Below, piece by piece: positions 1 through 64,000 of a DNA stretch of 64,000 bases. Position 1 is the stretch's first letter, and every line of letters begins with the position of its first letter. The translations under genes were made by a program, and so were the position numbers. The stretch is from assembly GCF_037392515.1 (NCBI RefSeq), contig NC_090290.1, positions 32,013,753 through 32,077,752 on the forward strand, written 5' to 3'. Source of the DNA: Haliotis asinina (Eukaryota; Mollusca; Gastropoda; Lepetellida; Haliotidae). The notes beneath the pieces are model-generated. The model was not told the origin of the DNA and ran no database searches. It worked only from the letters and a program-made list of their open reading frames with translations.

Positions 1-66
1 ATACATACATACATACATACATATGTGTGTGTGTGAGAGAGAGAGAAAAAAGAGAGAGAGAGAGAT
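1..66. repeat. Compound microsatellite (ATAC)n-(GT)n-(GA)n
   Basis: The window opens inside a tetranucleotide ATAC run that changes into GT and then GA dinucleotides. ATAC arrays recur at 42.6, 48.6 and 49.4 kb, and two of those are the tails of one repeat family. Confidence 0.9.
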
Positions 67-1140
67 TATAGATTATAGTAACAATTGTATTCTCCAGGTA
101 CATTCTTCTTTCATCTGATGCATACAGTTGCCCTGACTTGCTCGACTGGCTAGTGAGACGTCATGTACGTAAGTTTACACTGAAAGAAGATAACAGTGAT
201 ACCCACCTAAACTTTATCCGTGATGACTTGTATGAATGCGTCTTTATCTGTGTGTTTTCTCTTGCAGCGACAGCTGCCTATTATATCCTATGAGATATAT
301 ACTGTCTGTGATCATGGTCTCCTCTACAGAGTTTCTAGTCTGATCCTAACCTATTCTTATTGGATGACACGTAATACAGCTATCGAAGGAGCGACCACAC
401 TGGCTGCCTTGTACTGGACGCTACCGTGTGTGTCCTGGTTGTAGCTCATTCAAAACCCTGCATCCTAATATCCACAGTCACACACGGACGGAGCTTTTCC
501 TGAACAACTGTCATAGAGGGTAGCGTGAAAATTTAGTCGGAGTCACTATGGCCTCAAAACTCATACTGGAGCATTTTGTAAGACCTGTAGGAATTTAAAG
601 TAACAGTGGAGGCCACTATTTGACAGAAGAAGAAACTATAAAGGAACGTGGTTGGCCTCTGTGACGCGGTGCTTGGCTTTGTTTCAGTTTCGATTTGCCT
701 GGTCCAGATTCGAATATTAAAGCTGAAGCATTGCCGAGACAGGCAACACAACACAAACCACGAACGTATTTTGTCATGCACACATATACTCATAGTCAGG
801 AAATTCTAATAAATGATACGTGCACAAATTATCTTTCCTCACACATGAATGTCGTTTTCAGATTGCTCTTCTGCTATTTTCAATGTACCTCGCTTACATG
901 AAAGAAACATTTTCTATATTCCACGCTGGGATTGCAAGATTTATTTGGTACTTCTTTATCACGAATAGCATTGAATTATGTATGGGGCACGGAAATTACC
1001 GATGGTTTGCGAATGCAAATCGATGGAAGGGAAATACCTCTAAATCTGTTTTTCTTTTCGTCTGCAAAATCTAGCGATGGCTACAAAATGTTCTGTACCC
1101 GTGCTTCAAACAAACCAAAATTAACATTGAGGTGTTCGGT
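67..1140. other. No supported gene
   Basis: AT-rich sequence with only short overlapping open frames, no convincing splice-bounded exon and no repeat that I can assign. Confidence 0.5.
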
Positions 1141-1256
1141 AAGATAAATACGTTGTTCACTGCTCTTTGCGGGCTGAAGGAACATAAATAAACATCAAGG
1201 GTACATCAACCTATGTTCCCCTCGTGTCGTGACCAGTGAACAACTCATATTGTAGT
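1141..1256 (+). repeat. Dispersed hairpin-type repeat, copy 1
   Basis: This stretch shares the words 'gggtacatcaaccta', 'gttcccc' and 'gtgaccagtgaacaac' with 20645-20745, and is related to 33290-33420. The family carries an ACCCTCG arm that can pair with a CGAGGGT arm. This copy directly abuts the long repeat starting near 1250. Confidence 0.6.
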
Positions 1257-2770
1257 CCAGGAGGAGAATTTCAAAAGGGGCCTGGATTTCCTAGCCTCCC
1301 AAGTACTGATTTGGTTTGACACTATTTTCAGTTAGTATGATGTCTTGGGCTCATGAAAAGGCCTGCAATATACTCTCAGATTGTGGTATCAGTTTTTTTC
1401 CATAGGCAATTTTATGTGATGGGGGTCTGTGAGCATTTTCATGACATTTGGTTTGCTGCCCGACCATCTCAAAGTTAATCATTAATAGTTTTACTACTAT
1501 CAATCTGATCACTTTCATTTTGACGTTTGTGTATTGGTAAAGCATGTATATTTGTTTTACATATTTTTGCTTTTAAAAATAATCAAAATGGCCGCCATTT
1601 TGCCCGCCATTTCGAATTGTCGTGTGTTGCCTTCTCGGCAGTTAAACTTACATAAAAATTACCACCGAATGTGTCCATTTACATCCAATGTTGATACTTT
1701 TGACGTTTTGCACTCTTATCTCTTCTAGAGTGGTGGCTTGGGCACCAAACAAGTAGTTTTGTTGGTCATGTCGTGGTAATATAATGTTTTACAGCTTACT
1801 CTTTGAGACAGGGGAGTTTATATATATAATTAGCGATTCTCCGACTTTTCATGTAAATGTGTGGTGGTAGTTTACATTATTCTTGCAGTTAGAATCAGTT
1901 GTTTTTATTTCCTGTTTACTTCTAGAGTGACAACACGTTATATGGAATTATTTCATATTATCCAGAATTCAAAATTGTAGTTTTACTACTTATGCATAGC
2001 AGAGGGCTAGGTTTGTACTGATATGTAAAAAAAACAATTCATTTGACTAAGTTTGTACTGACATGTGAAACAAACAAGTCATTTGATGCCAAATACTTTA
2101 TACTGTATCGAAAAAGAACAAAATTTCAATGGTATGGTTTATGAAAGGGACATTTGCCTAAAATAGTTGGTGAAATAACCTCATCCAAAGTGTTAAAAAA
2201 CAATGCTTCAAGGCCGATAACTGCGTCTAAGCTCTGGCTGTACAGGGTTCGGGGAAGCAGGGTACAGCTTCCCCTATAATTTTTTTACAGGTTACTTTCT
2301 ATGCATAAACGTATTGATATAACACTCTTTAAATGTCGATAGGGCTCCCTTGATTGAGAAATGATATCTTCGGCCTTGTAGCTATTCCAAGTTGTCTGTC
2401 AGATAACTCTTAATCACTTTTGAAACATTCAGAAGCTTACAATTAACTCTTCTCTTCACTTTCTTTCATATTATATGTTACATCATGTCAGAATTGGAGT
2501 CATCTACAAGCCAAAGCTGTTCGGGCAACAATCACCTGCCATACAAAAGGACATGTCTCTGTGCACAATAAATCAGTTCATCTGCATTGACATAGATCTC
2601 TCTGCTGGCATGCTGACCTTTTGCATCTACTCGGCGTCAGTTCAACCAATTCACGGGGAGCAGGATCTCTCGACATCAGAAAAAGGATAAGCTGACCATC
2701 ACAAATGCTCCAACCAGGGCCAACTGGTGAAGGAATCTTCATGATTGGTTGTATCCCCACATGCACACTG
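1250..2770 (+). repeat. Long mobile-element-derived repeat, copy 1
   Basis: This unit is present again in reverse complement at 9150-10462. Shared landmarks include 'agcctcccaagtactgattt', 'gagacagggga', 'attctccgacttttcatg', 'ccagaattcaaaattg' and a final stretch around 2475-2740 that reads as the tail of a mobile-element protein on the minus strand. This copy is about 0.2 kb longer, partly from an insertion of roughly 130 bp near 2220-2370. Identity is high in blocks but interrupted by indels, so both copies are old. Confidence 0.8.
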
Positions 2771-3215
2771 TGGTTAACGCGCTCAATAAGACGTTTTAGA
2801 CTGCTGGATGTTGGTGGGAGTTTTTGTCAATACTTCATCTACAAGCATTACTAGAGTATTTGGTATATACATTGTGACCCATTTGTTGTGTGGAGCTTCT
2901 CATCCCTGGGCTTTATAGACTTTTTGGGAATCAATGTAGAAGAGAAGATTTTCAGTTTCAGGTTCAATCGATGTAAAGGTGACCAAACATTTGTCTTGGA
3001 AGAGTTCAGCTGACTACATATGATATTAATCCTTTTGCTCTGTTCAACATGCACGAAGCTGTAAATTATATCCTTTGGGACAACAACTCCACTTGCAATG
3101 TTCAAAAGATCCAGACATGACAAGCCATTCATTTGGAAGACTGAATGGATTTTCCCATCAATCCTGATTAGCATATTGACATTTCTAATGTTCCTTTTAC
3201 AATGGCTCATTCAGA
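2530..3215 (-). pseudogene. Remnant of a mobile-element-type protein with Cys-rich tail
   Basis: On the minus strand an open frame (3210-2851) is followed by a second one (2766-2578). The second ends in the order PSPVGPGW, DGQL, a P-x-ELVEL stretch and then a Cys cluster (C..SACQ....CQCR...LLCTETC). This order matches, from memory, the C-terminal end of a multi-copy protein found in many cnidarian, aphid and mollusc genomes, whose tail reads roughly CGCKK.C.G.C.C.KA.L.CT..C. Those proteins behave as mobile-element proteins, but I cannot name the superfamily with confidence. The frame is broken by a stop within the Cys cluster and by gaps between frames, so it is not functional. The Cys-rich tail also occurs, more decayed, in the inverted copy at 9.2-9.4 kb. 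Confidence 0.5.
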
Positions 3216-4205
3216 TGGAACATCAAGAAAAAATATCAAATGCGGTTTATAAGAGGAACTTCAAACGGGAGTATTTGGTCCTTCGTTGCCTACTAGCAGA
3301 GGAAAGAATGCTGGCTCTTCATATAATCAATGGCATGGCAAAATTGCAAATGTGCAGAAAGGGATTTGCTTAAAAATTTGGAGACTAAGATGATGCATTG
3401 AGATCAATTCGGAATAGAACCGACTGCATTTTAGCTGATGCTGTTTGGGACAGGTATGCCAGGCAAGAGTCGGTCGAAGTAGGGGAGCAAATCAAAGGTG
3501 ATTGTCAACAGCACAACAAGTCAAGATTGTTGGTAAAAACGCACCACTATCAAGACTTTGGGACAAATCAGCGGTCCTCTCAACAAGTCTTGTCTTGTCG
3601 CACATACGAACAAACGATGCAGTCCTGTTGGTCCGGCCATGCTACCTGTTGTTATGCCCGAGGCACGCCAAGGTACGTTTGTAGTTCTTAGGACGTCCTG
3701 ACCTGCCTTAACAATAACTGTAAAAAGAGACTGAACGGGATAGAACGTGTAATGATAATATAAAGTAAAATGCTCGTTTGATCATAAACAGTTATCAGTA
3801 TGTCTACGTCTTCTGTGCCCAGTCCCCAGACAGCTGGTATTACGTATAAACAGGGAAGAAATGCGCCTTCACCACATGTGAACAACGTGTTCAAGCAGTT
3901 CAAATCCGTCTTTAGTCAGTTTCTATCCGTTCTGGATTGGACCTACCACTTTCTTAACATGCACTACCCAGCTCTAACTCTTTCTTAAATCAACCAGCTC
4001 GTATTCAGACACCTCTTTCCGTTCGCACTACATTCTCACTCTGATTCTAGTGTGTGCAGTGGTAATAGCAAACATGTCCTGGTTTGATTTCTGAAAGTAA
4101 CCAGCCCATTCTATTTCCGTTATCAGTTTCAAGATGGAACATCGACTCCACCATGCCTTCACAGAAACATGAGGGTGGACCAAGAAAGACATCTTATTTA
4201 ATGAA
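3216..4205. other. Repeat-like sequence, no supported gene
   Basis: A plus-strand frame at 3398-3691 contains AVWDRY followed by a charged stretch. This faintly resembles an internal segment of the same element class as the remnant just to the left, but in the opposite orientation. I do not treat it as a gene. The rest is unassigned. Confidence 0.35.
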
Positions 4206-4335
4206 TGAGAGAGTGAGTTTAGCTTTACGCCGCTTTTTAGCAATATTCCAGCAATATCACGGCGGGGGACACCAGAAAATGGGCTTCACACATTGTACTC
4301 ATGTGGGGAATCGAACCCGGGTCCTCATTCTGTGC
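4206..4335 (-). mobile_element. tRNA-derived SINE, partial copy
   Basis: In reverse complement the copy reads from the tRNA B-box region (CCGGGTTCGATTCCCCACAT) through 'cattttctggtgtcccccgccgtgatattgctgg' style body to the tail 'gctaaaaagcggcgtaaagc' and 'ctcac'. The A-box side is missing, so it is truncated at the head. Related copies lie at 7567-7730 and 39150-39310. Confidence 0.8.
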
Positions 4336-4494
4336 AGTTGATCCAGTCTGCCGAATATGCCCTTCCCCGAAACAAGACACAAGAAAGGTCATTAAAACAT
4401 CGGAATTTCACAAGAATATCTTAAGAAAATCTTAAGGGAATATATCGGAATTTGGTACAATTATATAAAACATTATCAATTTATATCTTCTATG

Positions 4495-4690
4495 ATCTGC
4501 AACCAGATCTTAATACACGCATAACCAAATGTACGATTATTCAAAACCAGCTTTAATCCATAAATGTACAGTCTACGATCATTTAGATGCAAATCTGAAT
4601 AAACACACGCACAATCTACAATTATGAAAAACTGGATCTAAATCCACAAATGTTTAACATACAGTGCACGATGACTGGAAGATGCATCCA
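4495..4690. repeat. Degenerate ~100 bp tandem duplication
   Basis: Two adjacent units begin at 'cacgc' (4516 and 4616). They share in order 'acaattat/acgattat', 'aaaactgg/aaaccag', 'aatcca.aaatg', 'tacagt..acgat' and 'gatgca'. The period is 100 bp with many substitutions. Confidence 0.6.
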
Positions 4691-5204
4691 CACCAAGACT
4701 TGTATCTACGTGACAGCTGATTCAGCAAAAGTACATGTACCTGAAAATGTAGCCAAGAGGTATTCTAAACAATTCTTATCGTCTGGAAAAAGTAGCTGAC
4801 TAAGAGCAACAATTTGCTCTGAAACGAAGTATGAAGAATAAAAAAGAAATACTGTTATTAATAAAACGTGTCGTGTGTTTAAAGTTATATTGTTGTTGTT
4901 TTTAGAATATCTCAAACCTGGGAGTATATCATATCTACTTTGTAAATCACCTAGGTGTCAATATTGTTGTTTCAAATGCGTGTTCCTTTAAGGTCAAATT
5001 CATCCATATCGAGAGATTTAATTCATTCAAAATGTATTATCCTACTTTGTCTTTCTGGGGTGCATGTCGCTTCACAACACATCTTTAGAACTATTTGCAC
5101 AAGGAAAGGATGAATAAACCCACCACGAAACATGATGGGCTAAATCAATTCAGTGTCCACCATAACACCATATCTTGATGATGACATGCATACAGTAATA
5201 GATG
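4691..5204. other. No supported gene
   Basis: AT-rich spacer with no assigned content. Confidence 0.45.
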
Positions 5205-5560
5205 TGGTTTGGGTGTTCCAGTGGTGTAGTGGTGGAAGTAGTTGTGTCGTAATTAGTGGTGGCTGTGTTGCGTCCCATGTTGTGTCGGTGGCTGTGGTGT
5301 CTATATGTAGTGGTGCATGTAGTTGTGCCCATCCATTGGTGGATGTTGTGGTGTTACCATGTAATGCCGGTGGTGGTGTGCCATGTATTGGTGAATGGGA
5401 TGGTGCTGGCTTATGTATGCCTGTGGTGGTGCCCCATACATTGGTGGATGTTGTGGTGTACTCATGTATGTCAGTGGCGGTGTGCCATGCATTGGTGGAT
5501 GTGATGGTGGTGAATCATGTATGTCTCATGTACATGTATGGTGGTGTCCCATGTAGAGGT
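5205..5560 (+). repeat. GT/GG-rich minisatellite, ~52 bp period
   Basis: The phrase 'ATTGGTGGATG' or a close variant recurs at 5335, 5387, 5440 and 5491. Between copies lie 'ttgtggtgt', 'atgta' and 'ggtggtgtgcc' segments, giving a period of 51-53 bp. It is open in more than one frame only because it is repetitive and stop-poor, so those frames are not called as genes. Confidence 0.75.
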
Positions 5561-5627
5561 GACTTCTCACTTTACACAAAAAGTAAACGAAATTAATATT
5601 TCGAATCCACGTAATTTTATTTTAAGT

Positions 5628-5906
5628 CTTAGAATTTTATTCAAGTTAGGATAAAAGTTATTTAACAAACGATCATAGATTCAAATCGCTATTACTGGTT
5701 TGTATTGCAAGGGGGTAAGCGCAACAGTTAGATCAGTGAAACAAGTGCACGTGCGGTACGTGATGAGCGTTAACTTAGACCAACACAACTTCTTCTCGGA
5801 GTTATATTTAATGTGCATACCCCCTTGTGATACAAACAAAGAGAGTGATTTGAAATTACGATCGTTTGTTAAACAACTTTCATACTAAGATGAATAAAAT
5901 TCTGAG
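5628..5906. mobile_element. MITE with ~85 bp terminal inverted repeats
   Basis: The left arm (about 5628-5716) starts CTTAGAATTTTATTC and runs to 'GCAAGGGGGTA'. The right arm (about 5819-5906), in reverse complement, starts CTCAGAATTTTATTC and ends 'CACAAGGGGGTA'. The arms pair over roughly 85 bp with scattered mismatches, leaving a ~100 bp unique centre with no coding capacity. This is the structure of a non-autonomous DNA transposon. I cannot assign the superfamily because the target duplication is unclear. Confidence 0.8.
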
Positions 5907-6734
5907 AATTTTATGTTCACTTGGCAAGGTAAAATTATAAGGATTAGCAATCTCAATTTCACTTTATTCGCTTTACTCTTTGCTTAAAGAGACATTCATC
6001 GGTACGTTTTCACGGCAAACAGACTGTAACTGCATAGTAACATGAGTGAGTCACGAATGCGATGAGCAGTGATAAGCACATAACAGTTTACAACATTCCC
6101 ACCCACGGACGACAGTTTGTTTTAATTCATTTGTATTGAATGATCCATACACCTATGTCACTTTGGGTTTAGCTTCTAATTTTAAATTTACACTGCGTCA
6201 TACCTGTATTGTATTAGTCGTTGATTCTGTTTTAATCATATTGTCTTACATATATAAGTCTGTAATTAATGAAAGAAGTTTTTGTTTCGTTTTGTTTCAA
6301 AAAAGAGTATCACCAGGTCTTTCTTGGCTCACGCTAAAACAGAAAACATGTCTCTGTGCAAACACTTGTGATTGAGGTGTTTCCAATAGCTTTAACCCTT
6401 TGTTTCGGGTTCGGCGACTGGGATTAGGTTGCGTAAGGTGGCTGGTTTACCCTTTGTCGTTTCCAGCTCCACACTTCAAGTGAGAGACCGAAGCGAACGA
6501 CTAAAGCCCGCTTGGAGTCTGAGCACCGACTCACAATGATGTGAAATATTCGTCGTGGGGACAGACAGTTTTGAGATCCCTTACAGGTAGGACGACTTCA
6601 AGTGTTCTTCAAAAGGGCGACAGAGGACTAGACAGGCAGGTGGTTCCAAATATATTTTGAAGAAAATATGCGTCTTCATGAATGTTTGTTTAATATACAG
6701 AGCGCACTCATTCTCTCATAGTATACAGCCATCT
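5907..6734. other. No supported gene
   Basis: Non-repetitive as far as I can see, with short frames only. Confidence 0.45.
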
Positions 6735-6895
6735 AGGTATAGATAGGAAAGGTTGATGCTGGTGTGTGCATGTAAACGGAGTGGAAGTGTAGCCTAGTTT
6801 TCATGTATTGGCAAGCCACATTCAGTGCCAGTGTTCGAGTCCCCACTTAAATACTATGGCTCACGTACACTTCTGAGGCCCGTCGTTGAAATATT
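6735..6895 (+). mobile_element. tRNA-like SINE family B, copy 1
   Basis: It shares 'aggtata.at.ggaaaggttgat.ctggtgt', 'gtaaacggagtgg', 'gtgtagcctagttttca', 'gttcgagtccccacttaaata' and 'acttctgaggcccgtcgt' with 8126-8268. The string GTTCGAGTCCC is a polymerase III B-box and 'gtgtagcctagt' looks like an A-box remnant. Confidence 0.75.
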
Positions 6896-6969
6896 GCCAA
6901 AGTGGTCTAAAACCACACTTACTCGCTGTTGTTAAACCAATCTACACACGCGAGAAATGTGATTCCTGA

Positions 6970-7230
6970 TGCTTATTCATAACTCATTTCTTTCAGCCGC
7001 AGGAACCCTGGCACATTCTGGATTTGGTGTTGTGTCCCTCTAAACCCTTCCACCTGGACTTTAGTGCCCTGGCTTTCCGAGGGACCGATGGGATGAGCTT
7101 TTGTCTCATGGTGGCTCAACAGTACATCCGCTCTCCACGTAGCCCCTCGCCGACTGTACATGGAGTAGGTTCGGTGTTAGGGCCTGATTGTACAGTCAGG
7201 ATGGTTGTTACAGCAACCCAGCTAGTTTAG
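6970..7230 (+). other. Unassigned open frame, possibly mobile-element or exon remnant
   Basis: The segment is preceded by a good polypyrimidine-AG ('catttctttcag' ending near 6998). It stays open on the plus strand through PSKPFHLDFSALAFRG, then YIRSPRSPSP, and ends at a TAG near 7228. GC content is above its surroundings. I recognise no domain and see no partner exon, so this could be a decayed exon or transposon piece. Confidence 0.25.
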
Positions 7231-7566
7231 GGGTGGCACACTCTGTGGCCACAGTCTTTTCAGCATCCCCAGTACGCCCAATGCTGACTTCCCTTGACTT
7301 GTAGATTTAGGTGGTAGTGTAGATAGGGCCCCCTTCGTGCATGCCCTGTTCGATGCTATCTATAGATGGCATAACTTAGTGTTAACCCACAATACCATCC
7401 TTCAGTAGGTAGTTCGAGACAAAGCAAGTCCCGGCTGGTCACTTTGAGAGTCAGTGTACTGGCCGACTGCGCGACCACCTGCTGGTAAAGTATTTCAATT
7501 TAATATTTAGATTAAATATTGTTCTCACGCCCCGACATATTTGTTTTGCAATTAAATCTATGGGGA
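7231..7566. other. No supported gene
   Basis: Moderately GC-rich spacer with no assigned content. Confidence 0.4.
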
Positions 7567-7730
7567 TTGTCGAATAACCGAATGGTTAAAGCGTTCGCTC
7601 ATGACGCTCCAAACAACCCTAATTCCATTTACCATATGGGAATAATGTGTGAAGTATATATTTGTTGTTTCTCACCGTGATATAGCTGGTATACTGCTAA
7701 AAGCGGTGTAAAAGGTACACTCAAACAGTC
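7567..7730 (+). mobile_element. tRNA-derived SINE, full-length but diverged
   Basis: The head 'ccgaatggttaaagcgttcgctcatgacg' is tRNA-like and is followed by the family body ('gggaataatgtgtgaag', 'ctcaccgtgatatagctgg') and tail 'ctgctaaaagcggtgtaaaa'. The B-box is decayed, so it is an old copy of the family also seen at 4206-4335 and 39150-39310. Confidence 0.85.
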
Positions 7731-7914
7731 ATGATCTGTGTGGAAAGCACGAATTATGTAGAATGTTCTTTGCCCATTTTAGTAGAACCGTCGTTTACGC
7801 AAGCAACTGTTTCTTTCAAACACTCTTTTGAAGAAAACATAAAATGCTGTGCAATCTTGTTTACCATGACGTCTACTGCAAAGTTACAACTTGAGTTTCA
7901 TGTTTGAGATTTTT

Positions 7915-8125
7915 TCACGAGTAGTTTAGTTTTATGCCGCACTCATCAATATTCCAGCTATGTGATGACGGTCTGTAAATAATCGAGTCTGGACCCGACA
8001 ATCCAGAGATCAATAACATGAGCATCTTTGCAATTCGGAACCGACGACATGTGTCAACCAAGTCAGCGAGCCTGACCACCCGATCCCGTTAATCGCCTCT
8101 TACAACTTGCATAGTCAGAGCCTTT
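7915..8125 (+). mobile_element. Abalone-type short repeat
   Basis: The copy contains 'gtagtttagttttatgccgcactca', 'aatattccagctatg', 'gacggtctgtaaataatcga', 'gacaatccagagatcaa' and 'accaagtcagcgagcctgaccacccgatcccgtta', which I recognise as a very common Haliotis interspersed repeat. A shorter, internally duplicated relative lies at 30003-30200. Confidence 0.85.
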
Positions 8126-8268
8126 TAGGTATAAATGGGAAAGGTTGATACTGGTGTAAACGGAGTGGTGGTGTAGCCTAGTTTTCAAGAGTTGGCACGC
8201 CACGTTCAGTGCTAGTGTTCGAGTCCCCACTTAAATACTTACACTTCTGAGGCCCGTCGTGTAGACAT
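8126..8268 (+). mobile_element. tRNA-like SINE family B, copy 2
   Basis: Second copy of the family at 6735-6895, with the B-box GTTCGAGTCCC intact. It sits directly against the end of the preceding repeat, so one inserted next to or into the other. Confidence 0.75.
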
Positions 8269-8685
8269 ATAACTTTCATTTATAGACACAGTAAGTACCA
8301 ATGATGTAAAATATATACACTTTACTATTAGGAGCAGGGATACCATCGTCCTAGGGGCGGAAATGGACCTGAAGTCCCCCAGAGGTAGGACGACTGCCAA
8401 GAAGACATTCCATGGACAGAAGTGGATCAATGATTCTTCTGGAGCAGGATGTGGATGTGAATGTGGATGTTTTACTGTTCGTACATTTTGTGACAATGTA
8501 CTATGCGTGTCTACTACTGTACACCCTCCAGTAGAATAGGTACCGTTGCATACGTAGAGGGAACACGGTTCCAGAGTGTTATTTGTTTTGTCAAAAATGT
8601 TTTTTATCTCTGGTTTTACATGTCGGGCTTCAGTTACCTTTGACCTTGTCCAAATCTCAAATTTGAACAAGGTCAATTTAGACAC
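8239..8685 (-). other. 148-codon open frame, doubtful coding
   Basis: This is one of the longer uninterrupted frames outside the named genes. Its C-terminal end lies in the SINE copy at 8126-8268, so the frame as read is not a clean gene. The middle holds a short cluster C.LYVCNGTYSTGGC and a His/Pro run (HPHSHPHPAP). No signal peptide and no known domain are visible. I list it because an exon could be hidden in 8440-8640, but chance is the likelier explanation. Confidence 0.15.
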
Positions 8686-9149
8686 ACATTCTACGGCAAC
8701 AATTTTAGTTCAAGGATTTGGTACTGTTCCATGTTGGGAATGATGACATTAAAAAACGTAATCCGCACAGCTGGTCCAATTGTACATTTTTGTTTGTTGT
8801 TTTGTTTTTGAAAGTTGTGAACTCCAGAAGAACTGTTTTTGTCCATGAAAATCGCCGTGTAGGAGTGCTTGCTTTTGCCATGCACTGTCATACACTGCCA
8901 TACACTGCTAAACACTGCCAACACAGAAACACATCAACAAACAGTCCAACATCAGTATACGGGCGTAGTATAATATCTAGACACCAGAACAAAACAAAAG
9001 CCTATCAACATTACCAGATCACATCTCACAGACTTTTAGTTCAATGTATGTACCAAACAACCCAGTAATATCTGTAGATGAGACAAGACATTAAATGAAA
9101 AGCTCCCACTAACAGTCTAGAATATCATAGTGAGCAAGTAAACTACCAA
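8686..9149. other. No supported gene; short ACACTGCC reiterations
   Basis: Near 8880-8922 the word 'acactgcc/acactgct' is reiterated about four times. Otherwise unassigned. Confidence 0.4.
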
Positions 9150-10462
9150 GTGCATGTTTGGAAACGGTATCTGCAGCCAATCATATTCCTTCACCACTTG
9201 ACCATGGTTGGAGCATTTGTGATGGTCAGCTTATCCTTTTTCTGGTGTTCTGATGTCGAGAGATTCAACTCCCCTTGGATTAGTTGAATTGACATAGAGT
9301 AAATGCAATAAAGTATGCCAGCAGAGAGATCTATGTCAATGCAGATGAACTGATTTATTGTGCACAGAGACATGTCTTTTTGTATGGCAGGTGATTGTTG
9401 CCCGAACAGCTTTAGCTTGTAGATGACTCCAATTTTGACATGATGTAACAAATGATATGAAAGAAAGTGAAGAGAAGAGTTAATTGTAAGCTTCTGAATG
9501 TATCAAAAGTGATTAAGAGTTATGTGACAGACCATTTGAACAGCTACAACAAGAGCTTCGACACAGTTATCGGTCGTGAAGCATAGTTTTTTAATACTTT
9601 GGATAATGTTATTTCATCAAATATTTAGGAATGTGAAGCTTTTATTAACCATAACATTGAAATTTATTATTTTTTTCTATACTGTGTTAAACATGTGACA
9701 CCAAATGACTTGTTTGTTTCACAGATCAGTACAAATTTAGTCCTGTGCTATGTATAAGTAGTAAAACTACAATGGCGGCTATCTTGGCGGCAATTTTGAA
9801 TTCTGGATAATATGAAATAATTCCATATAACGTGCTGTCACTCTAGAAGTAAACAGGAAACAAAAACAACTGATTCTAGATACAAGAATAATGTAAACTT
9901 TCAATAAATAAATCACCAAAAAACACATTAACATGAAAAGTCGGAGAATCACAAACATCCCCTGTCTCAAAGAATATGCTGTATATTATACAAGTCGAAT
10001 AAGCATTATATTACCACGACATGACCATGCAAAAGTACAAATTTGATTGACACATTCGGTGGTAATTTTTATGTAAATTTAACTGCCGAGAAGGCAACAA
10101 TTCGAGATGGCGGGCAAAATGGCGGCCATTTTGATTATTTTTAAAAGCAAAAATATGTAAAGAAAACGTTATACATGCTTTACCAATAAACAAAAGTCAA
10201 AATGAAAGTGATCAGATTGATAGTAGTAAAACTAACCATGATTAACTTTGAGATGTTGTCGGGCAGCAAACCAAATGTCATTATAAGGCTCACAGACCCC
10301 CATCACATAAAATGGCCTATGATACCACAATCTGAGAGTATTACAGGCCTTTTCATGAGCCCAAGACATCATACTAACTGAAAACAATGTCAAACCAAAT
10401 CAGTACTTGGGAGGCTACGACATCAGATTTTTCACCTGCCACCTCCTGGACTATTGTAGTCA
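9150..10462 (-). repeat. Long mobile-element-derived repeat, copy 2 (inverted)
   Basis: Reverse-complement partner of 1250-2770. Matching anchors include 'gatggtcagcttatcctttttctg', 'gacatgtct', 'gtagatgactcc', 'ataatatgaaataattccatataacgtg', 'catgaaaagtcggagaat' and 'aaatcagtacttgggaggct'. A Tc1 transposon was inserted about 65 bp beyond its outer end. The inner ends of the two copies are 6.4 kb apart. Confidence 0.8.
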
Positions 10463-10528
10463 ACCTAGTCTTGTGTCAAAATGCAGTTAGTGTGGTTGAC
10501 GTTTAACACTGAATGTTCTGACATTGTA

Positions 10529-11825
10529 TAGTCTGGTTCATAATTATTGAGAATTTTTCTTCTTACTTTGAGCTATCCTAACACCTCAACTGATTCACAG
10601 ATACTTAAAACTAAGTAATGGTATAAGGGAGGTAACTCATCTTGGCCTACTGAGTATAGTACAATTAGAGTCACCTCCCCTGAATTTGTAGCAGACGTCA
10701 TTTTCCTCAGCACTGTCAACAATGTCTGCTGAAGATAAAAGAAGGTTGATTTTTGAGTTGTGTAATCAAGGAATTGATGATGTAAATACATTGGCAGAGA
10801 GAACAGGAACTCCTCTTTCTACTGTGTATAGGATTAGGAAGAATTATAGAGAGGGAAAGGATTTTCGGCACCAGAAAGGAGCATGGAGACCCAGAAAATT
10901 GGACTTCTGAGATCGCGTCCGGCTGGGAATTTTAGCGTCTAAAAAGCAAAGGGCAAGCATCTCCAACATCAGGTATGAAATGATAGAAAGGGGATCAACA
11001 GTTGTATCAGAATCTACAGTTAGAAGAAATTTGATTGATCTTGGATGGGAGAAAAAGACTGGAATTCCTTCTCCTCTCATGAAACAAGAACATAAAGACA
11101 GGCGTGTTGAGTGGTGTTTGGCACATGAAAACTTTGACTGGGAAAATGTGATTTTTACTGATGAAAGCTCAATATGGGTATATCCCAATAATGTGAAAAT
11201 ATGGACAAAGTCTGCGTCAGCACCGTTGTATCCACGACCTAAATACAGCCCAAAGTTTCATGTATGGGGAGGGATATCCTTATTAGGAACGACCCCGCTG
11301 TGTGTGTTTGAGGGAAATCTGACAAGTCAACGCTACACTAACATATTAGATAATTTTCTCCTTCCAAGTGCACGTGTGTTTTATGGAAATGACTGGATTT
11401 TGCAGCAAGATAATGAACCTAAACACACCGCAAAACATGCCAAGCAGTGGTTTCAGGAGAAAAATGTGACTGCATTACCATTTCCTGCATATAGTCCTGA
11501 CTTAAATCCCATTGAGAACATTTGGGGGATGATGAAGGAATGTGTGAAGCAAAAGGGGTTGACAAAAATTGAAGACATGAAGAGAGAAGTGGTCCGATAC
11601 TGGGACAGCATAACTCACGAGACACTAACCTCTCTGATAGGAAGTATGCCTACCCGTCTTAGACTGTGCCGTGAAGCTCAAGGAGACTTGATAAAATATT
11701 AAATTTTTACCTACACAACAGGAAAAGGTCAGTTCACTTTTACAATACATTCAATTTTATCTGATTTGTTCTCGTTTAATGATATGAAATGCTTTAGCTA
11801 TTCTCAATAATTTTGAACCATACTG
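10529..11825 (+). mobile_element. Tc1-type DNA transposon, near-intact (1297 bp)
   Basis: The ends are inverted repeats of about 27 bp: left TAGTCTGGTTCATAATTATT and right (reverse complement) CAGTATGGTTCAAAATTATT, both followed by GAGAA. TA dinucleotides flank both ends (10527-10528 and 11826-11827), the target duplication expected for Tc1/mariner. It carries one transposase frame interrupted by a single stop. Its length equals the copy at 45258-46331 plus exactly 223 bp, so the two copies differ in length by one deletion only. Confidence 0.93.
10722..11702 (+). pseudogene. Tc1 family transposase (DD34E), one in-frame stop
   Basis: The protein cuts and pastes its own element by binding the terminal repeats and cleaving with a metal-dependent DDE catalytic triad. 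The N-terminal 60 residues look like the paired-type helix-turn-helix (MSAEDKRRLIFELCNQG, then TGTPLSTVYRIRKN). The catalytic residues are visible: first D in FTDESS, second D in QQDNEPKH, and E in SPDLNPIEN, with 34 residues between the last two, hence DD34E. A TGA at 10908-10910 interrupts the frame after about 62 codons, and the same frame continues afterwards through MIERGSTVVSE to the end at KY. Counting through the stop, the protein would be about 326 residues, near the usual Tc1 size of ~340. CGA to TGA is the simplest origin of the stop. All catalytic residues are otherwise present. Confidence 0.92.
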
Positions 11826-11829
11826 TATA

Positions 11830-12566
11830 TCAGTGACAAATATGTGAAAAGTGTGGCACTTGAAAGTGTCGGAAATGTCCAACAAATGCAAACACTTATC
11901 AGATGTGTGAGTTCTTTCAGAGCATTATATGGACACGTTTAAACTTCTGAACGTGTCTCATGTAATTTTGGGCGACAACTCCAAATTTCAATCATCTCCG
12001 CGGCGATCTCTCTCCCCCCCCCCCCCCCCCCCCCTCTTTCTCTGTCTCTCTCTCTCTCTCTCGCTCTCGCTCTTTCTCAACTCCAAATTTCAACCATTTG
12101 CGCGCCCGTCTCTCTCTCTCCCTTTCTCTCTCTCTCTCTCTGCATGTTTCTGTCTGTCTGCTCACAGGTATATTTTTGCGTGAATAAGGATATCATATAG
12201 CCCATAATTCATGTGTCTGTCACATGCTATACAAAGCCTATGTGAGTGATCAATTTGTTAACGTGATTTACCTTTACTTCTGATTATTGATCTTTAGGAA
12301 TCTTTATGCAGTTACCGCACAGCACATGTCGATATGAATGCTGAAGGAAAAAGGACAATTCTTTTTTCTGTCTTTCAAAGGGAGGGTAAGTGGTACTGCC
12401 CCGGGAGTAGATGAAGAAACTTTGATTTTTTTCTGAATCGGCAAGAATTAGATATATTACAATTTCGATATATGTATATATAGGTCCTTATATAGCTTCA
12501 AGGTAAAAGTATTTAATGTTAAATGTTAGTGTTAATAGACGCGTACGTCTCTCAGGAAGGGGTTCC
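11830..12566. other. Low-complexity pyrimidine tract (12008-12145) and spacer
   Basis: A run of about 20 C is followed by CT and TCTC repeats, with 'caactccaaatttcaa' repeated on both sides (11978 and 12077). That pair suggests a local duplication of roughly 100 bp. No gene was recognised. Confidence 0.6.
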
Positions 12567-12572
12567 TTTATT
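12567..12572 (-). terminator. Poly(A) signal AATAAA for the Asn/Gln-rich gene
   Basis: The minus-strand hexamer AATAAA (in 'gatgaataaagg') lies 433 bp past the stop codon of the gene ending at 13005. It is the best candidate for that transcript's 3' end and would place the 69-codon frame at 12784-12993 inside the 3' untranslated region. Confidence 0.5.
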
Positions 12573-12783
12573 CATCGGACAAACCTTTCAAAATCGCACA
12601 CAAACACAATAAATACAAGACGACACTTCTCCATAGACGTTATTTTATATACAAACAAGTATCCATGGGAAGTGCATCTAGACAACAGGGCTGCATAGAG
12701 TTCGTGTCTCACTAGTACCGAGCGGATTTTGTGATGGTCAGGATACTTGGGTGGACATAAAACGTCACCGATTTGGTGGCGCG

Positions 12784-12993
12784 TTATGACTTAGTGTCAT
12801 CACAAATGGCTAGTCCGTGCTTGGTTCCACGGTTGGTGACTAAAGTTAAAACCACTTCGTCTTCACAGTTTATTTCGTCACGTGATGTGTATTCGTATGA
12901 CTCTACTTTGCGCAGAATATAGCCACAGGTATCAATCAGACCCTTGTTTCTCGAGGAACATGAAGGTAACATTGCCGTAAGGAGGAGTAGCAT
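12784..12993 (-). CDS. Small open frame, 69 aa, hydrophobic N-terminus (doubtful)
   Basis: The ATG lies 11 nt beyond the stop codon of the large Asn/Gln-rich frame, on the same strand. The product begins MLLLLTAMLPSCSS, which could be a short signal peptide. It then has cysteines in CGYIL, INCEDE and AICDD, with a VVLTLVTNRGTKHG stretch that looks strand-like. There is no splice acceptor before it and no promoter of its own. It may be a chance frame in the 3' untranslated region, a downstream cistron, or an alternative last exon. I recognise no family with confidence. Confidence 0.25.
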   Translation of the reverse strand: MLLLLTAMLPSCSSRNKGLIDTCGYILRKVESYEYTSRDEINCEDEVVLTLVTNRGTKHGLAICDDTKS

Positions 12994-13004
12994 CCGAGAC
13001 TTAA

Positions 13005-16000
13005 CTATACAGTCAGTTGATTCAATTCCATCCGGTCCATTGGTGTTAGATTCGGTTCATTCGTAAGGACATTTCTGATGAAAGCATCTCGCTGAAAATC
13101 TGGAGCATCCATCATATCGGCCATATGAAGATTATCTCTCCACGACAACCTGTTGTCTGGGGTCCATTGAGACATCGCCATTGGTGCACTGCCGGGCTGT
13201 CCATTTGATTGAAGCATGGGAGGTTGGTGAGGAGATGGGAGGTTAGGTGGGGGCTGGTGGAGAGGTGGGAGGTTTAGTTGAGGGTGGTTCTGAGGTGGGA
13301 GGTCAAAAGGAGGCTGACTCGCTGGTTGGGAATCCTTTGGCTGAGGGTACATTGGCAGCTGGTTCATGGGATCAATGCTCATAGCTTGAGAGTTTATTTG
13401 TACATAGTTAATGTGTTGTGGGTTTACGGGATTTTGGTTAACATTTTGTAAGTTCATTTGGTGATAGTTTATAGAATTGGAATTTAGGGTTTTTGGATAT
13501 GAGTTCATTGGAGACTGATGGCTAGGTAGAAAGTTCATGTGTGGTGGGTTCATAGATTGTGAATTAAAGGTTTGTTGGTTTCCAGATTGAGAGTTCAGGA
13601 AATCTTGGTTTATTCGAAATGACGTCATTGGTGAATTCATGTTAGGGAGTAAATTCATATGTGGCGGATTCATTGATTGAGAATTAATGGTTTGTTGGTT
13701 CGCCAATTGTAAACTTAGAGAATTCTGGTTCATTGGAAATGAGTTCATTGGTAAATTGTTGTGAGACTGTGAATTGATATTCACTTTGTTAACCAATTTT
13801 GAGTTGGGCTGTTGGTTCCCTGATTGTGAGTTCATGGCATTTTGGCTTATTGGATATGCTGGTATTGGGACTTGGTTTTTAGGTAGTAAATTTACATGTG
13901 GTGGATTCATAGACTGTGAATTAATGAGTTGTTGGTTCCCTGATTGTGGGCTGGTGGGATTTTGATTCATTGGAAATGAGATCATTGGTAGGTTGTTGTT
14001 AGGCAGTAAATTTATATGTGGTGGATTCATAGCTTGTGAATTTATGGGTTGCTGGTTCCCAGATTGTACGTTCAAAGAATTATGCTGTAATGAAAATGAG
14101 TGCACTGTTGATTGGTCTTTAAGTGGTGAGTTCATATCGGGTTGATTCAAAGATATTGATGTCATCTGTGGTTGATTAAATGGTTGCAAATTATTAGATG
14201 GTTGATTATGCTGATACACATTCACTGATTCTTTTCCACTGAGTTGTGAATTAATTGGTGGGAAGTCAACAGGATGTGAATTCGTTTGTGGCTGATTAAA
14301 CGGTTGTGAATTACTGGATGGTTGATCAGTCTGATATAGGTTCGGTGGTGATTTGTAACTAAGTTTAGAATTCATTGGTGAAAAGTCAATATGTCTTGAG
14401 TTCGTTTGTTCTTGATTCACAGGTTGTGACTTTTGACTAAATGGCTCTGAATTACTTGATGGTTGCTTACTCTGATAAACATTTATTGGTTCTTTGCCAC
14501 TGACTCGTGAACTCACTGGTGGAAGGTTAACAGGTTGTGAGTTCGTTTGTTGTTGATTTACTGATAGTGTGTTTATCTGTGGCTGATTAAAGTTTTGTGA
14601 ATTACTTGATGATTGCTTAATCTGATAAGCATTCACTGATTTTTTGTCGCTGCGTTGTGAATTCATTGGCGGAAGGTCAACAGGTTGTGATTTTGTTTGT
14701 GGTTGATTGAACGGTTGTGAATTACTGGATGGTTGATGAACCTGATATACGTTCGTTGGTGATGTGTGACTAAGTTGGGAATGTGTTGGTGAAATGTCAA
14801 TAGGTTGTGGGTTCGTTTGTTGTTGATTCACAGTTGTCATTATCTGTGCTTGATTAAATGGTTGTGAATTACTAGGTGGTTGCTTACTCTGAGTCAGTTG
14901 TGAATTCATTGGTGGGAGGTCAACAGGTTGGGAGTTCGTTTGTGGTTGATTGAATGGTTGTGAATTACCTGATTGTAGATTAATCTTATATACGTTCAAT
15001 GACGTTTTGTCATTAGGTAGTGAATTCAATGGGAATGGGTCCATAGTTTGCGAGTTCGTTGGTTGTTGACTCATAGGCAGTGTGCTCATCTGTGGTTGGT
15101 TGAACTGTTGGTTGGTTGGTTGGTTAATTTGATATACATTTGCTGGACTTTTGTTAATGATCATTTCTGGTTGTTTAACATATTGTGCAGTGATGAGTTT
15201 TTGGTTTGTGGATTGGGGGTTTGCATGTAGCTGTATAGGAGCTTGGCTTTTCGTAGACGATTGTGACTGCTTTTCTGAATACGAGTTCACGGGTGCTCGG
15301 TTCATAGATTGTGAAATTATTACTTGTTGCTTCGAAAAATACGGAGACACGCGTAGAGGTTCCGACTTTGAATCTCCTAGTGTAGTCCTAGAAACTGGCT
15401 TATGGAATGCAGTATGCACTGGATCACCTAGAGGATTTTGATTACGAGTCTGATAACTTTGCTGATCAGAAGGTTGGGGCATTGGTCTGACATTAAGTGT
15501 ATTTTCTACTTTAGGCAACGGATTCGAGTCATGTGTGGTTGATGCATGCCCACTGGTCTGGGCTATGAATTCAGAAAGAGCATTCACCATTTTCATTGAG
15601 TTTCTTGCTTCTGCTGAAATATGGCTATGTGAACTGCCTGCGCCTGTATCAGTGCGAGGTACATTTCTACCAGCTATTTTCATTGTAGGGCCTGTTGCAA
15701 TTGTATGCCATGTATCGTGTGCACTATTACTAGCGTGTTGATTATATGAGTTGTAGGCCCCTGATGCTACTTGACCTCCTTGATACCCCTGTCTTGCACC
15801 TCCTCCAGTTCCTTGAATGCCTTGATTCACTTGAATTGCGCCACCTCCTTGGTCGCTTTGACTCCCTCCACCGTGACTTGTCTGACTGTTATGGCCCTTG
15901 TAGACTCCTTGACTTGCCACACTTCCATGACCACTAACACGTGGTACAACTACGTTTGGGGCAGTTCCGTCTGAAAAACATCAAAGTGGAGGTGAAATAC

Positions 16001-16151
16001 AGATACGTTTAGTTCACAGACAACTTACTACATCGTTAATCTCACTGGTGACTTTCATTACTATTGTGTTATTACTAGGATTGTACACCTCAGCCAATAC
16101 ATCATCAGAATATCCATTACAATATAGGAGAGCTCGTGTCATCTCAGCCAT
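13005..16151 (-). CDS. Asn/Gln/Ser/Pro-rich repeat protein, ~1023 aa, two exons
   Basis: Exon 2 is an uninterrupted frame (15970-13005) following the acceptor 'gatgtttttcag'. It needs a phase-1 donor. Exon 1 (16151-16046), starting MAEMTRALLYCNGYSDDV, ends in ACC-A before a GTGAGA donor. That gives a 75 nt intron, restores frame (codon AAC) and totals 1024 codons. A stronger-looking GTAAGT 17 nt further on is out of phase. No signal peptide or membrane segment is visible. Order of regions: Gly/Gln-rich head (~40-110); a segment with some helix-forming residues (~150-190); imperfect 40-50 residue repeats built on NVYQ, QPSSNSQPFNQPQTNSQPVD and PPMNSQL (~310-660); a second repeat type built on NPPHMNLLPN, FPMNQN and SGNQQ (~670-880); Pro-rich linker (~920-955); and a non-repetitive C-terminus rich in charged residues (~957-1023). 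Likely disordered, possibly a scaffold or secreted-matrix-type low-complexity protein by analogy. Function unknown. TATA box at 16185-16192. Confidence 0.72.
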
Positions 16152-16184
16152 TTATTCCGGTGAACTGACCTCCGGTAGGGTGCG

Positions 16185-16192
16185 TATTTATA
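16185..16192 (-). promoter_or_regulatory. TATA box (TATAAATA)
   Basis: On the minus strand TATAAATA lies 34 bp before the proposed ATG at 16151. With usual TATA-to-start spacing the 5' leader would be only about 10 nt. The head-to-head EGF genes show the same short TATA-to-ATG arrangement, which makes this reading more credible. Confidence 0.55.
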
Positions 16193-16249
16193 GGAATTTG
16201 AGTGAACATTGAATACTTAGATCCACATTACCTCAGTTCATCTAGCTGT

Positions 16250-16440
16250 CAAATTTGTATCTGTGAGGATGTGCTGGCAATGTAAGTGTTTGGGTCACTG
16301 CGCCTTATAGGCAGCATGACTGTAGCCCCCAGGCGAGTAGAAAAGGGATTGAAAATTACAATAGTGTCCTGTGACCGGGGATAATAATGTATGTAGCACC
16401 ACGAGCAGGCAATGTGCCTGGATATGGGCTCCATATAAAC
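16250..16440 (+). repeat. Dispersed repeat with 'gcctggatatgggctccatataaa' end, copy 1
   Basis: The 3' part ('gcaatgtgcctggatatgggctccatataaacg') matches 49998-50045 ('gcaatagttgcatggatatgggcgctatgtaaatag'). Ends of this kind, resembling 'gatatgggcgctatataaata', are common retroposon tails in invertebrates. Both copies are strongly diverged. Confidence 0.45.
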
Positions 16441-17935
16441 GAACCATTACAAATGACCATAGATTTTGTTTGATAAAGTAGTGGCCATCACCGCTAGAAC
16501 TTTTAACAACATTTGATCTCAAAGCACATAAAGCACATAAGTTTCCTATTTTCAAAAAATTAGTAACTTTCGGTTCAAATTATTATAAACAAAACCAATG
16601 TCAATGTTACATCACCGATTGGGCGAATAGGAACGATCATGGCAACGGCGGTTAACAAACAGTGATTCCGATATGTGCAATCCTTTTGATAGATCCAACT
16701 ATTTTCTCTGGAATTAGCCGCAAGGTGTGATTAAGTAAATGTTATTGCCTTTGTACAGAAATTATCATATTTAGCGAGTTTATTTTGATTTTGTTAGATA
16801 AACCTTCCAACAGCCCTAGTTGACAGAGGTAGAGGACGAGAAAGGGCGTGGCCAAACTCATGGTTGTTCTAAGTGACAAGACACGAAGTATGTTTGAAAA
16901 CACGAGTTCACAGGCAGAATCTGAACACATATACATTGAAAGAAAACGACTCAATACCTAAATAATACAGATCACGAAACAATATCACAATATTTGTAAC
17001 TGTACCCACTCTTGATGAAAGCGGAAGCACGTACACGGCATGGCATACACATAGAGGTAAAATATACACAAGTTGGGAAACGACCATTGATACATTATTC
17101 TAAATTGATTCAAATTCCCGTAAGATCCATACCATACACCACAATTAACCTTTCAATCATCTCCAGTTATTTACTGTTAGTTGTGTTCAATAGCAGTTGT
17201 CATTTGTTGCTTGTGTTGTAGTATGTTTCCCCTCAGTATAGCCGCCGGTGCCTATGTCTATATTTTTTTCAAATCCAAAGTCAATGATTTTCGCGGTCGA
17301 TTTTTTTCCAAGAATGTTCTGTCACGGGGAGATATTGTAAAATGTTAGTGTGTCGTAACAATACCATTATATCGTTCTGTGTATATCGTCACAAGAAGGA
17401 TATTTTTGATGATAGAAGATGTAATGAATGAAATCTTTTTCCTTTCGCAGAAACGAACGAAACCGGAGCTAGTGTTGGAGTGTAACGTAAATTGATTTCA
17501 TAAACATTTAGTGACTACTTAAAAAAATATCATCTGTGTGAATGCTTTTCACTCAAAATAAGTATGTAGTTTAGATATAAAAACAGTTAAACAGCACTTT
17601 TGGTCACGAAGCTGAGCAAAATTTAAATAATTCTGTTACCTCAAAAAGCAGGGCTTTCATTGTTTAGTTCTACGTACTGTACTGCGTGTAATTTTTCATA
17701 TCGGATTGTTTGACTTGTGTACATATTTATGAAAAAGATCATGTCATGCTACAGTATTCCAAACACGAAGCACCAGTGCATGAAGTAATATAAAATTATC
17801 ATAGCAGAATAATTTTGTTGAAGTGATGTTGCGAATATAGAATATCAAAACTACAAGTGACAGATAATTAATTGTTGAGCAGGAGATGCAACCTGTGTTA
17901 GTCTGAGGCATCAAGGTAGTCATGTTAGGTGGGAC
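16441..17935. other. No supported gene
   Basis: AT-rich, with only short frames and no recognised repeat apart from the fragment that follows. Confidence 0.45.
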
Positions 17936-17998
17936 CAGGGACAAATATTTATAGTCACATCGGCAATATTGAAGCAATACCGTGACAAGAACAAGTAA
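17936..17998 (-). repeat. Short fragment of an abalone-type repeat
   Basis: The stretch 'gtcacatcggcaatattgaagcaataccgtgacaagaacaa' resembles 33795-33835 ('gtcacatcggcaatgtttcggccatattgtaacga'). Both look like pieces of one interspersed family. Confidence 0.5.
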
Positions 17999-18553
17999 TA
18001 ACGAGAAGTAATTATAGAAGGAATGAATATAAGAAACTAAATCCCTGTCGACGAAGAACAGTAAAACCACTAGTAAACATCAGTGTTATCCATTTAAGAC
18101 TAGTACAAAATCTAAAACAGTTTAACTATAGAGGACAATACAACATAAAAATGGGCTATAGATTGCCAACAACTGAAGGTAGATCACCATACTAGGGACC
18201 ACGGGGACTTACAGTACCTTTTCTACCAGCATGGACGCTAATTGGATTTACATCATCCCCTCAGCCATTAGTAATTTAGACACATCTAGCTAAAAAAATA
18301 AAAATACACATATGCTACGATTAAAAGCAGTGGAAAGTTTTAATTTACTGTGAATGATTTGGGGCTTACGTACTCTCTCAGGACAATAACTTTACAGTAC
18401 TTTAACTAAGTTTTTACTAATTCAAACTTCCGATAGTAAAATATTTATCTATTTACAAATCCGTTAGCAAATCTAATTCTTTCAAGAATGAAATAATCAA
18501 TTGAGGACTATTATGGGTAAAAAGATCCGTCAAAGTTAAAATACTTATCCCTT
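17999..18553. other. Spacer or 5' region of the Penelope-like element
   Basis: No gene. Part of this may belong to the 5' side of the element that follows, whose left boundary I could not fix. Confidence 0.35.
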
Positions 18554-20640
18554 GTGATGTTACAGAATATGAGGCCTGTTTACTTTCACCAGGAACCAAG
18601 AAGGTTGACCAAGAAGACTCGAAATGACAACCAGCTTACATTCCTTCTGAGATGCCGGGATAAGAAACTAGTCCCTAAAGGCCTGCAATTGAAAACCTCC
18701 CTCCGACGGTCAACACCAGCTATTGCTAAGATCCTGCATGAAGCCAGCAGCAAGATACTGAAACACCAGATAAGCAACCTGAGGCAAGACAGGAGTCACA
18801 CAGCTAGTAGACAAGACCCTGAAAGACCCCATACCTTACAAACCTCTATAGAAAGATCCTACTGCCAAACTAGAGATACAGTCAAAGAAAACTCTGAAGA
18901 CCCTCCATACCAACAGAGAAATCAGTGATTCCATATTCAACCACCTCCATCCCAACAACTCCCAACAGCCATTTGCCCGTGTCACCGTCAAAATACATAA
19001 GAACCCTGTAAAGACTAGAATCCTTGTGTGCTCTAGAGGATCCGTCTACTACAACACGGCCCAACATCTATCCCGCATCCTAGCCCCACTGGGTAAATCT
19101 GGCAGCTCCTTTGTGAAAGAATTGGCATCCCTGGTACAGCAACTGAGAAACACCAGTGACACAAAAAAAGTTAGTCAGCTACGACGTGGTAGACCTATTT
19201 ACCAATATACCCATCAATATACCCATTCACATCCTATCTACTAGACTGGAAACATCTATACCAGACCTAGGCACCAAACTCACAACCCAAAGCATCGTCG
19301 ACCTCGTAAGTAAATGCTTCGAGACTTCATATTTCAACTGGAATGGCCAATTCTACCAACAGATCCATGGATTGCCAATTGGATCCCTTCTATCACCACT
19401 ACTGACAGAAATATACATATGCCTTTGAGGAAACTGCCTTGAAAATTGCACCATTCACACCAAAGTATTGCTTCCGCAAAATAGATGATGTCCTAGCCCT
19501 CCTGGACGACAACCAAGATCCAGAGGCCCTGCTGCAACACTTGAATTCCCAACACCCAAAAATTTAGTTCACAATGGAAGAAGAGACACACCACCAGCTT
19601 CCCTTCCTGGACATTCTTCTCCACCGACCCCAACAATCCATACCCACCAGTGTTTACCGTAAACCAACACATACGGATCAGTATATTCATCACCAGTCCA
19701 AGCATTACCTCCCAGATCAAGAAAAGCATAGTAGCTACCCTGGCACGTAGAGCAAAAGCGGTCTGCAGTCCAGACAGCGAATTTAAGCACCTGAAATCAA
19801 CCTTCCAAGACCTTAACGAGTACCCACCCCATCTAATCAGCAACACCATCACCAAAACCCTGAAAGAAACTCCTAAGTGAGCTAAACCAGAACCTTCCCC
19901 CATCAGAATTAACATACCATACCATGGCCAGATAAGTCATCGCATCAGCCGTCTCATGAAGACAACAACAGGAATAGGCGTGACCTTCCGTAGCGATACC
20001 AACCTGAAAACACTACTATCAGCTAATGGACGCAGGCCAACAACACCTAAATGCAACAATCCAGCAGGTTGCATCTACCAGATCCAATGTAGCTGTAAAC
20101 AGACATATATTGGAGAAACTGGTCGACCACTGGCTGTCAGGTTAAAAGAACACAAAACATCAGTTCAAACTTTGGATCAGAAGTCTGCTGTAAGTGAACA
20201 CATCATGCACAACCCCAATCACAAGATTGTTTGGGACAACGCCAGGACATTAGTTAGGAACGCCAATGACTTCAAAAGACGGAAGCTCCTAGAAGTCATT
20301 GCAATCAAGCGGAACAAGCCCTCAATCAACAGAAACGGTGGTGTTTACCTACCCAATGCAGGGAACCACCTTATCCTCAGTGACTAACCTTTATCCAAAC
20401 ATCTTTACCCGTAACTCGTTAATCTAATCAATGCAAGCCTGCACGCCAATCAATCGAAGCCTGTACATCAATTAATAGAAACCTGTATATCTTGTTACCC
20501 ATTGTCATCTGTCTACTGTTATGTGTATATATACTACATCCGTTTAGTTTTACCCTCACTTCACCTGACGAAGAGACTAGGAACTGTCTCGAAACGTTGT
20601 GACCTTGTATAATAAAGAAGTTGAACCATAAAGCATTTTT
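18554..20640 (+). mobile_element. Penelope-like retroelement, decayed
   Basis: Penelope-like elements encode a reverse transcriptase fused to a GIY-YIG endonuclease. Visible in order: an N-terminal part (QLTFLLRCRDKK, then GLQLKT, ILHEASSKIL; 18630-18790); RT motif A (VSYDVVDLFTNIPI, ~19170-19210); motif B (HGLPIGSLLSP, ~19365-19395); a motif C-like KIDDVLAL (~19478-19500) in place of the usual YVDD; LPFLDILLHR (~19600-19630) and VYRKPTHTDQY (~19650-19685); then an endonuclease segment (20064-20150) with CIYQIQCSCKQTYIGETGRP and R.KEHK, the last part of an intact 143-codon frame (19956-20387). The coding region is spread over all three frames with several frameshifts and stops, so it is inactive. 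The 3' end carries a hammerhead-like core and an AATAAAG before 20640. Confidence 0.9.
20565..20596 (+). ncRNA. Hammerhead-ribozyme-like core of the Penelope-like element
   Basis: The segment reads CTGACGA (20565-20571), stem strand GAGAC (20573-20577), loop TAGGAACT (20578-20585), complementary strand GTCTC (20586-20590) and then GAAAC (20591-20595). This is the CUGANGA - stem II - GAAA core arrangement of hammerhead ribozymes, which Penelope-like elements are known to carry. I cannot identify a convincing stem III and cleavage site, so self-cleavage is not established. Confidence 0.6.
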
Positions 20641-20644
20641 AGTT

Positions 20645-20745
20645 TGGTGTACCCTCGATGGTTTTTTTTATGTTCAAACACCGAGGGTGCATCAACCCAT
20701 TGTCCCCACGTGACCAGTGAACAACATATCATATGATGGACGGCA
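20645..20745 (+). repeat. Dispersed hairpin-type repeat, copy 2
   Basis: ACCCTCGATGG (20651) can pair with CACCGAGGGT (20680-20689). This is followed by 'gcatcaacccattgtccccacgtgaccagtgaacaac', matching 1190-1245. It begins within a few bases of the 3' end of the Penelope-like element. Confidence 0.65.
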
Positions 20746-22442
20746 CTGAATGACATCAGTTGAATGTGAATTATGGTTACAGGGTTGCTCTGTGGGTTCG
20801 GAGTGTGGCGACTGAGTTACTTTCAATAAAACATTATTTATCCATGCTTTATGCCCCATGTAGTAAACATGGAATGGGCACGATGCGTTTGGGAGCAGAA
20901 TTGCTTTCTGGGAAATGATCTTTTCGGGTATATAAGGTTGTACTTGTTATTGTTTAATTCCAGCCCATTTGAAAAAACGTAAACACAAATTAACCCCATA
21001 TAACACAAGGAACCTATTAGACTTTTGTCAGTCCTACTCCAGGCACCACAAGAAGGTTATTACAAAGCATGTCCACAAGTCACGATCGTAGAATATCATT
21101 GCCTTTTGTACTCTCACGTGACGCATTTCACCAATGTAGATACGCCAGGAGCGATGTTTGACGAGAACACAGTTTGAAGCCACGTGAAGGACAGACCCAA
21201 TGCTGCGTTACTGTGGCCATTAGCTTAGCTTCATGCATAACGCAATCGGTCAGGTATTGTCTGTATTATTGTTCTTGTATTTATCAACATATTATTATCT
21301 GGATAAATAAATTGTAAATCTAAACTAAAAAATACAAAAATCTGTAGTCTGAGTGCTATGGTCGTATGATGTTAGCAAGTCCGGTCATTGTCAAGGTTTT
21401 GGCATATAATAAAATCACAAGAATGAATACCCGAGCACAATGTCGTAACCTCCGCCAAGTACTATAACCTCCTCGATCCTCCGCCTCATTGAATATATAT
21501 CAGACGTTGAATTGGACGCGAAAGTGTTCCGTTCCATCCTTGATAGAGGACCAATAGATCAAAAATTGTGGAATTGAAATCCTACTCTTGAAGTAAGAAA
21601 TCACAACGGCATATGCACAATGTGGCCTATGCACAAGACTGACCTTGTGTTGGTCATGGAAATGTGGTACAACCCTGTTTAAGATATCAGTGATGTGAAG
21701 TCGACCAGTTCGATTTTTGTCTGATCGTCACAAGGTCAAGATTACAATCCTGCGAGAGGTTCTCATCGCCACCAGCGATCCCAGGCAAATGATACTTGCT
21801 TCAAAACATTCTGTTGTGCATATGCAGTGTTTCCGCGGTGAGAAACACGATCTTGGTCATTTGTCATGGGCAAAGAATTCAAACTGTCGACTAGTGAAAT
21901 CTTCGTGCCCTCCAACTCCAGTGACGGCGAGTTTGACACTAAGCTTCTCGTGTTCCGTTGCTGAGTTGCTTCGAGAAAGTCGAACATCTGGTGGGTCCTT
22001 TGCCTCTGCTGCCGATTTGGTATCGGTCTGTTTGACAAACGACAATGTGGAAGTCACTTGGCATTCCGAGAGGGGCTGCATCCTGCCTCGGAATTCTCAC
22101 TCGCGCTTGGCTTGAACGTCGATGTCTTCAAATGTCATGACTACCAACATCTCTTCCAACAGCCATTAACACCATACCAATAATCAAAGAATATCTAGAC
22201 CTATTGTGGGTTCACATGAATTAATTATATGACGGAGTAATATTCTTAATCAGATTCTATCATTACTCAGATAATGATTATTGTACACTTCCACGATGAC
22301 CGACATGAAAGCTAGTTTGTAGGTATGCATGTATTCGATACACATTGCTTGTATATGTAACATGTATCTTGAAGTGTAAAAAATACCAGCATTCCGTACC
22401 CATAACTGGCCGACTTCGCGCAGTTGCCAATTGAGGAGGTCT
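20746..22442. other. No supported gene; long open stretch at 21717-22115
   Basis: Between 21717 and 22115 the plus strand is open for 132 codons and the minus strand has frames of 91 and 74 codons, with GC above the surroundings. Neither strand has an ATG-started, splice-bounded exon or a recognisable domain. It may be a decayed transposon coding segment. The rest is unassigned. Confidence 0.35.
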
Positions 22443-22448
22443 TTTATT
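22443..22448 (-). terminator. Poly(A) signal AATAAA of the chitin-binding-type gene
   Basis: AATAAA on the minus strand lies 27 nt past the proposed TAA at 22477-22475, a plausible short 3' untranslated region. Confidence 0.5.
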
Positions 22449-22474
22449 TGCTTATGTATGGAAATATGTTTTTA

Positions 22475-25188
22475 TTATCGAGCTGAAAGAACAGTTGAAG
22501 ATCACATGCAACCAAAAAATCAAACATAATTAAAACACAGTTATCACTTATTCGTGATATATAAAATCAAAAAAGGTCACTCAATCAACTTAACCATGGT
22601 ATGAATATAAGTGGCTCTATGGGGGTCAATGTGTCGTTTTTCTGTGAGTACATATACACATGGTTCTACTAGGTACACACACTGGCACGCACAGACACAC
22701 ATGTTTATAGATATATGAAACACGTACGGTCACAGGTGCATTTCGATGGATGATATACTGTTCCGGGGGCACATTTCCTTTTCACCAACGTGCCATGGAC
22801 CTTCTCAAAATAAAGGTTTGGCGTTTGTAGGTTCGGTGACAGGTTTGGACAGATTTGACCTGAAACATGACATGTAATACTCATGGTCATGGTAATAACA
22901 GTTGGTGGACATGCTGAGGCAACTGTTTATCCCAGTCATATATCCGTTCAAGTCGTGTGGTTATGATGTATGGAAAGGATAACTGAACAATTCTCCACAT
23001 CTGTTCGTGAAAAACATAAAAGTCAGTCGATCTCAATGTGTTGTCTCGCTCTGACAACAGTCGCTAGGAAGTATTAGAAAAAACAGGAAGACCCGATGGC
23101 AGGATACGAGAAAACACCCTACTTTATTAGTTATGAGGCATGTGTTCTGTACTGCTTGTTTTCTCACTTATTTGGAGTCAGTGTGATAATCTCCATGTAT
23201 GGGTGATAACGAAGAATTGTATTTCACTCATGTAGCAATTTGGGAATGTCCTCGATGTGTCGTTCTTGTCATACAGGTGTTTGGCTCTCAAAACGGAAAC
23301 CATACTGACATACTGTTTGTGTTGCCCATGTACAACATATGTTCACGAAACAAGTGTTTCTCTTTGTGACAGATTCGTATAATCCGTTTACCTGAAGCAA
23401 AAAGCCAGAGAAGATACTTTTTATGAGCTAATTATTTATCAAAGTAATAGTTTTCTTCTCATGTCAGGCACGCATTAATGCAATTAATCGCTGACATGTC
23501 AAATACATTTCACGTGACAGTGTTAACAATAGGCTGGTGACATTGATGAATTCATGACGAATATATTTTGTAAAGAGTATCCATCAGATTGTGAGATGCA
23601 GATTTCCCTTTGTGTTGAGGCGCTGCTTCCTGATATGTGAAGTGTCAATTAGTATCATGTCATATTTCAAAGAGGTTATATGTGCTGGACATATGATTCA
23701 AGTTTGAACTGAACTACGCCCTAACTGCTAGACACTGGGACACATAATGTTGATAGACCTATATAGTACTTCAAACCCGAGAGAGAAACCCCCCAAAAAA
23801 AACATTGGGTGCCAGGGTCCAAGGGCAGCCCTCAACGACCGGGTCTTGAAGCCAGTGGGGTAGGGGTCAGGGGGCAGAAATAAGTCGTTATATTGATATG
23901 ACTGATGACGTTCCCTATGATGCATTTACATGTCACAGAAGATGTAACTACGTTACAGGTTAATCCTTAAATAATACCCTTCTTTATCTTCCTCAACCCT
24001 TCCGTGAAAGGTTGCAACACATGAATATGACAATTAGTATTAAGTCTCACAAATCAACTAATTAGGGACCAATTCCTTAACAAATACGTGTTTATATTCT
24101 TATAAATTCTTCTCAAGCATATTCTTATAAATAAGAGATTAACCTCGATATTGGAGATGATTCATTGTAGCACGACTTGGGCTACATTCCGATATATTTC
24201 GCTGACAAATGCCTATATTAAATAATCACATATTTGTGCCTAAACATTTAATATGTTTCTTGTATGTATTTCATACTATCAAAAGTTACATTATTACATA
24301 TGTATTTTGTTTTGCTGGATTCAGCTATGTGCTAAGTTTTGTTGTGTAAGAGAGCCTTGATATACACCGTATACGCCGTGTAAATGCATGTGTGAGTGTG
24401 TGTGATTGTATGGTATGGTTGTACAATGCGCACAAAATCATACATATACTTATGTGAGGAGGAAGAGGTGTAAATAGTTTGAACGACTTGATAGGTCCCG
24501 ACATTCGAGGGACACACACAATCTAACACACATATACGTCAAGATACGACATATACGACAAACAATAGTTCCGTCATTGCCTTGTGATTAAGAGCCCCTT
24601 TAAGCTCGGTGAAGTAAGATTTCTTATGGGTATTGAAAGGCGTTGGTACTATAATGCATTTGGACGAAAGCGTGCGGAACAGTATAAATCGACGGTAGCA
24701 TTACATGACATATGACGGTGATAACCGGTTGTAGAACAAACATTTTGTTGCCCTGCTCATACATTATGTGACTTGTTACAAGTTTTCGTTTATGTTACTT
24801 ATCTTCACTGGTCCTCACCCCACGGATAACTTAACCAATGGATAAAGAGTGCTTGGTGTGTCTGGTATTATAAAGCAGAATGTGCATAGAATAAAAAAGC
24901 CACGTCGCTGTATAGTTCTGTGTCTACAAATGGACAAACTTAGTGATAGGTGTTTGCCATGTTGTTGTCCTTGTATAAGACAATGTCAGACATCTACTCA
25001 TATGACTTTTAACATAACTTGCATTAAAACATTTCAGGGGAATGTGACCATAAAAAAACGATTCATGTCATTCAGCAACTGTCCCTGCTTACGAAAGGGA
25101 ACCAGAGGTACTCACCAGCAGCAACAGTGAACAGAAACACTGACAGGCATGTTCCTATAAGACCTGACTGCGTCATTGCTCTTCGCAT
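22475..25188 (-). CDS. Small secreted chitin-binding-type peptide, 70 aa, three exons
   Basis: Exon 1 (25188-25116) encodes a signal peptide: basic start MRRAMTQSG, hydrophobic LIGTCLSVFLFTVAA, likely cleavage near residue 24-25. It ends in a G|GTGAGT donor, phase 1. I chose the upstream of two in-frame ATGs because it supplies the charged n-region. Exon 2 (22859-22728; acceptor 'catgtttcag', donor GTACGT) encodes the mature domain, with cysteines at 28, 54, 65 and 67 in the order CPNL, KCAPGTVYHPSKCTC. The CAPGTV(Y/F)...C.C signature is that of molluscan chitin-binding domains seen in shell-matrix proteins such as Pif and BMSP. Exon 3 (22482-22475; acceptor 'ctgttctttcag') adds only Pro-Arg and TAA. 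All introns are phase 1, and exons sum to 213 nt. The four-Cys domain is shorter than the six-Cys CBM14 type. Predicted extracellular; chitin binding is inferred. The first intron is 2.3 kb. Confidence 0.7.
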
Positions 25189-25199
25189 CTGTTAGAACA

Positions 25200-26139
25200 T
25201 GTTGGAAATAAATAATTAAATTCATTCATAGTGACCTTTGTTACATCTCTCTGATGTAACAACACCCTCGATGTTTTTTTTTTCTCCATTGTTCCACATT
25301 TTTCTGTGGACAGGAGCAATCAGTTTGAGTTTCAAGATATTTTGGGGCGTTTGCTTCTTGGTTTGGACACAGTCAGAGCTGTTCTAGCTATGCAGTGTCT
25401 AGCTGCTAAGGTTCGAGTCTGATACAGACAAACCAAGTTGTGTTTGTTATGATCAGCTGCACCCGAATTTGCTGAGTCGGTCCAACCAGCGCAAACCACT
25501 TGCCTCTGAAGACATGATTAGTCAAAATCTGTTGTAAACCTGGTCCTCACACTGTAAAGAACATGTATGTTCCTTTAATCTAATGGTGTTCTGACGCAAA
25601 TCCCCGAGTTCGTCTATACCTTTTAAGACTTGTTTCCGATAGTTTCATTGCTACGTGGATTTAAGTCACCAAATTGAACGAGAACACGCGATGACATACA
25701 AATGTTCACTATATATTGAAAGTAATGTGTTACAGAAAACCTTTGCTAAAGGAATCGAGTGTGTCGGCATATATGATATTAATTCATGCTGTTAATTCTC
25801 ATGCCCTGAATAGGGCAATTGTAGTTCATATTTAATTTACAACCTTTTCAATCTCACTTAAATGTTTGGCAATGTTTGTCAGTTTGTGTAACTGCTACAC
25901 GAATTTGTGATTGTCATTTATGCAAACGGATGTATTTTGGGGAGTTCTTAGACAAAGAACGTTTCTTCAGCGGCATATGGCCCGACATAAAGATAATTAC
26001 AAAAAGCAAGTCAGAGAACATAACATCAGTCAGAGTTCTCGACATATCCCTTTCTAGACTGCCAAAAAACCTTAGACTGAGGAAACTGAGAAAGACAAGG
26101 AAGTGTCGTCTCCTGTCACCCTGTAAACTCAGAAATGTT
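25200..26139. other. Upstream spacer, no supported gene
   Basis: It includes a short 'acaccctcgatgttt' fragment near 25262 related to the hairpin-type repeats. Nothing else is assigned. Confidence 0.4.
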
Positions 26140-26690
26140 TTCTATGCGTAAAAATAACCTGTCACAAGGTCCTATATATGAATACGTCATCACCAGTTTT
26201 CTTTGTGTAAGTAGGCAGGATATATTGTTCATGTCACAATGCCCATTAAAGAAATACGTGATCGCTATTTTTTTTTGTCTAAAATATGCATACACTTGCC
26301 CACATGTGTTCCTCATGTTTTCTTGTGCAAATATGCAAACATTGCTATACATCCTTCCACAATGTGTTACAAATTAGCACATGTCCATTTTTTCTCCTTG
26401 TATGAATGCGCAGTTACATGAAAATGCTTTCTGAATATGTCATTTATGTAAGGGCGCGAGAGCGTTTTCTCCTCGTGTGAATGTAGTCCTTTATTTGATT
26501 GAAGGATCGTTATTCTCTCTCCTTGTATTAATGTACCAAAGTCTTTCATAGTTGCGTTATTCCGTTTTCTCTTTGTTTGAGTGTGCCAATGCCCTTATAT
26601 ATTAGCGGAATATTTTTTTCTTCTTGTGTGAATGGGCATGCCGATATGTCCTGTCACAATGTCTCATTAATGTGTAAATGATCACCGTTT
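26140..26690. repeat. Degenerate reiterated array (TTTTCTCCTTGTGTGAATGTGCC-like units)
   Basis: Variants of a T-rich word followed by 'cttgtgtgaatgtgcca' occur near 26196, 26270, 26318, 26388, 26463, 26512, 26566 and 26612. Spacing is irregular at 44-76 bp. It is a very old tandem array. On the minus strand the units give short stretches such as HSYKEKKWTC, faintly like zinc-finger linkers, but the 84 bp period expected for C2H2 fingers is absent. Confidence 0.5.
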
Positions 26691-28534
26691 TCAAAGCAGG
26701 TACCGTGACTCATGATTGATAAGTGGCATTCGTCAAGCGTGCACATGATCAGGAAGAGAGGGTTAAACTGTCACGCCTGTGATGATCCAGAACATAGGAT
26801 TGCAATCGGCTCCCATTGTGACTCTAGCATGTGACAGTGATGCATGGGCAAATACATCAAAGATCCTTTGTTGTTTCATCTGATTGCGATGAGGAACCAA
26901 TGGCTCTCTTTTGAATGCTTGTGAAAAGGTCCGACAAGAAACAGACAACACAAGTACTGACAGGTCTCCTTAATAACAAATATCTTTCGCCGATGTAATT
27001 GAATTTAACGAAGCAACTACGCCAAAACAAAATTCTATTATGGTCCCAATCATTATTGTATGTACCAGGAAAAGCAGTTATATTAAGACAACATAGCGGT
27101 TACTGTCGTTACGTGACAGTTTCAGTCTCCACTTTTTGATCTTGACAAAACATGAAAACCTTTTGTTACATTTGGGACAGATGAATAAACCAGAACTACT
27201 TACTTATATTGTGTGAGTCTTATATGTAATATTCTCAGCCGCCGTTGCACTTGCGCCAAGCTAATCCAACGTACAAAACTGGCTGTTTACAATTTCACAG
27301 GTTCCGTCGCCTCTATGTTTAGAGATCACTTGTTGTATGACAAGTCGAGGACTTAACATAACTGCACATTGTCATGGACGACATTTTTATATCACTTATA
27401 TTTTTTAGTATTTGTGTAAATAGTTAAAAAGTAATGGAAAGTACATCTTCTACCATTCTATCATTCTGAATCATCCGGAGGGAGTTCGAGTCGCATAGGC
27501 AACACATGTTCCTAGATAATGCTGGAAAATATTCTTAATCATTTACAATTGGGATTAACAGAAAGTAAACATGAGTGAACGTGCGAGAAATCGAATGATG
27601 TAAAGGAATGTTTTGATAATAGGGAGTGTAAAGTGGCGTTTAAATGATGGTATTGTTAATAACTTAACCCCTCGAAATCATATACTTGATCACAAATATG
27701 CTTTGAGATGAATGAAACAAATTCTATCACTCTTACCACTCTGTGATGCTGATGCTCCCCTCACCAACACGTCCAAGAACTACCGAATGTTCTCGCCTGT
27801 CCCTGCCTTTATGGCTTCGGGGGGTAACCTCTGCAGGCTGACGTCACGCCCCGACTTGTCAATCTTATTGTTTGTAACGTTTTATGGCATGTACACAGAA
27901 GGATCTTATCTTATGGAAGGTTCTTTTTCACATAGTTGACACTTTATGGAAGTATGTGCATGTTAGGAAATAATTTATTGGCTTTGATTTCCAGTGCATG
28001 ATATTGAAATGGGCGGACGTCAATCTGTGTTGTTAAATCCTAACGATGACATCGTGTTATTGTTACATTCGTTTCTGATCATGAATTTCAAAAGGATATT
28101 TGAAAAGTTTCATGCATTGTCACAACTCACTCAACGAAAGTCATTTTGCATAAAACTTGCTAGATGTTATACGTCGATGTCATCGACATATTCTGTGCCG
28201 ATTGACGGACGTCAGCGCTGTTTCAAGCTGCAATGCTTTTGTTCTATATTTTCAGAGGCTACAATATGCAAACCAAGAGTGAATGATAATTTACTTTTAA
28301 TTTTATACTAGAAGTATTGTACCAATATATGCAAGTTATCGCGGGTCCGGTGAAAGCTCTTTATGATTAACAAATCTATCTCGATAGCTGGCCCAGGGCA
28401 ATAATACTTTATGGTCTGTAAGAAACTATGGTGTCCTTCCAGGTTTCGAGCTGATTTCCACGGGGAAAGACATGATGAATCCTCCCTTGCGTTTGTTGAA
28501 ACACAACTAAAACACTTATCTGATGTTTGGTTTT
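26691..28534. other. No supported gene
   Basis: A GC-richer block at 27735-27870 is open on the minus strand and ends in a plausible donor (GAGTG|GTAAGA), but there is no convincing acceptor or domain. The remainder is unassigned. Confidence 0.4.
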
Positions 28535-28540
28535 TTTATT
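28535..28540 (-). terminator. Poly(A) signal AATAAA of the minus-strand EGF gene
   Basis: AATAAA on the minus strand lies about 50 nt beyond the TGA at 28592-28590. Confidence 0.5.
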
Positions 28541-28589
28541 ATTTTGATGGATGTGTGGCATCACGTGACGACAGCGAATATTATCAGCT

Positions 28590-31122
28590 TCAGTTTGCCA
28601 ATTCATTAAATAATAGGTATTGCAATAGACTCGTGGGAGAGCTGGATTGTTGCTGTTGTCCCTGCTGCTGTTGACGACTTCTTGGATCTGAAACATAATG
28701 TAAAACCAACAGTATATTCATTGCATCTATAATTAAACACTGAGGCACATTCAGTGCTAGTCATCATTCAATACACAAAAGGTGAGTAACATTAAAGTAT
28801 TCAAATATATAGGGAAACGTTGAAAGATCAAAAGGTGACGACCATCAGAAACCTACCTGTATCTCAACAGTTCCTATAAGTGCTGCCTGCAGCTGCCGTG
28901 TCATGTGATATCAAAGATGTGAATAGTTAACATCAGGTGAGGTGAAATGAGACATGATGGTGCATTAAAACACTGTATGACACCGTGTGATTGTGTGTAA
29001 ATGTGACTGTGTGTGTGGTGGTGGTATTCACTATTTAAAGACAGCTAGTACATTCCAGGTCGCAACTAAATATCATTATCCAACTGCCTAACTCGTATCA
29101 ATCCTAGTTTTGTCCCGTTAATGTTTTGTCAAAGATTTTAGTAGGACGCTGTTGCAGAACGCACCAACGACCCTGTGCAGTTTTATTCATTGAGGAGATA
29201 AATGATATTTACTCACAATCAAGGGTTATGCCACTAACGTCATGTATTTAGGCATGGTTAGACTCTTACACTGATTGTGCACCTGGTAACAGAGTGACTT
29301 CTTGCAGATTCCTATATTTCAAAGTAAGTGTGTCATGTGTAGTCTACCATACAATGTCATACGTTCGAACCGCTGGATTTTCGCTAAACAACGGAAATAA
29401 CAAACTCAATGAACACCCAACCAGTTACTTTGTCTTCTTTCACGAAATAACTTGCATCACCACCAGGATGGTTTCCTTATACACGGTCGTTATAATCCGC
29501 TTATGTTATTAGTTGTACTTTCATTCAAGATTGTGAGATTATTGTGAGATTATTGTGAGATTATTTTCAGCACTGTTAGGAGGTCATGGTAACGCTTGTT
29601 ATCAGTCACATACTGTTGTCAATGTTAATCTGCAGCTCATGGTAATGCTTGTTATCAGTCACATACTGTTGTCAATGTTAATCTGCAGCTCATGGTAATG
29701 CTTGTTATCAGTCACATACTGTTGTCAATGTTAATCTGCAGCTCGTGGTAATGCTTGTTATCAGTCACATACTGTTGTCAATGTTAATCTGCAGCTCATG
29801 GTAATGCTTGTTATCAGTCACATACTGTTGTCAATGTTAATCTGCAGCTCGTGGTAATGCTTGTTATCAGTCACATACTGTTGTCAATGTTAATCTGCAG
29901 CTTGTCACAACATGCTCTGTATATCACAACCTGGCTACGGCGTGTGCGAAATATGCATCATGTAGGAAAGTGCACGTAAACTCTCCAAATCATCGTCACT
30001 GATTGTTATGTTTGTTTGTTGCTTAATACCGTCATTATCACTAGTCTAGCTGTCTGGACCTAATACCGTCATTATCACTAGTCTAGCTGTCTGGACCAGA
30101 CAATGCAGTGATCAACAGCATGAGGATCGATTGACCTAACTGGATACGGTGACGTGTGTCAGCCACGTCAGCAAGCCTGAACACCCGACCAAAGGGGATG
30201 GGTTCTAGAGGTCTACAAGTTCTAACCATGATCTTCATCAGTTGTAGTCATTACAGCAAGATTAAGGTGTATCGATTTACGCCCGTTACGTCAATGTGTG
30301 TTAAATGTGAAGCGGTTATCCATAAAAAATGGTATGTTTCATTAATCGGTACCAGATACACAATAAGAATCCATTTGTACGGACAGCATTTGAAGGCAAA
30401 CTTTGAACACTACTTTTTCGGAAGGAAAAACAATGATTTTATGACGGAGGAATGCCCCCTTTTTGGAGGATGGTACATATGTAAAATGCACTTACAGTCA
30501 CAGACTGTGTTGTTGAAACGAGACACATATCCGGGGTAACACTGACAGCTGAAGCTGCCCGGCTGATTGACACAGCGTCCTTGGTTACAAATGGTCCCGT
30601 ATGCAATCTTGCACTCGTCAAAATCTGTAAAGGTTTATCACAGTGTCAGTATTTCAAATCGGTCATCTATGAATGCTTAATCCTAGTAAATTAAACTGTG
30701 TCATTTGACAGCTGACTCATATCTGAATGCCTTGGTTCTGATGAGTGTATATAACTGGTTTTGTTTAAAGGGAATTACATCACATCTATACACTGCCATA
30801 TGTCGCTCAGAAGTCGATAGGTACAGGGCATTAATACAACTCATAACAAATCTCACCTTCACAAATATTTGCATCCAGGATGGAGTATGTGTATCCAGGG
30901 TTACACAGACACACCGGATTAACGAGAAATGGGGGTCCCAGACACACGCCGTTCTGGCAACCCACTACTGTACATAGTGCTGAAATATACAGACAGTGGT
31001 AGTGATTGTTGATTAAGCATATGGAGACAGATACAGCTGTACGTATACATACCTTGGCCATGGATATACTGAACTATTCCAGACAAGCCAAAAGTATACA
31101 GCACATAAGCTACAGGTTTCAT
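28590..31122 (-). CDS. Secreted protein with two EGF-like domains, 139 aa, four exons
   Basis: Exon 1 (31122-31053) starts [13 protein letters not shown] and encodes a signal peptide ending near HGQ. Exon 2 (30979-30857) is one EGF domain with Cys 26, 31, 36, 47, 49 and 63. Exon 3 (30624-30496) is a calcium-binding-type EGF domain: DFDEC start, [12 protein letters not shown] core, Cys 69, 77, 82, 91, 93 and 106. Exon 4 (28687-28590) is a Gln-rich tail ([12 protein letters not shown]) ending in FNELAN and TGA. Donors are GTATGT, GTGAGA and GTAAGT; acceptors are 'atatttcag', 'ctttacag' and 'tatgtttcag'. Every intron is phase 1, as in shuffled EGF modules. The frame closes exactly at 420 nt. Introns are 73, 232 and 1808 nt; the last holds a six-copy minisatellite and a SINE. 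It is the head-to-head paralogue of the plus-strand gene at 32342. There is no membrane segment, so it is extracellular. The role is not known; short EGF proteins occur in molluscan matrices. Confidence 0.88.
29585..29902. repeat. Minisatellite, six copies of 53 bp
   Basis: Units start at 29585, 29638, 29691, 29744, 29797 and 29850 and are nearly identical (CATGGTAATGCTTGTTATCA start, TTAATCTGCAGCT end; one or two substitutions per unit). It lies in intron 3 of the minus-strand EGF gene. Near-identity implies recent expansion, so copy number may vary between individuals. A 12 bp 'attgtgagatt' triplication sits just upstream at 29531-29563. Confidence 0.97.
30003..30200 (+). mobile_element. 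Abalone-type short repeat with internal 37 bp duplication
   Basis: The core 'ctggaccagacaatgcagtgatcaacagcatgag' to 'tcagcaagcctgaacacccgacc' matches the family at 7915-8125. The segment 'taataccgtcattatcacta' through 'tctggacc' occurs twice in tandem (about 30025-30098). It lies in intron 3 of the EGF gene. Confidence 0.8.
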
Positions 31123-31154
31123 AGCTGCTTCCACAAAGTTAACGATACGTGTGT

Positions 31155-31162
31155 CTTATAAA
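31155..31162 (-). promoter_or_regulatory. TATA-like box (TTTATAAG)
   Basis: On the minus strand 'cctttataagac' lies about 35-40 bp before the ATG at 31122, in the position expected if the leader is very short. Confidence 0.5.
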
Positions 31163-32296
31163 GGAATGTTTCCGGATACGTCTAATGGACAACATCCAGC
31201 TATATACCTGACAAATTATTTCTTATTGCCATTGTTGGAATTCATCGAATGACCGACATGTGACCACGCATGACCTCTCATATGTGAATAACGTCCTATT
31301 GTTTGTGTGCGTGTACACTATCACATCTCGATCGCACAAAATGATATATGGGCATGTACAAAATGGAATGTGTGAAAAGGAAGAAAGGAAATACAAAAGT
31401 TGGTCATACAAAAAGACAAAAACACGTATTGAAGATGTAAGTAGCATGGCTCACACATATATGCACATGTATGTATTTTATTGCTTTGAAATTGATGGAA
31501 GTCTAACCAAAAAGTGGAAGTGTAAAATAAACTAAATAAAACCATGGCATTTCTCATGGTTTGTATTGAGAAACTGTGTATCCGAGTGATTTTCCAGATA
31601 AAGAAGCAAAACAACTTTAAATATTTCCATATATTAAGTTAAGAGCATCCACCCCAAGTAAAACTGACAGCATCTCATCATCATCCAACGATTCTAGTTT
31701 TACATAAGCATCAACTTAAACTTATCAATTTGAAAGTCTTCTACATCAGTAGAGTGGTGCTACAATGGTCATCTGCCAGCATGTGTGAAACTCGACTTGA
31801 TACATTTGAATACTTGAATACACAATGACTGTATATATAGTTAACTATATTTATGTGTGAACGTAAGAGTTTGAATTGCTCAGATACACATAAATTCTCT
31901 TACATATAATGTTATAGGGATATTTATCAAATAATGTTCACATTTTCAATCAAGGGATTCGTCAAAGAATTAAATATCCATTCAATTTATGTTTTATTTT
32001 CAAGAGTGAATCACCTTTTTTACTCTCCAACGAGAAATGGCGCTTACTATCTACCGCCTTTTTTCATTGCTTATCTCCTTCAAAATGTAACAATATTTAA
32101 AGGTACGTGTAGCAAATATATGTCGGTGACCACTGACATGCCCGGGCATGAAGGAATATCTAACAGTCATTTGTTCTTTAGCCGTTTGCCCCGTCCGATG
32201 AGTCAAGGTACTTTTGACCCTCCGGCTCAAGAGAATGTCCTTTGTCCATGATACTTGTTGGCCTACGCACAGTAGAAAAAAATGCCATATCTTGAG

Positions 32297-32304
32297 CATA
32301 AATA
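32297..32304 (+). promoter_or_regulatory. TATA-like box (CATAAATA)
   Basis: 'gcataaataagcc' lies 38-45 bp before the ATG at 32342, mirroring the arrangement of the opposite-strand paralogue. Confidence 0.45.
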
Positions 32305-32341
32305 AGCCATACTGCCGGGTCGGGTACAATAGCTACAAACC

Positions 32342-32518
32342 ATGCCTACTATCATCAGTGCCACTCTCGCTGCAGCCATCGTCGCTGTGTCCGTACACCA
32401 CATCAACGCTCAAGGTATAGTCATATGTAACATTGTATTTTTCAAACTTTGAGTTGGATATACACATGAATTAACACACACACGCACGCACACACACACA
32501 CATACACACGCGCGCGCG

Positions 32519-32564
<46 letters not shown>

Positions 32565-34935
32565 CCCTCCAGTCAATGATTAAATCGATATGTTGGAATA
32601 TTCTTAAACTGCACTTCCATTGTACTAAGGAGTATTTATTTATTCAAATATAGGTTTTGTGTTGTATCTCCTACTGTCGTTTTAGCCGCCCTCTGCACTG
32701 TGAGTGGGTGTGTGAATGGCGTGTGCCTTCAGCCACCATTAGTACCAGTACCAACATGTCAGTGTGAGGAAGGATTTGAGAAGACATTCCAAGATCTCAA
32801 CGTTTGTGTCGGTAAGCAATTCATGACAATGTAACAAGTAGTGAAATTCATGACATAACATGACACATGAAATATCTGGAAGCGGTCATCATGTATGTCT
32901 TAGCGTCTGTACTTCTGTAAATGTGACCCAATCATTGATATTTCCATTGCACTCTAGATCGATCAGTTATGTTCTATTGCACGCCCATATCTCTCACAAA
33001 TAGTGTCAGACTTATGAAAATATGTAAGTGGGATGAAATGACAAATTATTTTATCTTAACTCATACATAAATGTCGTTTTCTAAGTGACTGAGCCAATCA
33101 ATGTATCGCGCTTACAAGCGAGTAACATTTCCCATGTTCCCCACTGGAAATGCTGAGGTTTGAGAATTCGCTAGTTAATTTGTGTTAGCATTGTTTATGT
33201 TGTTTCTTAACTCCTGTACTCCTTATTATGATCCAGTACTCGTGATTCAAATAGTTCAAAATGAACAATGAGATCGACAGTAAGATAAATATGTTTTTCA
33301 CCGATCCCTCCAGGCCCATATGTTATTGTACCCTCTATGTTTGTTTATGCTCCTTCGGGTCTATGGAGGGTCCATAAAAAAATGCCCCCTTGTGCTCTGA
33401 GAACAACTTATAATATTGCTTCCTGTTTGATCTGCATTCTAGACGTTGGTGAGTCATAAATGAGACAACTTTATGGATGACAACTTCGTGTTTATTGCAT
33501 ACAGCTTCGTTTCTGTGTAGATTCTTATAGCGTTTAAAAACGGTTTTAGTCTGAAAACGGTATAACAGTCTACATCAGTGTAACGTACCTCTATGCAATA
33601 CACAAGAAGCTGTCATCTTGTTGTGTTACAGTTGCACTCTCCGATTTCAAGTATCACGGTATCAGTACTGAGTATTGTAGTGTAAGAGTACATAACTTTA
33701 TGAGAACATGCGCTCAAAACTAGAAAATAATCACGCTCGAATATCTGGAACAGATTCAACTGGGTGTTAAATGAGTGAGTGAGTTAATACCTAACGTCAC
33801 ATCGGCAATGTTTCGGCCATATTGTAACGAAGGATGTGAAAAGAAAATTAGTGATGAGTTAGTGACACTGTCAGTGATTGAACTTCTGAGACATAAACAC
33901 GGTTTGATCGTTAACGAATTGAAAAGCAGGTGTTGGATTGTAATGAGATTTTTCTTTTCTTTTCGTGACATGAAAGTTGAATAAAACGCACATGCCCCAA
34001 AGTATACGAGGAACAGAAAAATGAAGACAGCACAATTTGGAGCTGAAATATATGCTAAACATGAACCTTGTCGGATGTCTCAAGGTTTGGCACAGAGGCA
34101 GTATGATATATCTTCATGTCATTCTATGGGAATAGGCATTTTGTCACATATATTGGTATGTTCTCATAAATACCTACAGAGTATTTTTACTTGACTTTAC
34201 ATCGAGTTTAGCTTTTAATATAATCACATCCATGCTTGTATTCAGATCGAGATGAGTGCAGAATAGCTACGGGGACCATCTGTGGCCCTGGAAGGTGTAT
34301 CAATACACCTGGCCTCTTCATGTGCGAGTGTACACCGCCTTTTGTTCCTGTCTACAATGCCACGTGGTGTGCTCGTAAGTAGAACTGAATACATATTTTC
34401 GGGAAGATGGACATCACACAAATGGATCAACACAATATAAGTGGCACTGTATTGAAGCCAGAGACCACAATAGACAAGTGCGATATCCGCTGTATGCATA
34501 TGAGGGTAGTACTGTACATAATATCGAATTTGAAGCCACCGGCATGGTTGATTAAATTTTGTTCCCAGTACTCACTGTCTGGAAACGTCGGAAGTTTTTC
34601 CAAACATATTTCCCTAACATTGTCACAAGAACACAATGTCCACGCTTGTGTGTGTCCCAGGTGTACATTACCTCACGATCATATTGTCTTGTATCACAGT
34701 CAACATATTCAGAAGTACAGTATTAACTTCAACGTAAAATGGTCACGTTACTCCACATTTCAAAAATGATTTGGTGAGAAGCGATTCAGTAATTGCATTT
34801 CCAGAATCAGGAATCCTATCGTACATTGCATCACTTGTTCTTGTTCCAGCTCCACCTCCGCCTCCACAGAAGAGCCAGGACACCTACCAGAACTTGGTAC
34901 GATACGCCGTAATAGATGAGGTTCTCAAAAAGTAA
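32342..34935 (+). CDS. Secreted protein with two EGF-like domains, 137 aa, four exons
   Basis: Exon 1 (32342-32414) encodes a signal peptide, [20 protein letters not shown] and INAQ. Exon 2 (32686-32811) is an EGF domain with Cys 28, 33, 38, 49, 51 and 65. Exon 3 (34246-34374) is a calcium-binding-type EGF domain: DRDEC start, [12 protein letters not shown] core, Cys 71, 79, 84, 93, 95 and 108. Exon 4 (34850-34935) gives a Pro-rich hinge (PPPPPQKSQ) and a short tail ending VLKK. Donors are GTATAG, GTAAGC and GTAAGT; acceptors are 'cgttttag', 'tgtattcag' and 'cttgttccag'. All introns are phase 1 and the exons sum to 414 nt. Exon 3 has the same length as in the minus-strand paralogue and all 12 cysteines align, while signal peptide and tail have diverged. 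Introns are 271, 1434 and 475 nt. Predicted extracellular; calcium binding is inferred from the D.DEC motif. A variant poly(A) signal ATTAAA follows near 34957. Confidence 0.88.
32478..32561. repeat. (CA)n microsatellite with CGCG interruption
   Basis: CA repeats with a central (CG)n run lie in intron 1 of the plus-strand EGF gene, about 64 bp past its donor. Confidence 0.95.
33290..33425 (+). repeat. Dispersed hairpin-type repeat, copy 3
   Basis: 'taccctctatgtttgtttatg' to 'tctatggagggtccataaa' repeats the ACCCTC...GAGGGT hairpin and the 'gagaacaacttataat' end seen at 1141 and 20645. It lies in intron 2 of the plus-strand EGF gene. Confidence 0.6.
33771..33840 (+). repeat. Fragment of an abalone-type repeat
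   Basis: 'gagtgagtgagttaatacctaacgtcacatcggcaatgtttcggccat' is a shared interspersed sequence also seen, inverted and shorter, at 17936-17998. Confidence 0.55.
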
Positions 34936-34939
34936 TGTT

Positions 34940-35339
34940 TAAAACAAGTACAGCATATTAAAGGGGAACTGATACGGAGCAATTTCCGTGGACTGGTGGT
35001 TTCTTTTGTTATTGTTTTTCTCCAGCGAGTGCCCGGATGATACCCCAGAATTCGTGACTGGTTCGTGATCTCTGCTGCGCCTCTCATATGCGCAACTGAT
35101 ATGTGTAGACTGATCAACAAAGATGTAGTCATTTTACTTCGTTATTATGAAAACAAATCAAACACCTTGAAGTTTACTCATCTGCCTGTGATATAAAAAA
35201 ACATGTTAGGACTGAAAAATAATGAAATCAGTGTCGGTCTTTATATTTTGTCTTATAAACGTAACTAGTTCCTTGTGACATTTGTATTAATCTGAAAGTT
35301 AATGACAAAAACCCACACGGTCTCCTTATACTTACATTG
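34940..35339. repeat. Dispersed repeat piece (34965-35010) and spacer
   Basis: 'ttaaaggggaactgatacggagcaat' matches the reverse complement of 36915-36942 ('ttaaaggggcactgatgcggagcgaat'), so both are members of one family in opposite orientations. Nothing else is assigned. Confidence 0.5.
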
Positions 35340-35515
35340 AATTTCTAATGATTTTAATATCTAGATATTGTATAGATTGCCAACGTGAATCATATTTCAC
35401 ACACACCCTATTCGCGACCTAGTGCATGTTTTCTGTCATACAGATTCTGCTGAATGCTACAAGAAATAAATTAAAACAAAATGCAAATATTAAATTTAAA
35501 ACAGGCGAAAGTTAT
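35340..35515 (+). repeat. Diverged direct duplication, left copy
   Basis: Shares in order 'tatctag..attgtatag.ttgcc', 'gtgaatcat.atttcacac', 'ctagtg.atg', 'aaaacaaaatgcaaatattaaa' and 'ttaaaac' with 38175-38350. The two copies lie 2.8 kb apart in the same orientation. Confidence 0.6.
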
Positions 35516-36774
35516 AACAACAATGTCAGGCTATTACCTCGTTCAGGAATGTATCCATCAATATCCACATAAAAGAACGATATTCCATTCATCTGCAGCT
35601 GGTAAATAATCCTGCTCTACGTCTTGTGTCGTTCAACAGTCTAATATGCGAAAAAGTAACACATCGTTTGAGAAATTTTCACACTGGTGTATACATAAAC
35701 TCTCTGGTCACCCAGGACAGCACACCTGGCAACTAACTGTATGATGTCCGCCATTAGTTAGCCAATAATGAGCAACAATCAATCAACCAAGGAAGTGGCG
35801 GTTAATTCTTTGTAGAAAGGATGTTGTTTTTACACTCGTACTTTACGACATTGTGTATTCAATATAGATTACGTAAATCTACACCCATAAACACTGCCTT
35901 TTTGACAAATCCGCTGTGGAAGTAATTGATCAATCAGTGTGTTATCGGTTAATCATTTGATCGATGTTTGTTTTTGTATCTCAGCTGATAAACCCTCTTG
36001 CATCGCTTACATGCACATATTACATAACATGCAATACATTTGCCACTACATACCTTAATTTATGATGTTGAGTATTTACTCCAGACATGAGAAGTGCCAA
36101 ATGGGAACCTAAGTCAAGTAATTTTAGTGGTGTTACCACTAATTATACCCGTTATAAATTCATTAACTGACCATCAAGTGAGTGATGACAAATAACACGT
36201 GTAGGTTTATACCATCAAAAGCGAGTTAAAGCAAGGAAGATCTAATCTCTGTGTCGCATGCAGCCTGAAAAAAAATACTTTTGGGCGGAAACTGTTTTGA
36301 GGATAACAACGGAACTTCGTTGTAACATAAGAAATGCACATTTGCTGTGTACTTGGGTAAATGGGTATAATCAGGGTTTTTTACGTAAGAAAAGTCGTTG
36401 TTATTGGTTTACGAATTCAGATAAATCAACTGTGTGTTTTTTATTGTCATTGAAAATAAACCAGGGTCGTAGCTACCAAAATTTACGTATGATGTTTGCT
36501 ATGACAACTGGGCCAACCCTCAAAGCTATCTAAATATAAAGCTTTGCAATCTTTCGGACTTATAATAAACAAATGGCTTGCTACGTGTATGTAGACATCA
36601 TATTTTCACATGACATGATTGAATATCGAGGTAAAAAACACAGAAATAGGATCAAATTGGATCAGCCACTATACCATCCAGGAATCAGAAAAAAAACTAC
36701 ACTGCTGGGATATTTTGTTACAATCAGATAAGGAATACCATGGATATTTTTAAATAACGGCCTGTGATGGGCAT
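35516..36774. other. No supported gene
   Basis: AT-rich spacer with no recognised element. Confidence 0.45.
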
Positions 36775-36945
36775 CCGGCCTCCTCACTTTTTAGGGTGAA
36801 GAAACTCTGCTAATGCGGACAGGAGCCCAGTCCCTTTGTCCGTCACGGTCGAGGGAGCGGGTGCTGACCAATTTGCTGCTTGGTTTCGTAATTAGACCGT
36901 TGGCGAGAAACATTATTCGCTCCGCATCAGTGCCCCTTTAAAAAT
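36775..36945 (-). repeat. Dispersed repeat, related to 34965
   Basis: In reverse complement it begins 'ttaaaggggcactgatgcgg' and continues with 'ttggtcagcacccgctccctcgaccgtgacgg'. It is GC-richer than its flanks. Confidence 0.5.
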
Positions 36946-37297
36946 ATTAAGTGGTCTGATAACAAATGCAATGTATAAGTTACAGAAGAAAGTTAAAGAA
37001 CGAATATACTCAATTTTTCGGTACTCTTTTTACCACTGCATATGAAAGACTTTTGGTTAGTAATACACGGAGCACCACTTTTTGTTTAAAAAATAAAAAA
37101 AACCCCTTGTGCTTAATTAATACCAAGCGCTTAAAAGTTGCTAAAAAGCCGTCTGCTTCTCTCTCGACCGCAAACGAAACCACAGACAGGTTACGTAACC
37201 CAGTCGCCGGTGCCCAGAAGGAACGGTTTTCAGTTAGTTGTAGAGAAAATGTGTAGGAAGCTCGTCATTTTGCTGATTTCTCGATGTCACCAAAGAC

Positions 37298-37546
37298 ATG
37301 CCGAATTGTTGTGTTGCCGTCAATTGCTCCTTGGGGTCCGGTGGAGGTGTCACTATGCACAGATTTCCACCGAACCCCGTAGTTTGTGCATACATTGGTT
37401 GTTTGTGTGTGCGAAGCGAGCATTGTGGAAGCCTGTGCTATACACTAAAACGGATGGTTCGCCCCATACCATGCTTTCGGGATAGGAAATGGAGTTCAAG
37501 TTTCATTGAGTTTATAAAATCAAAACTGTTTACTACACATTGCTGA
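37298..37546 (+). pseudogene. THAP-type zinc-finger exon or fragment
   Basis: The frame opens MPNCCVAVNCSLGSGGGVTM followed by HRFPPNP, which is the N-terminal start of a THAP domain: initiating Met-Pro, the Cys-x4-Cys pair (C5...C10), Gly-Ser-Gly loop and the hydrophobic HRFP. THAP domains are C2CH zinc fingers that bind DNA, found in host regulators and in P-element-type transposases. After residue 27 the resemblance ends. The next bases are GTAGTT, so this may be an exon with a weak donor at 37379, or a truncated copy running on to a stop at 37546. No continuation of the domain (C..HF, AVPTIF) was found nearby. Origin as a transposase fragment or a host exon is unresolved. Confidence 0.5.
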
Positions 37547-38015
37547 CCAAAAGGATTTTGTATGAATATAACGCTTTCTTCCTCGGAAGGGAGATTGTGG
37601 TCGAAGTGACAATATTGTCGTAAGTAATTATATATTGACCCCCGCCTCGCTTCCAAGAATGAAATTGTTATGTTATAAGCAATGCCTTGTAAAATCCAAA
37701 TGTCCATCAATAAAATACATATTTTACTACCAGTGAAAAGTAATTTTGATTTCGTAAGTCGTTGAAAACAAATTTAAATAGCATTTATCCTAAGACAGGG
37801 CGCCGCCATTCTTGAAAATCGTGAGGTCACGGGCTAAAGGCCGTTAGAGTGATTGAGCTTATGGTTTGTTTTCATCAAGTTAGAAAGTCAAAACTACTTT
37901 CTACTAGTAGTTAAATATGTATTTGCATCGTGACCAAAAGGCGTTTGCATGACACAACCTGTAACATAACCTAAGTGAGGTCGGGGTCGAAGTGAAAATA
38001 CTGCGCAATAAATTT
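37505..38015 (+). repeat. Two diverged direct repeats, ~370 bp apart
   Basis: 37510-37630 and 37885-38010 share 'tcaaaact..tttacta', 'tgaccaaaagg.gtttg.atga', 'ataacc' and 'ggtcgaagtgacaata(t/c)tg' in order. The left copy overlaps the end of the THAP-type frame. Confidence 0.55.
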
Positions 38016-38174
38016 CTTCACTTGCTAAATTTACTTGGTTTGTAACGTTCACTCACCACTGTGTAGACACTTGTCAGTATACGTCCTTATATTTGGTCTC
38101 ATAATCCTAATTACTTATAATCATACTTGTATGCATTTTGAAACTTAATAGAAAGAAGCGATCTGCGAATGTAT

Positions 38175-38350
38175 AACAGGAATGTAGTATCTAGACACTT
38201 TATAGTTTGCCTATGTGAATCATAATTTACACGCAGTCCCTAGTGTATGTCGTCTGTATCATTACACTTCACGACGAAAACAATGGTTCTGTTGAAAGCT
38301 ATGACAACTTAATAAAAACAAAATACAAATATTAAAATTAAAACAAATAT
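38175..38350 (+). repeat. Diverged direct duplication, right copy
   Basis: Partner of 35340-35515, with a short insertion ('cacttcacgacgaaaacaat' region) in this copy. Confidence 0.6.
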
Positions 38351-38837
38351 TAATATCCCTGACTAAAATACGCCTCGGTGTAGCAGCTGTGTTCGCTTTA
38401 TTCAGATGGTTAGGTATTAATGTGATGTAATCAAGATGTGTAGTCAAAACCGGGAAAACAAGTCACGGTCTAGGAGAAACGTCCATGCATCAATCCATCT
38501 TTGACCTATATCAACGAACCTTGGATTTGGATCCATGCACTTGATGTATAAGGTTTACATGCTAGACGTGCACAAAATGAAAACAATGGGAGTGCATGAA
38601 CAATTTGCTTGACCTGGCTCATTACATGCCATCATGCCATCGGATCAGTGAATCACGGGTTTACTTGCCCTGGCTGAATACATGCCATCGAACCCATGAA
38701 TCAATGATTTACTGTTATTGCCACGTGTTTCTAGTACAGCTACATACTGTTACTACCACGTAGTTCTTGTACATCTGCACACTGCCACATGTCATATTTG
38801 GGATTTCACTTTCTCAGTAAAGTACAAATTCTAGTAC

Positions 38838-38995
38838 TTTTTTTCGGTTGAGTCCCATCCGGGATTCGAACCCGCACCCTCAGAGTCAGGCACCTAATCG
38901 CCAGCACACAAAGTCAGCCGCCACTGGTGAAAGTCGCGGTGGCTGAGCGGGCAATATGCTGCATTTGACCATGCTGCATTTCTAAAATGGCATCG
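38838..38995 (-). mobile_element. tRNA-like SINE (B-box intact)
   Basis: In reverse complement it contains GGTGCGGGTTCGAATCCCGG, a perfect polymerase III B-box on a T-arm-like stem, preceded by an A-box-like TGGCGATTAGGTG. A second tRNA-like start ('cgcggtggctgagcgggca') lies at 38935 on the plus strand. No complete cloverleaf forms, so I call a SINE, not a tRNA gene. Confidence 0.6.
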
Positions 38996-39149
38996 TGTAA
39001 TCATACACACCGCTACTACCACGTGTTTCTAGTACGACTACACACTACCTCGTGATTCTAGTACACTACACATTGTTACTACTTCCTGCTGTTACCAAGT
39101 TGTTTTTCTAATACAACTACGTACTTACTGTTACTTCGATGTTGTTCTA

Positions 39150-39310
39150 TTGCAAAGGGGCGGTGGGTTACCCTATTCGTTAAAGCGTTCGCTCGTCACG
39201 CCGAAAACCCAGGGTACAAGAGTGAAACCCATTTCTGGGATGCCCCACAGTTATATTGCTGGAATATTCCTAAAAGCGGCGTAAAACCATACTGTCACCC
39301 ACTCTCCTAG
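39150..39310 (+). mobile_element. tRNA-derived SINE, complete copy
   Basis: It runs from the tRNA head ('ggcggtgggttaccctattc', 'gttaaagcgttcgctcgtcacgccgaa') through the body ('cccatttctgggatgcccca', 'ttatattgctggaatatt') to the tail 'cctaaaagcggcgtaaaaccatactgtcaccc'. It is the best-preserved of the three copies in the window, inserted into the 35 bp minisatellite. Confidence 0.9.
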
Positions 39311-39639
39311 ATAAACAAAATACCTTTACTTCCGCGTTCTTCTGTTACAACTATATAATGTTACTGCCACGCACTTCCAGTACAGATACATACAACGACC
39401 ACCAGGTGATTCTGTGTACATGCATTTACTGTTACTTCCACGTTCTTCTTGCACAACTACATTGTGTTAGTGTCAATGCTGCCATCAGCATGGTGCTATT
39501 AGTGCAGCCAATTGGTACATTACAGATGAAACACTCACCGCTAATAGTTACGCTTCAGCCAAGCAAAGGGCTGGTAGAGTAAGTAGAAGCTCACATCGAA
39601 ATTAATCGTATCTCATCACGGAAACACTGAAGAAAATAC

Positions 39640-40054
39640 AGCCCCGTCAGTCACAAGTATGGGGTGGGAATATGTAAATACAACACCCACAAGTCCTGTG
39701 ACAGAAGGGGCCCTCGGCGATCCACCCCCACCGTCTAGCACCCCAGAGGGCGATTGCACGGTCGCTGTGGGGGCGTCACGCCTCGGACCGAGGGTTGTGA
39801 CTAGGTCACGGGTGGCAGTTTAGGAGGCATGAAAACCTCCTATTTGCGAAGTAAGCGTCTGTGTCCTTCTGAAACAATCATAATTTTTCGAAGTAGGCGT
39901 GCGAGTATCGCCCCGAAATGATCGCTACCGGGTTGAAATCCCGACAACAATCTATCTCGGTTTGGAATAGCAAAACTGGAGATATACAAGTTACCTACAT
40001 GCTTATATACTCCCACAAAAACAGCACCGTCAACACAGACTGTGCAATACCGAA
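39640..40054 (-). repeat. Inverted-repeat arm A (~413 bp)
   Basis: Nearly identical, in reverse complement, to 43381-43792. The shared sequence carries two opposed open frames preserved in both copies: one containing VDGAVFVGVYKHVGN and IPNRDRLLSGFQPGSDHF, the other containing MGWEYVNTTPTSPVTEGALG and ending VVTRSRVAV. Few differences separate the arms, so duplication was recent. The frame ending in TRSRVAV resembles the end of a mobile-element polyprotein, but I cannot place it. Confidence 0.85.
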
Positions 40055-40344
40055 CGGACTTTGGGCTCATTTCCAACAACAACACCAGCTGTCGTCACTG
40101 TGGCATGTATATCAAAGCGAGGTAATTCGATCCACCCTCGGCGCGGTTAACCGCCAGCTTACTGAGCCGAGACTTAACAACGGAGTTGTTAACGGTGATG
40201 TGGAGGATTTATGTGCACCCGGCCGTCTCCAGTACCCTGGATTCGAGCCTGTATATGTAAGATCTGCTATCAGGTACAATATCCATTACTACCTTACCAC
40301 ATATTTTGTGCTTGTGGACAAAATGAAAGAGGTAAATCATTTTA

Positions 40345-40925
40345 TAATTTACATTTAACTCAATGTCACACCAGACCTACTGACCAAAACAAATGGGTGA
40401 ATATTATTAATAAACAATATAACAAATAATATTGGTCAAATACATATTCAGCTGGAAACAGATGCAGAGAAAGTGTACAGTCAAGGCGATTTCATTTCAA
40501 GATTGCACACAAATATGTAACGACCAAACACACGTCATATTTGATGAAATACAATGATTACCCGTTATGCTCTTTCTGTGAATCCACTCCTGAAACAAGT
40601 TTATATTTACTATGGGAATGTCCTTATAGTGTGAATGTATGGGAGCAAGTATCCAATTAGGTCGATGTATTGTCTGAAGGAAACAAATATTGACTTTTCT
40701 CTTGAAACGTATAATATTTGGTTTTAAAGCTAAACACAATAAACCATTTGATATTTAATATAACATTTTTTATTGTATACATTGTATAAAATAGGCCCAA
40801 GAAACATAGAGTCATTTTTTTCAAGGAGCTATATATATACTATTATAAAGTTACAAAATATATAGCATCTTCAAATGAAAAAGCAACAAAATCCTATGCC
40901 GTTTCGTCTTTCCTCAATACTTCTC
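40345..40925 (+). mobile_element. LINE 3' end (non-LTR retrotransposon tail)
   Basis: The plus strand reads FKIAHKYVTTKHTSYLMKYN, then CSFCESTPETSLYLLWECPY and SVNVWEQ. This is the Cys-rich C-x2-C...W-x-C motif at the end of many non-LTR reverse-transcriptase proteins. Further on come a hydrophobic INHLIFNITFFIVYIV and a KYIASSNEKATKSYA stretch typical of the extreme C-terminus. It is 5'-truncated and interrupted by several stops. It lies between the inverted arms at 39640 and 43381. Confidence 0.8.
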
Positions 40926-41387
40926 AAGTGATGTTTCTCCATATGTATATAGACAATTCAACTTTCAGGATACACAGTAATATTGGTATCACATAGCAGG
41001 TTTTGAATGTGTGGTGATTATTGTCTTATCGTATGTACTGTGTATATTAATACTCCACACTTGAATTATTTATGAATACCTGTGCTTCGTATCAGCTTAG
41101 ACATGTATGATGGTATTTTTATGAAATAAAAATACATTTGAAATGTTTGTTGTACTATAAATATAACGCAAAATGTATTGTAATGTGATAAGAAACGCGA
41201 GAGAACGGTGTTGGGTTTTGTCTCAAAAAGATGAAAATATTTATAATTAGTAAAACTGATAAGCCTCTTTTTGTTTTTATGCTTTTGATATTCTTCAGGA
41301 TTATCGAACCTTGGCAACATGCCTTAAAATAGCCAAAGTTCGCACCTTAATCCACTCTTAGTGGTGAACCTCCACGATGCATATACC
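40926..41387. other. No supported gene
   Basis: AT-rich. Possibly the 3' untranslated part of the preceding LINE at first, then unassigned. Confidence 0.4.
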
Positions 41388-41472
41388 TGTACCTGTACCC
41401 GTACCCGCACCCGCACCCGCACCCGCATCCGCACCCGCACCCGTACCCGTACCCGTACCCGTTCCTGTACGG
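41388..41472. repeat. Hexanucleotide array (CCCGTA/CCCGCA)n
   Basis: About 13 units of CCNGTA or CCCGCA, ordered as a GTA block, a GCA block and a second GTA block. The sequence differs from the TTAGGG telomere repeat, so it is treated as a plain microsatellite. Confidence 0.9.
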
Positions 41473-41703
41473 TTATACATTCCGGAAAGCTGTCAAGCAT
41501 TCCGTGTGGCTCTGTTATAACGAATTAAATTCTTACAAACTTATACAAATCTACATTTCATAAACTGCAGGTGAAGTACTGTCCGAAATAGGAAACAACT
41601 GGGGTTTTTTCACATTTATCTCAACAGTTTATGTAGTTAATATGTGAAAGTGTGAAATATCTGTTAAAGAAAGTTCGGCTACAGTTCCAGTGGTAAGGAG
41701 GGT

Positions 41704-42376
41704 GTCTGCACACGAAGCAGACCTTTGGACTATGCACATGAAGCATGCCTCATTTTTCCTTTGATGTTCACTAATCTGGTTTTTTAACTAATTGGTGCTT
41801 GTTTAGGGGCTTAACTATGAGAAAGCATCATTCCCATCATGGCAGAGGTACAGCTAGATTACATACCAACTGCTAGAAGAGAAGATATCTATGTGCAGGA
41901 GGATTCACGTACAGGCTCAACGAAAGAAAATGATATTGGATTTCCTGGCGCTGCCTGCCTTGACAGGAACTGTGGATCACCAGCTTCTACATCAAATGAC
42001 CTTGTGACTATTGTTAGCAATAACCACAACCATCCATGCCTCCATAACAACGAAATTACACTAATGGACTATGCAGATTCTGCATCTTTTAACTTGATAT
42101 TGTGCTAAATTGTGTCAAAATGTGTGATGAATGATGAACTAATGTAACTGTAATAAAATGTAATGTAAATGAACACATTTATCAGATTTGAATTCCTAAT
42201 ATTGAGGAAGACCTAGGGTTTAATGAGCTGATCAGCCATGCGCATATTCCAGATTATCAGGACTAGCTGGCGAGAAAAACATAATTAAACTTGGCTTAAC
42301 ACTTCTGGTGAAATTCACACGAAGCAGACCTTTTTTTCACTACTTCTACCCAGAAGGTCTGCTTCATGTGCATGAA
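41704..42376. mobile_element. Non-autonomous DNA-transposon-like unit with ~20 bp inverted ends
   Basis: Left TGCACACGAAGCAGACCTTT (41713) is matched by the reverse complement of 42353-42374, TGCACATGAAGCAGACCTTC. A further copy of the motif ('cacacgaagcagacctt') lies at 42312 and a variant at 41736, giving nested subterminal repeats. Inside is an 89-codon plus-strand frame (41839-42108; starts MAEVQLDYIPTARREDIYVQ, includes CLDRNCGSP) and an AATAAAA near 42152. I recognise no transposase. The frame could be captured host sequence or chance. Confidence 0.5.
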
Positions 42377-42496
42377 CAGGACGCGTGGGAAGCGTAGTAA
42401 AATGACTTTACTGGGAGAGATTAGTGCTTAAATGAGCAATGCAGACTTTTTCAAAACCTAAAGAGACATATTTGGAACATACTGTGTGGCTTCATG

Positions 42497-42662
42497 TAAA
42501 TTAGTGTGCGATGATATTGCATTTACAAAGGGCACTTTTTAAACGCCCATTTTGAAATTAGACCTATACATACATACATACATACATACATACATACATA
42601 CATACATACATACATACATACATACATACATACATACATACATACATACATACATACATACA
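42497..42662 (+). repeat. Repeat family ending in (ATAC)n microsatellite, copy 1
   Basis: 'aaattagtgtgcgatgatattgca' to 'cgcccattttgaaattagacctat' is followed directly by about 26 ATAC units. The same unique segment plus the complementary GTAT array occurs inverted at 49396-49584, so the microsatellite is part of a mobile unit. Confidence 0.85.
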
Positions 42663-43380
42663 TTATGAAAGAAAGACACATAAGATGTTAATCAATAGAT
42701 AGGACATATTCAACACAACACGTGTAAAAGCAAACAACGAAAACAACAACAACAACAACAAAACAACAAACCAAAACAAAACAGATGGCCCTTTGTGCCA
42801 GTAAGCAGCGCATGCATTTCATGTCAGCCAAGTCGACTGTCCATTGCCACACCTGGTTGAGCGACCCAATTACCATCTATAGTGTGATCTATCGTTTTGC
42901 TAGTCGCATTTCTTCTAAGATTTGCCGATTTTACGAGTAAACGTGCTGTTTTGGATAACCTCTCACACATTTTTGGGATACAGAGTAACAGCCTAAAGAC
43001 AGTTGTTGTTTTTTCTATTTCCGACCGTACTGGGTAAGGTGTGGGCATGCAGACACGAGTATTATACTCAGCTGAAGCTGGGGAAACATGTACACGTAGA
43101 AACAGTTTCATAACATTTATGATTAGCTACATATACAGTTTTCAGCATAAAGACCCTAAGTACGGAGTCACGCTGGTGGAAAAGGTGTGTGACCAAGCAA
43201 AATACTACTACGCAAGTTGCAATATGTGACCTAGCACAATCTAGTTTACCAGACAAATATTACGTTTGTTATTCATTCGCATTGATGTTACCATTCTGCC
43301 CATGAGGTTAACCTCGACGCTATTGCGGTTTTAGTTACCTCCCCTTGACCAGATCGATTGCGCACGTGTCAGACAGGGTG
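42663..43380. other. No supported gene; AAC-rich run near 42735
   Basis: It contains an (AAC)n-like stretch and short frames only. Confidence 0.45.
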
Positions 43381-43792
43381 TTGCACAATCTGTGTTGACG
43401 GTGCTGTTTTTGTGGGAGTATATAAGCATGTAGGTAACTCGTATATCTCCAGTTTTGCTATTCCAAACCGAGATAGATTGTTGTCGGGATTTCAACCCGG
43501 TAGCGATCATTTCGGGGCGATACTCGCACGCCTACTTCGAAAAATTATGATTGTTTCAGAAGGACACAGACGCTTACTTCGCAAATAGAAGGTTTCCATC
43601 CCTCCTAAACTGCCACCCGTGACCTAGTCACAACCCTCGGTCCGAGGTGTGACGCCCCCACAGCGACCGTGCAATCACCCTCTGGGGTGCTAGACGGTGG
43701 GGGTGGATCGCCGAGGGCCCCTTCTGTCACAGGACTTGTGGGTGTTGTATTTACATATTCCCACCCCATACTTGTGACTGACGGGGCTATAA
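43381..43792 (+). repeat. Inverted-repeat arm B (~413 bp)
   Basis: Reverse-complement partner of 39640-40054 with only a handful of differences (for example 'gaggtgtgacgcc' against 'gaggcgtgacgcc'). The centre-to-centre distance is 3.7 kb. Confidence 0.85.
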
Positions 43793-45255
43793 TGTCATCA
43801 GATGAGTGGTCCGACAGTGTCTCCAAGGAGAGGTAGCTACTTGCCACTGGGTTTGAAGTGCTTGGTAGTATATAACGTAACAACGTCGTATATAGGTGCA
43901 TGTTTGTGATCTATGATTGTGCGTATATGCAATGGCTACCGGCTTTTGAAAACAAATGACAGTGTAAAGCAGGTTTCTATTAACATATAATCATTGCAGA
44001 TGGCTACATTCATTGTCAGATGCCAGTAGATATTGTTTTTCAGACATTGGTCATTATGATCACCAGATATATCGATGTTTTAACAGTTATTTGTAGTGTG
44101 ATCTCAGGAATGACATTTTATGATATTTGATATGAAAATAGCTCCTAGCTATAGTCTGCTTTATGGTACCGGGGTCTGTGGATTCTGTCAGAATGATCAT
44201 GTTGAATCTTCGCACACATTGGCTTGAATCCAGTTTTATGATCTCTACATCTAATAATCTAGCGCGTTGTGAATGTGGGCGGTATTCCCACCTATAATTC
44301 TTAAGCATATATTTCAGATATATGTGTGTACTTCATTTATGACCGTCACCCCCAACCATCTTAAGATAATCACACACATACACACCCTCTCCCAAAGCCA
44401 TGGATTAAGAACGACAACCAAGTCCAAATAACAAGCTCAGTATAATTGACACCGAGAATAGCAGAACACCAGGGCGACTTGACAGTGCTACAACATGCAT
44501 GGATTTGTAGAATGAGTGGGCATTTTCCCGCCCCTTTTATTGTTATGTAAGCATGCACACACACGCATGCACGCACGCACGCACACACACACATATATAT
44601 ATATATGGTTAGATACATAATATGCTCACTCATCCTCTCGTGTATTATTCGCATTGGCGACGCATGCACGTGTTAGAAATCGATTCAGCTTGTATTACTA
44701 CGCGAACTTCAAATACGAAGTAAGAATCTGAGCGTGCTGTAGCATTATCAAGTAACATATAGAAAAATACGACAGCAGCTGATAACAAATACTAGCTCCA
44801 CATTGTGAACCAACTATGGCAACCAGGGTGGCAATTAGCAAGTCCAACATTAGAATACATTGTTTGACTACCCACATAACATGCTTTACCTATTATTCAA
44901 GCTTGAATGTATGAATGATATCCACAGTATGGATGGGAAAGCATGAACAGCACTCATGCATTACTAACAACTACATGAAAAACGTGTATAAGATTCAGTA
45001 GTCATGCAAGGAGTACTTTTCTGATTGAAGTGGCTCTGTGTAACTGGTTTTAAGTGTTTCAGATAACGTTCATTCTGTGGATTATTCATACACATTCTTG
45101 ACACCAGATTGTCATTCACCGGCATCCCATGATAACATAGATATATTTTGAGGGCAAGAAAACTTGTTTGTAACTTTTATCTTACTAATCATAAATTTTC
45201 AGTTGTATCTGGATGCATTTAGGTTTGTTCAGAACCATAGGTTTTGAATATATGT
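43793..45255. other. No supported gene; CA/AT microsatellite at 44555-44606
   Basis: A CACGCA/CACA run followed by (AT)n is present. The rest is AT-rich and unassigned. Confidence 0.45.
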
Positions 45256-45257
45256 TA

Positions 45258-46331
45258 CAGTATGGTTCAAAATTATTGAGAATAGCTAAAGCATTTCATA
45301 TTATTAAACGAGAACAAATCAGATAAAATTGAATGTATTGTGAAAGTGAACTGACCTTTTCATGTTGTGTAGGTAACAATTTAATATTTTATCAAGTCTC
45401 CTTGAGCTTCACGGCACAGTCTAAGACGGGTAGGCATACTTCCTATCAGAGAGGTTAGTGTCTCGTGAGTTATGCTGTCCCAGTATCGGACCACTTCTCT
45501 CTTCATGTCTTCAATTTTTGTCAACCCCTTTTGATTCACACATTCCTTCATCATCCCCCAAATGTTCTCAATGGGATTTAAGTCAGGACTATATGCAGGA
45601 AATGGTAATGCAGTCACATTTTTCTCCTGAAACCACTGCTTGGCATGTTTTGCGGTGTGTTTAGGATCATTATCTTGCTGCAAAATCCAGTCATTTCCAT
45701 AAAACACATGTGCACTTGGAAGGAGAAAATTATCTAATATGTTAGTGTAGCGTTGACTTGTCAGATTTCCCTCAAACACACACAGCGGGGTCGTTCCTAA
45801 TAAGGATATCCCTCCCCATACATGAAACTTTGGGCTGTATTTAGGTCGTCGATACAACGGTGCTGACGCAGACTTTGTCCATATTTTCACATTATTGGGA
45901 TATACCCATATTGAGCTTTCATCAGTAAAAATCACATTTTCCCAGTCAAAGTTTTCATGTGCCAAATACCACTCAACACGCCTGTCTGGTGCCCAAAATC
46001 CTTTCCCTCTTTAAAATTCTTCCTAATCCTATACACAGTAGAAAGAGGAGTTCCTGTTCTCTCTGCCAGTGCATTTACATCATCAATTCCTTGATTACAC
46101 AACTCAAAAATCAACCTTCTTTTATCTTCAGCAGACATTGTTGACAGTGCTGAGGAAAATGACGTCTGCTACAAATTCAGGGGAGGTAACTCTAATTGTA
46201 CTATACTCAGTAGGCCAAGATGAGTTACCTCCCTTATACCATTACTTAGTTTTAAGTATCAGTGAATAAGTTGAGGTGTTAGGATAGCTCAAAGTAAGAA
46301 GAAAAATTCTCAATAATTATGAACCAGACTA
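45258..46331 (-). mobile_element. Tc1-type DNA transposon, internally deleted copy (1074 bp)
   Basis: It has the same terminal repeats as 10529-11825, again flanked by TA on both sides (45256-45257 and 46332-46333). It is shorter than that copy by exactly 223 bp. The deletion joins sequence matching 10873 to sequence matching 11096 at a shared AGA, so it looks like a microhomology deletion. It lacks the TGA stop of the other copy, because the stop lies within the deleted part. Confidence 0.93.
45381..46138 (-). pseudogene. Tc1 transposase with 223 bp internal deletion
   Basis: The N-terminal helix-turn-helix part (MSAEDKRRLIFELCNQG...) and the catalytic part are both present. The latter keeps FTDESS, QQDNDPKH and SPDLNPIEN, the DD34E triad. 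The deletion removes about 74 codons between them and shifts frame (223 is not a multiple of three). Substitutions relative to the 10.7 kb copy are few, including N to A near residue 22, QQDNE to QQDND, and VKQK to VNQK. Confidence 0.92.
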
Positions 46332-46374
46332 TATATGATAATTTAGCCTGGCGGGTGTATGTTACCATTTTGTA

Positions 46375-47140
46375 TCAAAAACTTAAAAGCATTTTGCTTA
46401 ATTTAATATACATCGGGTATCGACCAAATTCTGCGTATATCATATAATCTGGAGTTGAATTTCGAAGACCTACAGCAAACGTCACAAAGTTTATATGTAT
46501 TCTTTCAACTAAGTTCGTGCTTTCGAACCCCCAAACTTCACATCCATGTAACAAAATTGGTTCAGTCATTACATCGAAAGCTGCAAGGGTGCAGGTAAGT
46601 GGTAAGTTTATATTACGTGATTTTTTCAAAAGAGAAAACATAGCCTTCGTACCCGCAGATACAAGTGCCTTAATTGAGTGAATAAATGTTCTATTACGAT
46701 GAAGGAAAATACCAAGGTAATAATAGGAGTTTACTACCCCAAGAGGCACCTCACCATAGTAAAGTGTTAACTTAGAGGACTTTGCAGGACCACTGAGACA
46801 ATGTCCAGTTCATTTATGTCGGCAGACAGTTGGTCCAGGTCTCGCCCGATGCCTTTACTTGCTTTCAAAGTTCTATGCGGAGTAACTGATACCGGTATAC
46901 CAACGAATACCTCAGTTGACATCAAATTTGTTGCCTGCTGTCTTCTACTACGTTCTATGAGCAGAGAGCCTTTACGTAACGATCTTATGTTACAAACCTC
47001 ACCAGCAATACCATGTACACCTCTTGATACTGCAAAAGGGTTGAGTTTTAGAGGTGACTTGTCAAGTGTCTCGATCACTAGAAATCGTGGCCAATATTCA
47101 TCTGAGTTTGAAGGTCGTCGATCATCATCATCAGTGTCCA
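46375..47140 (-). mobile_element. LINE fragment: ORF1 piece fused to RT C-terminal piece
   Basis: On the minus strand the first part (47078-46790) reads as a LINE ORF1-like segment: SPLKLNPFAVSRGVHGIAG, then SLLIERSRRQQATNLM and VTPHRTLKASKGI. It is followed within the same region by the C-terminal part of a reverse-transcriptase protein (46749-46375: NSYYYLGIF, PILLHGCEVWGFES, NSTPDYMIYAEFGRYP). The whole catalytic RT region between them is missing, so this is an internally deleted copy with a junction near 46793. It is the same family as 59633-60545, sharing the stretch 'aaataccaaggtaa.aata'. Confidence 0.8.
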
Positions 47141-48567
47141 GTTGACGATTGTTTCGTTTTAGAGGGGTGGGGGGTGGGGGGAGGTTTATTCCATAGTAAG
47201 TGTATTAGTTTCATCATCCGAGCTCCCCACCCACAACGGAGTATCACAAGGACAGTGCTAAAAACAAGCGGATCTCCAGCTTGCAGCGCCAAGGACACCC
47301 GGATGATAAACTCCAGTAGAAAAATTAAAAGATTAATGATTCCACCAGATTCGCCTTCTGGCATACAACTACTCTCGGCAAAAACAGACATTAACTTATG
47401 TATTGAAATTCGGAGTCCAAAAAGTTCGGCAAGACTTTTATTTTATTTGAAAGTACGTCGTGCTCAAGCATATAAAATCTTAAACGTATTTTAATTAAGC
47501 ACCATGGGGTGTCGACGAAAATTTTGTTCAGCCGTTTTAGTTTGTCTGCATTTATCGTTGAACCATGGTGTTCCTATATATGCAATTGTAGAGGACTTTG
47601 GTATACACCCGTCAACACTGATATTGAACAGTTCATGTGAAAAGCTTCAGGGCATTTATAAAATGTTCAGGTTTAAGTTTGAAAGCGCAGAGTCTCATAC
47701 AAAGGCCCGTTAGCCTTATCGAAATTTCATTGTGACGATGGAGGAATATCAGATAGATTTAGTATGGTGGTAAGATTATCATTTCGATACATGTAAATAA
47801 ATTAATGCACATCATTTAGTCAAGTGTATCAATGTTTATCAATGGCATGGGAAACATCCGCAAACAGGATTGTCAGTTTGTACACCATAGTATGAAATGC
47901 AAACATTGTAAGGAGACACACGATGTGACCTGATATATATGTTTCCAGATATTTCCTTACTTCAGGCGTGTATTACATACATGAAACATACGCTCATCGC
48001 ATATTGCCGTATGCTCAAGCACTGCTTCCATATGCTAAGACTGGAATTACTGGTATTTCCAGTCATGAATTAAAAAAAACCAGGCACCACAGCAAATGCG
48101 TGATCAGAATATCATGCCATTTACATGTTATCAGCTCTCAAACAAGACGTTCGCATGTTTCCATCACGCGAAATAAGTGGTTCATGGTATTGTATTTCCA
48201 CACACTTCAACAGGCTTGAAATCAACGTTCATGTGAGCTTCATTCGCCTGGAGGGCAGAGTAATTCTACTGAAACTGTCCGTATTTGATACGTGATTCAA
48301 AGCAGTCCAAACCTTTATCGCCGTATCGTGTTACGTGTGAACACAGGGTGTCCGAGGTTGTCTCAGACTGGTAGGGTTGCATCACCCCTTCTAAACTGCT
48401 TGAGCGACCCGGCCCAAGGATAGAACCACTCAGCAGAACTAGAGAGAGGGATGCCGTTCTACACAGCCATTATAGGGCCTAGGTAATCGTAACTCATACC
48501 TTAACCTTAAATAATTTTAATGCATTAATTCTAACTTACTAGTTTTACTTTTCTTGTATTGTCTGTG

Positions 48568-48576
<9 letters not shown>
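47141..48576. other. No supported gene
   Basis: The first ~250 bp may be the 5' part of the preceding LINE. The rest has only short frames and no recognised domain. Confidence 0.4.
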
Positions 48577-48599
<23 letters not shown>

Positions 48600-48660
48600 T
48601 GTATGTATGTATGTATGTATGTATGTATGTATGTATGTATGTATGTATGTATGCATGTAG
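48577..48660. repeat. (GTAT)n microsatellite with GTGC/ATGC border
   Basis: About 19 GTAT units followed by a degenerate GTGCGT and GCATGCAT stretch. The open frames across it are an artefact of the repeat. Confidence 0.95.
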
Positions 48661-48785
48661 GTGCGTGCGTGCGTGTGTATGCAGCATGCATGCATGAATG
48701 TAGGTATGTTTGCATGTTTGCATGTTCGTACGCGTATATATGTGCCTCGGCACGCGCCTGCGTATGTACGTGCTTATACATGTAA

Positions 48786-49397
48786 TGTTACAGTTAAAAA
48801 TTTGCCGTGACAAAAGGTGTAAGAAATCCCATCACAACCATCAAAATATAACAGACAAGTAGAGCAAGATACATAGATTCACAATAGCGGTTTCATGCAC
48901 AATGCAACTGAGCTAAAACTAAAGTAATAGGTCACATATATAATATCAACTCACCAAAGTCTTGGTTTGAGAGTGAGAAACAGTTATGCTGAATGTAAGA
49001 GGTCGAGCGGTCAGGCAGAGGTTGTGTAGATCAAGCGTTGACAGAGAGGCTGGTAGAATACGTGTGTGAGTCTGTATGTGAGCGTAATAACCAGCTTTGT
49101 GTGTACACAGTCACTGATTCTTGAATATTCGAGAACGATACGACCATCGCCATTAAGGTAGAACCTTCTCGTAGTCTCCCGGAAGTCAACAATTAATCAA
49201 AATACATACTCAAAGGGAGACAACTCTAAAGCGCTACCTTAAAGGCTTGCCGCTAAAATACTAATAGCGTTGAAAATTTATTATACGAAATGTGACCCAT
49301 AATAACTATCACGTGAAACTCTCTAAACATTGTGACCCAATACTAATTATCACTTAATCAATAATACAATTTACAGAAAATAGACTCACGTAAGAGT
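48786..49397 (-). mobile_element. Solo LTR of a retrotransposon, copy 1
   Basis: It starts TGTTACAG and contains the family blocks 'atttgccgtgac', 'gtaagaaatcccat', 'ctcaccaaagtcttggt', 'gaccatcgccattaagg' and 'ctcccggaagtca', in the order seen at 53855-54501 (opposite strand) and 56280-56930. The LTR family ends are TGTTAC...GTAACA. No internal region adjoins it, so it is an LTR fossil. Confidence 0.75.
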
Positions 49398-49584
49398 ATG
49401 TATGTATGTATGTATGTATGTATGTATGTATGTATGTATGTATGTATGTATGTATGTATGTATGTATGTATGTATGTATGTATGTATGTATGTATGTATG
49501 TATGTATGTATGTATAGGTCTAATTTCAAAATGGGCGTTTAAAATGTGCCCTTTGTAATTGCAATATCATCGCACACTAATTTG
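49396..49584 (-). repeat. Repeat family ending in (ATAC)n microsatellite, copy 2
   Basis: Inverted partner of 42497-42662: (GTAT)n of about 29 units, then 'aggtctaatttcaaaatgggcgttta' and 'atatcatcgcacactaattt'. It begins at the end of the solo LTR. Confidence 0.85.
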
Positions 49585-51239
49585 TATGTGCGTATGTGTG
49601 TGTGTATTGCGTAGATCGATGTCTGGTCCAGATTCGATTACGTACCAATGCAACATTAAACAACAAACCAGTGACCAAAACAATTTCCACACCCACTTTC
49701 AGGATGAAGACAGGATAAAATAACCCCCTTAAGAAGCGCAGAATATATCATATTTTTATTTAGAAATAGTATAACATGATGGGGGTACATGACACCACGA
49801 CTGTTATCCACAAGGTATTATCAAAGGATAATATAGACATCTAAATAATCTATGAAAAGATATATAAATTACCTCGTTAGGATGAGAGTGTCACAATAAA
49901 CTCGGCGCGCCTAATGGCAGGAAGAGGTGTATACTCAGGGAGTTGGGATTGACGTGACGTTGAGATTGACATCCAATGATAAAGGGGAAAAGCGCCCTGT
50001 GCAAGCAATAGTTGCATGGATATGGGCGCTATGTAAATAGTTTAAACATCCTATAATATATAATGTGTCACAAGAACTGACTTCCATAAATGTATAATCA
50101 CTCGTACCTCAGGGGTTATTCTCTAATTTTTCTACATTTTAATTTTTTATGAACTAAACATGTGATACTGCAACCACAGACTTATCATGTTTTAAGCAAG
50201 TACTGAAAGACAAACAAATACGTTAACAATTTAGGTCTTGAGTTATTGATGTAATAATCATGAAATTAAAAGATAGCACATAAATAAAATTTCCTTATGA
50301 TATCACATGTACCATAGTTTGTCAGTAGCTGTCAGTTGAACATAGTTTGGCATCTCGTAGGTGTTACCTGGAGTAAAATCCCAAATTTATCCCGCAAGCA
50401 TTAGATTTGTAAAGATATGAAAGTGTGACATGACTGTGGGAGTGTTGTGGAACATTCATGACAGGGAAATATGAAAACTTTATTAATTCGTGTGTGTTGT
50501 ATGTGTTGTTGAATGCTCATCCACAGTATATTAATTACTTTATGCTATTTTGTTGATAATTATTTTTTCGTTTTGTTAAAAAACGTTTTATGCAAATTTC
50601 GCATACCCCAGCAAGTGTATTTTTCCCGTTTGAAGAATACTTGTATTATATTTAAAACGCATAGATTACAACTCTTGTCTCTCGTCAGATTCAATTTTTA
50701 CAAGTAGAAAAAACATAATTTTGCACGTTATCCAACTGTAGATTATTTCAATGATAAACTAAGACAAAATCATTAACCGAAAAGAAACATGTGGAGATCT
50801 GTTCTGTCACAACAGAACATGCATTGTATTTGAGCATGGAAGATTTTACGGCAACAGCATAATATGCAAAGGGAAACCACTCCCATCTTGCGTAAAAACT
50901 AAGATTAGCTGCCCTTGAGTTATTGAAAAGGTCATGGCCACTGCTAATCGCATGCAGACACCTTTCGTTACTATCCTTTCCTAGTTTATCAAAAAGGTAT
51001 GGTGTTCATACGTTTTCCAACACTGAATCGCGTGAGAATTGTACTCTATGATATCGACTCGGTAATGATGTTGTTCACTACCGCAAATAACGATATTTCT
51101 GACGTTAAATCGATGTTGCATTCTCCGTGTCGCTGAAGTGTCGAGGGAAATCATAGTTTTATGCAATATGAAAGCAATCCCCAAACGTAAAGCTAATTAT
51201 TTGCGTGAAATTGACACCAACTTGAACGCCATTTTGCTA
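49585..51239. other. No supported gene; repeat tail at 49960-50045
   Basis: 'gcgccctgtgcaagcaatag' to 'gggcgctatgtaaatag' is the partner of the repeat at 16250-16440. The rest is AT-rich and unassigned. Confidence 0.45.
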
Positions 51240-51425
51240 CTGACTACAATGATCTTAGCTCCTTACAATTGGTTCCGACCAATTGTAAGTTTTGATTGTA
51301 ACTTACAATGATCTTAGCCTACAATCACTTTGTGCATGTGGATGGCGATTGTAGCCGAAGCCTAAGATCGCGATCTTAAGGATTTACAATAATTGTAGCT
51401 CTAAGATCGTTTTGTGCAAGTGGGT
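51240..51425. mobile_element. MITE-like element rich in palindromes
   Basis: It contains the perfect hairpin TTACAATTGG-ttccga-CCAATTGTAA (51264-51289), repeats of 'gatcttag', and an end 'ctctaagatcgttttgtgcaagtggg'. Near-inverted copies of 'ttacaat', 'aagatcg' and 'ttgtgca' run throughout, as in short non-autonomous DNA transposons. Confidence 0.6.
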
Positions 51426-51468
51426 CCTGGTGTTTGCCGAACTGGTTTCAGTCACAGGTTGTGTGTAT
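51426..51468 (+). repeat. 43 bp segment repeated at 52878-52920
   Basis: 'cctggtgtttgccgaactgg' and the 23 bases after it recur 1.45 kb downstream with a single substitution. Immediately after the shared block the sequences diverge. Confidence 0.9.
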
Positions 51469-51519
51469 TATGTATAATTGTGTTTTATAGCAATTTATCA
51501 ATTTCTTATAATTGTGCCG

Positions 51520-51790
51520 TTTCACGATGGTAAATGCTATGTACAGTTATATATAGATATATATGTGTTCTGTATTATGTATGCTTGTGGTTTCACGATG
51601 GTAAATGCTATGTACAGTTATATTTAGATATATATGTTCTGTATTATGTATGCTTGTGGTTTCACGATGGTAAATGCTATGTACAGTTATATATAGATAT
51701 ATATGTGTTCTGTATTATGTATGCTTGTGGTTTCACGATGCTAGATTGTGTGTACAGTTATGTATGTTCTGTATTATGGTTTATGTATGC
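51520..51790 (+). repeat. Tandem repeat, four ~70 bp units
   Basis: Units begin 'tttcacgatg' at 51520, 51591, 51660 and 51731. The first three are nearly identical and the fourth is shortened and diverged. The 109-codon open frame across it only reflects the repeat. Confidence 0.95.
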
Positions 51791-53854
51791 TGATATTGCA
51801 TTCCAGTCAATGAATTGCCTGGTACAGATTCCTTTGTGTAAAAACAACATCATACAGCTGTAATACACTCATGATATGGTCTGCTTCTAGCTGACATTTC
51901 TTATGGACGTGGAAAGCTCTTTGCCTCTTCTGTAAGTTGATACACCGTGCGTATACAACAGTCATTACAAGGCATCATGTCAACAGGTGGAAATCGCATG
52001 AGCACGTTTTGTTTGGTCAATTTTCCAAAAACAGTGTAATCTTCTCTCATTGTTTGGCAGCCTTTCATATATTAACATATACTTAATTCAAAAGTTATCA
52101 CGCATGGGTCGTAGTCAGGATTGGAATCAGTCCTCACTATATCTTGTCATTGTGCATCTCTACCGCCGGTTCTTTTGCAAAACGCACCGTGTACGTTAAA
52201 TATGTACCAAACATTTGGCCGCTGAATTTCCATTTGTTTCGCAAGCCATGTGATATAAGTGCATGTGGAAGAATATGAACAAATATGCAAATATGATTAG
52301 CTGTTTCATATATTTATAACCCAGACTGTTTCCAAGATGATGGCCCGTGAGGCCTGTAGTAGAATTACATAAATATATCAAACATTGTGCTTTGTTATAC
52401 AAGAGCAAGATTTACAGTACGGACATTACACATTTTAGTCACATAAATTGCTAGATATTTTAGAATAGTAGTATCATGTCAGTACAGTAATTGGATAATT
52501 TGGTTTATATTGATACTTAAAATATGATAATATAGTGGTATGCACTTATCACATAGGAAGATCCATATATTTACAACATCTGACATCATTGTAAACGTTG
52601 TTCATTGATGACTCAGGTTTAAATACCCATGTACTCGTGAATGACCGTGTTTAGTTTCTATATTTCATACTACCCTAAATGCTTGGTTTAAAGGCACAAA
52701 TTCATACACTCATTTCAGCTTCCTACAGCTATCGATGCATAAAACCACAACTAACTATCCTTTACGATTTGCCTGAAATCGACAGTTGAAACTTCTGGGT
52801 GAACAGCTTCCAAACACTTGCCATATATGAAGTGTTAAAAGTTACTCTGCACATAGAAAAATGACGCACGCGGTGTTCCTGGTGTTTACCGAACTGGTTT
52901 CAGTCACAGGTTGTGTGTATACTATTCGTAAAACGAACTCCAGGGACATGGGGTTTGCTATTGGGTTTGCTTGGAACAATGTTTGGCGGGTAGAGGGCGC
53001 GAAAGTTAATTTAATGGATTTATTTAATTCCATGATGCAATCTGATTTTAAATAATTATATGGTAGGTTCGTTGAAAGCAGATAGTTAGTATTATTGAGA
53101 GAATTATTTATTTAAGGAGACGTTGGCCACTTTAAAGTCAACGGATTATAACCACATTGACCGATATTAGCTTGAATTTCAGTGGTTCAGTAATGTAACA
53201 GTTTCTGCATTATATTACCAGGCATGTCTCGCAGCATTCACAGCAGTGAAACTACAGTGGTAACATATGGCCTGGATACTCTTTTCCACACAGTTTAATG
53301 TGTATTTCATCTGTGTTCGGCATTGAACTGATACCAGGTTTTAACCAACAATGGAATACAGAGTCTAGTGTGTAGAGAGTCGGATAATTCAATGTCTTCT
53401 ATGACATTGTGTTTGTGTATGCTTGATTTGGAATAGCTTGACATGTATTTGATATGACTAACAAATAAAACATATGTAACATGCTCCCTAAACCGTTTAT
53501 GCCCATGAGGCACTCCATGCACGTGTAAGAGGCTCCAACGTTGTGCACGTTCTTCGCATGCATTGTGTTTGCGTGTGGTGATAACGTGAAATGATATTGA
53601 ATACACGAATGTCATGATAATGTTCCTAACTGGGTTTTCTTTCTACCAGACTTCAAAGTTCAGGGTTGCATGTTACTACAAATAACATCTGAGAAAAGTA
53701 GGTTTTGTTCACATTTTGCGAACATTGCTCTTTTAAAATTTATACAACATTGGAAGTGATCCATAAATTTGAGAACAGTCATAGCAAACATTAAAAAGAT
53801 TCTTCATCAATACACGATGACTATGGCTCATCATCCTCGATATCTTCAGTGTAT
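51791..53854. other. No supported gene; 43 bp repeat at 52878-52920
   Basis: AT-rich spacer. It contains the second copy of the 43 bp segment and nothing else that I can assign. Confidence 0.45.
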
Positions 53855-54501
53855 TGTTACGAGATGGTATTTTCTGTAAATTGGATTATTGATTGTGGTA
53901 ATTATTATCGGGTCACAATGTTTTGAGTGACTGTCGTTGTAGGTTACATTCTGCACCAGAAATGTTCAGTGCTTTCGTACTTTGACAGCGTACTTTAAGG
54001 CTTAAAAGGTATCTCCCTTTGATTATGTGTTTCGATTAGTTGTGCGTACTTCCGGGATACTACTAGAAAATTCTACCTTAATGGCGATGGTGGCACATGT
54101 GCTCGAATGTTCAGAAATCAGTGACTGTGTATAAAAAGCATTGTTATTATGTTGACCACATGGACACACACATGGATTCACTTGAGTACATCATTCGGCT
54201 TTCATCAGTCTTCATCAACGGTTGACCTACATAACCGCTGCCTGACTGCTCGCCCTGTTACATTCAGTGTAACCGTTTCTCACTTTCAAACCAAGACTTT
54301 GGTGAGTTGGCATTATGTTTGTGACCTGTTACTTAAAATCTGTCTCCATTGCATTGTACATGAAACCTCTATTGTGAATCTTTGCATCTTGTCTTTGCTT
54401 TCTGTTCAATACAAAATATTCAATATTATATTATGTTACATTGTGTTGGCTCTGAGGGGATTTCTTACACCTTTCGTCGCGGCAAATTATTAACCGTAAC
54501 A
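53855..54501 (+). mobile_element. Solo LTR of a retrotransposon, copy 2 (647 bp)
   Basis: It starts TGTTACG and ends CCGTAACA, a short inverted end pair, and is flanked by GTAT on both sides (target duplication). A 'tgtgtataaaaagc' promoter-like TATA element lies at 54126-54140, and poly(A)-like 'aatacaaaat' lies near 54410. It is complete from end to end as an LTR, with no internal region, so it is a recombined fossil. Confidence 0.85.
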
Positions 54502-56279
54502 GTATGTTCATTCCGATAAATCTCCACTTCATTCCGGATACATCTACGGGTCCCTTTGGTGGTTCCGCATTCTGACAATAGCCAATCCGCTAAGCCACCG
54601 TTACAACCGAACTTGCTAGTGTCAAAATACGCATTCGGCGAAAGAGAATTGTTTGCCCAGTGTTACCAAGAGCTAAAAGCTAAACTTCCAGCAAACGAGA
54701 AATTCGTTATGTTTTGGTTTCGGAAGGATCTGTATCATTTCTAGTGAGGGTGAAATATAAACGTTTAAAATACATTGACTGCAATATGTTCACAATATAT
54801 GTCTTTCTTAGTACATGTATACATAATGGACGATCTTTTCTATTTTATCTTCACTTTTAACCTGCTAGCTGCTCTGATCCGGACAGTTGAAACTGAGAGC
54901 GCATGTTGTATCAAGGTTATCAGGACGTGTTATTTATAGACAGTTATGTAGAGTCGTGAACCCTCAGGTTTTGGCGATCTAAAACCCATATGTATTTTGT
55001 ATTGCTCGGTAGAGATATGGTTTTACGATTTTATGATTACATGTTACTGCTAGTTTTAGGTTTATATCTGTGATGATCTAGGCATTTTACTGTCCGTCGT
55101 TGATATATATTCATACTAAGTTTAATTTTGGATGTACAATACTCATTGTCACGATGTGGCTTTAAATTTAACTAACTCCCTCACTCACTTCACTCCCTCT
55201 CTCACTCAGACGGTTAACCAATAGAGACCTCACCTTCTTTGTAAACGCTCATGTTGATGTATGAATAATGTATCCGTGAATCCAGATGTTTAAGAATCAA
55301 ACCAGAAACTTAGTTTCATTGTACATGTATTCAAATCTGTGTCCTATTATAGTCGACTATGGAATTTGCATGCAACGCCAAATGGGACGCCAAATGAGCG
55401 CCAAAGGTGACGCCAATCCAAGGCCAAATGTATCAGCCGTGTATGTATCATGTGAATTTCAAAGCATGATGCATTTATGTCTACTGCTGTTGTTACTATG
55501 ACGTCAAAGACGATGACGTGACAGCGATGCTACATAATTGCAGCAACCTATGTCTATCCGGAGTTTTCATTGTACAACTGAAGACATATATCGTCTGTCA
55601 ATTTAGACTTATATCGTCAGCATACACAGCTGGGTAGAACAACAGGGTCAGCCACTCAACCAGCACATATGCCCTGGTTGAAACAGTGCGGCTGATAGGG
55701 CAGTGACTAACCCATGTATACCTGTGTTTAAATCTATAAGGTGTTGTATCACCTCCTAATTAAATTCCTTCAAAGCAATAACTGATTGGAATACAATACT
55801 AAATATACTATATACTCTTTATGCCAATAACTAAACGCTAATGTTAATACTGATACTAATAACTAATATTAATACTGATTATACAATATGGTTTATTAAA
55901 GGATGATGATAATTTTACTGAAACATACTCTTTATGTTGTGAAAGGCGACGGTTCGACATAGATTTTCTCTTCAAGCAAGTGATGGTTCAGTGATACAAA
56001 AATGACTGCCACAGTATCATCACACACTGTTCAAAGTATAATCTGAAAGAAGAGTGGAAATAACTCGAGGTCTTTTTGCCTATGTAAAGGGTTTATCGTG
56101 TATAAAATGATTTTATGGTTGAATAGTAGATATTTTTTACAAATTTCAACAATGGTTACATTCCCTTATAAATATACAATAAATATCACAATGGTGTGTG
56201 TTTTCTTTAAAACAAATGGAAGAGAAGAAAACATCTTTCAGACACCGAAGAACATATTTTATAATAGCCATGTTTACTT
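54502..56279. other. No supported gene; short CGCCAAATG reiteration near 55375-55425
   Basis: A 62-codon frame at 54556-54744 has no recognised domain. 'cgccaaatg' or 'cgccaa' is repeated five times at 55376-55416. Otherwise unassigned. Confidence 0.4.
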
Positions 56280-56930
56280 TGTTACGGTTAAGAATTTGCC
56301 GTGACAAACGATGTAAGAAACCCCCTGTGAACCAGCAAAACAGAACAAAGACAACTTGAAAATATTCAGATATTATTATTATTATTTAGCAACGAGAGCA
56401 AGGTATACAAAGTCACAAGTCAATTTCAGAATACAGATTTCAAATACAATACAAATGAGGCAAAATCTAAGGCAATGGCTCACACAATATATAGTATAGC
56501 AAACTCACCAAAGTCTTAGTGTGAGAGAGAAACAGTCGAGCAGAATGAACACAGTGAGCGGTCTGACAGCAGTAGATCAGGCGTTGACGGATAAAGCGTT
56601 GGCAATGAAACTCCAGTGAATGATTGTGAATCTGTGTCTGTGTCGCTCACAACACGGCAACTAGCCTTTATATATACTTTCAGTTGTTTTCCGAAAGTAT
56701 AAGCACTTATGACCATCGCCAACACTGTAGAATGCCTTCGAAACAATGTCTCCCGGAAGTCAAGGACAGATAATTCCCGGACAAGCCTGCTACCAGAATC
56801 CTAAAAATTTGGATCATGTATCATACGAAATGCGACCCACCATATTTATTATTCAAAACACTAAAGTGGCCCAGTAATAATCATTACTGAATTAATAACA
56901 AAATATACAGAAAATACACATTCGTAAAAG
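56280..56930 (-). mobile_element. Solo LTR of a retrotransposon, copy 3
   Basis: It opens TGTTACGG and has the same blocks as the other two LTRs ('atttgccgtgac', 'actcaccaaagtctta', 'tagatcaggcgttgac', 'gaccatcgcca', 'tctcccggaagtcaa'). Moderately diverged from them, so the copies inserted at different times or the family is old. Confidence 0.8.
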
Positions 56931-58659
56931 CTTCTTTCGATCTAGATGTTTATGTTTAGTTGCTGTTGATTTGGTAATTCTCACACAAACATATCAATAA
57001 TGTCATCCGTCACACGAAAATATCTGCAATGAACAATGTATAGTATTTGAAAAAGCATGATATGCATACACTAGGGTTTAACTTGAATAATATTTATTTA
57101 TAACCAGCATATTAATTCCTGAAAAACAGATTTAATACTGCAGTTGTTGGTTTGCTAGGCTGCCCTTCCGAATCATGTAGATGTGCTTAATGGGGTTTTG
57201 AGGGATTTTTTTTAAAAATTCATTGTTTTCAAGTTTTCAACTTTGTTTTCTGTTTCAGGGGCAACAGATTGGGAATTGGTCTTTTTGAAGGGTCAGTTTT
57301 GTGTTCGTTGGATAATTTAAAAACCACTTCACCCATCTTCACCAAATTTTGTACACTTAATACCAATTACTGGCAAGTTTAGAAGAATCAACCATATACA
57401 CAATACGCTTACAACCTGGAAAGTGCATTAGCACAAACATTGTCATCGCCTTTAATGTGCCTGAGCAACGGGTTGTTTACAATCTGTATGTGAGACAGAG
57501 CCGGGCTAACAAACACACTCGTTTGAGTGTCACCTGTCTATAATAGTCGACTGAAACTTGATAGGCTATTCCCTACTGTCTTCGGCACGACATAACTCCC
57601 ACACACGCAAATGTGGGTGACCAATGTTTTGGGAGTTATGTGGGAGAGGAGCTTTGCTTCAAGGCTGCTCTAAAGGTTAAACCCGTCCCTGTACTGTATA
57701 CTAATTCTATTCTTGGAATAGTGTATATACGCGCGGGCAGTCTACCCCAACCCATTAGAGGAATATTTCTATTTATAAGCAGTCTTGATTATCCTAGAGA
57801 CTTGTGCAAGTCTATGCTAACCTTTTGCGCTCATTTGTCTCACTGAGAAGCTGTGTTGCACTGTCAGAGAGCGCTTTGTGCGGGAGGACACATGATACAG
57901 ATGTGAATATAAGTCTCATGTGTTCTCGTGGTTGACTCATTCAATACAATCACACGCGCATATGAGATTTGGGTATAACATCTCAGTATCATCCCTGATT
58001 CCTGCGTTTATAGCATTACAAGGCAAGATACAATGACAATATGGATTGGATAGGATGTTCAAATATGGAATGTGACGGTGGCATACCGGTAAGTTTGAAA
58101 TACATTCTATTTAGTTGGGTTGGTTTGGTAATGGTCAAGACAAGCTTAAACAATTTTCATCGGGCGATGAACATTGATCTTTATCGTAATTACCAAATGT
58201 GTTATGAAACCCGTGAACTGAACCCATCGAATTTCTTTTACATGTATGTGTGCACATGTTAGAATAGACTATTGTTTAGTCTGAATATATAATTCTTATA
58301 GTAACACTTAAACCTGTCTTAAATGAAAAGGATCCCAAGATCTGGGGGAAATCTGAACTTCATTTATAGCCCGAGCACTGCAAGGAGGGTTAGGTTGTAC
58401 GGAAAATAATATGGTTTAGGGACTGTGACATAGACTAGATTTTCAGTACAACTGAAGGTATCATATTACACCTTGACTGAGCGAGCCGAGGAAAGTGTGG
58501 AGGCTGAGAGTGTAATTCACTATGCCTCAACAGCATGCGCTTTGAGATAACAGATTTTCTCCACATGCGATAGAATAGGTTATTGAGTGTGGAAAATATA
58601 AACATTTTGTATGAAGACATGTAGTTAGTGATAACCTCAAATTATTGTCAGAGGAGGTT
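56931..58659. other. No supported gene
   Basis: A 77-codon frame at 57613-57846 has no recognisable domain. The rest is unassigned. Confidence 0.4.
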
Positions 58660-58800
58660 TTATAGTTCAAATGGAAACCGGGTGAAACTAGTTTGTGGTA
58701 CTGAAAAATGAGTTCAATAGTTGCTCTACGCTGATTGGTCCAAAATAATGGCGTTATGTCATGGTGTGATGCCATGATTATACCCCGGTTTCCGTGGTCA
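58660..58800. repeat. Short inverted-repeat unit (GGAAACCGGG...CCCCGGTTTCC)
   Basis: GGAAACCGGG at about 58672 pairs with CCCCGGTTTCC at about 58782, enclosing ~100 bp. It could be a small MITE or a stem-forming repeat. Confidence 0.45.
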
Positions 58801-59039
58801 TTAACCCCTCAATCAGCGTGAGTCACCCCAAACCTTTTCCCAAGGGGAGTCAGCCAGGTGTTTAACTCACTCATCAACAAAGTGTTCTCTCAGTTCATTG
58901 TGAGGTCTTGCTGCTAGACTAGTCTATGCTTAATGAGGTCACACAGGTGTTCGATGACGTCATAAAAAGAGTACATCACCCCCTATACAACATTAAACTG
59001 TGATTTTAAAAAAACAACAACAAAAAACAGGAGACTGTC

Positions 59040-59632
59040 GGGAGTTGATTGTCCAACAAAATGTTTAAGACATAATTATGCTTCGGACGGGAGGAAACAG
59101 ACTCTGAGACAATTGCTCAGTTGAGGAAATCAGATTTATTGCAGATTTCTTCACATCTCAAACTTGATGACAAAACTCTAAGAGGAAATTTCAGATTTTG
59201 AACATTGTGTTGAGTCATTATATTGATGAGGGAGTTTTTGAAGATGATGTTTTGGAAATGTTGCCAGAGGAATATTCAGACCAGCTGGAAATGAATAAAA
59301 TTAGAAATAGAACTCAAAAGGATAGAAATAGAAAAAGAAATGAAAACGTTTGAGATGGAGAAGGAAACAGAAAGAGAAAAGGAAACAACTGTTTGATAGG
59401 TGGTGTGGGCCTAAGGAGGTCACAGATTTTGATGGTTTGGGACAGTTAGTGTTGATGGAAGATTTCAAGCAGAGTGTTAATGCTGACCTTAAGACTTATT
59501 TGGGTGAACAAAAGGTTGAGGATTTACAATAATACAGAATTTGGAACGTTTATGACTTGTCTTTGTTCTGTTTTGCTGGTTCACAGGGAATTTCTTACAT
59601 CGTTTGTCACGGCAAATTCTTAACCGTAACAA
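59040..59632 (+). mobile_element. LTR-retrotransposon remnant: gag fragment and LTR end
   Basis: The segment up to 59530 has a charged region rich in EKERE-type residues. It then has FDRWCGPKEVTDFDGLGQLV and LMEDFKQSVNADLKTYLGEQ, which resembles the SCAN-like capsid-region motif of Gypsy-type (Ty3) elements in molluscs. It is followed by the 3' end of the LTR family seen at 53855 and 56280 (59555-59632, ending CCGTAACA). The element is heavily truncated and broken, and adjoins a LINE directly. Age: old, given LTR divergence. Confidence 0.7.
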
Positions 59633-60545
59633 TGATACAATCAAGGGAAATACCAAGGTAACAATAAGAGTAAACTACCTCAAGAGGCTCAACACCATAG
59701 TAAAGTTTCAAGTCAGATGACTTCGCAGGACCACTACCCAAACCAACTTTAGTTTGGGATAAATTAACAGATAACCTCCATTCATTACAGCAACAATAAA
59801 ATGCATTGAAGGATTTTCGAAGATCATGAGGATCATCACTGAGCAGGACTGTATCATCGGCGTACAATTATATAACAAGTTGAAGGTAAAGAGTTACATA
59901 GAAATCTGACACCCACTGTCTACTAAGTATGATTCAAGATCATTTATGAAGAAGGCAAACAACAGAGGGGAGAGATTCTCTCCTTGTCTTACAGCAGAGT
60001 TACTAGGAATAACTTGTGAGATCTTGTTGTTGAGAAGTATCATTGATTTAATATCCTTGTACCTATTTTTAATAGTGTAAGAAACCTGCCTGACACTCCC
60101 TTAATAAGCATTTTATGTCATTAACCAGCTCTCCAAACAGACTCAAATGCCTTAGGAAAGTCAATAGACACACAGTTTGCATTTTTTAAAACACCGAACA
60201 ATAAAGACATAAAGAAGACATGATCCATAGTTTTTTCGATAATGGGCTTGTGCAGGTATTATGGTATTTTCAGATTCCACGAATTTCGTTAGTCTATTTA
60301 TATAACGTTTAAAATTCTTGTGAACAGATTACCAAAGCAATAGTAATGGGGTGATATGAGTTAGTAAGTTGTCACCTTTTTTCTTGCATAAAGCTTTAAT
60401 ACCATTCCTATTAGCCTATCCTCTGGTATAAAACCAGACGATAGTGTCAAGTTAAAGAGTTTAATCAGTATGGGAAGTAACACCTCAAGGGGATTTTAAA
60501 AGAACACTATTAAATCTATTCATGGAGCTTTATTTCTTTTCAGCT
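59633..60545 (-). mobile_element. LINE reverse-transcriptase fragment
   Basis: Minus-strand motifs in order are SSGFIPEDRLIGMV, KKGD, SIDFPKAFESVWRAG (motif A region), VRQGENLSPLLFAFFINDLE (motif B region), MYADDTVLLSDDPHDLRKSF (motif C, YADD) and VNLSQTKVGLGSGP, then YCYLGISLD. The catalytic YADD is intact but several frame breaks separate the pieces. Same family as 46375-47140. It ends abruptly at the LTR fragment at 59632, so the LTR element inserted into or recombined with this LINE. Confidence 0.85.
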
Positions 60546-61544
60546 TTTTAACTGATGAGGAGTACTTTACTATGTACAAAACGAGAGAAAAGCGGTTTAG
60601 GTTACTTTAGCGCTTGGTCTTAAGCATTATGGCCAACCTAACTCACATTTGACGTCAGGAGAATAAAAGGTCGCGTGAGTTCACGCACTTGCTAGTAGAA
60701 TGTGCGTAATGGTAGAAAGAAAAACGGTTTAGAATATAAAACTCTTGCACTATCTATAAAGGTACATGTTTCAAATGACTTTACGTATAACCCATTTAGT
60801 TATGGAATGTTTCCAGTTTTATTAATCATATTGAACATATAGTGTGCATGGTATTGCGTAATGTTCTGAAATATTAAATATGTCGATGTATACTCTCCAA
60901 AAGAAGAGTTCCTTGAGCTATTAGCTTCTTTCTCTGACATGGAAGTTTCGAGATAATATTCTTAAAATCGTAGCCACAGCTCTTTTACAAATATTCTCCA
61001 CGCCCATACTGATGTAATCTCACTCACTACCGAACAGGACAAGAGTATTCCATTCTAAGTTGATATAATTCTGTCCATTGCTCTATAACTCAGTCTGTTG
61101 CAGGCAATGTTGTTATGATAGAGATTCACTAATATTTTAATCGATTGATATTTTATTCATCGCATGATGCGATTATCAATGTTATTTAGTGTTCGATATA
61201 GTTACTCTACTTCAGATATTTTCACTTGATACCTTAATAAGCAGAGGTTCTAAGATGGTGAATTTGGCACAGATAGTATGTGATAAAAGATAATAACATT
61301 CGTGTATTCATATGCCTAAGTGACAGATGGATCTGTGGTCATATTACATGTCACAAGATGTGTGTAGTGAATGACTAAAAGCGTAGTGCTGTTCCACACA
61401 GATGTATTGCATGCGAACTGATTGGAAGCCATGTACAAGGTAAGTCATGTTGACATATTTAGCTCATTCCCAGCATGTTGCTCGTCACTTCCGTTGCTAT
61501 TGAAATCAGATCAGGTCAGGAGAAATGGAATTTAACATCGCACT
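60546..61544. other. No supported gene
   Basis: AT-rich spacer with no recognised element. Confidence 0.45.
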
Positions 61545-61682
61545 TTAGAATATTTCACTCATATGACGTATGCGTGTTCTAGACCAGGCGTAAGCTAGAT
61601 ATACCACGCCGCAGTTTAGCATGAACGCCACAATCAGACACATAATATTGATCCCAAGAAGTCCAGTCTTTGCTGTACTCAT
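61545..61682 (-). CDS. Possible 45 aa single-membrane-segment frame
   Basis: It starts MSTAKTGLLGINIMCLIVAF and continues through a hydrophobic stretch (MLNCGVVYLAYA) to a basic end (RTRIRHMSEIF). It could be the first exon of a membrane protein or a chance frame; no donor of good quality or partner exon was found. An in-frame upstream extension of 32 codons exists but adds nothing recognisable. Confidence 0.2.
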   Translation of the reverse strand: MSTAKTGLLGINIMCLIVAFMLNCGVVYLAYAWSRTRIRHMSEIF

Positions 61683-61794
61683 TGCAATTAACTTATTAGA
61701 TATATGAAGTTCAGTTGGAAGTGGAATTATTGTACACAGGTTGACTGAGCACACTTTGCTCAGCCATTTTGTATTCATGACGTCACATGGGGAT

Positions 61795-61796
<2 letters not shown>

Positions 61797-61855
<59 letters not shown>

Positions 61856-61885
61856 TGTGTGTGTATGTGTGTGTGTGTGAGCTGT
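61797..61885. repeat. (GT)n microsatellite
   Basis: About 40 GT dinucleotides with three GTAT interruptions. Confidence 0.97.
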
Positions 61886-61904
61886 GTGTGACTTCATCGA
61901 TGTA

Positions 61905-64000
61905 GATGAAACAGAGTCCTGGTCAAATGGCTAAGGCAGGATTTGTGTACTTAAACAGAGCGGATGCTTGGGGATGTGGTGTCATTTTCAAGAAAGGGGA
62001 AGTAGGACCAAGATATAGATCAACGTACAAAAGAAACATCGGACAGCATCTGTTGGCCATGTACTGGATAAAACCCTTGTCTGAATACGAATTTACCGTT
62101 CGGTAATTGCAAGGGCTGGACAGGGCCATGCAAACCATTTGCGGGTCTCTCGTGGACAACGTAGCCAAACTGGACGCGATTGATATCACTCGTGCCACCC
62201 ATCAAATCACTCGGAGAGACGCTGCCTAAACTCGCCGATAAGTCCGCCGAAGCCCTGAGAGGCATTCTTGGCAGTATCTGAGCACATTGTCTAAATTGGT
62301 CACATGGTTCAGTCAAAACTTGTTGGTTTTTATCGTCACCATGCCCGGGCTGGTGTATATGGTGGCTAAGAAATCTTTAACCAAATAAGACCCCAACCGA
62401 CAGCGATCCCACTGATCACCAGCACTGTTTTATCATTAATATGCTGCTGATTGATTGCCTGCACGTGAGGCGGAAAGGGGCTGTGGAGGTGTGGATTTAA
62501 CCTTGGGCTTCAGAGGCGGTGCCACGATCCCTGTTCCGCAGGTATGCATGGGTGGTGGGACGTGAGTCACGTTAATGTCGAGGTTGAAACCCAGTTTCTG
62601 ATTGACCATGGCGATGATGATTTTGTTGTTGTGGCCCACATTGATCCTCAGGTACATATCACCATATACAATCCAATCTCGAACACGTAGTCGACCTTTG
62701 ACCATGTGTATTGCAACGTGTCCTGGTAAGGCTGGCGATAGCATCCTCTACGCTGGCCATGAACTGTTTCTGCTTGTCATAAGCCATTCCCTTACCTATG
62801 ATACTGGCACGCGCCTGCGTCTGCGAGCTCAGCACATCCAAATAGAATCGTTCAAGTGGATAGTGCCTACATGAGTAAACCCTCTAGACATGTCCGGATA
62901 AACATTTTCCAGTCGTCCATTGAGTCTTCGGGTTGTTCAACTTTTTGGACGGTGAAAGCAACACCACAACCTGCGATCATCTCACCATTCATTACTTGAC
63001 AAAGCAAAGTCCCTACATAGTAAACCTTATTTCAGTAAATCATCACTGATTTCTTTCACAGTGTGTGCTCCACTTGGAATTTCCATGAAGCATAGAAGGT
63101 GAGCACCCTTCCACACTGCTGAGAGCATTACCGGTGAAGACTGAGAAGTACAACGATGGTAGAACTGAGTTGTTGAGTACAAGAGATAAACACGGGGCAT
63201 CACCCCGGAGTTGACAATATCGACTTTGATATAAAACATAACCCTGTTAATATAGGATATCTCAGCGTGACGCTGCACATACGATAATAACAAGTGCTCA
63301 AGGACCTGGGATGGCTATGCTGGTGAAACGATGGAACACTACTAGTGGCTTACGTCTAGAAGTCTCAACAGTCTGTAATAGTCAACGTACACTCGAGTTT
63401 AACAACCCACATGTTACTGAGTAAACCTGGGCACGACAACGCGGAATTGGAACTGATATCTGAATTCAACAATATAGTTAACGTCATGGAAAATATACCG
63501 AGAAATTCTAAGGTAGTTATTAAAGTTTTCCTCAGTGAACCACCCGCACGCAAAGTCGAAATCATGAAAGGAATAAAACTTCTGTAGGTCAAAGAACACC
63601 AATATCACATTTGTTCTGTTTATGTACGGGTGAATTCCCAAACCAGTCTGCAGGAGGTCGATATCACCGTGGAAGACATGATACCTCTTACAAACACATT
63701 CCCAACAACATACATTTTATGTGGTTGAAGTGCACCCCTGAGAGGTTAACAGAAAGACAATTGGAAACTATCTTGTGATAGCAATGACCAGTCTTCATCC
63801 CAACATCACGCTTGGCGATCTACAGGACACGAAGGGGTTCGATCAGGACGATGAGGAAGACACCGTGTATGTTCAACACTTGGAACGTGTATGAACTGGT
63901 GTCCCTTCAAGGAGCCTGAATGGTTCATCAACATGACCTTCACCACACCTAACATCTCATTTGATAAAGATTGATACGTCTCCAAAATTAAGAACAATGG
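61905..64000. mobile_element. Decayed virus-like element relic, possibly Polinton-type
   Basis: Several coding-like stretches with non-random composition lie on both strands and run off the right edge. Minus-strand pieces around 62436-62880 include INVGHNNKIIIAMVNQKLGF and GMAYDKQKQFMASVEDAIAS. Plus-strand pieces at 61905-62290 and 63370-63720 include LTNTFPTTYILCG. GC is raised relative to neighbouring DNA. The arrangement of several unrelated small reading frames suggests a large DNA element of the Polinton/Maverick kind, but no diagnostic gene (polymerase B, integrase, packaging ATPase) is in view, so the family is a guess. It is clearly broken in many places and old. Confidence 0.3.

Follow-up and report, generated by a model that had tools for sequence, protein, structure and literature searches.

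Two head-to-head EGF-cbEGF genes of Haliotis asinina as members of a multicopy, probably secreted family

Described EGF proteins and the gene pair

Pairs of an EGF and a calcium-binding EGF (cbEGF) domain of the fibrillin type are short rods stiffened by Ca2+. In LTBP1 and fibrillin-1 (9r3s_C and 1lmj_A), the two domains follow each other over a short Ca2+-type linker and are part of large multidomain matrix proteins, whose mark is the TB (8-Cys) domain. The adhesion GPCR E5 (CD97, 9mqr_A) is a membrane receptor in which EGF repeats follow one another, and EGFR ligands have an EGF domain with the cysteine spacing C-x7-C-x4-5-C-x10-13-C-x-C-x8-C. In molluscs, EGF domains are found in the EGF-ZP shell matrix proteins, represented by ELDP1 and ELDP2 of Lottia (PMC4094399) and by EGF-ZP1-3 of Crassostrea, which are neighbouring duplicate genes in the oyster (PMC5379566). 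In addition, the main text of PMC6003135 describes Gln-rich disordered proteins of the abalone shell.

Here, we describe two genes of Haliotis asinina, A and B, that are comparable to these systems in part. They lie in a window (the whole stretch of DNA analysed) of 64 kb, which corresponds to C11:32,013,753-32,077,752 in a genome of 1.14 Gb. This genome has six Egg_lysin matches, all on C14, compared with matches in 0/14 control genomes, as would suit a vetigastropod such as abalone. Gene A extends from 31122 to 28590 on the minus strand and encodes a product of 139 aa, and gene B extends from 32342 to 34935 on the plus strand and encodes 137 aa. Their features, in window positions, are:

31053..31122, minus strand: gene A exon 1 (70 nt), ATG and signal peptide (by eye); GT donor, phase 1
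30857..30979, minus strand: gene A exon 2 (123 nt), first EGF domain (EGF1) with six Cys; AG/GT, phase 1; hmmsearch with our own model
30496..30624, minus strand: gene A exon 3 (129 nt), calcium-binding-type EGF; AG/GT; Pfam EGF_CA
28590..28687, minus strand: gene A exon 4 (98 nt), Gln-rich spacer and C-terminal peptide, stop TGA; AG acceptor, phase 1, frame open to the stop; tail compared with cluster tails
31123..32341, no strand: divergent intergenic region of 1219 bp that holds both TATA-like boxes
32342..32414, plus strand: gene B exon 1 (73 nt), ATG and signal peptide (by eye); GT donor, phase 1
32686..32811, plus strand: gene B exon 2 (126 nt), first EGF domain with six Cys; AG/GT; our own model
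34246..34374, plus strand: gene B exon 3 (129 nt), calcium-binding-type EGF; AG/GT; Pfam EGF
34850..34935, plus strand: gene B exon 4 (86 nt), Pro-rich spacer and C-terminal peptide, stop TAA; AG acceptor, frame open to the stop; tail compared with cluster tails

The coordinates and both four-exon models had been proposed in the initial annotation, and they were borne out by canonical GT-AG junctions, by phase 1 at all three introns of each gene and by frames open to the stop. The same is true of the gap of 1219 bp from ATG to ATG, of the third exon of 129 nt in A and B, and of the 12 cysteines that align between the two products. Pfam agreed with the order of an EGF and a cbEGF-type domain, and the N-termini of both proteins, judged by eye, do resemble signal peptides.

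In Pfam, gene A scored 33.7 bits for EGF_CA (cut-off 27) and was also over the cut-off for EGF, and gene B was over the cut-off for EGF (22.6 bits, cut-off 21.5) and under it for EGF_CA (24.0 bits, cut-off 27). The calcium ligand motif of cbEGF domains consists of D/N-x-D/N-E-C and C-x-D/N-x4-F/Y-x-C. Both parts were recognized by eye in 7/7 proteins of our alignment of two-EGF family members. In the EGF pair, a single residue lies between the sixth Cys of EGF1 and the first of the cbEGF calcium ligands. In domain order and in this short linker, A and B are like the pairs of LTBP1 and fibrillin-1. A PDB search with B gave LTBP1 (9r3s_C) as best match, over both EGFs (residues 24-111, E = 9e-16), and a profile of the family matched the same chain with E = 7.7e-19; the match of A to LTBP1 was weak (2.4e-6). 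The best match of A was adhesion GPCR E5 (1.1e-15), as was that of the family profile (7e-27), which was followed in the profile search by LTBP1, fibrillin-1, and NELL2. However, A and B comprise only two EGFs and a short tail, unlike the large matrix proteins, and no TB family was among the Pfam families listed for them at E up to 1. The similarity of A and of the profile to adhesion GPCR E5 runs through several cbEGF repeats, but A and B do not have such a receptor part.

With the EGF-ZP shell proteins the A/B family shares its molluscan origin, its probable extracellular location and an EGF domain. However, those proteins have a ZP domain, and none of the 26 ZP matches in the genome was on C11. 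An identity with, or origin from, EGF-ZP shell proteins was therefore rejected. The Gln-rich abalone shell proteins have glutamine blocks, as does the A/B family, but they are described as disordered in the main text of PMC6003135, unlike the EGF-bearing A and B. Since the term "EGF" has 0 occurrences in the main text (apart from supplements) of this H. laevigata shell proteome paper, a shell-matrix role is not favoured. No description of the family was found in the literature searched, which comprised papers outside subscription and excluded supplements, and the parts consulted of PMC4094399, PMC5379566, PMC9365450, PMC8700984, and PMC6003135 do not describe a two-EGF protein with such a tail. 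The family may be undescribed, which this literature does not contradict.

A family on one contig

The genes had been annotated as a pair. Their pairing stands, but it understates the situation, as about 16 gene copies were found, all on C11. Besides A and B there are about 14 further copies, of which 13 form a cluster at C11:45.82-45.99 Mb, 13.8 Mb from A and B, and one (g14) lies alone at 2.14 Mb; these counts are lower bounds and come from genome searches in which B, A, g3, and g5 were the queries. Within the cluster g5 and g6 are on the minus strand, and g1-g4, g7, and g8-g13 on the plus strand. Gene models with four exons are complete for A, B, g2-g5, and g7, and models with three exons for g6, g8, g9, and g10. 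The model of g1 comprises the second and third exons and probably the first, with the tail not placed. Parts of g11 and g14 were read, exon 1 of the former being a search match only, and g12 and g13 are search matches alone. Among the matches listed, the best ones to exon 1, to EGF1 and to the tail were all on C11. Outside C11 there are many matches to the cbEGF, and some weaker ones that extend in a single frame into part of EGF1 (as at C7:12.36 Mb, where g5 residues 37-102 matched with E = 1.8e-4) or contain stops. These are presumably generic EGF repeats that belong to other genes. Next to the EGF cluster (C11:45.867-45.948 Mb) there are duplicated exons that, judged by eye, look like those of SLC6-type transporters.

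The similarity of A and B (BLASTP, 44% identity over 122 aa, E = 4e-37) is far beyond chance, given this E value and the recurrence of the same four-exon plan, with intact frames, in five cluster genes. Twelve invariant Cys are present in each of the seven two-EGF proteins aligned, a set that excludes the incomplete g1 and the single-EGF genes. The 129-nt third exon is not a constant of the family, as its length is 126, 162, or 165 nt in the cluster genes. EGF_CA (PF07645) was matched with 31.7 bits by g5 and with 27.0 bits, at the cut-off of 27, by g9; g3, which has an insertion, was not listed for it.

Judged by their divergence, A and B are old paralogues. An identical residue is found in 45/85 aligned codons of the EGF part, for which dN is 0.47 and dS 3.2 (saturated). 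Once the trivial overlap of the two compared stretches is disregarded, the blastn alignment of the gene regions is limited to exon 3 (90 nt at 70%) plus four short matches, each 13-23 nt long. The duplication that gave rise to A and B must therefore be old. Their cbEGF domains have a one-residue insertion and the motif IAxGTIC in common. In a tree of the eight two-EGF genes (A, B, g1-g5, and g7; the single-EGF genes were dropped because they are without EGF1), A and B were split from the six cluster genes with support of 85/86, under the star level of the program, and both had long branches. The initial annotation had seen a clear inverted duplication. Paralogy and head-to-head order are as it claimed, but the event is not clear, as the sequence holds no record of it. 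An old inverted duplication is nevertheless a plausible source of the arrangement, since it would leave genes head to head, as A and B are.

Tails and domain number

In all modelled genes the tail is encoded by a separate, phase-1 last exon coding 29-34 residues, in which a P/Q-rich spacer precedes a hydrophobic-acidic ending. In 10/10 tails examined (excluding g9 and g10, whose tail is the same as that of g8, and g1 and g12-g14), an ending that fits hh(h)[DNSE][ED][LV] was present no more than 8 residues from the stop; this pattern was chosen after seeing the tails, and its frequency among shuffled tails is 0.2 to 4.6%. The tails of g3 and g5, for example, end in ...QQQQQQQLLQRLLNQLLLSELL and ...YSLFLFDELFDFDFDLF. 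The view that the tails of A and B are unrelated thus did not hold, considering their shared terminal-exon position, P/Q-rich spacer and type of ending, together with sequence evidence of moderate strength.

This evidence comes from shuffle tests. With gapped alignment of whole tails, the number of shuffles that reached the observed score in each of two runs of 2000 was 1 and 4 for A-g3, 2 and 2 for A-g2, 6 and 18 for B-g3, 28 and 36 for B-g11, 36 and 54 for B-g5, 42 and 45 for A-g5, 112 and 116 for A-B, and 130 and 111 for g3-g5, where the scores of A-g2 and A-g3 lean on Q runs, which shuffling disperses. Without gaps, the A-B score was reached by 1502/20000 shuffles for whole tails and by 128/20000 for the last 15 residues. 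Taken alone, the ungapped and gapped tests are weak as direct proof of homology between these two tails. When the spacer was removed, ten pairs of tail ends were reached by 19 to 1230 of 2000 shuffles, a weak result in most pairs (B-g3 19, A-B 49, A-g3 91, A-g2 164, A-g5 191, A-g11 235, g3-g5 526, B-g5 535, B-g2 1011, and B-g11 1230). Homology among the tails of the family is therefore proposed with moderate strength, as the grounds for it are the position of the exon, the composition of the tails and a loosely defined ending. Genes g2-g4 have the Q-rich spacer in common with A, and our guess is that the Pro-rich spacer of B could be a derived form.

Four cluster genes (g6, g8, g9, and g10) have no EGF1 exon, and in their products the signal peptide is followed in frame by the cbEGF. 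The frame is kept because the EGF1 exon is of phase 1 at both ends. An intron of g6 contains a stretch of 27 nt that is similar to the final part of the g7 EGF1 exon (1/1000 shuffles) and that was absent from the blastn listing at E 0.01. For g6, this remnant-like stretch favours a loss of EGF1 over a gain. No remnants of the exon were detected in g8, g9, and g10, whose best scores were within those of shuffles (432, 662, and 481 of 1000, respectively). The domains are ordinary ones. On a small scale, the family cleanly illustrates that a secreted family with symmetric phase-1 exons can alter its domain count with the frame unbroken.

Possible roles and alternatives

The plan of the family is a signal peptide, an EGF, a cbEGF, a P/Q-rich spacer and a hydrophobic-acidic C-terminus. 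Our preferred reading, to which we give a probability of about 0.45, is that A and B are intact old paralogues within a secreted family of about 16 copies and act as structural adaptors in an extracellular secretion. By analogy with fibrillin-type pairs, the EGF pair would bind Ca2+ and form a short stiffened rod. The flexible P/Q-rich spacer would then present the C-terminal peptide, which might self-associate or dock to another matrix protein, and it is from such a rod and such a presented peptide that an adaptor role would follow. The setting could be shell matrix, cuticle, mucus or egg coat. In favour of this reading are the 12 invariant Cys, the Pfam matches, the matches to LTBP1, the low dN/dS among cluster copies, the TATA-like promoters and the recurrent type of ending. 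The observations against it include the EGF_CA score of B, which is under the cut-off, the top PDB match of A and of the profile, which is a receptor instead of a matrix protein, and the weak similarity of most tail ends once the spacer is removed. A bolder proposal, which we regard as a long shot, is that this is a vetigastropod-restricted short EGF-cbEGF family expanded on a single chromosome, in which the C-terminal peptide would drive Ca2+-dependent self-assembly and the single-EGF members, produced by in-frame loss of a phase-1 exon, would be shorter units. For mollusc biologists, the family provides some 16 gene copies that can be sought in data from mantle, foot and gonad.

The proteins could also be immune, venom-like or gamete-coat effectors under diversification, whose copies change by exon loss and spacer change. 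We consider this unlikely, although it would agree with the tandem copies, the single-EGF members and the divergence of spacers and signal peptides, because dN/dS is low among the cluster copies. It was below 1 in 9/9 cluster pairs compared and ranged from 0 to 0.44 (g3/g4 0.07, g2/g3 0.28, g2/g4 0.28, g5/g7 0.19, g8/g9 0.27, g9/g10 0 with no amino acid change, g6/g8 0.30, g6/g7 0.44, and g3/g5 0.15 with saturated dS), values that apply to cluster copies only, as synonymous sites are saturated between A and B. The EGF-cbEGF protein cores of g5 and g7 (C11:45896448-45899234 and 45928039-45929856) are identical, which also speaks against diversification, yet their whole-coding dS is 0.17.

Somewhat less probable still is that A and B are soluble signalling or receptor-modulating ligands, expressed as a divergent-promoter pair of EGF-like hormones. 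Their small size, probable secretion, membership of a multigene family and TATA-like promoters are all compatible with this idea. TATA-like matches were found at -40 of gene A (TTTATAAG) and at -44 of gene B (ATAAATAA), and 40-62 nt upstream of the ATG in 11/11 promoters examined (g1 and g11-g14 excluded), where about 0.055 per promoter would be expected by chance for nearly the same range; both pattern and range were set after seeing the sequences. However, the EGF1 spacing of A and B, C-x4-C-x4-C-x10-C-x-C-x13-C, differs from that of EGFR ligands, with which they have the EGF domain in common. In addition, no long hydrophobic stretch was seen by eye after the signal peptide, and the cbEGF type is usually structural.

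It is doubtful that A, B or both have fallen silent or are in decay. A dispersed repeat in intron 2 of B and a minisatellite in intron 3 of A might suggest so, but both frames are intact over four exons, all junctions are canonical, and every Cys has been kept at about three synonymous changes per site.

Finally, it is very improbable that the exons of A and B were cut short from longer extracellular genes of multi-EGF or EGF-ZP type, despite the many generic cbEGF exons genome-wide (for example the run of matches at C3:44.97-45.03 Mb), since models of the A and B EGF exons found no EGF exon in the 64-kb window besides these four, all 10 tails examined stop at most 8 residues past the shared ending, ZP matches on C11 were 0/26, and eight of the long ORFs that overlap the tail exons or lie past them had no match to an extracellular domain in Pfam. 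A longer multi-EGF gene is thus unsupported; a loose six-cysteine pattern run across the window gave dinucleotide-repeat artefacts as its only extra matches.

The minisatellite in intron 3 of gene A has a 53-bp unit in six copies (window 29584-29902), and the dispersed repeat in intron 2 of gene B (window ~33037-33416) has at least 40 further matches, two of them neighbouring on C6. Intron 3 of gene A also contains a short repeat (window 30089-30188) that is matched once on C13 and once on C10; in each case, a copy of the repeat from intron 2 of B lies within 1 kb. Elsewhere in the window, a probable two-exon secreted gene on the minus strand (16861-16804 and 15970-13005) would encode 1007 aa rich in Q (13.4%), S (13.3%), N (12.6%), and P (11.9%); its first exon is signal-peptide-like, and its only Pfam match is a weak one to Extensin_1, under the cut-off. 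An ORF at 19881-20387 (plus strand), without a match in Pfam, resembles by eye the GIY-YIG-type end of a Penelope-like element, and two copies of a DDE_3 (Tc1-like) transposase are located at 10911-11702 (plus strand) and 45381-46010 (minus strand).
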